DNA of 43,814 nt from an uncultured Eubacteriales bacterium (lineage in GTDB: Bacteria > Bacillota > Clostridia > Christensenellales > CAG-138): positions 1-43,814 of the forward strand of contig UQRU01000008.1 in NCBI GenBank assembly GCA_900543475.1, given 5' to 3'. A program made the translations under genes and the position numbers. Under the pieces are notes generated by a model, which saw only the letters and a list, made by a program, of their open reading frames with translations, made no database searches and was not told the origin of the DNA. This document shows positions 1 through 43,814 of this stretch, piece by piece (position 1 is the first letter of the stretch; each line of letters starts with the position of its first letter).

Positions 1-545
1 TGCCCCGTCAAGCGGTTGTATCCCCGCACCCGGCCAAAGTCCTGGCCATAATGGCCGGATACGGGCGGCACTACAAACTTATAGTAGATGAGGGTAGCAT
101 CCTCAATGCCCGGCTCAAACAGGCTACTGTCCGGCCCGGTGAGCATCAGGTTGCCCGCCCGGTTGGGATCGCCCATGAGGAACATGATGCGCTTGGCCGG
201 ACTTTGCGCGCCGAATGCGTCTACCGCATATACCTTTACGACCTGTCTTCCTTCGGGATAAGCATAGGTTTCACTAGGCCGGTTTTCCCAAACATATTCC
301 ACCGCATCCCCATCCGGGTCAACGGCGTCAGCGGTGATGGTGACGGTATTCCCCGGTAGGATGAAGGGCTCGGAAGGCGTGCGAAGGATGGTGGGCCGTT
401 CCGGAGGCTGGTTGGAGATGGTAAATGGCACCTGTGCCCAGGGGCTGTATGCGCCAAAGCTATCCCTAGCCCGAACCCGAACGATATGGCTGCCAAGGGG
501 ATAATAATCATCTGCCGTCCGGCCATCCCATTCATATCCGACTTT
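1..545 (-). pseudogene. Ig-like/PKD-type repeat protein, fragment (both ends missing)
   Basis: Read on the minus strand, the frame whose codons begin on positions divisible by 3 stays open from about 545 to the window edge. It gives a typical surface Ig-like fold text: YEWDGRTADDYYPLG, then VRVRARDSFGAYSPW, then a second module with PTILRTPSEPF, DAVDPDGDAVEYVWE and VVKVYAVDAFGAQSP. Such beta-sandwich modules occur in secreted or tail-like adhesins. The 3' end lies outside the window. There is no start codon or ribosome site at the 5' end; near 545-560 the coding signal changes to the opposite strand (NlpC/P60 fragment). The frame contains no stop, so the break is a rearrangement or chimeric join, not decay by point mutation. 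The function is not known beyond the fold. Confidence 0.6.
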
Positions 546-557
546 ACTGCGCACCTT

Positions 558-944
558 TCTCCTCAAACCAAGAGCGGCGCCGTTACGGCAGCAGCACTCT
601 CCTGCCTGGGAACGGCTTATTCCGCTATGGATTGTTCTGAACTGACCCAATATGCCTATGGGCAGGCCGGCATATCCCTGCCACGTACCTCTGTGGAGCA
701 AGCGAAGTATTGCTATAACAACGGCTATGCCATACCCCGGTCCCAGCTTCAGCCTGGCGATCTCATCTTCTGGAGCAAAACTACCTGTGACTGCGGACGT
801 TTAAACGAAATACACCATGTGGGCGTATATGTGGGCGCGGGCAAGATCGTGGATGCCAGCTCTGCAAAAGGGTATGTGGTATTGCGGGATCTTTGGAGCA
901 ATTCCACCTGGCAAATCGTACTGTACGCGAGGCCGCAAGGATGA
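558..944 (+). pseudogene. NlpC/P60 peptidase domain, 5'-truncated
   Basis: The plus-strand frame ending in TGA at 942-944 encodes a nearly complete NlpC/P60 cysteine peptidase domain, which cleaves gamma-D-Glu-diamino acid bonds in peptidoglycan stem peptides. The catalytic Cys lies in MDCSELTQYAYGQAGI and the His in IHHVGVYVGAGKIVDAS. LQPGDLIFW, the usual strand before the His, is present. No proper start is seen: the upstream part of the frame (486-555) overlaps the antisense Ig-like gene and does not look like NlpC sequence. The N-terminal part (signal peptide, wall-binding modules) has been lost. A GC-rich hairpin at 970-992 follows. The domain could be an intact remnant of a longer lysin. 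Confidence 0.7.
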
Positions 945-969
945 AGGACACGACCTCGGAAAAATAATA

Positions 970-992
970 GGATCGCCCGAAAAGGGCGATCC
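970..992. repeat. terminator-like hairpin, left copy flanking element 1
   Basis: Perfect 9-bp stem GGATCGCCC/GGGCGATCC with loop GAAAA, 25 nt after the NlpC stop. It is repeated exactly, in the same direction (loop GAAAA), at 1348-1370 on the other side of the element. Confidence 0.85.
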
Positions 993-998
993 CCAGCC

Positions 999-1341
999 TG
1001 TCGAAAAACCCCCGGGGGTTCGGGGGCCGCAATGCAGTTCGCAAAGGCCGCGCTGCATCGGCCCGTGGGGTCTTCCTGGCGCTCCCTTGCTCACTGGGCT
1101 TCCGCCTCGCTCCTCTCGCTACTGGCGGCGCTCGGCTCCGCCCACCGGAGGCTTTAATCGGATTTGGCGGCGCAAGGTGAATTGTCCCGAAGGGACAAGA
1201 GAAGGCCCCCTGGGGGGTGTACGGCAAATCCGCAAAAAGCCTTGCGTAGCAAGGGTTTCCCTGCATAGCTCCCTGGCCGCGCCGTAGGCGCAAGGGAGCT
1301 ATGAAAACCTCGAAAAAGTGGCGCACGCCACTTTTTCGACA
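999..1341 (+). mobile_element. terminator-associated miniature element, copy 1 (343 bp)
   Basis: Begins TGTCGAAAAA and ends TTTTTCGACA (10-bp terminal inverted repeats). Inside are several small hairpins: TTGTCCC/GGGACAA near 1180, CCTTGC/GCAAGG near 1240, CATAGCTCCCT/AGGGAGCTATG near 1264-1303, and a right-end hairpin GAAAAAGTGGC/GCCACTTTTTC that contains the right terminal repeat. No credible protein is encoded; the open frames on both strands shift between copies. This is one of two long copies (the other is at 15915). It sits between two identical hairpins with 6 nt on each side. No transposase is present, so it would need to be moved in trans, or be a structured RNA repeat. Confidence 0.75.
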
Positions 1342-1347
1342 GCCTGA

Positions 1348-1370
1348 GGATCGCCCGAAAAGGGCGATCC
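1348..1370. repeat. terminator-like hairpin, right copy flanking element 1
   Basis: Identical to 970-992, including loop GAAAA. It lies 20 nt beyond the stop of the minus-strand wall hydrolase, so it may now serve as that gene's terminator. Confidence 0.85.
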
Positions 1371-1390
1371 CGTATTATCCATTGAACTAC

Positions 1391-3841
1391 TTATACCTCG
1401 CACAGCTTGGCCCAGGTGTTCGCACCGCAGATGCCGTCTACCGTCAGGCCCTTGGCAGCCTGGAACTGTTTGAGCTTTGTTTCGCTACCCGTGCCGAACA
1501 GGCCGTCCGGCGTGCCCACATTATAGCCGTTCAGATTCAGCAGCGCCTGTACGGCCCATGCGCCTTCCTGCTGCCCTACCTGTTTCTCCACAATGGGGAA
1601 CAACATACTCCATGTGGCGGGACCTACCAAGCCGTCTACCCGCAGGCCTTCAGAAGCCTGATAGCTCTTTACATCATAGGTCAATACCGCGTCAAAGGTG
1701 GAGTTTACCGTGCCTGTGAATAGATCCTCCACCGCCATCCGCCGCTTGATCTGGTGGATGGCCGCACCCGTATCACCCTGCCGGTAGATGGTGCTGCCGC
1801 TGCTGCTGGCGCCGCTGCCGCCCGTGCCGTAGTACTGGCCGGCGCCCTCAGGCGGCGTGGCCAGGCATAGGGATTCCCAGGTGTTTTCGCCCACAATGCC
1901 ATCGCTGGTCAGGTTCCGTAGGGTTTGATACGCTTTCACCGCCGCCTGGGTGCCGGTGCCAAAGATGCCGTCGATCAGAACCCTGTGCTTCTGGTTGCAC
2001 AGCAGCATCTGCAAGGCGCGAACTTCATCCTTGCTGCCCCTGCCCAATTTCAAAATAGGGAACAGACGGTTCCAGGTGATGGGTCCTACGTTCCCGTTAG
2101 CGGTTATGCCGTTGGCCTGCTGATAGGCCCGCACACAAGCGTCGGTCGCCGCATCATAGGTTCCGGTTACGTTCAAGTAGTATACCGTTGCCAGCCGCTG
2201 CTGTAGCTGTTTTACCGTATTGCCGGTGTCGCCCATTTCGCAAATGGTGGTATAATCCCCGTTCTGGTCAATAAGCAAGTTCTGGTAGTTTAGCAGCACT
2301 TGCATGGCATATGCCCCAGGCTGAGTTCCCAACTTTTTCTCCAGCACAGGGAACAGGGCGCGCCAGGTGCCTGAACCCACCAGGCCGTCCACCGTCAGGT
2401 CGTTGTCCTCCTGAAATGCCTTGACCTTGTTTTCCAGAACGTCATCGAAAAAGTCGTTGACGACGAAGCTGCTGTCCTCCGCCCAGAATCGACGGCGGAT
2501 CATTTCCACCTTGGTGCCGCTATCGCCTTTGCGGTAAACAGGGCTTGCGTAGCTACCGGAATGCTCCACCTCTTCCGCAGCGGAGGTACGGATATCCGGA
2601 TACCCAGGCAGGGGGCCATAGGTCAGCGCATCCGCCACGATGGGAAGCTGGGTCACATCCGATTCTTCCAGGTCGTAATTGAGCCAATCCAGATAGCCCC
2701 ACGCGTTCCATTCATCATCTGCGGAGAACTGGCTCACCACCACGCCATACATGGCGCCTTTGGCCTCGATGACTCGGTCCTTACCTACATAAATGCCCAC
2801 GTGGTATACGCCCTTGTCGTTCCGCTTAAACACGGCAATGCCTGGAATGCGAGGCATGATGCTTATGCTGGTGGAGCGTTCGCTGCACCACTGCTTATAC
2901 ATGCCGCCGGAATAGGAATCGCAGTTGCTCACACCCTGTTTGAGCAAAAACCACTCGATGAGGCCGGAGCAATCTGTCACCAGTTTACCCATCCACCTGG
3001 CGCAATCCCCCAGGTAATACGAAGAACCATTCTCGGGATCTGCCACCGCCCGGTTTTCCAGCAGCTGCTGGGTACAGATCTGCCCGTAGGTGCCCAGCAC
3101 ATATCCGCAGCCCACCCGGGACTTCAAAAAGTCGATAAAGTCCGACGCCGTTTGCGTCGCTATGCCTGTGTTGTTTTCGCCGCCTACACCGGTGGCGGGG
3201 ATGAGGCCTACCTGATAGAGTTTATTACCAACAGTAACAACATCGTTATAAAACAGCGAATCACCGGCACGGACTACATCATATCTACGACCGCTATCAG
3301 TATTCCAATAATGTCTCCCCTCATCGTCTACATTATTAGCATATGATTCTAATACTTGTTCCATTTCAGTTTCCCTACCTGAATAACCCGTATGGAAAAG
3401 CTGAGTGGTGATTACTGCCTCCTTAACAATTTTAGCAGAATATATCGTGGACTCAACAATTGTATACGCAAAATCGCAAGCACTTTTCCATGTATCTGAT
3501 GTGGTTGTGGGGCTGAGGATTTCCATATCAATGTTTGCCATAGGCCCATATGCATTTTCTCCATATATTACTCCTTTCCACGTATACTTATAAGCCGGAT
3601 TATCTCGAATGACATTGATGCCATCTCCCCCCAGGAATTTCCAACATCTCATGCGATTATGTAATTCCTGCGCTACGCTTGCTTGGCCTTCACTTGATTG
3701 TCGATCCTCTGCATATATGAGTCGTGCAACTAGGCTCACGTCATCAAGATTGCATTGATCCACATAGAGCCACTGGTCAGAATGTTCAATATAGTGTCCC
3801 CATGCGTCATATTCAGCTTGTGTATGTGCAAATTGTGTCAT
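1391..3841 (-). CDS. modular cell-wall hydrolase: SleB-like + NlpC/P60 + five peptidoglycan-binding modules
   Basis: 816 residues. I chose the ATG at 3841 (MTQFAHTQ) because GGAG lies 8 nt upstream; the longer frame lacks a site. Residues about 35-190 look like the SleB/Hydrolase_2 family (LIYAEDRQSSEGQASVAQELHNRM). Residues about 230-400 are NlpC/P60 with catalytic Cys in VTDCSGLIEWF (about 290) and His in VYHVGIYVGK (about 346). From about 430 to the end run five PG_binding_1-type modules, each closing with a (V/I)G..TW motif. No signal peptide is visible, which fits a phage-type lysin, or export by another route. The 5' third (3150-3840) is much richer in A+T than the rest, so the SleB part may be a recent graft. 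Likely a two-enzyme peptidoglycan lytic protein; whether it is a spore, phage or remodelling enzyme is open. Confidence 0.85.
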   Translation of the reverse strand: MTQFAHTQAEYDAWGHYIEHSDQWLYVDQCNLDDVSLVARLIYAEDRQSSEGQASVAQELHNRMRCWKFLGGDGINVIRDNPAYKYTWKGVIYGENAYGPMANIDMEILSPTTTSDTWKSACDFAYTIVESTIYSAKIVKEAVITTQLFHTGYSGRETEMEQVLESYANNVDDEGRHYWNTDSGRRYDVVRAGDSLFYNDVVTVGNKLYQVGLIPATGVGGENNTGIATQTASDFIDFLKSRVGCGYVLGTYGQICTQQLLENRAVADPENGSSYYLGDCARWMGKLVTDCSGLIEWFLLKQGVSNCDSYSGGMYKQWCSERSTSISIMPRIPGIAVFKRNDKGVYHVGIYVGKDRVIEAKGAMYGVVVSQFSADDEWNAWGYLDWLNYDLEESDVTQLPIVADALTYGPLPGYPDIRTSAAEEVEHSGSYASPVYRKGDSGTKVEMIRRRFWAEDSSFVVNDFFDDVLENKVKAFQEDNDLTVDGLVGSGTWRALFPVLEKKLGTQPGAYAMQVLLNYQNLLIDQNGDYTTICEMGDTGNTVKQLQQRLATVYYLNVTGTYDAATDACVRAYQQANGITANGNVGPITWNRLFPILKLGRGSKDEVRALQMLLCNQKHRVLIDGIFGTGTQAAVKAYQTLRNLTSDGIVGENTWESLCLATPPEGAGQYYGTGGSGASSSGSTIYRQGDTGAAIHQIKRRMAVEDLFTGTVNSTFDAVLTYDVKSYQASEGLRVDGLVGPATWSMLFPIVEKQVGQQEGAWAVQALLNLNGYNVGTPDGLFGTGSETKLKQFQAAKGLTVDGICGANTWAKLCEV

Positions 3842-3893
3842 ATATTTCACTCCTAAATAGTAATTGACGGCCGACTGTCTTACATAGAAGCCT

Positions 3894-3924
3894 AGCATAA
3901 ATTAATCCTATTATGGAGTGACAA
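3894..3924 (-). promoter_or_regulatory. possible promoter of the wall hydrolase gene
   Basis: On the minus strand: TTGTCA (3919-3924), 19-nt spacer, TATGCT (3894-3899), about 50 nt before the ATG at 3841. The spacer is long, so this is only a candidate. Confidence 0.35.
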
Positions 3925-3932
3925 TTCTGGGC

Positions 3933-3977
3933 CATAGGAATAAGTTGAATTATAAAATTTTTATAAATATTCCTATG
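3933..3977 (-). terminator. hairpin at the end of the lipoprotein array
   Basis: 10-bp perfect arms CATAGGAATA (3933-3942) and TATTCCTATG (3968-3977) enclose an AT-rich loop that itself can fold. The hairpin overlaps the last codons and stop of the last lipoprotein gene. It is a plausible transcript end between the array and the wall hydrolase. Confidence 0.45.
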
Positions 3978-5155
3978 TAACGTGTAGTAGGATAAAAATT
4001 GTATAAGCTGCTAGCCCACCTATCCCCCTGTCCAGTATAGATCAAAGATAGTTCCTGTGAACCGTCCTCTATAGCCCAGTGAAGTGAAAACATGCCGTCA
4101 ATATACCGCTGCGAGTTATTTATATCGATATCCTCCAGGCGTTCCCGCCGGTTTTCCGCCCCCAAAGCCGTATCCAATGTTCGTTGCAAAGCCTGAAACA
4201 AAACCATGGCATCCTGTGGCGATGCATCATCTAATGGAATGCAATATCGGCCTTTGGCTATGCGTGGATCCGATTCGCTGACCGGGTAAAAGACAAGAAA
4301 TGCGGCATGATCCAGTATATTTAAGCCGTCTACCACATAGCTTGCAGGCGCCGGAGCTTCGGATGGAGCGGTGCGTTTTAAATCCGTAGCGCAAACTGTT
4401 TGCGCCCCGTAGTCAGCAAGAATGGTTTGCGCTTGGGCAGTAAAGAGTTCCGGGTCGTGATAAATACCCAAGGGGTCGAAATATGTGGATGCGCCATGGG
4501 GACAGCAGTCATTGCCAAAAGGATAGGCGTAGATTGTTCGGTGATCCAGCCGGTCTACATAAGCCGCAACATACCACTTCGACGGCTGGCTCCCAACGAT
4601 TTCCTCCCCAATTTCGAAAATTCGATCTTCCAAATACCAGCGCGCCATCACTTCCCCCGTATGCGTCAGCAAGTTGTCCGGCGCGATCGAAACAAATTCG
4701 CAATAGGAATTCGCCCCAAAGGCTTCGTCCGGCTGGCCCAGTTCCTCCACCATAGAAAGATACACGCCTTCAAAAGCGGAAGTGGGGACTTCCTGGGTTT
4801 GTGCGGCCACGATTTGACGCACATTGCCTGCATTCGCCTGGATAAAGAGGCGCGCTTCATAATCTCCCAAAACATAACCGGGGATCTCATATAAATCAGG
4901 CATGGTCGGGTCCTTGGCCCCATATTTTGCTGCCAAATCGGCAATGTCCATCTGCAAAACATCGGGATCACGGGTAAACCCTATCGGGTCAATGGATGCC
5001 GGCAAGCGTATGGCTTGCGCTTGCTCGGGAGGGGCTGTAGATGGGCTGGCGTCGTGTAGACTAGGCGTAGAGGCTGCATCTACCCGCTCCGCCGGAGCGG
5101 CGCAACCCACGAGCAGAAGCAGGCACAGGAGCAGGGGAAGGGCGAAAGATTTCAT
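3950..5155 (-). CDS. lipoprotein, paralogue family A (copy A1)
   Basis: 401 residues; start at MKSFALP with AAAGGAGGCC upstream. Type II signal peptide with lipobox LLVGC, then a short Ala/Ser/Thr/Pro linker, so it is anchored on the outer face of the membrane. The body holds two copies of one module. The first is DPIGFTRDPDVLQMDIADLAAKYGA and the second DPLGIYHDPELFTAQAQTILADYGA; between them lies a beta-rich stretch with W.LEDRIFE and DCCPHGASTY. It resembles the gene at 6378-7631 throughout. I recognise no named family. It is the last gene of a five-gene co-directional array, 24 nt after the preceding gene, and the array's repeated junctions suggest growth by duplication. Function unknown. 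Confidence 0.85.
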   Translation of the reverse strand: MKSFALPLLLCLLLLVGCAAPAERVDAASTPSLHDASPSTAPPEQAQAIRLPASIDPIGFTRDPDVLQMDIADLAAKYGAKDPTMPDLYEIPGYVLGDYEARLFIQANAGNVRQIVAAQTQEVPTSAFEGVYLSMVEELGQPDEAFGANSYCEFVSIAPDNLLTHTGEVMARWYLEDRIFEIGEEIVGSQPSKWYVAAYVDRLDHRTIYAYPFGNDCCPHGASTYFDPLGIYHDPELFTAQAQTILADYGAQTVCATDLKRTAPSEAPAPASYVVDGLNILDHAAFLVFYPVSESDPRIAKGRYCIPLDDASPQDAMVLFQALQRTLDTALGAENRRERLEDIDINNSQRYIDGMFSLHWAIEDGSQELSLIYTGQGDRWASSLYNFYPTTRYIGIFIKIL

Positions 5156-5179
5156 ACTTGGCCTCCTTTGGCGGATCAT

Positions 5180-6361
5180 TTATCGCGTATCGTCCTCGAA
5201 AAACGTGGCGGCCCATTGCTGTTGGAAGTCGTCGCCCTCACGGGAAAGGGCCTGAAGCTGCTCCCCGAAGTAGAAGCGCAAGACCGCCTTGTCGGTTTCG
5301 CTATAAAGGGGATAGGCTTCCGGAGGAGTCCGCAAATAAAATGCATTGGCAGAGGGATCATAAAAAAGGTGAATGGGTGCCTTTGCCGCAAAGATATCCG
5401 GTTCCGGTGCATATTGCAGAATGTCTCCTCCTTCTACCTGGTTACGATAGACGGCGCCCAGCTGCAAACAGGCGTTCAACTCCACATAGCTTGCTTCTTT
5501 GCTTTCGACAGGGATGGCTTGCTCTACGACTCTTTCTTGAAATTGAAATACGTTTTCAGCTACGTTATATTCATCGTAAAAGGAATGCATATAGCAAAGC
5601 TCTACCGCCCTGGTGGATAAATTATACCAATAGGTTCTATAGTTATGATACCCGGACCCCCAGCCTCCGCAAGCATATACCATGAAGGGTTGGCCTGCAA
5701 AGCGGAGGAAGCTATATCCCCCCACCCTTGTCGTTGCATGATCTACCAGGCTCCAGGGAATATACCCTTCTGCTGTACGTTGAAAAAACAAGCTTACGTT
5801 TCCCGAATACCATTCTATTTCCAAGCTTACATGCAGATAATCCCCTTGGAACACCTCGGTACATTCCCAGCCATCGATCGCTTCATCTGCTGAAAAGAGT
5901 GCCCCCTCGGTCTCTAATCCAAATACCGCTAAGGCTTCCGGTAACTCTTTTAAAGGAACCTTACTTCCGACAATAGCAGCACCCAGGGCCTCCACTTGAA
6001 CTTTGGTCCACAGACCGCCAAAAAGGGAGGCGGTGTGCTGCGTCAATTCACCAACGGGGCAAAGCTCCGTACCGGCAAGATAAAAGGGCTCCCCATCGTT
6101 TTGCAAGGCCATTTCCCGGACGTAGACTTCCGGATAAGGGGACGACGGCGTGGCAATCGGAATGCTAGAGGGACGATCCAGCCTATCGGTAGGAAGGGGC
6201 GTGCTCCTATCCGGCGTGGGCAAGGGCTCCAATGAGGACGTGTGTGCCAGGTTTTCCGTTGGTGCAGCGGCCGGCGCAGCCATAGCCGATTCAGCTGCCG
6301 ACGGGGCGGCGCACCCCCCAAGCAGAAGCAGGCACAGGAGCTGGGGAAGAAATTTGATCAT
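5180..6361 (-). CDS. lipoprotein, paralogue family B (copy B1)
   Basis: 393 residues; start at MIKFLPQ with GAGGTG upstream. Signal peptide with lipobox LLGGC and a long Ala/Pro/Thr linker to about residue 70. The body shares with 7656-8792 and 8817-9986 the pattern FFQR..., FL.FAGQP.MVY, GSGY...YWYNLST and the closing block RFYFGEQLQAL..EGDDFQQQWAATFFEDD. No enzyme motif is visible; the aromatic and beta-rich text suggests an extracellular binding or scaffold domain. It is the most diverged family B copy. It starts 16 nt after the A2 stop and is followed by A1, so A and B genes alternate here. Confidence 0.85.
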   Translation of the reverse strand: MIKFLPQLLCLLLLGGCAAPSAAESAMAAPAAAPTENLAHTSSLEPLPTPDRSTPLPTDRLDRPSSIPIATPSSPYPEVYVREMALQNDGEPFYLAGTELCPVGELTQHTASLFGGLWTKVQVEALGAAIVGSKVPLKELPEALAVFGLETEGALFSADEAIDGWECTEVFQGDYLHVSLEIEWYSGNVSLFFQRTAEGYIPWSLVDHATTRVGGYSFLRFAGQPFMVYACGGWGSGYHNYRTYWYNLSTRAVELCYMHSFYDEYNVAENVFQFQERVVEQAIPVESKEASYVELNACLQLGAVYRNQVEGGDILQYAPEPDIFAAKAPIHLFYDPSANAFYLRTPPEAYPLYSETDKAVLRFYFGEQLQALSREGDDFQQQWAATFFEDDTR

Positions 6362-6377
6362 GGGGCACCTCAGCAAA

Positions 6378-7631
6378 TCATGGCATTATGCTTAATTCGT
6401 AAGAAAGACGAATATACCGGGGCACCTGATACTTTCTAGTTATAAAATCAAGCGAATTATCAGCCCCCGGATAACAATAGGCAAGAAATATGGGGTTAAA
6501 TTCGCCAATACGCCAGTGTAGGTTTACGCCGGCATAGGATTCATATAGTTCTTCATCATAGATCGTCCAGGGAAGATCTTCATCCATGGGATGAAAGTCG
6601 TTTCTCTCGGCTACGGTATCCAGCAATTCTGCCATGGTGGTATATAGCTGGCAGATCTCCGCCGGGGTCTCATCCTGCAACAGCAAATAATAATCCGCAT
6701 ATCGGACCGTATTCTCTTGGGAGATGAGCCGGTCATAAGGCGAAAAATGAATGTAAAATTCCAGAAATGCCGGCACCTCCATTATCTCCAAGCCGTCCTT
6801 TATGTAATAAAAAGGATAGGGGTATTCGCCATAACTGGTACTTTCTACCAGATGCTGATAGGTCTCCTGGGCGCCATATCTTTCCAGGATGGTTTCCGCA
6901 TCTGCCGTAAAAAGCTCCGGGTCCTTATAGATCCCCAAGGGATCATAGTATGTCCCTGCATCGTGGGGGCAGCAATCGTTCGCTCGATCATAGCCATATA
7001 TGGAAAAACGATCCAACTCATCCGTATAGACGGCAAGATACCAATACATGGGGAAATTCCCATATACGGGCTCCCCAAACTCCAGGATGCGGTCCTCCAA
7101 ATACCAGCGGGCTTTTATTTCAGTGGGGTGCTCCAGCACGCTGTCGGGAGAAATCGGGACAAAGGCTCGATTGCGGTATATATCCGTTCCCAGCGCTTCA
7201 TCCGGCAGCCCCAGCTCTTCGACGATGGAAAGATATACTTCCTTAAAGGAGGAAGAATATCTTGCATCTTTCGTTTGCCTGGCTGCAACCTGGGTCACCT
7301 TGCCGTTTTCCGTTTTAATGATCAGGCGCGCTTCCAGGGCCCCCAGGATATAGCCGGGGCCCTCATATATGTCCGGCAGCACAGGAGCCTGGGCCCCGTA
7401 TTTTTCTGCCATATGGATGGCCGGTTCCGTCCTAAGTTCCGGGTCTTTGGTGACGCCCAGCGGGTCGAGACATTCCGGAACCGCAAACGCCGGGGTTGCC
7501 GTGGGCGCGGGGGAAGGCGTAGCAGTAGGCGATGCAGCAGGCGTAGGGGCCGCCTGTACCTGGGTTGCGGGGACCGAGCAACCCCCAAGCAGGAGCAGGC
7601 ACAGGAGCAGGGAAAGGGCGGAAGATTTCAT
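6378..7631 (-). CDS. lipoprotein, paralogue family A (copy A2)
   Basis: 417 residues; start at MKSSALS behind AAAGGAGGCC. Lipobox LLGGC, then a PTPAASPTATPSPAPTA-type linker. As in A1, a module is duplicated: DPLGVTKDPELRTEPAIHMAEKYGAQ near residues 55-80 and DPLGIYKDPELFTADAETILERYGAQ in the middle of the protein, each followed by a strand pair. WYLEDRILEFGEPV and NDCCPHDAGTYYDP are shared with A1. It is encoded between B2 and B1. Unknown function; probably exported and membrane-tethered. The internal repeat suggests a two-domain binding protein. Confidence 0.85.
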   Translation of the reverse strand: MKSSALSLLLCLLLLGGCSVPATQVQAAPTPAASPTATPSPAPTATPAFAVPECLDPLGVTKDPELRTEPAIHMAEKYGAQAPVLPDIYEGPGYILGALEARLIIKTENGKVTQVAARQTKDARYSSSFKEVYLSIVEELGLPDEALGTDIYRNRAFVPISPDSVLEHPTEIKARWYLEDRILEFGEPVYGNFPMYWYLAVYTDELDRFSIYGYDRANDCCPHDAGTYYDPLGIYKDPELFTADAETILERYGAQETYQHLVESTSYGEYPYPFYYIKDGLEIMEVPAFLEFYIHFSPYDRLISQENTVRYADYYLLLQDETPAEICQLYTTMAELLDTVAERNDFHPMDEDLPWTIYDEELYESYAGVNLHWRIGEFNPIFLAYCYPGADNSLDFITRKYQVPRYIRLSYELSIMP

Positions 7632-7655
7632 ACTTGGCCTCCTTTGGCGGATCCG

Positions 7656-8792
7656 TTATTGTGCGTCGTCCTCAAAAAATGTGGCAGCCCATTGCTGCTG
7701 GAAGTAATCGCCCTCCTGCAAAAGCGTCTGAAGCTCTTCCCCGAAATAATACCGCCACATGGAATCGGACATGCCGTTGACCAGGGGGCAGGACTCCGGC
7801 ATAACTCGGGTATAGAATGCCTGGGCCTGTTGATCATAGTAGAGCCGCAGTTTGGTTTCTGCTGCAAAGGTATCCGGTTCAGGGGCGAGTTCGACCACCT
7901 CCCGGTCCTCCTTCCGATCCCAGTATTCCGCCTCGAGCTGTAGATGCACCGCAACTTCCAAATAGCTGTCCGTTCCATTTTCCACAGGATTTACTCCTAA
8001 AACCTGTATGCGCTTGGTTTCATAGGCGTCATAGCCTTCTTCGTTGGTTTTGGCCCAGCTATTCAGTAAATCATAGTCAAGGGCTAATTCCATCCGGCAG
8101 GTAGATAGGTTGTACCAGTATACAGAAATGGACATATATCCGCTACCTGTAGCATGATCTGTATACAGCGCCCAGTCCTGGCCGGCAAATTGAAAAAGCC
8201 CCAGTAGCCTTTCGTGATCCTTGATATACAGGGGCGTATCATCATCCCCATGACGCCGAAAAAACAGATCAATCCCCTTATTGTATTCCAGAAGCAAATG
8301 CAGGCGCCCATAAGAGCCTTCCAATTCATCTATCCATGCCCAATCCACAATCTTGTAGTCTCCGTAACTATAACCATAGGGGGGAAAATCCGCATCTGCG
8401 CCGACGGCTTGCAAGGCCCCCGCCAGGTCTGCCGCAAGCAATTGCTTCGCTGCCACCTCTTCCGCAAACGTCTCCAATACCGTATAGCTTACTGCTGTGC
8501 CGGTCAGGGTAGATGTGATGGCTTCAGCAGGCCATAGAAAAAATACATTCTCCGTTTCCTGCAGCGGGAGAAAAGGCCCGGGTAGGAATTCATAATCATC
8601 CGTATCGGCTACGGGGATCTTTGGCGTAGGCATGGATGTGCTATGAGGCGCAGGGGTCACAGTAGGCAATGCCGTCACCGTAGCGATGGGCGACACCGGA
8701 TGGGAGGCGACAACCTGCACCTGCTCCGCTGGTGCAGTGCAGCCCGTGAGCAGGAGCAGGCACAGGAGCAGAGGAAGGGCGAAAGATTTCAT
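7656..8792 (-). CDS. lipoprotein, paralogue family B (copy B2)
   Basis: 378 residues; start at MKSFALP behind AAAGGAGGCC, lipobox LLTGC. Its signal peptide matches family A (A1), while its body and tail are family B (LFFRRHGDDDTPLYI, FAGQDWALYTDHATGSGYMSISVYWYNLST, closing FQQQWAATFFEDDAQ). A signal-peptide segment shared across families is what recombination inside the array would produce. The stop is 24 nt upstream of the A2 start, the same distance as at the other junctions. Function unknown. Confidence 0.85.
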   Translation of the reverse strand: MKSFALPLLLCLLLLTGCTAPAEQVQVVASHPVSPIATVTALPTVTPAPHSTSMPTPKIPVADTDDYEFLPGPFLPLQETENVFFLWPAEAITSTLTGTAVSYTVLETFAEEVAAKQLLAADLAGALQAVGADADFPPYGYSYGDYKIVDWAWIDELEGSYGRLHLLLEYNKGIDLFFRRHGDDDTPLYIKDHERLLGLFQFAGQDWALYTDHATGSGYMSISVYWYNLSTCRMELALDYDLLNSWAKTNEEGYDAYETKRIQVLGVNPVENGTDSYLEVAVHLQLEAEYWDRKEDREVVELAPEPDTFAAETKLRLYYDQQAQAFYTRVMPESCPLVNGMSDSMWRYYFGEELQTLLQEGDYFQQQWAATFFEDDAQ

Positions 8793-8816
8793 ACTTGGCC
8801 TCCTTTGGCGGATCCG

Positions 8817-9986
8817 TTATTGTGCGTCGTCCTCAAAAAACGTGGCGGCCCACTGCTGTTGGAAGTAGTCGCCCTCCTGTAAAAGCGTCTGAAGCTCTTC
8901 CCCAAAATAATACCGCCACATGGACTCGATCTCACTCCACGCCGCAATGGGAACCGCTTCCAACGGGATGCGGACATAGAATTGGCAGGTATCCGGATCA
9001 TAATACAGATTCATCTTCACCTGCCCCATAAACAGGTCGGGCTCCGGCGCGGCCACCAAAAGATCGCCCTCCTCGGCGATATCCCAATATTTCGCTTCCA
9101 GCTCCAGGAGGATAATCAGGCTGAGATAGGGGTCTTCCGTCCCCTCCATGGGCGTATAGGATAAAGTGCCATATTGCTCCATTTTATAGCAATCCGGCCC
9201 TGCGGTTTCTGCGAGAAGGAAATCGTCATAATAGAATAATTCTTCCCGGCCATTTTCTATGTTGAACCAATAAGTATGTTCGACGCCAAAGCCGGTACCA
9301 TGACCGTTTATATGGTAGACCATCCAAGGCTGCCCCGCAAAGTACAGAAAGTTTACCACATCCGTATTGTCAAAGGCACTATCCATCATGGACAAGGGTA
9401 CGAACATATTTCCTTCCCTACGGAAGAACAGGCCCATCTTCCCATTGTTTGGAATCCATAGACACATATACATATATCGGTCATCCAGGATCCGCATACA
9501 GGAGGGAGTGCCATTAAGGGTCACTTCATCCAGCGGCGCGACATAGTTCGTCTCCAGTCCATATTCAGCAAGCGTATCGGAAAGGCGGCGCAAGGGAATA
9601 TCCGCAAGGGAATAAGCCAAGTCCCATAGCTGCGCCGCAGTCATGGGTTCTCCCGCTAAGGTAAGCGCATCATCCATGGAGGGAATAGGGTAAGTGGAAA
9701 ACGCTTCCGAAAAAAGGATCTTCTCCCCTTCTTCCGGTTCAAAATACTGTACGGGGACAGGAGGAGGCGTGCGATATCCTGAGCCGGAATAAGTAGGGCT
9801 AGGGGTATGCATGGCCGCAAAGGTCGTGGGCCGGGGCGTGAAGGTTGGGGAAGGCGTTACGTCAGGCGTGGGGACAGGCGTAGCCGCAGCCGCTTCCGTG
9901 GCGGCAGGGGGCTGCCCCCGCTCTGCCGGAGCGACACAGCCCCCAAGCAGAAGAAGGCAGAACAGCAGGGAAAGGAATTTGACCAT
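8817..9986 (-). CDS. lipoprotein, paralogue family B (copy B3), first gene of the array
   Basis: 389 residues from MVKFLSLL (AGAGGTG upstream; the 14 extra upstream codons of the open frame lack a site). Lipobox LLGGC, then a Thr/Pro/Ala linker to about residue 75. Body: MGLFFRREGNMFVPLSMMD, YFAGQPWMVYHINGHGTGFGVEHTYWFN, closing WRYYFGEELQTLLQEGDYFQQQWAATFFEDDAQ. The last block is almost identical to that of B2 even at DNA level. It is the promoter-proximal gene of the B-B-A-B-A operon. Unknown function. Confidence 0.85.
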   Translation of the reverse strand: MVKFLSLLFCLLLLGGCVAPAERGQPPAATEAAAATPVPTPDVTPSPTFTPRPTTFAAMHTPSPTYSGSGYRTPPPVPVQYFEPEEGEKILFSEAFSTYPIPSMDDALTLAGEPMTAAQLWDLAYSLADIPLRRLSDTLAEYGLETNYVAPLDEVTLNGTPSCMRILDDRYMYMCLWIPNNGKMGLFFRREGNMFVPLSMMDSAFDNTDVVNFLYFAGQPWMVYHINGHGTGFGVEHTYWFNIENGREELFYYDDFLLAETAGPDCYKMEQYGTLSYTPMEGTEDPYLSLIILLELEAKYWDIAEEGDLLVAAPEPDLFMGQVKMNLYYDPDTCQFYVRIPLEAVPIAAWSEIESMWRYYFGEELQTLLQEGDYFQQQWAATFFEDDAQ

Positions 9987-10072
9987 GGGGGCACCTCTTT
10001 TTTGATGGGGTTTTGAATAGTTTACCATATATATTTGAACGAAGTATGAATTTATGAAATGGGATATGAATA

Positions 10073-10102
10073 TTTATAGACATAAATATCATATTATTTC
10101 AA
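10073..10102 (-). promoter_or_regulatory. candidate promoter of the lipoprotein array
   Basis: Minus strand TTGAAA (10097-10102), 18-nt spacer, TATAAA (10073-10078), 86 nt before the B3 ATG, in an AT-rich intergenic stretch. Confidence 0.5.
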
Positions 10103-10810
10103 TAATATATTTTTCCAGATTTTATTAAAAAAGATGCTGTTTCCTGATTTTTTCTACTAATACATTTAACTTCCTTGCCAAGCCCAGCCTCGGCTGTAAA
10201 TTTGAAGATAAATACCCACAGGCAACTTGTTCTCAAATCATTTTTGCATAAAGTTTTCTCTAGCGAAACAAACACCATGGACATGGTTCCGTTTACGGTT
10301 TAAAACGGTGTGTCACAAGCAGGGAATGGCCTATCTAAGGGGAACAGCGTCCCGATCCCGGAAAGCATTTTAACTAACAAACGACAAATATAAAAGTCCT
10401 TTCCACAGCCCATTTTAGATTGATGCCAGGAAAATAGTAGACAGGTTTGATGGGACTTTTTACCACCGCGCCGAGACGGTGGGAAAAGATGCGGGCCGGA
10501 TGCAGGATCATCGGAGCTTGCCTACAGTATAAGGTTGGGGCCATCTTATTGTATCCAGATGGGTTTGCCATCCTTGGATTTTGGCCATTCGCTGGCAAGA
10601 CTCTTGGCCGTTGTTGGGCGCGAGAAGAATCGCAGCGGCTTCCTTTTGCGGCTTCAGGCCCTGGCATAGCGATCATCCGGCATGCCCCAGTTCCGCATCC
10701 ATGCTGCGGCCTGGTTTCCGGATAATTATCCGGCCCGGTCTAGTACGCTGGAACTGGGAGGATCAAGGGGGCTTCTAGCGCAAGGGAGGGAAAGCCTCCT
10801 CCTGCGCACC
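10103..10810. other. intergenic stretch without a convincing gene
   Basis: The first 200 nt are AT-rich. From 10400 to 10800 the minus strand shows protein-like text in changing frames (AAWMRNWGMPDDRYARA, then in another frame EAAAILLAPNNGQESCQRM and KIQGWQTHLDTIRW) broken by stops. It may be a decayed gene, but I cannot name a family. The short open frames here lack ribosome sites. Confidence 0.3.
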
Positions 10811-10840
10811 TTGAATTTGTAGTACGCCATGGTCTATACT
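10811..10840 (+). promoter_or_regulatory. promoter of the radical SAM gene
   Basis: TTGAAT (10811-10816), 18-nt spacer, TATACT (10835-10840), 28 nt before the GTG start; a very short leader. Confidence 0.55.
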
Positions 10841-10868
10841 TATGATACTGGGGAAGGGAGGGACCATC

Positions 10869-11741
10869 GTGAATTATGAGGGACAAATATGCCGTAGCCC
10901 CATGGAACGGGGAAGCTTTATGCTCCCTGTGGCTGTGGGCTGTTCCCATAACCGCTGCCGGTTTTGTATGCTGTTTAAGCATTTAACGTATAGAATTTTG
11001 CCCTTGGATCTTGTAAAGGCGGAAATTGATCGGATCGTTAACTTGGGCGGTAATCCGCAACGTATATTTTTAGGGGACGGAAACGCCTTTTCCTTGCCCG
11101 CTTCCCACTTGGCTACCATTCTGAACTGGTGCTGTGAGGCATTTCCTGGATTGTGTTCTGTAAGCATGGATGCCCATGTAAGAAACATCCTTAGCAAATC
11201 CGATGCGGAACTTGCGGCGCTTCAAAAGCTGAAACTGACGGATCTATATCTAGGCATAGAGTGCGGCCTGGAGGATGTGCTCCTTAAACAGGATAAGGGC
11301 AATACCCTTGCTGAGGCGGAATTGGCCATACAAAGGCTTCATGGGGCCGGGATCGAATACGATGCCCACATTATGACGGGGATTTGCGGACGGGGCCGTT
11401 GGCAGGAAAATGCCGCCGCCCTAGCAGGCTTTTTTAACCGGACTATGCCAAAGCGGATCTGTAATTTTTCCCTTTTTATCCACCGGGAATCCCTCTTATA
11501 TCAGGATATGTTGCACGGTAGCTTTCACCCAGCTGACGAATTGGAGACGCTACAGGAAGAACTGGCATTGCTCAAGCAACTCCATGGCTTTGCCTGCGTA
11601 TATGATGGCCTCCATGACTTCGTTCCGGCGCATATACGGGGAAATTTGCCAGAGGATCAGGAAAAAATGTGCCGCCATTTGATCCGGGAGATCCATAGGC
11701 TGGAGGCGGACCCCAGCCTGATTAAAACGGCCATCGTATAA
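10869..11741 (+). CDS. radical SAM protein
   Basis: 290 residues. I prefer the GTG at 10869 (AGGGAGG 7 nt upstream) over the ATG at 10842, which overlaps the promoter. The cluster motif is CSHNRCRFC at about residue 24: three Cys in a CX4CX2C spacing, one residue longer than the classical CX3CX2C. Further on are a GDGNAF segment, SMDAHVRNI and LYLGIECG, consistent with the SAM-binding barrel. The enzyme should use a [4Fe-4S] cluster to cleave SAM. I cannot assign a substrate. It is a single-gene transcription unit; the remnant of an unrelated ABC ATPase follows immediately. Confidence 0.85.
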   Translation: MNYEGQICRSPMERGSFMLPVAVGCSHNRCRFCMLFKHLTYRILPLDLVKAEIDRIVNLGGNPQRIFLGDGNAFSLPASHLATILNWCCEAFPGLCSVSMDAHVRNILSKSDAELAALQKLKLTDLYLGIECGLEDVLLKQDKGNTLAEAELAIQRLHGAGIEYDAHIMTGICGRGRWQENAAALAGFFNRTMPKRICNFSLFIHRESLLYQDMLHGSFHPADELETLQEELALLKQLHGFACVYDGLHDFVPAHIRGNLPEDQEKMCRHLIREIHRLEADPSLIKTAIV

Positions 11742-11753
11742 GGGATAGGCAGC

Positions 11754-11897
11754 TTTTCCGTTACCATAGCGGAGCGGCTCCCGCATATGTACGAAGGCAG
11801 GATCATGGGCATCGTTAAGCCAGAGGAAACCACGGTGGAGGAAATGGGCTTGATGATGGGCGGTATGCCCCTGGAGGAGATCCGGCAGCAGGCATAG
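11754..11897 (+). pseudogene. 3' remnant of a nucleoside/sugar-type ABC transporter ATPase
   Basis: A frame ending in TAG (11895-11897) gives ITIAERLPHMYEGRIMG then VKPEETTVEEMGLMMGG. That is the characteristic C-terminus of NupO/RbsA-like double-ATPase proteins (after the last Walker region: MYEGRIMG, then E.GLMMAG). Everything upstream, including both ATP sites, is missing; the frame merges into the end of the radical SAM gene. It is a deletion scar. Confidence 0.7.
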
Positions 11898-11994
11898 GCT
11901 TTTTCCCGGCCGCGGCGTTCGCACCCCCGGGATCGCCCCGCCCCGGCTGGGACCCGGGAACCACCCCCAAAAGGGAAACCCAAAAAAGCATAGA

Positions 11995-12028
11995 AGCCGG
12001 CCTTTTGGCGCAAGCCAAAAGGCCGGCT
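11995..12028. repeat. hairpin, left copy flanking element 2
   Basis: 15-bp perfect stem AGCCGGCCTTTTGGC with loop GCAA. The same 34 nt recur in the same direction at 12228-12261. Confidence 0.85.
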
Positions 12029-12033
12029 CTGCC

Positions 12034-12222
12034 TGTCGAAAAACCCTTGGGGGTTCGGGGGCCGCAGCCCCCGGAGGCTATAATCGGATTTGGCGGCGTG
12101 TACGGCAAATCCGCAAAAAGCCTTGCGTAGCAAGGGTTTCTCTGCATAGCTCCCTGGCCGCGCCGTAGGCGCAAGGGAGCTATGAAAACCTCGAAAAAGT
12201 GGCGCAAGCCACTTTTTCGACA
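12034..12222 (+). mobile_element. terminator-associated miniature element, copy 2 (189 bp, internally deleted)
   Basis: TGTCGAAAAA at 12034 and TTTTTCGACA ending at 12222. Relative to copy 1 it lacks the block after the first 40 nt and the TTGTCCC/GGGACAA to GGGGG hairpin block, so the element is modular. The GCAAATCCGCAAAAAGCC region, the CATAGCTCCCT hairpin and the right-end GAAAAAGTGGC hairpin are kept. It sits 5 nt from each flanking hairpin. Confidence 0.75.
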
Positions 12223-12227
12223 GCCAA

Positions 12228-12261
12228 AGCCGGCCTTTTGGCGCAAGCCAAAAGGCCGGCT
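12228..12261. repeat. hairpin, right copy flanking element 2
   Basis: Same 34-nt hairpin as 11995-12028 (loop GCAA again); here the stem extends further, CCAA/TTGG. Confidence 0.85.
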
Positions 12262-12369
12262 TTGGCTTGGCCGCGGCGGAAGCCGGAGGGCTTAGGATGG
12301 GGGAGCCGGCCATGGGAACCCGGAAAAATGCCAGGCGGGGTTGGGGCCTAGGAAAATATATCCGGGGAC

Positions 12370-12417
12370 TAGCAAAAGGGAAATGGGTATGGTAGAATAG
12401 AAGAAAACATTTGTTCT
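12370..12417 (+). promoter_or_regulatory. promoter with SOS-box-like site for the Y-family polymerase operon
   Basis: TAGAAT at 12393-12398 is a possible -10 (weak -35 TAGCAA at 12370). Just downstream, AAACATTTGTTC (12405-12416) matches the Gram-positive LexA box GAAC-N4-GTTC in all but the first base. Error-prone polymerase operons are classic LexA targets, so damage induction is likely. Confidence 0.45.
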
Positions 12418-12448
12418 ATTATTGCTAGCGGGAAAGAGGTGTGGAGGA

Positions 12449-13963
12449 ATGCCGGGGCGGATCTATATGGCCATTGACCTAAAGTCCTTCTATGCGTCGG
12501 TGGAGTGTGTGGAGCGGGGGCTGGACCCGTTGACCTGCAACCTGGTGGTGGCGGATGCGGCCCGCACGGAAAAGACCATTTGCCTGGCGGTATCCCCCGC
12601 CCTGAAGGCCTATGGCATCCCCGGCAGGCCCCGGCTGTTTCAGGTGGCGGAGCAGGTGAAGGCCATCAACGCCCAGCGCCGGGCCCAGGCGCCGGGCCGG
12701 CGGCTGGCGGGGGCCAGCTGGGACAGCCGGGCCCTACAGGCGCAAAGGGACTTGGCCCTGGACTATCTGGTGGCCCCGCCCCGCATGGCGCTGTATATCC
12801 AATATAGCCAGCGGGTCTATGGCATATATCTTCGGTATATCGCTCCGGAGGATATCCATGTATATTCCATCGACGAGGTGTTCTTGGACGTGACGGACTA
12901 TCTGGCCGCCTACAGGCGCACCCCGGAACAGCTGGCTAGGGATATGCTGCTGGCGGTCTATGAGGAGACGGGGCTTACCGCCACCGCCGGCATTGGGGAA
13001 AATTTATACCTGGCCAAGGTAGCCATGGACATCCAGGCCAAGCGCCTGCCCGCGGATGCAAACGGGGCGCGGATCGCAAGGCTGAACGAAATGGATTACC
13101 GGCGGCTGTTGTGGACCCATCGCCCCTTGACGGATTTCTGGCGGGTGGGCCGGGGCTATGCCAAGAAGCTGGAAGGGGTGGGCCTGTATACCATGGGGGA
13201 CATTGCCCGGTGTTCCCTGGGAGGGCCGGGGGACTATTATAATGAAGGGCTTCTGTACCGCCTCTTTGGGGTGAACGCGGAATTGCTCATCGACCACGCC
13301 TGGGGCTGGGAGCCCTGCACCATGCAGGACATCAAAGCCTATAGGCCGGATCACCGCAGCCTGGGCTCCGGCCAGGTGCTGGCCAATGCCTATCCTTTTG
13401 AAAAAGCCCGGCTGGTGGTGCGGGAGATGGGGGAAGCCCTGGCGCTGTCCTTGCTGGAGCAGGGGCTGGTGGCAAGGCAAGTGGCCCTGCAGGTAGGCTA
13501 TGACCGGGAAAACCTGACCCAGCGCCGGGGCTATGCCGGGCCGGTGTGCATGGATCATTACGGCCGCCCTGTTCCCAAGCCCGCCCACGGACACGCCGCT
13601 TTGGAGCGGCCCACCGCTTCCGCCCGGCTGCTGGTACAGGCGGTGTTGGAGATCTTCGATGGGACGGTGGACCCCGGCCTATTGGTGCGCAGGCTCAACC
13701 TGGCGGCCCTTCAGGTGCAGCCGGAGGGGGAGGCGGAAAGTCAGGAGGGGTATGAGCAGCTGGATCTGTTTACGGACCAGGCGGCGGCCCAGCGCCGTCG
13801 GGAAAGGGAGGCGGCGGCCTTGGAGCGGGAGCGGCAGGCCCAGCAGGCGGTGCTGGATATCCGGCACAAATATGGGAACAACGCCATCCTGCGGGGCGCC
13901 AGCCTGCGGGAAGGGGCTACCGCCATGGAGCGGAACCGGCAGATCGGAGGGCATAAGGCATGA
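12449..13963 (+). CDS. Y-family DNA polymerase (UvrX/DinB-like)
   Basis: 504 residues; ATG at 12449 with AAAGAGGTG 7 nt upstream. Begins MAIDLKSFYASVECVERGLDPL, the Y-family palm motif with the first metal Asp; later YSIDEVFLDVTDYL carries the second acidic pair. TATAGIGENLYLAKVAMDIQAK and the helix-hairpin-helix part (RVGRGYAKKLEGVGLYTMGDIA) follow. The little-finger part has an insert up to residue 470 and a charged tail. Length and neighbour YolD point to the UvrX/YqjW branch, translesion polymerases of Firmicutes chromosomes and mobile elements. It makes error-prone bypass past DNA lesions. Translationally coupled to the next gene (ATGA overlap). Confidence 0.9.
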   Translation: MPGRIYMAIDLKSFYASVECVERGLDPLTCNLVVADAARTEKTICLAVSPALKAYGIPGRPRLFQVAEQVKAINAQRRAQAPGRRLAGASWDSRALQAQRDLALDYLVAPPRMALYIQYSQRVYGIYLRYIAPEDIHVYSIDEVFLDVTDYLAAYRRTPEQLARDMLLAVYEETGLTATAGIGENLYLAKVAMDIQAKRLPADANGARIARLNEMDYRRLLWTHRPLTDFWRVGRGYAKKLEGVGLYTMGDIARCSLGGPGDYYNEGLLYRLFGVNAELLIDHAWGWEPCTMQDIKAYRPDHRSLGSGQVLANAYPFEKARLVVREMGEALALSLLEQGLVARQVALQVGYDRENLTQRRGYAGPVCMDHYGRPVPKPAHGHAALERPTASARLLVQAVLEIFDGTVDPGLLVRRLNLAALQVQPEGEAESQEGYEQLDLFTDQAAAQRRREREAAALERERQAQQAVLDIRHKYGNNAILRGASLREGATAMERNRQIGGHKA

Positions 13964-14376
13964 AGGGCCCCTATGATGACATACTGGGCTTGCCCCGGCA
14001 CGTTTCCGCCAAGCATCCTCCCATGTCCCGCCGGAACCGGGCGGCCCAATTCGCCCCCTTTTCCGCCCTGGCCGGGTATGGGGACGCCATCCGGGAGACG
14101 GCCAGGCATACGGAACCCCGGCGGGAACTGGACCCCCAGCGGCAGCAGGAACTGGACGCCCAACTGCGGCGGCTCCTGGCCCTGGGCAGCGGGAGCCCCA
14201 GGGTGGCGGTGGTCTATTTTCAACCGGATGCGAAAAAGGACGGGGGCGCTTACCGAACAGCTATGGGCCGGATCCGGGGGGTGCTGGCGGATCGGGGGCT
14301 GCTGGTTTTGGAGGACGGGACGACCATCCCGTTGGAGCAGGTGACGGAACTTCAAGAGGAATCCCCCGCCCTTTAA
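13960..14376 (+). CDS. YolD-like protein
   Basis: 138 residues, overlapping the polymerase stop by 4 nt. YDDILGLPRHVSAKHPPMSRRNRAAQFAPFSALAGYGDAIRETAR is the standard YolD-like N-terminal motif; a small beta-strand domain follows (VAVVYFQPDAKKDGGAYRT...LEDGTTIPLEQVTEL). YolD-like proteins are commonly encoded next to UvrX-type polymerases and are thought to assist or regulate them, as UmuD does for UmuC; the mechanism is not established. Confidence 0.85.
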   Translation: MKGPYDDILGLPRHVSAKHPPMSRRNRAAQFAPFSALAGYGDAIRETARHTEPRRELDPQRQQELDAQLRRLLALGSGSPRVAVVYFQPDAKKDGGAYRTAMGRIRGVLADRGLLVLEDGTTIPLEQVTELQEESPAL

Positions 14377-14512
14377 GAGCGTAGGGCCAAAGCCGGCCGC
14401 AGAACGCCCTGTGAACGCCGCCATCCGCGGGGGCGCAACCCAAGGGCAAGGCCTTCTGGGGCCTGCCCAGGGCTGCAACAGGTTGCGGGTTTGGATTCTT
14501 GTGGATGGCCTA

Positions 14513-14541
14513 TTGACATCCCCGCCCAAAGGGGATATAAT
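14513..14541 (+). promoter_or_regulatory. near-consensus sigma-A promoter of the padR operon
   Basis: TTGACA (14513-14518), 17-nt spacer, TATAAT (14536-14541): a perfect consensus. Just downstream at 14549-14570 lies TACATAGTTATACTAAATAG, with TAGT/ACTA arms, a reasonable site for PadR autorepression. Confidence 0.8.
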
Positions 14542-14594
14542 AGCTTTACTACATAGTTATACTAAATAGCAACACTAAAGCGAGGCGATAGGGT

Positions 14595-14954
14595 ATGGAT
14601 AACCGGTATGTACAGCAATTTAAGAAAGGGGCGCTGGAAATGATCCTCCTGTGCCTGATCGGCCGGGAGGAGACCTATGGCTATGAAATTATCAGCCAAT
14701 TAAACCAGAGTGCCGCCATTTTGGGCTATGCCAAGGAGGGGACGGTGTATCCCCTTTTGTACCGGCTGCAGGAGGCGGAGCTGATCCAGTGCCGGATCGC
14801 CCGGGCCGCTGCCAATGGGGGGGCGAAAAAGTACTATTCCCTTACCCCTAAAGGGCGGGCGGTCTTGGAGGAACTGATGGGATTCTGGGCCGGCTATGAA
14901 GCCTGCGTCAACGGCTTTATACAGGCGTATCAACAATCGGAGGGACGGGAATGA
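14595..14954 (+). CDS. PadR family transcriptional regulator
   Basis: 119 residues. KKGALEMILLCLIGREETYGYEIISQLNQ...GTVYPLLYRLQEAELI...KKYYSLTPKGRAVLEEL is the PadR winged helix, with a C-terminal dimer helix. These repressors usually control their own operon. Here the next gene is a HAAS/DUF1700 membrane protein, the usual partner. The strong promoter with a partial palindrome at the start site fits autorepression. Confidence 0.92.
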   Translation: MDNRYVQQFKKGALEMILLCLIGREETYGYEIISQLNQSAAILGYAKEGTVYPLLYRLQEAELIQCRIARAAANGGAKKYYSLTPKGRAVLEELMGFWAGYEACVNGFIQAYQQSEGRE

Positions 14955-15415
14955 AAGAACAATATATCCGACAGGTGGAAAAGGAACTGAAGGTACCCCG
15001 CAACAGGAAAAGGGAGATCTTGCGGGATCTACAGGAGGCCTTTGCCTCCGCCTTGGAGCATGGCGAAACCGAAGCGCAGGTGATCCAACGTTTGGGAACG
15101 CCCAAGGAATTTGCAAACAGCACGGCCGAGCAATTGGGCGTGGACCCAGTAAGGGGAAAGAAGCGAAAGCAGCTCCTGGCAGGCTTGCTCTGCTTGGTCG
15201 TTGCAGCCGCCGCGTTTGCCGGCTATGCCGCCGGGCAGCTTTCCCAAACGCCGGCGGATGCCATCGGCCAGGCGGACGCCATGACCAATATCCAGGTGAC
15301 AGGGGGGCTGGGCATTCACACGCCGGGCATCCTGCTGGGGATCGGGATCGTCTTTGTCTGCGGGGCCCTGGCCTTTATCCTCCGGGCGGTTGGTAAAAAC
15401 AGGGGACAACGATGA
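14951..15415 (+). CDS. HAAS/DUF1700-type membrane protein
   Basis: 154 residues, ATGA-overlapped with padR. The first 70 residues (MKEQYIRQVEKELKVPRNRKREILRDLQEAFASALEHGETEAQVIQRLGTPKEFA) form the helical HAAS domain that typically accompanies PadR. Two membrane helices follow (about 77-95 and 117-137). Such proteins are thought to link envelope state to PadR-controlled genes; the exact role is unknown. Confidence 0.82.
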   Translation: MKEQYIRQVEKELKVPRNRKREILRDLQEAFASALEHGETEAQVIQRLGTPKEFANSTAEQLGVDPVRGKKRKQLLAGLLCLVVAAAAFAGYAAGQLSQTPADAIGQADAMTNIQVTGGLGIHTPGILLGIGIVFVCGALAFILRAVGKNRGQR

Positions 15416-15876
15416 AACGCTATATGATCCTATGGGCCCTGTTGCTGGCCCTTTCCCTAAATGGCTGCGGCCAGACAGCCGGGCAAACCGATGCCGGGCA
15501 GGATGTTAACAGCGTTCCCACCCAAGGCGTCCTGCTTTTAGAGCCGGGGACGTGGCCCCAGAACGCCTATACGGAAGGGTTGCCCATACCGCCCGGCAGG
15601 GTGGACTGGGCCATGGTGGATACGGAACGCGGCCATTGCAGCGTCAGCCTGGTGGGCGTTGACGAAGCCGGGTATGAGGACTATCTGGATACCTTACAGC
15701 AGGCTGGGTTTTCCCTGGTGGAGACCCAGTGGGAGGAGAACCAGGGCCAGGACTATGTTTCCATCGTCAACCTTTTGTCCGATGGGGAACGGTGGCTGAG
15801 CATGAGCTATGTGCCGGACCGGATCACCCTGTATAGTTCCCTTGCCCCCGGCGGGGAAACCAAGAAAGCAAGCTGA
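15412..15876 (+). CDS. small lipoprotein
   Basis: 154 residues, ATGA-overlapped with the HAAS gene. Signal peptide MKRYMILWALLLALSLNGC with lipobox at Cys19. The mature part, about 135 residues, includes GRVDWAMVDTERGHCSVSLVGVDEAGYEDYLDTLQQAGF, a two-strand/helix arrangement seen in many small secreted clostridial proteins; I cannot name a family. Third and last gene of the padR operon, so probably the envelope effector. Confidence 0.8.
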   Translation: MKRYMILWALLLALSLNGCGQTAGQTDAGQDVNSVPTQGVLLLEPGTWPQNAYTEGLPIPPGRVDWAMVDTERGHCSVSLVGVDEAGYEDYLDTLQQAGFSLVETQWEENQGQDYVSIVNLLSDGERWLSMSYVPDRITLYSSLAPGGETKKAS

Positions 15877-15886
15877 TGGGAAGGCT

Positions 15887-15908
15887 GGCGGCAGCGTATA
15901 CTGCCGCC
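15887..15908. repeat. hairpin, left copy flanking element 3
   Basis: 8-bp stem GGCGGCAG/CTGCCGCC with loop CGTATA, 10 nt after the lipoprotein stop; matched at 16263-16284 (loop CATATA). Confidence 0.85.
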
Positions 15909-15914
15909 TCAGGC

Positions 15915-16256
15915 TGCCGAGAAACCTTTGGGGGTTCGGGGACGCAATGCAGTTCGCAAAGGTCGCGCTGCGTCGGCCCGTGGGGCCTTCCTGGCGCTCC
16001 CTTGCTCACTGGGCTTCCGCCTCGCTCCTCCCGCCACTGGCGGCGCTCGGCTTTGCCCCCCGGAGGCTTTCATCGGCTTTGGCGGCGCAAGGTGAATTGT
16101 CCCGAAGGGACAAGAGAAGGCCCCCTGGGGGTGTACGGCAAATCCGCAAAAAGCCTTGCGTAGCAAGGGTTTCCCTGCATGGCTCCCTGCCCGCGCCGTA
16201 GGCGCAAGGGCGCCATGGAAGTCTCGAAAAAGCGGCGTTGCGCCGCTTTTTCGACA
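15915..16256 (+). mobile_element. terminator-associated miniature element, copy 3 (342 bp)
   Basis: Left end TGCCGAGAAA (two changes from TGTCGAAAAA), right end TTTTTCGACA. Nearly full-length match to copy 1 (343 bp), including the block GCAATGCAGTTCGCAAAGG, the TTGTCCC/GGGACAA hairpin and the CCTTGC/GCAAGG hairpin. The right-end hairpin has changed on both arms (GCGGCG/CGCCGC instead of GTGGCG/CGCCAC), so pairing is kept. 6 nt separate it from each flanking hairpin. Confidence 0.75.
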
Positions 16257-16262
16257 AACGGT

Positions 16263-16290
16263 GGCGGCAGCATATACTGCCGCCTTCTTT
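16263..16290 (+). terminator. hairpin, right copy flanking element 3, with U-tract
   Basis: GGCGGCAG/CTGCCGCC followed by TTCTTT and TT: a full intrinsic terminator for the padR operon. The left copy (15887-15908) lacks the T-run, as expected if the element entered between the hairpin and its U-tract and duplicated the hairpin. Confidence 0.75.
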
Positions 16291-16304
16291 TTGTGCAAAG
16301 GGAT

Positions 16305-16340
16305 AAAAAAGCAACCGGCTGCCTTGGGGGCGCCGGTTGC
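16305..16340 (-). terminator. intrinsic terminator of the liv operon
   Basis: On the minus strand GCAACCGG, 14-nt loop, CCGGTTGC then TTTTTT (16305-16310), about 80 nt after the livF stop. Confidence 0.75.
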
Positions 16341-16419
16341 CGTGCCGGTTGGTTTCGTAGAGCCCTTATGGGGCCCCGTGGGAGGGGTCCGGTAGGGGTC
16401 GCATCCATGTGGTCGGGGC

Positions 16420-17127
16420 TTAGATCCCCAGGTAGGCTTTTTTGATATCGTCGTTGTGGAGCAGGTCCTGGGCGGAGCCGGAGGTGGTGATTTCCCCGGT
16501 CTCCATTACATAGGCCCGGTTGGATACATACAGGGCCATCTGGGCGTTTTGCTCCACCAGCAGGATGGTGACCCCCCGCTCCCGGTTCAGCTTGATGATG
16601 GTGCGGAAGATCTCATCCACCAGGATGGGGGATAGGCCCATGGAAGGCTCGTCCATCAGCAGCAGCTTGGGACGGGACATCATGGCCCGGGCCATGGCTA
16701 GCATCTGCAACTCGCCGCCGGACAGGGTGCCGGCCCGTTGCTTTTGCCGCTCCCGCAGCCGGGGGAACACGGAATAGGCCCATTCGGCGTCCGCTTCGAT
16801 CCCGGCTTTATCCTTGCGCAGGTAAGCCCCCAGGTATAGGTTTTCCACCACCGTCAGGTTGTTGAAAACCCCCCGGCCTTCCGGGATCTGGCAGATACCC
16901 AGCCGGGCAATATTCTGGGCGGGGGTCTTGGTGATATCCTGACCCTGGAAGGTCACCTGGCCGGAGGTGGGCCGCTTTAGGCCGGAAATGGTATGCAGGG
17001 TGGTGGTTTTGCCTGCGCCGTTGGCGCCGATCATGGATACCACTTCCCCCTCTTCAATGTGTAGGGAAATGCCCTTGAGGGCGGGGATCACCCCGTAATG
17101 AACATGCAGATCCTTGATTTCTAGCAT
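16420..17127 (-). CDS. livF: branched-chain amino acid-type ABC transporter ATPase LivF
   Basis: 235 residues, start MLEIKDLHVHYG (GGAGG 8 nt upstream). Walker A GANGAGKT, signature LSGGE, Walker B LLLMDEPSMGLSP and the H-loop region LLVEQNAQMAL. The C-terminus ends LLHNDDIKKAYLGI, typical of LivF. It powers uptake with LivG, LivM, LivH and the binding protein. Overlaps the livG stop by 1-2 codons. Substrate is inferred only by family; nearby ureohydrolase and glutamine synthetase genes make amides or other amino acids possible too. Confidence 0.92.
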   Translation of the reverse strand: MLEIKDLHVHYGVIPALKGISLHIEEGEVVSMIGANGAGKTTTLHTISGLKRPTSGQVTFQGQDITKTPAQNIARLGICQIPEGRGVFNNLTVVENLYLGAYLRKDKAGIEADAEWAYSVFPRLRERQKQRAGTLSGGELQMLAMARAMMSRPKLLLMDEPSMGLSPILVDEIFRTIIKLNRERGVTILLVEQNAQMALYVSNRAYVMETGEITTSGSAQDLLHNDDIKKAYLGI

Positions 17128-17128
17128 C

Positions 17129-17962
17129 CTATCGACCTCCGCTTCCATCCGGCGCCTGCCCATGGGGATGCTCCAATTCGTCCATTTCCTCGAAGAACTT
17201 GGTCTTGCCAAGATACGCCTCGATCACGTCCTGGTTATTTTGGATCTCCTCGGGTACGCCTTCCGCGATGTTCTTGCCGTAATCCAGCACCACGATCCGG
17301 TCGGATATATTCATAATGAACCGCATGTCGTGCTCGATCAGCAGCACATGCTTGTTCATCTTGTGGGTCATGTGGTAGATCACGGCGGTCAGCTCGTCCT
17401 TTTCCACGTTGTTCATGCCCGCGCCGGGCTCATCCAGCAGCACCAGCTTGGGGTCCGTGGCCAAAGCCCGGGCGATTTCCAGCAGCCGCTGCTTGCCATA
17501 GGGCAGGCTGGTGGACATTTGGCCTTCCAGGTCCTGCAAGCCCACCGCTTCCAGGATGGCTTCGCAATCCTCCACCACCCGCTTGCGGGAGGCCCGCAGC
17601 CCCTTGCCCATGAGGATGGCGGGCAAAAGCCGCTCCTGGTTGCAGGCGGGATGGGCCAGCATCAGGTTTTCCAGCACCGTCAGCTCGGAGAAGAGGCGGA
17701 TGTTCTGGAAAGTGCGGGCAATGCCGGCGCGGACCCGTTCATGGGGCTTGGCCTTGGAGATGTCCTGGCCCATGAAGGTGATAGAGCCCTCGTCCAGCAT
17801 GTACATGCCGGTGAGCAGGTTGAAGAAGGTGGTCTTGCCTGCGCCGTTGGGGCCGATCAGGGAGAGGATCTCCTGGCCGGTATGGTGCAGGGATACGTGA
17901 TCCACCGCGGTCAGGCCGCCAAATCGGATGGTGGCATCCTTTACCTCCAGGATATTAGGCAT
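17129..17962 (-). CDS. livG: branched-chain amino acid-type ABC transporter ATPase LivG
   Basis: 277 residues. Walker A GPNGAGKT, LivG-type insert after Q-loop (TFQNIRLFSELTVLENLMLA), signature LPYGKQRLLEIARAL, Walker B LVLLDEPGAGMN, H-loop LLIEHDMRFIM. The signature reads LPYGKQ where LivG usually has LPYGQQ. An unusual C-terminal tail of about 20 residues (FFEEMDELEHPHGQAPDG) goes beyond the common end. Overlaps livM by 8 nt: one operon. Confidence 0.92.
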   Translation of the reverse strand: MPNILEVKDATIRFGGLTAVDHVSLHHTGQEILSLIGPNGAGKTTFFNLLTGMYMLDEGSITFMGQDISKAKPHERVRAGIARTFQNIRLFSELTVLENLMLAHPACNQERLLPAILMGKGLRASRKRVVEDCEAILEAVGLQDLEGQMSTSLPYGKQRLLEIARALATDPKLVLLDEPGAGMNNVEKDELTAVIYHMTHKMNKHVLLIEHDMRFIMNISDRIVVLDYGKNIAEGVPEEIQNNQDVIEAYLGKTKFFEEMDELEHPHGQAPDGSGGR

Positions 17963-18965
17963 GGTCTTTCCCTCCTACCGAATACTTGTAGGCGTTCTTC
18001 AGCCGCCGCTGCATCCCCCAGAAGCCCTGGGGCCGGTAGATCATCATCAGCACCATCAGCAGGCCGTAGAGCACCATGCGGTAGTCGTTGATGGCCCGGA
18101 GAATCTCCGGCACCGCCGAGAGCACCAGGGCGCCCAGCACCGCCCCGGGCAGGCTGGCCATGCCGCCCAGCACCACCATGGCCAGGATGGTGACCGAGTC
18201 GGTATAAACGAAGGTGTCCGGGCTGATGAAGGAAACATAGCTGGCATAAAATACGCCTACAGCGCCGGCAAAGGCGGCGGAAAGCACGAAGGCCAGCAGC
18301 TTATACTTTATGGGGGCGATGCCGATGGATTCGGCGGCGATCTCGTCGTGCTTCACCGCCAGCATGGACAGGCCGATGCCGGAATTGGTGATGCGCCGCA
18401 TCAAGAACAGGGTCAGCAGCAGGAAGGCCAGGATCAGGTAATAATAGGGGACCCGGCCGCTGAACTGATAGCCGAACAGGTTGGGGCTGGGGATGCCGGG
18501 CAGGCCCAGGGGCCCCCGGGTAAGCTCGGTGGAATTGATGAGCACCAGGCGGACGATCTCCCCAAAGCCCAGGGTGACAATGGCCAGATAGTCCCCCCGC
18601 AGCCGCAGGGTGGGCAGGCCCAGGATCAGGCCGAAGAAGGCGGCCATCAGCGCGCCGGCCAGGATGGCCAGCCAGAAGGAGACCCCCAGCCGGAGCATCA
18701 GCAGGCCCCCGGTATAGGCGCCGATCCCGTAGAAGGCCACGTGGCAGAAGGAAAGCTGCCCCGCGTAGCCGGTGACCAGGTTCAGGCTCAGGGCCAGGAT
18801 GCTGTAGAGGCCCACGGAGATCAGGATGTGGATATAGTATTTATTGGTGACCACCCAGGGCAGGCCCAGCAATAGAATGGCGGCTACGATGAGGGTGATC
18901 CGCTTTGTACGGACGTACTGGGGGGTACCGCGGGGGGGAAGCTTGCTTAGGATTTTATCGATCAT
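17955..18965 (-). CDS. livM: branched-chain amino acid-type ABC permease LivM
   Basis: 336 residues with about 9 hydrophobic helices. LVTGYAGQLSFCHVAFYGIGAYTGGLLMLRLG and the later EIVRLVLINSTELTRGPLGLPGIP and GYQFSGRVPYYYL are LivM signatures; the EAA-like cytoplasmic loop (SMLAVKHDEIAAESIGI) contacts the ATPases. It starts 10 nt after livH and overlaps livG. Confidence 0.92.
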   Translation of the reverse strand: MIDKILSKLPPRGTPQYVRTKRITLIVAAILLLGLPWVVTNKYYIHILISVGLYSILALSLNLVTGYAGQLSFCHVAFYGIGAYTGGLLMLRLGVSFWLAILAGALMAAFFGLILGLPTLRLRGDYLAIVTLGFGEIVRLVLINSTELTRGPLGLPGIPSPNLFGYQFSGRVPYYYLILAFLLLTLFLMRRITNSGIGLSMLAVKHDEIAAESIGIAPIKYKLLAFVLSAAFAGAVGVFYASYVSFISPDTFVYTDSVTILAMVVLGGMASLPGAVLGALVLSAVPEILRAINDYRMVLYGLLMVLMMIYRPQGFWGMQRRLKNAYKYSVGGKDHA

Positions 18966-18975
18966 GGGGAACCTC

Positions 18976-19860
18976 CTATACTTTCTCCCGGGTCGCCTTG
19001 CCGAAAATGCCGCCCGGCCGGAAGATCAATACGATGATCATGATGCCGAAGGCAAAGGCGTTGCGGTAGCCCGAGGAAATGTAGGCCGCGCCCAGGGATT
19101 CGATCAGCCCGATGGTCAGGCCGCCCACCATGGCCCCGGGCAGGCTGCCGATGCCGCCCAATACCGCCGCGGCAAAGGCCTTGATGCCGTAGCTATAGCC
19201 CATGGTGGGGAACACGGCGTCAAAGTATACGCCCACCATCAAGCCGGAGGCGCAGGCCAGGATGGAGCCGATGGCAAAGGTGACCGAGATGATCAGGTTG
19301 GTGTTGATGCCCAGCAGGCGGGCGGTGTTGAGGCTGTTGGAGGTGGCCCGCATGGCCACGCCGAACTTGGTCTTGTAGACCAGCAGCAGCAGGGCGACCA
19401 TCAGGGCCACCGTGAGGCCCAGCATGATGAATTGCAGGTTGGTCACGGTGACGGAGCCGAAATTATAGGTGACCAGCTGGATGTCCGTGCCGGAAAAGGG
19501 GTGGGTCTCCGTGCCGAAGATCAGCTGCGCCAGGTTTTGCAGCATGATGGAGACGCCCATGGCGCAGATCAGGGCAGCCATACGGCTGGTGTTGCCGCCG
19601 CCCCAGATGGGCCGGTAGGCGAAGCGCTCGATGGCCATGCCCAATACGGCCGTGCACAAACAAGCCAGCGGGAAGGTGATCAGAACCGAAACGCCCATGG
19701 CCTGGGTGAGGATCAGGCCGAAGAAGGCGCCCATCATGAAGATGTCGCCATGGGCGAAATTGACGATGCGTAAAATGCCATAGACCATCGAATAGCCCAC
19801 CGCGATCAGCGCGTACACGCAGCCGATGGTCAAGCCGTTGATAAGTTGTTGCGCAAACAT
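18976..19860 (-). CDS. livH: branched-chain amino acid-type ABC permease LivH
   Basis: 294 residues, about 8 membrane helices. FAQQLINGLTIGCVYALIAVGYSMVYGILRIVNFAHGDIFMMGAF is the classic LivH N-terminus. RATSNSLNTARLLGINTNLIIS is the ATPase-contact loop. The gene is separated from the binding-protein gene by 96 nt holding a strong hairpin. Confidence 0.93.
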   Translation of the reverse strand: MFAQQLINGLTIGCVYALIAVGYSMVYGILRIVNFAHGDIFMMGAFFGLILTQAMGVSVLITFPLACLCTAVLGMAIERFAYRPIWGGGNTSRMAALICAMGVSIMLQNLAQLIFGTETHPFSGTDIQLVTYNFGSVTVTNLQFIMLGLTVALMVALLLLVYKTKFGVAMRATSNSLNTARLLGINTNLIISVTFAIGSILACASGLMVGVYFDAVFPTMGYSYGIKAFAAAVLGGIGSLPGAMVGGLTIGLIESLGAAYISSGYRNAFAFGIMIIVLIFRPGGIFGKATREKV

Positions 19861-19878
19861 TGAACCATCCTTCCATGG

Positions 19879-19906
19879 GGAAGCGGCGGCGCCTGCCGCC
19901 GCTTCC
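19879..19906 (-). promoter_or_regulatory. intercistronic hairpin between livJ and livH
   Basis: Perfect 12-bp stem GGAAGCGGCGGC/GCCGCCGCTTCC with a 4-nt loop and no T-run. Such hairpins commonly protect the upstream binding-protein message and raise its yield over the permease genes. Confidence 0.65.
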
Positions 19907-19956
19907 TGATGTACAAATTGCTGTTGTTGTGGGAAACGTGCGGCCTAAGCCGGGAA

Positions 19957-21081
19957 TTATTGAACTACGTTGAACTTGCCGTCCTGGATGACGATGCGGA
20001 TGGCGTCTTTGAGCACGTCGCCGTTCTCGTCAAAGCTATTGACGCCGCTGGCGCCATTTACGCCAGTGAGGGTGGTCAGATATTCGTTGATCTTCTCCCG
20101 GTCGGGGCCGCTGGCCTTCAGGGCCTCCACGATGCACATGGTGGCGTCATAGGCATAGGCGTGATAGGTGGCGGGATCGGAATCGTATTTCGCCCGGAAG
20201 GCTTCCACAAATTCCTGCACCGCAGGATCGGGATTGTCCATGGAGAAGAAGGCGGAAATGGTCAGCCCCTCCACCGCGTCGCCGCCCAGCTCGATCAGCG
20301 CCGGCTGATACAGGGCGTCCACGCCGTACATGGGGAGGCTTAAGCCGAGAAGCTGGGCCTGCTTGGCAAACATGGCGGTCTCGTTGTAGAGGGTGGCCAG
20401 CAGCATCACCTCAGCGCCGCTCTCCTTGATCTTGGTGAGCATGGTGGTGAAGTCCGTGGTCTCGTCGGGGATGTAGTTTTCATAGGCTACCACCTCGACG
20501 CCGGCGGCTTCGCACTCCTCCTTATAGATGGTGGCGGTGCCCAGGCCATAGTCGTTGTTTTCATATACGATGGCCGCCTTGGTGGGAGAAAGGTCTGCAA
20601 AGGCCCACTGGGCTACCATACGTCCGCCCACATCGTCGGAGGGGATGGTGCGGTAGATGTAGGGGCCGGCTTCGGTCACAGCCGGGGAGGAGGAACCATA
20701 GGCAATGGCCGCTACGCCGGCTTCATTATAAATAGGGGCGCCGGCCAAGGTGCAGGAGCTGTTGTAGTGGCCTACGATGGCCAATACGGATTCATCCTGG
20801 GCCAGCATGTTGGCCACGATGGCCGCCTCCTTGGGGTCGCCCTTGTCGTCCTGCACGTTCAGGGTCAGAGGGATGCCGTCGATGCCGCCGGCGGCGTTGA
20901 TCTGATCCACGTAAAGCTGGGCACCCTCCAGGGCGTCCTGCCCATCCTGGGCGGAAGCGCCGGTCAGGGGTCCGACAAAGCCGATGACATACTCGGTTAC
21001 TTCCTTTTCGCCGCAACCGGTACAGGCAAAAAGCATGGCGATGGACAACAGAATTGCTAAGATGACTTTCGTACTGCGCAT
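19957..21081 (-). CDS. livJ: ABC transporter substrate-binding lipoprotein, LivJ/LivK family
   Basis: 374 residues from MRSTKVILAIL (AAAGGAGG 8-9 nt upstream). Lipobox FACTGC. Mature protein YVIGFVGPLTGASAQDGQDALEGAQLYVDQINAAGG is the type I periplasmic-binding fold entry; ALVGHYNSSCTLAGAP-like text (AIVGHYNSSCTLAGAPIY) and IVYENNDYGLG are present. It delivers an amino acid or amide to LivHM. The open frame continues 105 codons upstream, but that part is GC-rich, Pro/Arg-rich and unlike the family, so I use the inner start. Confidence 0.92.
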   Translation of the reverse strand: MRSTKVILAILLSIAMLFACTGCGEKEVTEYVIGFVGPLTGASAQDGQDALEGAQLYVDQINAAGGIDGIPLTLNVQDDKGDPKEAAIVANMLAQDESVLAIVGHYNSSCTLAGAPIYNEAGVAAIAYGSSSPAVTEAGPYIYRTIPSDDVGGRMVAQWAFADLSPTKAAIVYENNDYGLGTATIYKEECEAAGVEVVAYENYIPDETTDFTTMLTKIKESGAEVMLLATLYNETAMFAKQAQLLGLSLPMYGVDALYQPALIELGGDAVEGLTISAFFSMDNPDPAVQEFVEAFRAKYDSDPATYHAYAYDATMCIVEALKASGPDREKINEYLTTLTGVNGASGVNSFDENGDVLKDAIRIVIQDGKFNVVQ

Positions 21082-21463
21082 GGATGTGCCTCCTTTTATA
21101 ATGTTGTAATCGCTTGGGAACAGGGAAGTGGGCCGCCGGGGCAGCTTGCCGGCCAAACGGGCGGAAGCGCCGGGCGGAAGAAAATGAACCTGGCGGGGGA
21201 AAAGGCGCCGTATCCGTCTCCCGCGGGCCGGCCCAAGGATGCAAGAAGCATGGGCGCGGCTTTCGTCCAAACAGGCGTAGGTGGGGCAAACCAGCTGGCC
21301 CAACCTGAAACCGGGGCCGCTGGGCCGGAAGGAAAGCAGAGGGGCTGGAAGCCGTGCAACCCAGGGAAACTGTTGCGGGAACAGCCCTGCACACATCGCC
21401 TCCTTTCAAAAACTTTATATAAATTTCGTTAAAGATTAAGGTTAAAAAATGAAGGTTATTATA
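21082..21463 (-). promoter_or_regulatory. long structured leader and candidate promoter of the liv operon
   Basis: TATAAT on the minus strand at 21458-21463 is a likely -10. Transcripts would carry some 370 nt before livJ. At 21399-21406 the leader has AAAGGAGG closely followed by ATG, opening a frame that runs in phase into livJ. The leader interior is GC-rich with small hairpins. It matches no riboswitch class I know. Confidence 0.45.
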
Positions 21464-21494
21464 AGCATGAAAGCTGCAAAAATGAATAAACATC

Positions 21495-21513
21495 AAATTT
21501 GAGTTTCAAATTT
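21495..21513. promoter_or_regulatory. palindromic operator candidate
   Basis: AAATTTGA-GTT-TCAAATTT, an 8-bp perfect inverted repeat in the AT-rich region between the divergent liv and ureohydrolase units, about 30-50 nt upstream of the liv -10. Confidence 0.45.
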
Positions 21514-21665
21514 ATACAATTACACATAAAGAAAAAAGAGAAAAAATATCAGAAAGAATTACCTATATAGTAAATCTATGGTGAATATTCTAGCATAAGG
21601 CCAGGGGGATTACAAGGGCCTATAGCAAAAAAACCACCTGAGAATTGGATTTTTTTCAAAAGGGC

Positions 21666-21695
21666 TTGTTTCGGTGCCTGCATATGTATTATAAT
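21666..21695 (+). promoter_or_regulatory. promoter of the ureohydrolase-glnA unit
   Basis: TTGTTT (21666-21671), 18-nt spacer, TATAAT (21690-21695), about 90 nt before the ATG at 21784. A small inverted repeat TTTGC-AG-GCAAA lies downstream near 21737. Confidence 0.6.
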
Positions 21696-21783
21696 CAAGC
21701 TGCCGTATCTAATGTAAATATCCCCCATTCGCCGATTTGCAGGCAAACGCATGATTCATTTCTTTATCAAGGAGGCCAGCTAT

Positions 21784-22761
21784 ATGAAAAACAAGCCGGT
21801 ATGTTATGTGCCCGGTATCAAAAACCCTGAAATTTATAGCGGAACGCCAACCTTTATGGGCCTGCCCAAAATCTAGGCCAAGGCGGAGCTGCCCGGCCAT
21901 GACGTGGTGTTCCTGGGGGTGCCCTGGGAGGGTATTTGCACCTGGGGCAATTACACCATGTGCGAAATGGCCACCAAAACCATCCGTACCGCCTCGGTGC
22001 GGTACAGCGGCTTCCTGCCGGAGCTGGATATCGATATTTTCGATCACCTTTCCGGCGGCGACTATGGGGATACCGCCGTGCGCAATGGGGATTACGACTT
22101 CACCTTTGCCGCCATGGGCCAGCGCTATGGGGAGATCCTGGACGCGGGCTGCTTCCCGGTGGTATTCGGCGGGGATCATTCCATCACCTACCCCCTGATG
22201 AAGGAGCAGGTCAGCCGCAAGCCCGGCAAGATCGGCCTGATCCACTTTGACGCCCACATGGACAACATGGATACCTTCGGCGAGGAAAAGCTGGCCCGCT
22301 GCTGCCCCATGCACCGCATCTATGAAATGGAGGGCTTCGACCCCACCAAGATGGTCACCCTGGGCATCCGGGGGCCCCGCAACCACTATGGGGCGCTGGC
22401 GGAGGCCAAGAAATACGGCGTGCGGGTGATGACCATGATGGACATCCGGCGCATGGGCTATATGGAGGCCATCCAAGAGGCCATCGCCATCGCCTCGGAG
22501 GGCACCGAGGGCTTCTACGTGACCGTTTGCTCCGACGCCCTGGACGTGGCCTTCAACCCGGCGGGCGCCCCGGACCCCTGCGGCCTTACCACCTGGGAGC
22601 TGGGCATGATGCTGCACCAGTGCGGCTTGAACGGCGCCTGCGCCCTGGACTATGTGGAGATCTACTATGGCGCTGATCCCGGAATGCTTTCCAGCCATAA
22701 CGCCGTTTGGATGAGCCTATACCTGCTGGCTGGGGTGGCCCAGCGGCGGATGGGGAAATAA
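21784..22761 (+). pseudogene. arginase/agmatinase-family ureohydrolase interrupted by an in-frame TAG
   Basis: The gene starts MKNKPVCYVPGIKNPEIY at 21784 (AAGGAGG 9 nt upstream) and reads PTFMGLPKI-TAG-AKAELPGHDVVFLGVPWEG: codon 31 is amber, where GAG (Glu) would fit the family. The remainder (294 codons) is intact. Metal motifs: FGGDHS (complete), DAHMD (complete), and CSDALDVAFNP, which aligns with the family DIDVLDPAFAP, so the first metal-ligand Asp is Cys. The family hydrolyses guanidino groups (agmatine, arginine, guanidinobutyrate, guanidine) to urea. No good restart is visible after the TAG. Either a recent nonsense mutation or readthrough; the substrate is unknown. It is followed by glutamine synthetase. 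Confidence 0.75.
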
Positions 22762-22763
22762 AT

Positions 22764-22789
22764 AGCCATCTACCCCAGTGGGGATGGCT
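22764..22789 (+). promoter_or_regulatory. hairpin between the ureohydrolase and glnA
   Basis: AGCCAT/ATGGCT outer and CCCC/GGGG inner stem, directly after the ureohydrolase stop, without a T-run. It is more likely a processing or partial-termination structure than a full terminator. Confidence 0.4.
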
Positions 22790-22912
22790 GTATATCCATT
22801 GGCGCATGCCGTCCCGGCCCTTGCGGCCCCAGGATGGTCTTTCCCGAATCAATCTTCCCCCATCGAGGGGCTTCGATTATATTCCCCAAGTTTGAAAGGA
22901 GACGCATTACGT

Positions 22913-24343
22913 ATGTTCAAGAGCATCCAGGAGGCAAGGCAGTTCATTCAGGAGAACGGCATCCAAATGGTGGATTTCAAGCTCACAGATCTGGATGGGC
23001 GCTGGCGGCATCTTACCATCCCGGCGGAGCGGCTGAACGAGGGCATCATGGAGCACGGCATCGGCTTTGACGGCTCCAACTACGGCTATGCCATGGTGGA
23101 CAACAGCGATATGGTGTTCATCCCGGACCTGGCCACCGGCATTGTGGACCCCTATGTGCAGATCCCCACCCTGTCCTTTGTGGGAGACGTGATGGTGATC
23201 CAGCAGCCCCACAACCGCCCCTTTGCCCAATATCCCCGCAACGTGGCCCGCCGGGCCGTGGCCTACATGCGGGAGACCGGCATCGCAGACGAGATGATCA
23301 TCGGGCCGGAATACGAATACCATATGTTCGACGCCCTGCGCTATCAGGTGGAGCCCAACCGCATGGGCTTTGTCCTGGAATCCAGCGAGGCGGCCTGGAG
23401 CGCCGGGGACCCGGCGCCCAACAGCGGCTTCCATTGCGGCGCCCACGGGGGCTACCACATCGACCAGCCCTTTGACCTGAATTTCGATATCCGCAACCGC
23501 ACCTGTTTGCAGCTGGCTAAATACGGCATCGACGTCAAGTACCACCACCACGAGGTGGGCGGCGCCGGCCAGATGGAGATCGAGGTGGAGCTGGGGGAGA
23601 TGACCCGGCTGGCGGACGATACCATGACCATCAAGTATGTGATCCGCAACGAGGCGGTGCGGGCTGGCAAGACCGCCACCCTGATGCCCAAACCCCTGTA
23701 CGGCCAGCCCGGCAACGGTATGCACGTGCATATGCTGCTCAAGAAGGATGGGGAATACATCTTCTACGATAAGGAGGGCTATGCCATGCTGAGCCAGACC
23801 GCCATGTATTTTATCGGCGGCCTGCTCACCCATATCCGCTCCCTGTGCGGCTTCACCAACCCCTCCACCAATTCCTACAAGCGGCTGGTGCCGGGGTTCG
23901 AGGCCCCGGTGACCATCGGCTTTGCCATGGCCAACCGCAGCGCCGCCATCCGGATCCCAGCCTACGCCAAGGAACCCTCCAAAAAGCGGTTTGAGCTGCG
24001 CAATCCGGACGCCACCTGCAACCCCTATTACGCCTATTCGGCCATCCTCATGGCGGGCCTGGACGGCATCCGCCGCAAGCTGGACCCCAAGGACCACAAT
24101 TGGGGCCCCTTCGACTGCAACCTGTTCGACCTGCCAAAGGAGCAGCTGGCCAGCCTGGGCTGCCTGCCCGCCAGCCTGCCCGAGGCCCTCAAGGCCCTGG
24201 AGGAGGATCACGAATACCTGCTGCAAGGGGACGTGTTCTCCGAGCTGCTGATCAAGCAGTGGATCGACAAGAAGCGCAAGGATGCGGCCCTGGTGGAGCA
24301 AAGCCCCCATCCCAGGGAGTTCGAGCAATATTATGACCTATAG
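22913..24343 (+). CDS. glnA: glutamine synthetase, type I
   Basis: 476 residues from MFKSIQEARQF (GAAAGGAGA upstream; the longer frame has no support). Catalytic landmarks: VDFKLTDLDGRWRH, GIGFDGSNYGY, GPEYEYHMFD (metal Glu), EVGGAGQMEIE, GNGMHVHM, NPSTNSYKRLVPGFEAP, NRSAAIRIP and FELRNPDATCNPYYAYSAILMAGLDGI. It joins ammonia and glutamate with ATP; some relatives act on amines. It has NLFDLP where adenylylated enzymes have NLYDLP, so it cannot be controlled by adenylylation. About 30 residues longer than GSI-alpha. Its place after a ureohydrolase suggests assimilation of released nitrogen. Confidence 0.92.
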   Translation: MFKSIQEARQFIQENGIQMVDFKLTDLDGRWRHLTIPAERLNEGIMEHGIGFDGSNYGYAMVDNSDMVFIPDLATGIVDPYVQIPTLSFVGDVMVIQQPHNRPFAQYPRNVARRAVAYMRETGIADEMIIGPEYEYHMFDALRYQVEPNRMGFVLESSEAAWSAGDPAPNSGFHCGAHGGYHIDQPFDLNFDIRNRTCLQLAKYGIDVKYHHHEVGGAGQMEIEVELGEMTRLADDTMTIKYVIRNEAVRAGKTATLMPKPLYGQPGNGMHVHMLLKKDGEYIFYDKEGYAMLSQTAMYFIGGLLTHIRSLCGFTNPSTNSYKRLVPGFEAPVTIGFAMANRSAAIRIPAYAKEPSKKRFELRNPDATCNPYYAYSAILMAGLDGIRRKLDPKDHNWGPFDCNLFDLPKEQLASLGCLPASLPEALKALEEDHEYLLQGDVFSELLIKQWIDKKRKDAALVEQSPHPREFEQYYDL

Positions 24344-24344
24344 G

Positions 24345-24371
24345 CCGCCTGCCCATGGCATGAGCAGGCGG
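24345..24371 (+). terminator. hairpin after glnA
   Basis: CCGCCTGC/GCAGGCGG with a 11-nt loop, immediately after the glnA stop. The following A/G-rich run is not a U-tract, so termination may be partial. Confidence 0.45.
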
Positions 24372-24430
24372 AAAGGGCTTCAGCGTTCCCCGGCCCCTTT
24401 GGCTGCGGGGAGGAATAGGAGGGGATAGCC

Positions 24431-25315
24431 ATGGAAGAAACAGAGAAGCTGTATACCATCGGCCGGATCGCCAAGATGTGTAATATTCCTCCCCATCAGC
24501 TGCGGGCCTATGACAAGTGCGGCATCTTCAGCCCCGAGATCCGGGATGAAAACAACAACTACCGCTATTACAGCGAGCGGCAGCTGGGGGACCTGCTGCT
24601 GATCCAGGAGCTGAACCGCTTCGGCATCCCCCTTAAGACCATTGTGGCCCTGGTGCAGAACCAGGAACTGTTCCTGCTCAAAAGCATGCTGGAGGAGAAC
24701 CTGCAGCAGATGCGCCGGGAGCTGGAACAGAAGCAGCTGCAATACCACCAGCTGGTGGACGCCCTGCTGCGCATCCAGGATGGCATCATGCGGTTGGGAG
24801 GCGGCGAAGCAGCCCAACGGGAGCGGGAGGACATCTGCCTGGTGGAGGTGCCCAAACGGCCGGTGATCTATACCCGCTACCGGAGCGAGGCGGATGTGGA
24901 GGCCACGTTCCTGCCCCGGTATGTGGAACTGCTGCGCCTGGCCGAGGAGCACCACATGGCCAGCTTCGGCCCCATCCGGGCGGTGCTGTACGAGCACTAT
25001 ACCTGGCAATTCAACGCCCGGACCCGGGGGGAAGCCCTTGGGGACCTGGAGCTGAACCAAGACGTCTCCCAAACCGATACCAGCCCGGGCCATATCCGGT
25101 ATTACGGCGGCTTCCAGGCGGTGACCGCAGTGCATGTAGGCCCCTTCCGCAAGATGGAGGCCCTGCATACCCGCATGGCGGAATGGGCTGCTGCAAAGGG
25201 ATATCGGGTTTGCGGTATCTCCATACAGGAGTATATTGTGGGCCGTACCATCACCAGCGACGAGGAAAACTTCGTTACCCGTATCTATCTGCCAGTGGAT
25301 GTGGATCGGATCTGA
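24431..25315 (+). CDS. MerR family regulator with GyrI-like effector domain
   Basis: 294 residues. N-terminal MerR helix-turn-helix: YTIGRIAKMCNIPPHQLRAYDKCGIFSPEIRDENNNYRYYSERQLGDLLLIQELNRFGIPL. A coiled coil (about 80-125) follows, then a BmrR/GyrI-like ligand domain with VEVPKRPVIYTRYRSEADVEATF, YYGGFQAVTAVHVGPFRKMEALHTRMAEWA and a closing FVTRIYLPV. It probably senses a small organic ligand and activates neighbouring genes (peptidase, aminotransferase, or the liv/glnA units). Confidence 0.9.
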   Translation: MEETEKLYTIGRIAKMCNIPPHQLRAYDKCGIFSPEIRDENNNYRYYSERQLGDLLLIQELNRFGIPLKTIVALVQNQELFLLKSMLEENLQQMRRELEQKQLQYHQLVDALLRIQDGIMRLGGGEAAQREREDICLVEVPKRPVIYTRYRSEADVEATFLPRYVELLRLAEEHHMASFGPIRAVLYEHYTWQFNARTRGEALGDLELNQDVSQTDTSPGHIRYYGGFQAVTAVHVGPFRKMEALHTRMAEWAAAKGYRVCGISIQEYIVGRTITSDEENFVTRIYLPVDVDRI

Positions 25316-25363
25316 AGCCGGCGTCCCTTAGGAACCAGATTGATTAAAAAAGGAGTATATGCC

Positions 25364-26536
25364 ATGGCAATGCAATACTTGGGTTTTCCTGTGGAGGAAA
25401 TGCAGAAAAAGTTGGATAACGCCCGGGCCCTTATGGAAGAACAAAACCTGAGCGGCCTGCTGCTCACCGCCACAGCCAACTATTATTATTTCACCGGCAT
25501 CCGCAAGCTGGCGGATTGGGCTACCTTTACCCGGCCGGTGTTCCTGCTGCTGCCCCGGAAAAAGGAGCCGGTGCTCTATGTGCAGAACTTCGGCTATCCC
25601 GAATGCCGTTCCCGCTCCTTTGTCCAGGATATCCGCAGCTTCCCGGATCTGATGACCACCCCCTTGGAGGGGCTGGTGTCCATTATGAAGGAGCTGGATA
25701 TGGACAAGGGCAAGGTGGGCTGCGAGCTGGGTTATGAGCAGCGGATGGATATGCCGGTGGCGGCGTTTTTGCAGCTTAAGGACATGCTCCCCAACGCAAC
25801 CTTTGTGGATGCAGCCCAGCTGCTTTGGCAGCTTCGGATGGTCAAGATGCCCTATGAGATCGAATGTATGCGGGAGGCCAACCGCATCGCCGCGGCGGCC
25901 TTTGAAAGCTGCTTTACCAGCATCCACGAGGGCATGACCGAGCGGGAGGTGGCCCGTAAGCTGGTGGCCAGCATGGCGGAGCATGGGGCGGACCTGCCCG
26001 GGTTTATCATCGTCATCTCCGGAACGGGCAATTACGACCGGATCAGCGCCCGGCCCACAGACCGGATCATCCGCAAGGGGGACCTGGTATGGATCGACGC
26101 CGGCACCACCTATAAGGGCTACTGGACGGATTGGTGCCGGGCCGGCGTGGTGGGCAAGCCCTCCGAGGAACAGCGCAGGCTCCAGGCCATCATCCACGAG
26201 ACCACCATGCTGGGGGTGCAGACCGTTGCCCCCGGGGTGCCGGTGGGGGATATTTGGCGGGCTTGCGAAAAGTCCATGCTGGCCCACGGCCTGCCCTGGA
26301 GCTTCGATTGCGGCCGGGCCGGCCACGGGGTGGGCTTGCAGCTGACGGAGCCCCCCACCATCGCCCCGGAGGACGATACCCTGTTGCAGCCGGGCATGGT
26401 GATCACCTGCGAGCCGGGCTACTGCAACGACATCGGCTGCTTTGACATCGAGGAAAACGTGCTGGTTACCGAGACCGGCTACGAGGTGCTCTCCGGCGCC
26501 CGCCGGGAGCTGTACGAGATCGCCACGGACTGCTGA
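25364..26536 (+). CDS. M24-family metallopeptidase (Xaa-Pro peptidase type)
   Basis: 390 residues; ATG at 25364 with AGGAG 8 nt upstream. N-terminal creatinase-type domain (LLTATANYYYFTGIRKLADW), then the pita-bread domain. All five metal ligands are visible: D in VWIDAGTTY, D in GYWTDWCR, H in GRAGHGVGLQ, E in ITCEPGY and E in FDIEENVLV. A true creatinase would lack them, so a dipeptide or aminoacyl-proline hydrolysing enzyme is more likely. It stands between a MerR regulator and an aminotransferase, consistent with breakdown of imported peptides or modified amino acids. Confidence 0.88.
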   Translation: MAMQYLGFPVEEMQKKLDNARALMEEQNLSGLLLTATANYYYFTGIRKLADWATFTRPVFLLLPRKKEPVLYVQNFGYPECRSRSFVQDIRSFPDLMTTPLEGLVSIMKELDMDKGKVGCELGYEQRMDMPVAAFLQLKDMLPNATFVDAAQLLWQLRMVKMPYEIECMREANRIAAAAFESCFTSIHEGMTEREVARKLVASMAEHGADLPGFIIVISGTGNYDRISARPTDRIIRKGDLVWIDAGTTYKGYWTDWCRAGVVGKPSEEQRRLQAIIHETTMLGVQTVAPGVPVGDIWRACEKSMLAHGLPWSFDCGRAGHGVGLQLTEPPTIAPEDDTLLQPGMVITCEPGYCNDIGCFDIEENVLVTETGYEVLSGARRELYEIATDC

Positions 26537-26623
26537 GCCAGGCCGGGCAAACGCCCCTGGCGCGCAAGCGTAGCGAGGGCATATGGGTCAACCCGTCGGG
26601 ACGGGCTTGCGGCCCAGGGGATG

Positions 26624-26652
26624 GGAAAAAGTGGCGATTCGCCACTTTTTCC
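26624..26652. terminator. perfect bidirectional hairpin, related to the element right end
   Basis: GGAAAAAGTGGCG-ATT-CGCCACTTTTTCC: 13-bp stem with A-run and T-run, a complete terminator after the M24 gene. Its core AAAAAGTGGCG/CGCCACTTTTT is the same as the right-end hairpin of elements 1, 2 and 4, although TGTCG ends are missing. Confidence 0.75.
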
Positions 26653-26732
26653 ACATGGCCCGCCCCGTTGCCCCATCAAGGGCCCCGCGCCCGGCGGGAA
26701 GGGGCTTTGATTTTAGAGAAAGGACGACGCCC

Positions 26733-27941
26733 ATGACCATAGAAGAGAAATTCAGCCGCCTGGGGGTGGATAACGCGCCGGGCCAGGAAAGCCTGCAAGC
26801 GGATCTTCCCTTGGAGCTTCTGGGGGACCCCCTGCCCGGGGAACCGGTGGACTTTTCCCACGGGGATGTGGACGCCTTCCGGCCCGCCCCCGGAAGCCTG
26901 GAATGCTTCCTGGCGGGGGTGAAGGAGGGGGCGCGCCAGGCCTATACCCCCTACCGGGGCCGCCGGGCGGTGTTGGAGGACCTTGCCGCCAAGCTGTCCG
27001 CCTTTACCGGCTGCCCCATCGACCCGGCCCGGAACATCATCCTGGCCCCCGGCACCCAGGGAGCCCTGTTCCTGGCCATGGGCGCCTGCGTGCAGCGGGG
27101 GGACCCGGTGGCCTTCCTGGAGCCGGATTACTTCGCCAACCGAAAGATGATCGAATTCCTGGACGGCCACTTGCTGCCGGTGCCCCTGGACTATACCCGG
27201 GACCGGTCCCGGGCGGGGGTCGACCTGGCGGCGCTGGAGCAGGCCTTTCAGGCCGGCGCGAAGGTATTCCTGTTTTCCAACCCCAACAACCCCACCGGCG
27301 TTGTGTTTACGGAGCATGAGCAGCGGGCCGTCGCCAAGCTGGCCCGGGCCTATGGGGTAACCTTGCTGGTGGATAGCCTGTATGCCCGGCAGATCTTTGA
27401 CGGCCGGCCCTATTGTCATATGTGCAGCCTGCCGGAAGCGCCGGAGGAGATGCTCACCATCATCGGCCCCTCCAAGACGGAATCCCTCAGCGGCTACCGG
27501 CTGGGGGTGGCCTTCGGCTCGGCGGCCATCGTCCAGCGCATGGAAAAGCTGCTGGCCATCATGGCCCTGCGCTGCCCCGGGTATAACCAGGGGGTATTCT
27601 TCAGCTGGTTCAACGAGCCTGCCGGCTGGATGGCGGAACGGGTGCGGGCCCATCAGGCCATCCGGGACGATATCCTGGCGCTGCTGGCCCCGGTGGCGGG
27701 GGTGGAGGCCCGGCCCACCGAGGGGGGCAGCTACCTGTTCATCCGGCTGCCGGAGCTGACGGTGTCCCTGCATACCTTCGTGCGGATCGCCCGGCAGCAG
27801 GCCGGGGTCACCGTGACGCCGGGCACGGAGTTTGGGCCCCAATTTACCGCCCACATTCGCATCAATTTCTCCCAGGACCATAAAAAGGCCGTGGCCGCCA
27901 TGGAGCGGCTGCTAACGCTGGTGGAGGTGTATCGGGCATGA
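26733..27941 (+). CDS. PLP-dependent aminotransferase, class I/II
   Basis: 402 residues from MTIEEKFSRLG (GAAAGGA upstream; the 50 preceding codons include the terminator). Landmarks: YTPYRGRRAVLEDLA, PGTQGALFLAM, SNPNNPTGVVF (substrate/PLP Asn), LLVDSLYARQIF (Asp and Tyr at the ring) and GPSKTESLSGYRLG with the Schiff-base Lys. The ending EFGPQFTAHIRINFSQ has the carboxylate-binding Arg. It removes amino groups from an unidentified amino acid. Coupled (ATGA) to the RidA-like gene. Confidence 0.9.
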   Translation: MTIEEKFSRLGVDNAPGQESLQADLPLELLGDPLPGEPVDFSHGDVDAFRPAPGSLECFLAGVKEGARQAYTPYRGRRAVLEDLAAKLSAFTGCPIDPARNIILAPGTQGALFLAMGACVQRGDPVAFLEPDYFANRKMIEFLDGHLLPVPLDYTRDRSRAGVDLAALEQAFQAGAKVFLFSNPNNPTGVVFTEHEQRAVAKLARAYGVTLLVDSLYARQIFDGRPYCHMCSLPEAPEEMLTIIGPSKTESLSGYRLGVAFGSAAIVQRMEKLLAIMALRCPGYNQGVFFSWFNEPAGWMAERVRAHQAIRDDILALLAPVAGVEARPTEGGSYLFIRLPELTVSLHTFVRIARQQAGVTVTPGTEFGPQFTAHIRINFSQDHKKAVAAMERLLTLVEVYRA

Positions 27942-28360
27942 GAAGCCAAACGCCCATCCCCCAGGGGAAATACCGGCCTGCCCTGCGCAATGGGAACGCC
28001 ATCTATACGGCGGGCATGACCCCCAGGCGCAACGGCGTCCTGGTGCTGACGGGCCAGGTGGGGCCGGACACCCCCCTGGAAACCCTGGCCCCCGCCGTGG
28101 CCCAGGCGGCGCAAAACGCCCTGGCCGCCGCCCAGGGGGCCCTGGAAGCCGGGGAGCGGCTGCTGGGGCTCTTGAGCCTGACGGTCTATGTGAACGCCCC
28201 GGCAGGCTTCCAGGGCCATAGCCGGGTGGCGGATCTGGCTAGCCAGTGGTTTTATGAGCAGCTGGGGGAGGGGGCCATATGCCCCCGGACCGCCGTAGGG
28301 GTATCCTCCCTGCCGGGGGACGCGCCCGTGGAATTGCAGACCATATTCCTGTGGGGATGA
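27938..28360 (+). CDS. RidA/YjgF-family protein
   Basis: 140 residues, ATGA-overlapped with the aminotransferase. GNAIYTAGMTPRRNGVLVLTGQVGPDTPLETLAPAVAQAAQNALAAAQGAL, LTVYVN, and PRTAVGVSSLPGDAPVELQTIFLW carry the Rid fold and the conserved Arg. Rid proteins hydrolyse reactive enamine/imine intermediates made by PLP enzymes, which fits the coupling exactly. Confidence 0.9.
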   Translation: MRSQTPIPQGKYRPALRNGNAIYTAGMTPRRNGVLVLTGQVGPDTPLETLAPAVAQAAQNALAAAQGALEAGERLLGLLSLTVYVNAPAGFQGHSRVADLASQWFYEQLGEGAICPRTAVGVSSLPGDAPVELQTIFLWG

Positions 28361-28367
28361 TGGAAAA

Positions 28368-28390
28368 CGGGGCCGGCAACGCCGGCCCCG
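28368..28390. repeat. hairpin, left copy flanking element 4
   Basis: 10-bp stem CGGGGCCGGC/GCCGGCCCCG, loop AAC, 8 nt after the ridA-like stop. Repeated at 28635-28657. Confidence 0.85.
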
Positions 28391-28395
28391 CAGCT

Positions 28396-28629
28396 TGTCG
28401 AAAAACCTCTGACGAATGGAAGATCGCGGCCCTTTTAGGCTTTCATCGGATTTGGCGGCACAAGGTGAATTGTCCCGAAGGGACAAGAGAAGGCCCCCTG
28501 GGGGGTGTACGGCAAATCCGCAAAAAGCCTTGCGTAGCAAGGGTTTCCTTGCATAGCTCCCTGGCCGCGCCGTAGGCGCAAGGGAGCTATGAAAACCTCG
28601 AAAAAGTGGCGCAAGCCACTTTTTCGACA
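28396..28629 (+). mobile_element. terminator-associated miniature element, copy 4 (234 bp)
   Basis: TGTCGAAAAA to TTTTTCGACA. The left third differs from copies 1-3 (CCTCTGACGAATGGAAGATCG) but matches the truncated copy at 43743, so there are at least two left-end subtypes. From GGATTTGGCGGC onward it is almost the same as copy 1. 5 nt separate it from each flanking hairpin. Confidence 0.75.
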
Positions 28630-28634
28630 GCCAA

Positions 28635-28657
28635 CGGGGACGGCAACGCCGGCCCCG
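28635..28657. repeat. hairpin, right copy flanking element 4
   Basis: CGGGGACGGC-AAC-GCCGGCCCCG, one base different from the left copy (28368-28390), followed by TTT. Confidence 0.8.
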
Positions 28658-28869
28658 TTTCTATGCCCATCGTTCCTTTTGCCAAGGCTGCGGCCCAGGC
28701 CCGCCGTTGGAAGAATTTTGAAAATGTTCATACACCCCGGCGGCGCCGGCCGTTATAATATAAAAAACGGGGGAATCCCGTTTCCCGGCCAGGCCCGGCC
28801 TGCCGGCCTTTCATTTCTTGCGGACGAAATTCAATTTTACCCTTGTACCGGATGAAAAGGAGGATACCC

Positions 28870-30039
28870 ATGGTTGTTCGGCTGTTTTGCGGGCAAGCCA
28901 GGCGGCTTATTGCCCTGCTGCTGGGCCTCTTGGTCTTGCTCTTGGTGGGCACGGCCCAGGCGGCGGAGAAGGAATACTATTACGCCACGGATGCACTGAA
29001 CCTGCGCCAAGGCCCCGGCATGGAGCATACGGTAAAGGGCGAGGTGGTCCTGGGGGAGCGGGTGGCCCTGCTGGGGCTGGAGGGAAAATGGGCCAAGATC
29101 CAGAACGCCCAGGGCACGACGGGCTATGTATTTTCCGCCTATCTGGCCCCCTCCGGGGATACGGCGGCGGCCTACTATGCGGCCACGGACCTGAACCTGC
29201 GCGCCGGGCCGGGGATGTCCCATGAAGTGGTGGGGGAGCTGCTGGAGGGGGAAACCGTAAAGCGGCTCCATACCGTGGGGAATTGGGCCCTGGTGGAGGG
29301 GGAAAAGGGGATCGGCTACGCCTTTACCCGGTATCTGTCCATCCGGACGCCCGCCCAGCCGGAAGCGTCCGGCGGCCGGATGCGCTTCGCCACCCTGGAG
29401 GATGCCGGCGCCCTGTACGGGGACCCGGCTTGCACCCAGCACATGGACTTCCTACAATATTATTACGCCGCAAAGCAGCGGGTGGTGGTGCTGGCGGACC
29501 TGGGGGACGTAAAGCAGGTGGCCGTGTATGGCTATGGGGCTTACGTGAAGGCGGAGAAGCTCTCCGGCCTATCGGAGGAATACGATAAGACCCGGGACCA
29601 ACCCGCCCTGTATCAATACAACCTGGCCATGGCGGGGGAGGCGTACCGGGCGGCCTTTGCAGAGGACCCGGGCTACGGCGGCTTTGGCTACGACCGGGGG
29701 GATGGGACCTGCGTGCTGTTTTTCAAAGAGGATGCCATGCCGGACGTGAAGCTGGAGCCGGGCTTTAAGCTGGCGGCCTGCCGCTATTCCCTGGTGGAGC
29801 TGGAGACGGGCCTTGCCAAGGTCCATGCCCTGGCCCGGCAGATGGGCTGGAAGCAGGGGGCGGATTACCAGGCGGAGATCCGGTTCCAGGAGGATTATTT
29901 CTTGCCCTTGAGCCAGCAGAGGAACCTGCTGCGCATCGACGTATTCTTCCAGCCGGTGGATGGGTACGCCCAATTCCAGCGCCTGCTGGAAAAGAACCTG
30001 GACCCGGAAATGTATCAGGTGGGCCTGGTGCTCGCCTGA
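28870..30039 (+). CDS. secreted bacterial SH3-domain protein
   Basis: 389 residues; ATG at 28870 with AAAAGGAGG 6 nt upstream. Signal peptide with hydrophobic core LIALLLGLLVLLLVGTAQA. Two SH3_3 domains follow: YYYATDALNLRQGPGMEHTVKGEVVLGERVALLGLEGKWAKIQ and YYAATDLNLRAGPGMSHEVVGELLEGETVKRL. The C-terminal 230 residues (from about 170) include FKEDAMPDVKLEPGFKLAACRYSLVE and match no family I know. SH3_3 domains bind peptidoglycan peptides, so this is likely a wall-associated protein. Isolated transcription unit. Confidence 0.82.
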   Translation: MVVRLFCGQARRLIALLLGLLVLLLVGTAQAAEKEYYYATDALNLRQGPGMEHTVKGEVVLGERVALLGLEGKWAKIQNAQGTTGYVFSAYLAPSGDTAAAYYAATDLNLRAGPGMSHEVVGELLEGETVKRLHTVGNWALVEGEKGIGYAFTRYLSIRTPAQPEASGGRMRFATLEDAGALYGDPACTQHMDFLQYYYAAKQRVVVLADLGDVKQVAVYGYGAYVKAEKLSGLSEEYDKTRDQPALYQYNLAMAGEAYRAAFAEDPGYGGFGYDRGDGTCVLFFKEDAMPDVKLEPGFKLAACRYSLVELETGLAKVHALARQMGWKQGADYQAEIRFQEDYFLPLSQQRNLLRIDVFFQPVDGYAQFQRLLEKNLDPEMYQVGLVLA

Positions 30040-30059
30040 GGGGATATGGGATAGGACCG

Positions 30060-30350
30060 GGGCTGCAAGGGGGTTCCCAATGGTCCCGCTGGTTCGGCCT
30101 GCGGCCCTTCCCGGCGCGCCCTTGCGCACGGGGCTTCCGCCTCGCCTTTTCTGCCGCCGGCGTCCCTCGGCTTTCGCGGTTCGCTGGGCGCTGAGGGGAT
30201 TTGCCGGCGCAATGTAACTTGTTCTGAAGGGACCAGGGAAGGCCCCCTGGAGGTGTGCGGCAGATCCGCAAAAAGCCTTGGGCGGCAAGGGGTTCCCTCC
30301 ACGGCTCCCTGGCCGCGCCGTAGGCGCAAGGGCGCTATGGAACCTTCCAA
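30060..30350 (+). mobile_element. decayed copy of the miniature element (copy 5)
   Basis: Diverged but clear match to the interior of copies 1 and 3: CTTGCGCACGGGGCTTCCGC, the TTCTGAAGGGACCAGGGAAGGCCCCCTGG stretch in shortened form, GCAGATCCGCAAAAAGCCTTG, and CTCCCTGGCCGCGCCGTAGG. The TGTCG ends and the flanking hairpin pair are no longer recognisable. The decay shows the family has been resident for long. Confidence 0.6.
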
Positions 30351-30382
30351 CCCGCGGCGAAGGCCAACCTGTTCGTCAACGC

Positions 30383-30420
30383 AAAAACGCCATCCCCGGC
30401 TGCGGTGGGGGTGGCGTTTG
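30383..30420. terminator. bidirectional terminator between the SH3 gene and gntR
   Basis: AAACGCCA/TGGCGTTT outer and CCCC/GGGG inner stem with an A-run before and T-run after, between convergent genes. Confidence 0.75.
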
Positions 30421-30437
30421 CGTTTGCAAACACAGGG

Positions 30438-31193
30438 CTACGCCCGCTGGCCCCAGGGCTCCCCTTCCGGGCCGGCAGGGGCCGGGTCTTTGTAGATCTG
30501 CTGGCCGCCGCTGATGGCCTTTTCCAGATAGGTGTCGATCCACTGGGCCGCCCCGGCCCCATCCCGCCGGGCAAGATACCCGTAGAGGGTTTGGGTGTTG
30601 TTGTATAGGGCGTCGATGCCGTAAAGCTGGCAAAAGCGAATCCAAAGGGTGATCACCGGCGCCTTAAAGGAATAATAGAAAAGGGGCAGGATGCTGTTGC
30701 CGGAGGCCAGGGCCAGCTCGTGCTGGAACAAAAAGGCGGTTTCCGCTGCTTCGGCATGGGTTTGGGCTTGGCCCAGGGCCTGCACGATCTCCCCCAGCCG
30801 CGCCATGGACTCGTCGCTGGCTTGGGCGATGGCCCGCTGCACCGCCAGGTGCTCCAGGGCCCGGCGCACCTCCAGGATGGAACGGACCTCGTCGTTGCCC
30901 AGCACGCCGCCGGCATATTCCATAATGGCGATCAGGGTGCGCAGGTTGCCCTTGCGGCGGTAATCCGCCACAAAGGTGCCCTGCCTGGGCCGCACCTCCA
31001 AAAAGCCCTGCTGGGCCAGCTCCGTGACGCCCCCGTTCACCACCGCCCGGCTCACCTGCATCTGCCGGGCCAGCTCCCGCTCCGGCGGCAGCTTGGCCCC
31101 CACGGATAGGCGGCCGGTGAGGATCATGCCCTGAAGCTGCTGGATGAACAGCTCCTTGAGGCTGGGCGCGGACAACTTTGAAAACTCTAACAC
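30438..31193 (-). CDS. GntR-family regulator, FCD (FadR-type) subfamily
   Basis: 251 residues from a GTG (VLEFSKLSAPSLKELF) behind GGAGGGAGG; the 62 codons upstream in frame overlap the promoter region. Winged helix: LKELFIQQLQGMILTGRLSVGAKLPPERELARQMQVSRAVVNGGVTELAQQGFLEVRPRQGTFV. The C-terminal all-helical FCD domain (VRSILEVRRALEHLAVQRAIAQ...HELALASGN) binds organic acids or amino acid derivatives. Divergent from hypB with shared ATACCA sites in between, so it likely controls the hyp operon. Confidence 0.9.
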   Translation of the reverse strand: MLEFSKLSAPSLKELFIQQLQGMILTGRLSVGAKLPPERELARQMQVSRAVVNGGVTELAQQGFLEVRPRQGTFVADYRRKGNLRTLIAIMEYAGGVLGNDEVRSILEVRRALEHLAVQRAIAQASDESMARLGEIVQALGQAQTHAEAAETAFLFQHELALASGNSILPLFYYSFKAPVITLWIRFCQLYGIDALYNNTQTLYGYLARRDGAGAAQWIDTYLEKAISGGQQIYKDPAPAGPEGEPWGQRA

Positions 31194-31215
31194 AAAGAAC
31201 CCTCCCTCCTGCTTG

Positions 31216-31368
31216 TGGCTATACCACATACCAATAAAAGTATACCATGGTTTTTCCCCGAATAACAGGGGGATAAATAAACAAATTCCTTGATTTTCTA
31301 CAATATCTGTGGGAGCATTGACAGGGAAGGGCAGAATTGTTAAACTATTGCTAATGTCTGGTATAGAC
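31216..31368. promoter_or_regulatory. divergent promoters and ATACCA operator sites between gntR and hypB
   Basis: Plus-strand promoter TTGACA (31318-31323), 17 nt, TAAACT (31341-31346) for hypB; minus-strand -10 TATACT (31239-31244) for gntR. ATACCA occurs at 31221, 31229 and 31242; its complement TGGTAT occurs at 31359 inside GTCT-GGTAT-AGAC (31356-31368), just after the hypB -10. TGTGG/CCACA arms surround the first site. GntR/FCD proteins bind TGGT...ACCA-type sites. Confidence 0.6.
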
Positions 31369-31400
31369 ACATGGATCACTTCTGGAGGAACATTCGCCCC

Positions 31401-32069
31401 ATGGAACCATTTAAAATTTTAGAGATCAAGCAAAGCGTGTTCGCGGATAACAACCGCCAGGCAGACGCCCTCCGGCAGGAGCTGAAGCAGCGGGGCATCT
31501 TTTTGCTGAACCTGATGTCCTCCCCCGGCGCCGGCAAAACCACCACCCTGGTGCAGACCATCCGGGCCTTGCAGGGAACCTTCCCCATGGCCGTTATGGA
31601 AGCGGACATCGATTCCGATGTGGACGCCCAAACCATCGCCGCCACCGGCGTGCAGGCCATTCAGCTCCATACGGGGGGCATGTGCCACCTGGACGCGGAT
31701 ATGACCCGCCAGGGCCTCCAGGGCCTGGAAGGGGTGGAGGGCGCCCTGGTGATCTTGGAAAACGTGGGCAACCTGGTTTGCCCGGCGGAGTTCGACACCG
31801 GGGCCGTGAAAAACGCCATGATCCTTTCCGTGCCCGAGGGGGACGATAAGCCCCTGAAATACCCCCTGATGTTCTCCATCTGCGACGTGGTGCTCATCAA
31901 TAAAACCGACGTGCTGCCCTATTTCGATTTCGATTTGGAGGCCTGCCGGCAACGCATCCTGCGCCGCAACCCCAATGCGAAGGTCATCCCCATCTGCGCC
32001 AAGACCGGCCAGGGGATGGAGCCCTGGTTCCAGTGGCTCCAAGAACAAGTGAACGATTGGCGGGGATAG
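31401..32069 (+). CDS. hypB: HypB-type nickel-insertion GTPase
   Basis: 222 residues; ATG at 31401 with TGGAGGA 12 nt upstream (the ATG at 31371 has none). G1 loop MSSPGAGKTTT, ADIDSDVDAQTIAATGVQAIQLHTGGMCHLDADM with the metal Cys-His at the GTPase dimer interface, ILENVGNLVCPAEFDTG, and NKTD (base recognition). The N-terminal CXXCGC and His-rich stretches of some HypB are absent. It passes nickel to an apo-enzyme with HypA. No hydrogenase gene is in this window, so its client is uncertain. Confidence 0.92.
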   Translation: MEPFKILEIKQSVFADNNRQADALRQELKQRGIFLLNLMSSPGAGKTTTLVQTIRALQGTFPMAVMEADIDSDVDAQTIAATGVQAIQLHTGGMCHLDADMTRQGLQGLEGVEGALVILENVGNLVCPAEFDTGAVKNAMILSVPEGDDKPLKYPLMFSICDVVLINKTDVLPYFDFDLEACRQRILRRNPNAKVIPICAKTGQGMEPWFQWLQEQVNDWRG

Positions 32070-32111
32070 CAGATCCAAGCCACATCCCAATTCTTTTAGG
32101 AGGCTGCCCAC

Positions 32112-34892
32112 ATGAGCGAAACCAAGTTCCCCCTGGACGAAAGCAAGCTGCCCTTCTCCATCCCCCGGGACGCCGTGCCCCGGGAGAAGATCGTCAAGCT
32201 CGCCCGGAAGATCACCGACCGCATCCCCGCCAAGATCAAGGGCATCACCGTGGACGACCCCGAATATTGGGGCCTGGCCGCCCTGGTCACCGACGAAATG
32301 GCGGACGTGGCCCTAAAGATGAACATCCGGGACCCCAAGACCCTGCCGGAGCTTGTAAAGCTTACCGGCAAGCCCGCAGAGGAGCTGGAGCCTCTGCTGG
32401 CGGAGATGAGCCGCATTGGCCTGGTGGAATACAACTGGGAGAATGCCCGCCGGGAAAAGCAGTATTCCCTGCCGCCCTTTGTGCCGGGCAGCGCGGAATT
32501 TTTCAACATGAACCAGCAGCAGATCGACGAAAAACCCCAGATCGCCGCCTTTTTCGAGCGGATGACCTTCCTGCCCCTGGAGCACATCACCGCCATGGTG
32601 CCCCCGGGCGGCGCGGGCATCGGTATGCATGTGATCCCGGTGGAAAAGGCCATTGAAACCGAAAACCAAACCGCGGATATCGAGCATATCAGCCACTGGC
32701 TGAAGAAATACGCGGGCAAGTACGCGGCCTCCCCCTGCTCTTGCCGCATGTCCCGGGCCCGCATGGGCGAGGGCTGCGGCGACGACCCGGAGGGCTGGTG
32801 CATCGCCGTGGGGGACATGGCGGACTACGTGGTGGAAACCGACAAGGGCGGCCGGTACATCACCTATGAGGAGGTCCTGGACATCCTGAAAAAGGCCGAG
32901 GACAACGGCTTTGTCCACCAGATCACCAACATCGACGGGGAAAACAAGATCTTCGCCATCTGCAATTGCAACGTCAACGTGTGCAACGCCCTGCGCACCA
33001 GCCAATTGTTCAATACTCCTAACATGTCCCGCTCCGCCTACGTGGCGGAGGTGACTGCGGAAAACTGCGTGGCCTGCGGCCGGTGCGTGGAATATTGCCC
33101 GGCAGGGGCGGTGCGCCTGGGGCAGAAGCTGTGCGCCAAGTCCGGCCCCATCGCCTATCCTAAGCAGGAGCTGCCGGACCTGGTGGAGTGGGGCCCGGAA
33201 AAGTGGGACATCGACTACCGGAACAACAACCGGATCAACACCCACGCCACCGGCACCGCCCCCTGTAAAACCGCTTGCCCCGCCCACATTGCCGTGCAGG
33301 GCTATTTGAAAATGGCGGCCCAGGGCCGCTATACCGAGGCCCTGGCCCTCATCAAAAAGGAAAACCCCTTCCCGGCGGTATGCGGCCGGGTGTGCAACCG
33401 CCGCTGCGAGGACGCCTGTACCCGGGGTACCGTGGACCAGGCGGTGGCCATCGACGGGGTGAAAAAGTTCATCGCCCAGCGGGATCTGGAGGCCGCCACC
33501 CGGTATATCCCGGAAAAGGTGGTGCCAAAGCTCCTGGGGGGCTTCCAGGAGAAGATCGCCATCATCGGCGCCGGCCCGGCGGGGCTGAGCTGCGCCTATT
33601 TCCTGGCCCTCAAGGGCTATGCCCCCACGGTGTTTGAAAAGAACCAAAAGCCCGGCGGTATGCTCACCTACGGCATCCCCAGCTACAAGCTGGAAAAGGA
33701 CGTGGTGGAGGCGGAGATCCAAATCCTGCGGGAGCTGGGGGTGGAGATCCGCTGCGGCGTGGAGGTGGGCAAGGACGTTACCCTGGACCAGCTGCGCCAG
33801 CAGGGCTACCAGGCCTTTTACATCGCCATCGGCTGCCAGGGGGGCCGCAAGGCCAACATCCCCGGGGAGGATAGCCCGGGGGTCATGTCCGCGGTGGACT
33901 TCCTGCGTTCTGTCGCCGGCGGGGAAGCGGACCCGATCCAGGGCCGGTGCATCGTGGTGGGCGGCGGCAACGTGGCCATCGACGTGGCCCGCAGCGCCCT
34001 GCGCTGCGGCGCCCAGCAGGTGCAGATGGTATGCCTGGAGAGCCGGGATGCCATGCCCGCCACCCCGGAGGAGATCCGGGAGGCGGAGGCGGAGGCAGTG
34101 GCCATCCAGTGCGGCTGGGGCCCCAAGGAGATCTGCGTGGAAGATGGCAGGATCACCGGCGTGGTGTTCAAGCGCTGCCTGTCCGTGTTTGACCCGGAGG
34201 GCCGCTTCGCCCCCGTCTATGACGAGAGCGATACCATGACCCTTCCCTGCGAGCGGGTGTTTATGGCCATTGGCCAGAGCATCCAGTGGGGCGGGCTGCT
34301 GGACGGGGAAACCGTGGAGCTGGGCCGGGGCCGGAGCCCCGTGGCGGACCCGGTCACCTACCAGACCGGCGCGGCGGATATCTTCGTAGGCGGGGACGTG
34401 TACACCGGCCCCAAGTTCGCCATCGACGCCATCGCCGCCGGCAAGGAGGGGGCGGTCTCCATCCACCGGTTTGTCCAGCCCAATACCAGCCTCACCATCG
34501 GCCGGGACCCCCGGCGGTTCATCCAGCTGGATAAGCAGGACCTGGACATCGGCGATTACGATACCGCCGGCCGCCAGGAGCCTGCCCAGCCCCAGGGCGG
34601 GGAACGCCTTTCCTTCCGGGACACCCACGGCACCCTGACCGAGGAGCAGGTGCGCAAGGAAACCGCCCGGTGCCTGGGCTGCGGCGCCACCATTGTGGAC
34701 GCCAACAAGTGCATCGGCTGCGGCCTGTGCACCACCAAGTGCGAATTCGACGCCATCCACCTGCGCAGGGAGCGGCCGGAATGCAGCACCATGGTGCCCA
34801 CGGAGGATAAATTCAAGGTCATCTTGCCCTATATGCTCAAGCGGAAGATGAAGATCGTCTTTGGAAAGAAGGATCATACCCCCCATGCATGA
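32112..34892 (+). CDS. large Fe-S flavoprotein: ferredoxin modules fused to GltD-like NAD(P)H oxidoreductase
   Basis: 926 residues, AGGAGG upstream. Residues 1-110: winged-helix-like (ARKITDRIPAKIKG...LVKLTGKPAEELEPLL). About 110-300: a Cys-bearing domain (CSCRMSRARMGEGC, ICNCNVNVC). About 318-330: 4Fe-4S motif CVACGRCVEYCPAGAV. About 384-440: GltD-type cluster domain (CKTACPAHIAVQGY, CGRVCNRRCEDAC). From 484: FAD loop IIGAGPAGLSCAYFL; from about 617: nucleotide loop VVGGGNVAIDVARSAL. At 855-880: CLGCG and CIGCGLCTTKCEFDAI. It moves electrons between NAD(P)H and ferredoxin-like carriers. Its place between hypB and hypA suggests it serves the same nickel-enzyme pathway. No glutamate synthase large subunit is nearby. 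Confidence 0.88.
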   Translation: MSETKFPLDESKLPFSIPRDAVPREKIVKLARKITDRIPAKIKGITVDDPEYWGLAALVTDEMADVALKMNIRDPKTLPELVKLTGKPAEELEPLLAEMSRIGLVEYNWENARREKQYSLPPFVPGSAEFFNMNQQQIDEKPQIAAFFERMTFLPLEHITAMVPPGGAGIGMHVIPVEKAIETENQTADIEHISHWLKKYAGKYAASPCSCRMSRARMGEGCGDDPEGWCIAVGDMADYVVETDKGGRYITYEEVLDILKKAEDNGFVHQITNIDGENKIFAICNCNVNVCNALRTSQLFNTPNMSRSAYVAEVTAENCVACGRCVEYCPAGAVRLGQKLCAKSGPIAYPKQELPDLVEWGPEKWDIDYRNNNRINTHATGTAPCKTACPAHIAVQGYLKMAAQGRYTEALALIKKENPFPAVCGRVCNRRCEDACTRGTVDQAVAIDGVKKFIAQRDLEAATRYIPEKVVPKLLGGFQEKIAIIGAGPAGLSCAYFLALKGYAPTVFEKNQKPGGMLTYGIPSYKLEKDVVEAEIQILRELGVEIRCGVEVGKDVTLDQLRQQGYQAFYIAIGCQGGRKANIPGEDSPGVMSAVDFLRSVAGGEADPIQGRCIVVGGGNVAIDVARSALRCGAQQVQMVCLESRDAMPATPEEIREAEAEAVAIQCGWGPKEICVEDGRITGVVFKRCLSVFDPEGRFAPVYDESDTMTLPCERVFMAIGQSIQWGGLLDGETVELGRGRSPVADPVTYQTGAADIFVGGDVYTGPKFAIDAIAAGKEGAVSIHRFVQPNTSLTIGRDPRRFIQLDKQDLDIGDYDTAGRQEPAQPQGGERLSFRDTHGTLTEEQVRKETARCLGCGATIVDANKCIGCGLCTTKCEFDAIHLRRERPECSTMVPTEDKFKVILPYMLKRKMKIVFGKKDHTPHA

Positions 34893-35229
34893 GTTGGGCA
34901 TTGTGTTCCATGTGATCAAGCATGTGGAACAGGTGGGGCAGGCCCACGGCCTGTCGGCGGTGCGGCGGGTCACCCTGGAGCTGGGAGAGGTCTCCGGGGT
35001 GGTGGGGGAATATTTGACGGACTGCTGGAAATGGGCCGCCGCCAAATCCCCCCTGCTCCAGGATGCGGCCCTGGAGATCGAAACCATTCCGGCGGTCACC
35101 TTTTGCCAGGGCTGCAACCAAACCTATGAAACCGTACAATATGGGCGCATATGCCCATACTGCGCCAGCGAGGACACCTATCTCCTGGTGGGGAACGAGG
35201 TCAACATCAAGGAGATAGAGGCCTGCTGA
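34885..35229 (+). CDS. hypA: HypA-type nickel metallochaperone
   Basis: 114 residues, overlapping the flavoprotein stop by 8 nt. Starts MHELGIVFHVIKHVEQ: the His2 nickel ligand and following Glu of HypA/HybF are present. RRVTLELGEVSGVVGEYLTDCWKWAAAKSPLLQDAALEIE is the domain core. The zinc site has two CXXC pairs, CQGC and CPYC. With HypB it inserts nickel into a client enzyme. Confidence 0.92.
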   Translation: MHELGIVFHVIKHVEQVGQAHGLSAVRRVTLELGEVSGVVGEYLTDCWKWAAAKSPLLQDAALEIETIPAVTFCQGCNQTYETVQYGRICPYCASEDTYLLVGNEVNIKEIEAC

Positions 35230-35269
35230 CCAACTACATTGGGAAAGGGAATCTAAAGGAGGGGAATCT

Positions 35270-36307
35270 ATGTTATTCCAAATCTATGGGGAAAACGCCG
35301 GCTATCAGCTATTGGGCTGGTTGCTGGTATTCGTGGGGCTGGTGGTCACCAACGAGCTGGCCCGGCGCAGCAAGAAGGGGGGCATCTTCTTCTTCATGCT
35401 GGTGCCGGCGGCGCTGACGGTATACTTTGCCGCCATCTACATCGGCGCGGCCCGGGGCGCGGAATGGGCCCTGACCAACCAGACCTATACCAACATGAAC
35501 AGCTGGTTCCATTATGCAAAGCTCTATGCCGCCACCGCAGGCTGCATCGGCTTCATGATGCTCAAGTATAAGTGGGGCGTGGGCAAAACCGAATGGTTCA
35601 AGGTGTTCCCCTTTGCCATCGTGGCCCTCAATATCCTCATTGCGGTGGCCAGCGATTTCGAGTCTGGCATCAAGGGCGCCCAGGCCATGAAGGAGTTTGG
35701 CGACCGGTGGTGGCTCTCCTCGGAAAACGTGTGGCTCTATGGCGGCTGGTGGAATTGGCTCAACGGCATCGCGGGCATTGTGAACATCCTGTGCATGACG
35801 GGCTGGTGGGGGATCTATTCCTCCAAAAAGCAGGAGGATATGCTTTGGCCGGATATGATCTGGCTGTACATCCTGGCCTACGACCTGTGGAACTTTGAAT
35901 ACACCTATCTCAACCTGCCCACCCATGCCTGGTATTGCGGCCTGGCCCTGCTGCTGGCTCCCACCTTTGCCAGCGCCTTCTGGAACAAGGGCGGCTGGAT
36001 CCAGAACCGGGCCAATACCCTGGCCATCTGGTGCATGTTTGCCCAGGTATTCCCCCTGTTCCAGGATCAGGGCGTGTTCGCCACCCTGCCCGTGCTGTAC
36101 GCGGACGGCGTGATGAACCCTGCCGTGCGGCCCACGGCGGTGGACCCCACCATGCAGGGGGTCATCGCCATCATCGCCCTGGCGGTAAACGTATTGGTGT
36201 TGACGGTGATCATCAAGCGGGCCATCACCCAGAAGAAGAACCCTTACAAGAACGAGATCTTTACGGATACCAAGGACTTCCAGGAGGCCATGGCCCGGGC
36301 CCAATAA
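35270..36307 (+). CDS. polytopic membrane protein (DUF5692-like)
   Basis: 345 residues, AAAGGAGGGG upstream, 40 nt after hypA. About eight hydrophobic helices, many Trp (WWNWLNGIAGIVNILCMTGWWGIY, WLYILAYDLWNFEYTYLNLPTHAWYCG) and a cytoplasmic tail. It recalls the clostridial DUF5692 family, but I cannot confirm that. Last gene of the hyp operon, so a transport or electron-transfer partner of the nickel pathway is possible. No metal-transport motif is visible. Confidence 0.75.
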   Translation: MLFQIYGENAGYQLLGWLLVFVGLVVTNELARRSKKGGIFFFMLVPAALTVYFAAIYIGAARGAEWALTNQTYTNMNSWFHYAKLYAATAGCIGFMMLKYKWGVGKTEWFKVFPFAIVALNILIAVASDFESGIKGAQAMKEFGDRWWLSSENVWLYGGWWNWLNGIAGIVNILCMTGWWGIYSSKKQEDMLWPDMIWLYILAYDLWNFEYTYLNLPTHAWYCGLALLLAPTFASAFWNKGGWIQNRANTLAIWCMFAQVFPLFQDQGVFATLPVLYADGVMNPAVRPTAVDPTMQGVIAIIALAVNVLVLTVIIKRAITQKKNPYKNEIFTDTKDFQEAMARAQ

Positions 36308-36319
36308 CAGCTGGAAACG

Positions 36320-36400
36320 GCGGCCCCAAAGGGCCGCAGAAAACCAAGAAAAACAGGCGCTTCCCTTGCCATGGACAGGGGAAACGCCTGACATTTTGTT
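36320..36400 (+). terminator. tandem hairpins ending the hyp operon
   Basis: GCGGCCC-CAAA-GGGCCGC (36320-36337), then CAGGCG.TTCCC / GGGAA.CGCCTG (36354-36390) followed by ACATTTTGTT. Confidence 0.65.
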
Positions 36401-36496
36401 GGGAATGCAAACGGAAACGGGGGAAAGACGCCCGCCAAAGGGAAAGCATGAAGCATCGCCTGCTTGCGAACGCGTAGCGATATCCTACCCTTGCCC

Positions 36497-36522
36497 AAGG
36501 GGCTTGCTTAGCAAGCCCTTTT
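36497..36522. terminator. terminator of the membrane-protein gene
   Basis: AAGGGGCTTGC-TTA-GCAAGCCCTTTT, an 11-bp stem with A-run and T-run; overlaps the stop codon of the minus-strand gene. Confidence 0.7.
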
Positions 36523-37197
36523 GGAGGCTATCTTGCAGGCGCGCCGGCCATAGAGATAAAAGAACAGGGTCATGCAGATTTCCCCTAGCATGCTGATCAG
36601 GAAGATCAGGTCGAAATTGCCGGTGGCAGGCCCCAGGGCGGAGAAGGCGAACATCAGGAATCCGGATAGGAAAAGATAGGGGGTCTTTTGCTTGATCCAG
36701 GCGATGATACCGCAGATGATCAGGGGGACAACCGTACCATAGGACAGGATGGAGGAAATGGCTTCCGCCCAGGCCGGGGAACGATCCGAGGAAACATAGC
36801 GGAGGATGCCGCCGATTTCTTCCAGCTCCAACACGGAGGCAAAGCCCTCGGCAATGCCGGCGGCGATGACCAGGGCCGTAAAGACCCATACGCCTGTTAA
36901 CACGGGCTTGCGCGCCCCTAAGGCATAGGCGCAGATGGGGAAGATCAGGGGAATGAGGCCGCCGTGGCTAACATAGCGCAACTGGCTTATATACACCAGC
37001 GCCGGACCGGTATAAACGCTGCCCAGAGAGATGATAAACGCATCGTAAAACAGTCCGGCGGCAATGAGCCCCATGCATAGAAGCATGGGGGATTTTGACT
37101 TGCCATAGAGGCGCAACAAGGCGATACAAAAAGCGAGATTGATCCCTGCAATGATCCAGACGAGAACGCTGCCATACTGAATAAGAAAATCGCGCAT
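36508..37197 (-). CDS. conserved membrane protein of unknown function
   Basis: 229 residues, GAGAGGA before the ATG. About seven membrane helices with a short loop (SSDRSPAWAEAI) and a basic end (YGRRACKIASKRAC). No family recognised. Divergent from the FMN-riboswitch/ribU unit with its own promoter. Confidence 0.72.
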   Translation of the reverse strand: MRDFLIQYGSVLVWIIAGINLAFCIALLRLYGKSKSPMLLCMGLIAAGLFYDAFIISLGSVYTGPALVYISQLRYVSHGGLIPLIFPICAYALGARKPVLTGVWVFTALVIAAGIAEGFASVLELEEIGGILRYVSSDRSPAWAEAISSILSYGTVVPLIICGIIAWIKQKTPYLFLSGFLMFAFSALGPATGNFDLIFLISMLGEICMTLFFYLYGRRACKIASKRAC

Positions 37198-37232
37198 ATG
37201 GAAAATCCTCTCATAAATATTATGTTAAATTT

Positions 37233-37262
37233 AGTATAGGTTCATTGAGCATATATTGTCAA
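37233..37262 (-). promoter_or_regulatory. promoter of the membrane-protein gene
   Basis: Minus strand TTGACA (37257-37262), 18-nt spacer, TATACT (37233-37238), 36 nt before the ATG. Confidence 0.7.
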
Positions 37263-37287
37263 TCCGTGATAGTATATATTTTTTATA

Positions 37288-37316
37288 TTGCGATTCCTAT
37301 AAGATAGAGGTATACT
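37288..37316 (+). promoter_or_regulatory. promoter of the FMN riboswitch/ribU unit
   Basis: TTGCGA (37288-37293), 17-nt spacer, TATACT (37311-37316), a few nucleotides before the riboswitch. Confidence 0.65.
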
Positions 37317-37322
37317 ATATGC

Positions 37323-37456
37323 AGCTTCGGGGGGTGGTGTAATTCCACACCGGCGGTGATGCGGCCCATGTGCCGACAAGCCCGCGAACAGGGCCCTTGC
37401 CCTGCCGAACCGGTTGGATTCCGGTGCCGACGGTGATAGTCCGGATGGAAGAGGCT
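37323..37456 (+). promoter_or_regulatory. FMN riboswitch (RFN element)
   Basis: Contains the RFN landmarks in order: CTTCGGGG, ATTCCACACCGGCGGTGAT, GCCCGCGA, GGTTGGATTCCGGTGCCGACGGT, ATAGTCCGGATGGAAGAGG. When FMN is bound, the terminator just downstream should form and ribU expression stops. Confidence 0.95.
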
Positions 37457-37482
37457 GTGCGCGTCTATGCGCTCTTTGCGTT

Positions 37483-37506
37483 GCCCCTGTTAGCAGGGGT
37501 TTTTTT
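37483..37506 (+). terminator. riboswitch-controlled terminator
   Basis: CCCCTG-TTAG-CAGGGG followed by TTTTTTT, between the FMN aptamer and ribU. Confidence 0.9.
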
Positions 37507-37555
37507 ATGCGCAGCAGCAGCCCCATGGATTGGATCGATAGGAGGTTGTAAAACA

Positions 37556-38137
37556 ATGCGAAGCAAAAAAGTCGAATGGTTGGTCAAGATGGCTTTATTG
37601 ACCGCCCTGTCCCTGGTATTGATGTATCTCGTTCGCTTCCCCATTTTCCCTGCGGCCGCGTATCTGGAATATGATATGGCGGATGTGCCCATCCTGATCG
37701 GCACCTTCATGTATGGCCCGGCGGCCGGGCTGCTGCTCACCGGAGTGGTGAGCCTGCTGCAATGGCTGCTGGTATCCCCCCAGAGCGGCTGGGTGGGGGC
37801 GCTGATGCACTTTTTAGCCACCGGCGGGTTCGTATTGGTGGCGGGCTTCCTGTACCGCAAATTCCATACCCGCAAGGGCGCGGCCCTGTCCCTGCTGCTG
37901 GGCGGGCTGACCATGACCGCCCTGATGGTGCCCCTAAACCTTTGGCTCACCGTCCACTATAACGGCGCGCCCCTGGAGGCGGTCCAGGCCATGATCTGGC
38001 CGATCATCATCCCCTTTAACCTGATCAAGGCCGGGGTGAACGGCTCTGTGACCTTCCTGCTGTATAAGCGGATCGGAAAGCTGCTGCGCATGGAGCCGGA
38101 AGCGGCCGCAGCCGCCCCGCAAGACGCAAAAGCATAG
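37556..38137 (+). CDS. ribU: riboflavin ECF transporter S component RibU
   Basis: 193 residues; ATG at 37556 with AGGAGG 10 nt upstream. Six helices; LVRFPIFPAAAYLEYDMADVPILIGTFMYGPAAGLLLTGVVSLLQWLL and the Asn-rich NLIKAGVNGSVTFLLYKRI are typical of RibU. It binds riboflavin and works with a shared EcfA/A'/T module encoded elsewhere. The FMN riboswitch directly upstream confirms the assignment. Confidence 0.93.
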   Translation: MRSKKVEWLVKMALLTALSLVLMYLVRFPIFPAAAYLEYDMADVPILIGTFMYGPAAGLLLTGVVSLLQWLLVSPQSGWVGALMHFLATGGFVLVAGFLYRKFHTRKGAALSLLLGGLTMTALMVPLNLWLTVHYNGAPLEAVQAMIWPIIIPFNLIKAGVNGSVTFLLYKRIGKLLRMEPEAAAAAPQDAKA

Positions 38138-38146
38138 CCAGTCCGT

Positions 38147-38176
38147 GCCCGCCGGAAAAGACCGGCGGGCATGTTT
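38147..38176 (+). terminator. terminator of ribU
   Basis: GCCCGCCGG-AAAAGA-CCGGCGGGC followed by ATGTTTT. Confidence 0.8.
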
Positions 38177-38193
38177 TATGTAACGGGGGGGCG

Positions 38194-38222
38194 TTGACCC
38201 CACAAGCGGTGGCCGGTATAAT
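38194..38222 (+). promoter_or_regulatory. promoter of the cobalamin riboswitch/btu operon
   Basis: TTGACC (38194-38199), 17-nt spacer, TATAAT (38217-38222). Confidence 0.8.
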
Positions 38223-38239
38223 GGAACCAATGGAATAAG

Positions 38240-38440
38240 GAAAACGGAGCAAGGTTGCCCCCAAAGGGGGCCGGCGCGTTTGCGCTGCGGGAATTGGATG
38301 CAACTTCCAAGCTATCCCAGTAACCGTGAAGCTGACGAGGGGGCATAGGCCACTGCCGCATCCGGCGGGAAGGCGCCCCAGTAGGAAGAAGCCAAGCCGG
38401 GAGACCTGCCTGCCCGTAGGATCTGCGTCTGGGGGTGCGC
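38240..38440 (+). promoter_or_regulatory. cobalamin riboswitch
   Basis: Landmarks: GCCACTG equivalent (GGCCACTGCCGC), GGGAAGGCGCCCCAGTAGG, GAAGCCAAGCCGGGAGACCTGCC, which is the B12-box. Followed by btuFCD, so cobalamin should shut off its own uptake. Confidence 0.92.
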
Positions 38441-38493
38441 GCGGCTGATCGTGAAGCGGCCTGTTTCTTTCGGGAAAGAGCCCGCCTTGTTTG

Positions 38494-38529
38494 CGTTGCG
38501 CCTCGGTTGGGACGGAACGCTTTTTTATT
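38494..38529 (+). terminator. terminator controlled by the cobalamin riboswitch
   Basis: GCGTT..CG.CTC / GGG.CG.AACGC stem then TTTTTTA, right before the btuF ribosome site. Confidence 0.75.
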
Positions 38530-38546
38530 GAAAGGAGAAATCGGAC

Positions 38547-39488
38547 ATGAAGGCAAAAGCAAAGGCCGGCGCTTTGGGCGCTCTGGCGTTGGCCATGCTC
38601 ATGCTGGCGGGCTGCGGGGCCGCCCCCGTGGAGGCAACAAGCGGCACCCCCATTCAGGTGACGGATATGCTGGGGCGGCAGATCGCCCTGGACGCCCCGG
38701 CGGAGCGGGTGGTGGCCCTGGCCCCCTCGGATTGCGAGATCCTATATGCCCTGGGGGCGGGGGACACCCTGGTGGGCCGGGGCATGTATTGCGACTATCC
38801 TGCCCAGGTGCAAGCCGTTCCCCAGGTGGGCACGGGGGAGGAAACCAACCTGGAGCAGATCCTGGCCCTGGAGCCCCAGGTGGTATTCATGACCATTATG
38901 GCCCAGAGCAAGGAGCAGGTGGCGGCCCTGGAACATGCGGGCATCCAGGTGGTATCCCTAAACGCCCAGGATATACAGGGGGTGTACCAGGCCATTGCGC
39001 TGATCGGCCAGGTGGTGGGCAAAACGCCGGAAGCCGACGCCTTGATCCAGACCATGGAGGCGTCCTTTGCGGACCTGTCCGCCCAGGCGGCGGAATTGGG
39101 GACCGGCGGGACGGTCTATTTTGAAACCTCCCCCCTGGAATGGGGGCTGTGGACCGGGGGAAAGGGTACCTTTTTAGACGAGATCGCCGCCATGCTGGGC
39201 CTGGAAAACGCCTTTGGCGACGTGGAGGGCTGGGCCCAGATCTCCCAGGAACAGGTGCTGGAGAGGGACCCGGACTATATCGTGACCCTGGGCATGGCGG
39301 CCGCCGACGGCAGCTCCCCGGTGAAGGAGATCCTGGCCCGCAAGGGCTGGGAGGGGCTGAAGGCCCTCCAACGGGGACAGGTGCTTTGGCTGGACTCCAA
39401 CGCCCTGACCAGGCCCGGCCCCCGGCTGGCGGAGGGAGCCCAAAGCCTGTTTGACGGCGTATACGGGGCCGCCCCGGCGAACCCATGA
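38547..39488 (+). CDS. btuF: cobalamin ABC transporter substrate-binding lipoprotein
   Basis: 313 residues; AAAGGAG upstream. Lipobox LMLAGC. Class III binding-protein pattern: ITDMLGRQI-like (VTDMLGRQIALDAPAERVVALAPSDCEILYALGAGDTLVG), TNLEQILALEPQVVF and YFETSPLEWGLWTGGKGTFLDEIAAMLGLENAF. The family also takes siderophores; the cobalamin riboswitch upstream decides for B12. Coupled to the permease gene (ATGA overlap). Confidence 0.92.
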   Translation: MKAKAKAGALGALALAMLMLAGCGAAPVEATSGTPIQVTDMLGRQIALDAPAERVVALAPSDCEILYALGAGDTLVGRGMYCDYPAQVQAVPQVGTGEETNLEQILALEPQVVFMTIMAQSKEQVAALEHAGIQVVSLNAQDIQGVYQAIALIGQVVGKTPEADALIQTMEASFADLSAQAAELGTGGTVYFETSPLEWGLWTGGKGTFLDEIAAMLGLENAFGDVEGWAQISQEQVLERDPDYIVTLGMAAADGSSPVKEILARKGWEGLKALQRGQVLWLDSNALTRPGPRLAEGAQSLFDGVYGAAPANP

Positions 39489-40504
39489 AACGGGCCATAC
39501 CGCTGGCCTTTGGCGCCGGGCTGGCCGGGGCTTGGCTGATGAGCGTTTGCTGGGGGAGCGTGGACATCCCCCTGGGGGATACCCTGCGGGTATTGTGGAA
39601 CGCCCTGCTGGGACGGCCCATCCCCCAGGGGCTGCCCGGAGCCATTCTGCTGGATGTGCGCCTGCCCCGCACCCTGTGCGTGGCCCTGGTGGGGGCGGCC
39701 CTATCCCTGGCCGGCGCAGCCATGCAGGGGCTTTTGCGCAACCCCCTGGCGGACGGCTCCACCCTGGGGGTGGCCTCCGGCGCCTCCCTGGGGGCTGTGC
39801 TGGCCATCGCCCTGGGCGTCCAGCTCCCCGGCCTGCCCATCGGCGGCACGGCGGCAATGGCCATCCTGTTCGCCTTCCTCTCCCTGCTGCTCATCCTGGG
39901 GCTGGCCGCCCGGCTGGACGGCGGCCTCGCCACCCAGACCGTGATCCTGCTGGGGGTGATGTTTTCCATGCTGGCCACCAGCTTGACCAGCCTGGTGTCG
40001 CTGCTGTTCCCGGAAAAGCTCCGCTCCATTACCTTCTGGACCATGGGCAGCCTTCAGGGCAGCGACTACGCCCAGGCGGCCCTGCTGGCGGCCGCATTGG
40101 CCCTGGCGGGCGGAACCCTATATTTCACCGCCCGGGAGCTCAACGCCTTTACCCTGGGGGAGGAGCAGGCGGGCAACCTGGGGGTGAACGTGCGAAGCTG
40201 CAAGCTGCGGGTCCTATTTTGCGTGGCGGCCTTGACCGGCGTAAGCGTGGCCGTGGGGGGCGGCATCGGCTTTGTGGGGCTGCTGGTGCCCCATATGACC
40301 CGCAGGCTCCTGGGCCCGGACCATGGACGCCTATTGCCCGGCGCCGCCTGCTTTGGTGCAACCTTTTTGCTGCTGGCGGACCTTTTGTCCCGGGTGCTCC
40401 TAAGACCCCTGGAGCTGCCGGTGGGGGCCGTCACCTCCCTGGTGGGGGCGGGGGCGTTCGTGTACATTTTCTATACGACCAGGAGGAAAAACCAAGGATG
40501 CTGA
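39485..40504 (+). CDS. btuC: cobalamin ABC transporter permease (FecCD family)
   Basis: 339 residues, about ten helices. LPRTLCVALVGAALSLAGAAMQGLLRNPLADGSTLGVASGASLGAVLA is the FecCD/BtuC signature; WTMGSLQGSDYAQ and IGFVGLLVPHMTRRLLGPDHGRLLPGAACFGATFLLLADLLSRVLL follow. The transmembrane channel for B12. Confidence 0.93.
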   Translation: MKRAIPLAFGAGLAGAWLMSVCWGSVDIPLGDTLRVLWNALLGRPIPQGLPGAILLDVRLPRTLCVALVGAALSLAGAAMQGLLRNPLADGSTLGVASGASLGAVLAIALGVQLPGLPIGGTAAMAILFAFLSLLLILGLAARLDGGLATQTVILLGVMFSMLATSLTSLVSLLFPEKLRSITFWTMGSLQGSDYAQAALLAAALALAGGTLYFTARELNAFTLGEEQAGNLGVNVRSCKLRVLFCVAALTGVSVAVGGGIGFVGLLVPHMTRRLLGPDHGRLLPGAACFGATFLLLADLLSRVLLRPLELPVGAVTSLVGAGAFVYIFYTTRRKNQGC

Positions 40505-41271
40505 AAGTCGATGGCCTGACCGCCGTCTATGGCCGCAAGACCGTTCTGGCGGATATACGCTTCGCCCTATCCCCGGGGGATTGGCTGATGGTCGTAGGCC
40601 CCAACGGGGCGGGAAAATCCACCCTGCTGCGGGCCATTGCCCAGTCCATCCCCCATGCGGGCAGGGTCCGGCTCCTGGGCCGGGAGGTGGAAGCCATGTC
40701 CCCCCGGGACCGGGCCAGGCATTTGGGGGTCTTGGCCCAGCATTCCGGCGCTTACGCGGCCTTTACCGTGGCCCAGGTGGCCGCCATGGGCCGCTATGCC
40801 CACGGCCAGGGCCGGCTGTTCCCCAAGGACCCCCAGGCCGGCCAAAGGATCCAACAAGCCCTTCGCTTCGCCGGCATGGAGGCGCTGGCGGACCGGTCCA
40901 TTCTGACCCTTTCCGGCGGGGAGCTGCAGCGGGCCTTCCTGGCCCAGGTCATGGCCCAGGACCCCAACCTGTTGCTGCTGGACGAGCCGGGAAACCATTT
41001 GGACATCCCCTACCAAAGCCGGCTGTTCGACGGCATAGCCCGCTGGCTGCGCGCAGCCCCCAACCGGGCGGCCATCAGCGTGGTACACGATCTGAGCCTG
41101 GCCCGCGCCTTTGGCAGCCATGCCCTCCTGCTGGCGGCGGGCCGCCAGGCGGCCTTTGGGCCTGTTGCACAGGCCCTTTCCGCCCCGCGGCTACAGGCTG
41201 CCTATGGGATGGACGTTTGCGCCTGGCTGCAGCGCTTGGCCCGGGGTTGGGTTTCCGGGGAAGGCTCGTAG
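40498..41271 (+). CDS. btuD: cobalamin ABC transporter ATPase
   Basis: 257 residues; ATG at 40498 (AGGAGG 11 nt upstream), overlapping btuC by 7 nt. Walker A GPNGAGKST, signature LSGGELQRAFLAQ, Walker B LLLLDEPGNHLDI, H-loop SVVHDLSLAR. A longer open frame starting 1 kb upstream in the same phase is only a shadow of btuC. Confidence 0.93.
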   Translation: MLKVDGLTAVYGRKTVLADIRFALSPGDWLMVVGPNGAGKSTLLRAIAQSIPHAGRVRLLGREVEAMSPRDRARHLGVLAQHSGAYAAFTVAQVAAMGRYAHGQGRLFPKDPQAGQRIQQALRFAGMEALADRSILTLSGGELQRAFLAQVMAQDPNLLLLDEPGNHLDIPYQSRLFDGIARWLRAAPNRAAISVVHDLSLARAFGSHALLLAAGRQAAFGPVAQALSAPRLQAAYGMDVCAWLQRLARGWVSGEGS

Positions 41272-41272
41272 C

Positions 41273-41301
41273 GGTCCTGCCCCCCCAGGCCGGGCAGGAC
41301 C
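41273..41301 (+). terminator. hairpin after btuD
   Basis: GGTCCTGCCC/GGGCAGGACC, 10-bp perfect stem, right after the stop; no T-run. Confidence 0.5.
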
Positions 41302-41442
41302 CAAGGCGCGGGGCCTAACCCGCCGCCAAAAAGCTGGCGGGCAACCGGCAGCCCTTTCCTGGGGCACACCGGGGCCGGGGTTGCAAAGCATAGGGCCGTC
41401 CATTGCCCGGGCAATGGGCAAAAGAAAACGGCGCAAACGCAA

Positions 41443-41470
41443 CAAGGCAGCGGAAGGTTCCGCTGCCTTG
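41443..41470. terminator. terminator between btuD and thrS
   Basis: CAAGGCAGCGGAA-GG-TTCCGCTGCCTTG, 13-bp perfect stem. On the minus strand TTGCGTTTG follows, so it serves mainly thrS. Confidence 0.75.
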
Positions 41471-41497
41471 TGTGGTTGGCAAAAGGGGCCGGGGGGG

Positions 41498-43411
41498 TTA
41501 ATCCCGGGCCTTGGAGGCGATCTCCTCCTGGATCATGGCCATGAAATCCTCCAGGGGCATGGCGCCCAGGTCGCCCTTCTTGCGGCCCCGAACAGCCACC
41601 ACGCCCTGCTCGATCTCCTTGTCGCCGATGACCACCATGTAGGGCACGCGCATCATCTGGGCTTCCCGGATCTTGAAGCCGATCTTCTCGTTGCGCAGAT
41701 CCGCCTCCGCCCGCAGCCCGGCCTTCTTGAGGCTATCGCAGACCTCCTGGGCCCGCGCATCCGCCCGGCCGGTGATGGTGAGCACCTTCACCTGCAAGGG
41801 GGCCACCCAGGTGGGGAAGGCGCCGGCGCAGTGCTCGGTGAGGATGCCGATGAACCGCTCGATGGAGCCGAACACCACGGTATGGATCATAACGGGGCGA
41901 TGCTTTTCCCCATCGGGGCCCACATAGGTGATATCGAAGCGTTCCGGCATCTGGAAATCCAGCTGGATGGTGCCGCACTGCCAGGTACGGCCGATGGCGT
42001 CCTCCAGGTGGAAGTCGATCTTGGGGCCGTAGAAGGCGCCGTCCCCCTCGTTGATGGCATAGGGCAGGCCGCAAGCCTTCAGGGCTTCCTCCAGGGCTTC
42101 GGTGGCCTGCTCCCACTGCTCGTCGCTGCCCATGCTATCCTCGGGCCGGGTGGAGAGCTCCACGGTGTACTTGAAGCCAAAGGTATCGTAGAAGCACTGG
42201 AATTTGTCGATGACCCCCAGGATCTCCCCTTTGATCTGGTCGGGGGTCATGAAGATGTGGGCGTCGTCCTGGGTAAAGCAACGTACCCGCATCAGGCCGT
42301 GCAGGGCGCCGGAAAGCTCATGGCGGTGCACCAGGCCCAGTTCTCCCAGGCGTTCCGGCAGATCCCGGTAGGAATAGATCTTCCGCTTATAGGTGAGGAT
42401 AGAGCCGGGGCAGTTCATGGGCTTGATGGCATAGTCCATGTCGTCGATCTTGGTGAAGTACATGTTGTTTTGGTAGTGATCCCAGTGGCCGGAGCGAATC
42501 CACAGATCCCGGTTGAGGATCATGGGGGTACGGATCTCCTTATAGCCCCGAGCCTCGTGCTGCTCCCGCCAGAAGGCTTCCAGCTGGTTGCGCAGGATCA
42601 TGCCGTTGGGGTAGAAGAAGGGGAACCCAGGACCTTCGTCATGGATATCGAACAGATCCAGCTCCCGGCCCAGCTTCCGGTGATCCCGCTTTTTGGCTTC
42701 CTCGATGCGGAACAGGTATTCGTCCAGGTCCGCCTTTTTTTCAAAGGCCGTGCCGTAGATCCGCTGGAGCATCTTATTCTTTTCGCTGCCCCGCCAATAG
42801 GCGCCGGCCACGCTCATGAGCTTGATGTTTTTCACCTTGCCCGTGCTTTCCACATGGGGGCCGGCGCACAGGTCGGTAAACTCCCCCTGCTCGTAAAAAC
42901 TGATGACAGCGTCCTCGGGCAGATCCTGGATCAGCTCCACCTTATAGGGCTCGTTGCGTTGTTCCATATAGGCGATGGCCTCTTCCCGGGGCAGCTCAAA
43001 CCGGTGCAGGGGCAGGTTTTCCGCGGCGATCTTGGCCATTTCTTTTTCGATGGCGGCAAGATCCTCCGGGGAGAAGGAGAAGCCTTCCGGGGTATCGAAG
43101 TCGTAATAGAAGCCGTTTTCAATGGCGGGGCCAATGGCGAATTTTACATCGGGATACAACCGTTTTACCGCCTGGGCCAACATGTGGGAAGCGGTATGGC
43201 GGAAAGCCCAGCGGCCGTTTTCATCGGCGAAGGTGAGGAGCTTGAGGCTATGATCCCCATGGATGGGGGCAAAAGCGTCGATCCGCTGGCCGTCCAGCTC
43301 CGCGGCCAGGGTGGCCTTGCGCAGGCGGGGGGAGATGTCGGCGGCAATATCAAAGGCCGTCATGCCGTCCTGATATTGGTGGATGCTGCCATCCGGTAGC
43401 GTAATGTTCAT
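41498..43411 (-). CDS. thrS: threonine-tRNA ligase
   Basis: 637 residues from MNITLPDGSIHQYQDGMTAFDIAADI (GGAGG 9 nt upstream), a normal length. Order: TGS domain (1-60), editing/SAD domain with HTASHML and CAGPHVESTG, class II catalytic core (MNCPGSI with zinc Cys, LVHRHELSGALHGLMRVRCFTQDDAHIF motif 2, HTVVFGSIERFIGILTEH motif 3), anticodon-binding domain (VKVLTITGRADARAQEVC...VRGRKKGDLG). It charges tRNA-Thr. A T-box leader precedes it. Confidence 0.97.
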   Translation of the reverse strand: MNITLPDGSIHQYQDGMTAFDIAADISPRLRKATLAAELDGQRIDAFAPIHGDHSLKLLTFADENGRWAFRHTASHMLAQAVKRLYPDVKFAIGPAIENGFYYDFDTPEGFSFSPEDLAAIEKEMAKIAAENLPLHRFELPREEAIAYMEQRNEPYKVELIQDLPEDAVISFYEQGEFTDLCAGPHVESTGKVKNIKLMSVAGAYWRGSEKNKMLQRIYGTAFEKKADLDEYLFRIEEAKKRDHRKLGRELDLFDIHDEGPGFPFFYPNGMILRNQLEAFWREQHEARGYKEIRTPMILNRDLWIRSGHWDHYQNNMYFTKIDDMDYAIKPMNCPGSILTYKRKIYSYRDLPERLGELGLVHRHELSGALHGLMRVRCFTQDDAHIFMTPDQIKGEILGVIDKFQCFYDTFGFKYTVELSTRPEDSMGSDEQWEQATEALEEALKACGLPYAINEGDGAFYGPKIDFHLEDAIGRTWQCGTIQLDFQMPERFDITYVGPDGEKHRPVMIHTVVFGSIERFIGILTEHCAGAFPTWVAPLQVKVLTITGRADARAQEVCDSLKKAGLRAEADLRNEKIGFKIREAQMMRVPYMVVIGDKEIEQGVVAVRGRKKGDLGAMPLEDFMAMIQEEIASKARD

Positions 43412-43433
43412 ATTGATACCTCCATTAAATTTA

Positions 43434-43660
43434 CAATAAAAAACGTCCCTGGCAATGCCAGGGACGAACAAACCATGTCCGCGGTCCCACCCTGTTTGGA
43501 AAAGACCCACTTAAAGCGCACGATACGGGGTGCAACCCCTTGCGGTCCCGGGGTGGTAGGCACACCGCCCTGCATGGAGCCCTTACAGCCCAGGGGAGCT
43601 CCTCTCTAATATGCAGCCATTGGCAGTAGCCGGCCCGTTCATTCCGCAAGCCTCTTCAAA
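43434..43660 (-). promoter_or_regulatory. T-box leader of thrS
   Basis: On the minus strand: stem I region (AGAGAGGAGC near 43610), the T-box AGGGTGGGACCGCGG (43479-43493) and the terminator CGTCCCTGGC-ATTG-style hairpin (43444-43466) followed by a U-run at 43434-43443. ACC within CTACCACC (near 43555) is a reasonable Thr specifier. Uncharged tRNA-Thr would favour the antiterminator. Confidence 0.9.
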
Positions 43661-43664
43661 TATC

Positions 43665-43692
43665 ATTATAGCATAGGCCCCGGCGTTGTCAA
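43665..43692 (-). promoter_or_regulatory. promoter of thrS
   Basis: Minus strand TTGACA (43687-43692), 16-nt spacer, TATAAT (43665-43670) with an extended TG. Confidence 0.85.
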
Positions 43693-43742
43693 TGAGAAAA
43701 ACGCCAAAGCCAAGTCAGACAAAAAAATAAAAAAAGCCAGCT

Positions 43743-43814
43743 TGTCGAGAAACCTCTGACGAATAGAAGATCGCAGCCCTTTTAGGCTTTCATCGGATTT
43801 GGCGGCACAAGGTG
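43743..43814 (+). mobile_element. miniature element, copy 6, cut by the window end
   Basis: TGTCGAGAAACCTCTGACGA onward matches the left end of copy 4 closely (CTCTGACGAATAGAAGATCG, CCCTTTTAGGCTTTCATCGG). The left flank is an A-rich run, not an obvious hairpin; the right side is outside the window. Confidence 0.7.

Follow-up and report, generated by a model that had tools for sequence, protein, structure and literature searches.

The small repeated elements in the window (the whole stretch of DNA that was analyzed, 43,814 nucleotides in length) are most likely IS1182-type MITEs for which a hairpin at the insertion site sets the target duplication. We put the probability at roughly 0.84 that the window copies are MITEs of the IS1182 family that were mobilized in trans, that their targets were chosen by shape, and that the duplication left at each target corresponds to one hairpin.

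Four element copies of 353, 199, 352 and 244 bp align as one family with internal length differences. The initial annotation had listed these copies, all four of which are real, and had missed two further ones, located at about 30059-30366 and from 43738 onward. It had also given the family shared 10-bp ends, which are exact in seven of the eight cases. Exact TGTCGAAAAA occurs seven times in the window, compared with 0.04 occurrences expected, and all seven are element ends; the eighth end, on the left of copy 3, reads TGCCGAGAAA instead. Placing the element boundary 5 nt outward of TGTCG gives the end CAGSCTGTCGAAAAA, the extra bases being CAGCC or variants thereof. The element features of the window, with this boundary, are listed here.

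994..1346, + strand: element copy 1, 353 bp, with ends CAGCCTGTCGAAAAA / TTTTTCGACAGCCTG.
1310..1339, no strand assigned: subterminal palindrome TCGAAAAAGTGGCG/CGCCACTTTTTCGA at the right end of copy 1, a terminator-like hairpin of the element's own.
12029..12227, + strand: element copy 2, 199 bp, without internal parts of copy 1.
15910..16261, + strand: element copy 3, 352 bp, with the diverged left end TGCCGAGAAA.
28391..28634, + strand: element copy 4, 244 bp.
30059..30366 (about), + strand: element copy 5, decayed, with 77-82% identity in the aligned parts and ends that are not recognizable.
43738..43814, + strand: element copy 6, left part only, cut by the end of the window.

Each of copies 2-4 has, at its right end, a palindrome similar to that of copy 1, and the 77 nt of copy 6 share 96% identity with copy 4. 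The four full copies are short (199-353 bp), two further copies are partial, and several members of the set are near-identical. No transposase gene was recognized by eye among the window ORFs of at least 120 aa. Rfam gave no family at gathering score on the window elements, an internal pattern of the element had no match in the genome contigs or viral contigs scanned, and blastn with copy 1 as the query had no match in phage or plasmid records.

At four sites, the element stands between two copies of a hairpin.

969..993, + strand: site 1 hairpin, left copy, 25 nt, alike at 25/25 positions with 1347-1371.
1347..1371, + strand: site 1 hairpin, right copy, 25 nt.
11995..12028, + strand: site 2 hairpin, left copy, 34 nt, alike at 34/34 positions with the right copy.
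12228..12261, + strand: site 2 hairpin, right copy, 34 nt.
15886..15909, + strand: site 3 hairpin, left copy, 24 nt, alike at 23/24 positions with the right copy.
16262..16285, + strand: site 3 hairpin, right copy, 24 nt.
28368..28390, + strand: site 4 hairpin, left copy, 23 nt, alike at 22/23 positions with the right copy.
28635..28657, + strand: site 4 hairpin, right copy, 23 nt.

The two hairpin copies at each of the four sites have the same orientation and abut the element once the boundary is moved 5 nt outward. The earlier description of directly oriented hairpins that match within a site and are unrelated between sites is borne out by the counts above (25/25, 34/34, 23/24 and 22/23) and by the flank comparisons, in which 4/4 same-site pairs and 0/12 cross-site pairs matched. 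The initial annotation had further reported gaps of 6/6, 5/5, 6/6 and 5/5 between hairpin and element. The hairpins abut all four elements when the ends are extended by 5 nt, and the alternation of 6/6 with 5/5 arose because the outermost bases of the duplication had been omitted at sites 1 and 3. The longest exact runs shared by the flanks of sites 1-4 are 25, 34, 13 and 17 nt, with site 3 reaching only 13 nt because its single mismatch sits centrally. In 20,000 random flank pairs taken from outside copies 1-5, exact matches extended to 14 nt at most; a match of 13 nt or more was seen in 21 pairs, and one of 17 nt in none. The 3' ends of genes point at the hairpins at all four sites, from both sides at sites 1 and 3 and from the left side at sites 2 and 4, where ORF 27938-28360 stops 7 nt short of the site 4 hairpin.

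The bracket is present in four of the six window copies, the remaining two being the decayed copy and the one that is visible on one side. No duplicated hairpin was found around copy 5. A single hairpin follows that copy. Copy 6 has an A-rich visible left flank, in which the criterion applied detects no flush hairpin.

A larger set of insertions came from another genome. The single-end pattern GSCTGTCGAAAAA was matched in 95 of 391 genomes of the class, with 46 matches in genome G282 and 23 in genome G558, and each of the other matching genomes had at most five, which is near the control level. The G282 matches lie at fixed distances from contig ends, and an IS1182-type transposase (NF033551) starts about 100 bp inside them. 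Thus, the G282 matches are termini of an abundant IS (about 24 copies) at which the assembly was broken. The transposase matches are 81-residue fragments that score 76 bits, which is below the cut-off of 270 because only 81 residues precede the contig end. Twenty-four left and 20 right ends of this IS were read. A flush hairpin (within 2 nt) adjoins 22/24 left and 19/20 right ends, the exceptions being two left ends and one right end, versus 25 of 2200 control positions.

Comparison of the left with the right flanks in G282 (480 combinations) yielded 16 unique pairs that share 17, 21, 24, 24, 25, 26, 27, 27, 27, 28, 28, 30, 31, 33, 34 and 36 bp (a range of 17-36 bp). Fifteen of these pairs are identical and the remaining one matches at 16/17 positions, and none of the 16 paired left ends has a second match. 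The shared segment is a centered inverted repeat in 14 of the 16 pairs; in pairs L181/L192 and L233/L226, two additional bases extend it on one side. When the sites were rejoined, 14/16 resembled intrinsic terminators by a simple count of T or A tracts (T-rich or A-rich), and an ORF of at least 60 aa ends toward the hairpin within 300 nt at 14/16. Eight of the 24 left ends and four of the 20 right ends have no partner, and since the G282 contigs break at the IS, missing contigs may account for these.

The family assignment draws on intact and partial copies in other genomes. Genome G290 has an intact IS1182 copy (L161, 1392-2913) with ends CAGACTGTCGAA and a 484-aa transposase, which scores 385.9 bits with the IS1182 model (cut-off 270) and has DUF772 and DDE domains. 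The hairpin copies that flank this IS are alike at 33/35 positions. They differ at two loop bases only, and the loop reads inverted, as if it had been flipped after insertion. Partial transposases at L163, L168 and L164 score 207-242 bits, below the IS1182 cut-off of 270, with IS1182 as the best match. Ends of the CAGCCTGTCGAAAAA / CAGACTGTCGAA type occur in elements of G282, G331, G271 and G290, beside NF033551 matches. Genome G331 has four ends of the same sequence, all of which abut hairpins and one of which leads into an IS1182-type transposase; a diverged end in this genome (L179) has no flush hairpin. The CAGSCTGTCGAAAAA-type terminal inverted repeats of the window copies match those of such IS1182-type elements, the partners being elements of other genomes. 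Since the ends match and the window elements contain no recognizable gene, we take them to be MITEs of such an IS, and judging from the sequences they may have been mobilized in trans by an IS1182 transposase.

Other matches to the end patterns were less informative. Only two of 30 single-end matches (L131-L160) abut a hairpin, namely L137 and L143, and the others look like chance. Genome G006 has two contig ends with CAGCCTGTCGAAAAACCC (L143 and L264), each beside a different hairpin (seen by eye for L264); both are left ends, and they have 75 nt of the element inside in common. G006 is the genome of Firmicutes record L023 and is among those nearer to the window by ThrS (72%). For the threonyl-tRNA synthetase of the window, identity reaches no more than 74%, over part of the protein, among the matches listed from 248 genomes of one order, and the best relatives of the window's glutamine synthetase in genome contigs, from Firmicutes/Clostridia records, are at most 70% identical. 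Visual inspection of the matches in L207-L210 revealed no comparable element, and these were set aside. IS1182 copies from the sample of 248 genomes were inspected in part; two of them, L092 and L094, have ends that are similar, not identical, and were not counted.

A viral contig (L001, 3298-3508) carries a 211-bp relative between 24-nt hairpin copies that are alike at 23/24 positions. Phage relatives of this site were compared at 14 loci, of which one (L240) was the query and three (L246, L248 and L252) were left out, and none of the 10 examined has element ends within 700 nt. In phage L241, a single GC-rich hairpin of that kind follows the same gene as at the L001 site, with no element present; L241 also has weaker inverted repeats, and alignment of the small convergent ORF next to the site is weak (score 36; the corresponding alignment in L247 is moderate, with a score of 79). 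One hairpin is present at the corresponding place in L243 and L250, several are present in a longer gap in L245 and L247, and L249 has an imperfect hairpin only; L242, L244, L251 and L253 have no intergenic hairpin for comparison. A pair of hairpins without an element, which the initial annotation had named as an observation against its own proposal, was seen in none of the 10 relatives. That proposal, insertion at an intrinsic terminator with a target duplication as long as the hairpin, is supported by the 16 end pairs of G282 and by the single-hairpin phage relative. Viral end-pattern matches L002, L003 and L116-L121 were also inspected and have no comparable bracket around the match.

What is the mechanism by which an insertion could duplicate a hairpin? 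The transposase may bind the CAGSCTGTCGAAAAA ends and pick its target by shape, the target being an inverted repeat able to form an extruded hairpin or cruciform, in most cases an intrinsic terminator. Strand transfer would link the element's two 3' ends to the 5' feet of that hairpin, one on either strand, leaving each flank with a single strand of the entire stem-loop, which gap repair would then make double-stranded. Because each flank would receive a whole stem-loop, the duplication would amount to one hairpin, and its length (17-36 bp) would follow the hairpin and not a fixed stagger. Cruciform recognition, the strand-transfer chemistry and gap repair are putative steps of this scheme. 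Given that the duplication matches the hairpin, strand transfer at the 5' feet followed by repair is the simplest route. Most DDE transposases produce duplications of a fixed length because the spacing of the cuts is built into the protein complex. A duplication whose length follows the hairpin, as in the 16 paired insertions and at the four window sites, points to a structural substrate. It is fairly probable that for some IS1182-family elements DNA secondary structure serves as both address and ruler, with cutting at both 5' feet of an extruded terminator hairpin.

Several known systems resemble parts of this behavior. Group IIC introns also favor intrinsic terminators, but they are retroelements, not known to carry inverted ends or to duplicate their target. 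Siguier et al. 2015 are said to have reported palindromic targets for the IS1182 family. IS1272 and TnSha1 have a transposase of the same family (IS1182) and likewise use hairpin targets; as described in two papers on these elements, hairpins are targeted without sequence specificity, and RNA-seq confirmed five of the targets to be transcription terminators (PMC4923244, PMC5678879). In the same accounts, IS1272 deletes the stem-loop wholly or in part and makes no target duplication, whereas the elements considered here retain the stem-loop and double it. Pathway b in Fig 13 of Wan et al. 2017 shows 3' ends joined to the 5' feet of the stem-loop, with duplication of the whole stem-loop (PMC5678879). 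The predicted outcome of that pathway is the duplication seen here; the figure presents it as an alternative without an example, and for IS1272 the authors favored a different pathway on the grounds that this element deletes the hairpin. IS1630 of Mycoplasma fermentans, a member of the IS30 family, duplicates inverted repeats according to the title of Calcutt et al. 1999 (via PMC3317919), and PMC3317919 gives 16-26-bp duplications at four of seven complete IS1630 copies in M. fermentans M64. IS1630 differs from the elements considered here in its IS30-family transposase, the relatives here having the IS1182 type.

Thus, the earlier statement that no described element does this was too strong in light of the IS1630 and IS1272 papers. 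Terminator targeting with deletion by the IS1182 family and duplication of inverted repeats by the IS30 family are already published. Hairpin duplication by an IS1182-type element or MITE is new as far as the open-access literature searched shows, in which we found no report of it.

An alternative explanation of the duplicated hairpins is an IS30-type element similar to IS1630, for which the phenomenon itself matches in both the title of Calcutt et al. and the duplications of strain M64 (PMC3317919). We consider this source unlikely given that the transposases seen inside TGTCGAAAAA-type ends are of the IS1182 type and that IS30 models were absent from the matches of the four relatives' transposases scanned (L161, L163, L168 and L164). 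It is also conceivable that the hairpin is replaced or deleted as by IS1272, so that both flanking hairpins were tandem terminators before the element arrived. Targeting of terminators without duplication by IS1272 and TnSha1, from the same family, as given in PMC4923244 and PMC5678879, would fit such a scenario, as would those relatives that have different hairpins on their two sides. Pre-existing pairs would not match 16 times in G282 and four times in the window, however, and phage relative L241 has a single such hairpin. Stem-loop deletion without duplication was not encountered at the four window sites or in the 16 G282 pairs, all of which keep and duplicate the hairpin, and we regard pre-existing tandem terminators as very unlikely.

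The hairpins could instead be part of the element, which would then be a composite repeat with flanking hairpins of its own. While the hairpins do adjoin the element at all four window sites, they are specific to their sites, as indicated by the 0/12 cross-site matches and by the lack of a second match for any of the 16 paired left ends in G282, and these findings contradict a composite repeat and leave it exceedingly improbable. Random insertion followed by selection for terminator sites, with gene conversion equalizing the hairpins, would account for the 14/16 G282 sites downstream of an ORF, where little harm is expected. It would leave unexplained why the boundaries lie at the foot of the hairpin and why the duplication lengths match the hairpins, and there is very little likelihood that it produced the pattern. 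Insertion of IS1182-type elements with duplication of the target hairpin remains the preferred reading.

The hairpin-duplication rule is not universal, since the flanks of some relatives mismatch. Matching flanks at the four window sites and in the 16 G282 pairs contrast with copies elsewhere whose flanks do not match (L122, L124, L125, L168, L205, L126 and five copies in G558), an outcome that the initial annotation had likewise set against its proposal. Two different hairpins stand on the two sides of L122 (G290), L124 (G403) and L125 (G282), which are 48 bp each, of L205 (G271), which is 70 bp, and of IS copy L168 (G290). The four short elements have ends of the same type as the others. The end hairpin of the genome's own IS is fused directly to an inverted end in L122 and L125, so both resemble internally deleted copies. 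Flanking hairpins that differ would result from an adjacent deletion, or from recombination between insertions at neighboring terminators, and these are candidate routes. L126 (G301) and five of the nine G558 copies, the five that were read (L123 and L127-L130), have no duplicated flank, and a flush hairpin is present among these six only at L128 (right) and L129 (left), on one side each. ISCaa15, also of the IS1182 family, is tabulated with 4-bp direct repeats in PMC3196728. The misfits leave confidence in the main reading unchanged because they are other small elements or matches due to chance and do not touch the 16 paired insertions.

The G558 copies have a structure of their own. They are palindromes of 31-33 bp (TGTCGAAAAAGCCC..GGGCTTTTTCGACA), after each of which comes AAGGGGAACGTGCG or a close variant of it. 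A long hairpin lies beyond this in four of the five copies read; its outer stem varies, its arms remain complementary, and its tip, CTGAATTTTGCGAAATTCAG, is the same in three.

If hairpin duplication by IS1182-type elements is correct, it would be a natural form of a pathway that has hitherto been only drawn as an alternative to hairpin deletion by IS1272, and it would allow the elements and their MITEs to spread without destroying transcription termination. Landing downstream of genes and leaving a hairpin on both sides would offer these elements a low-harm niche. With IS1272 as the deleter, it becomes a testable question whether the choice between duplicating and deleting the hairpin, within a single family, depends on which foot is cut, the 5' or the 3'.

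Apart from the elements, a series of lipoprotein-like ORFs with similar N-termini (by eye) occupies 3950-10028 on the minus strand of the window, and Rfam identified an FMN riboswitch (37319-37460, + strand) and a cobalamin riboswitch (38235-38427, + strand).
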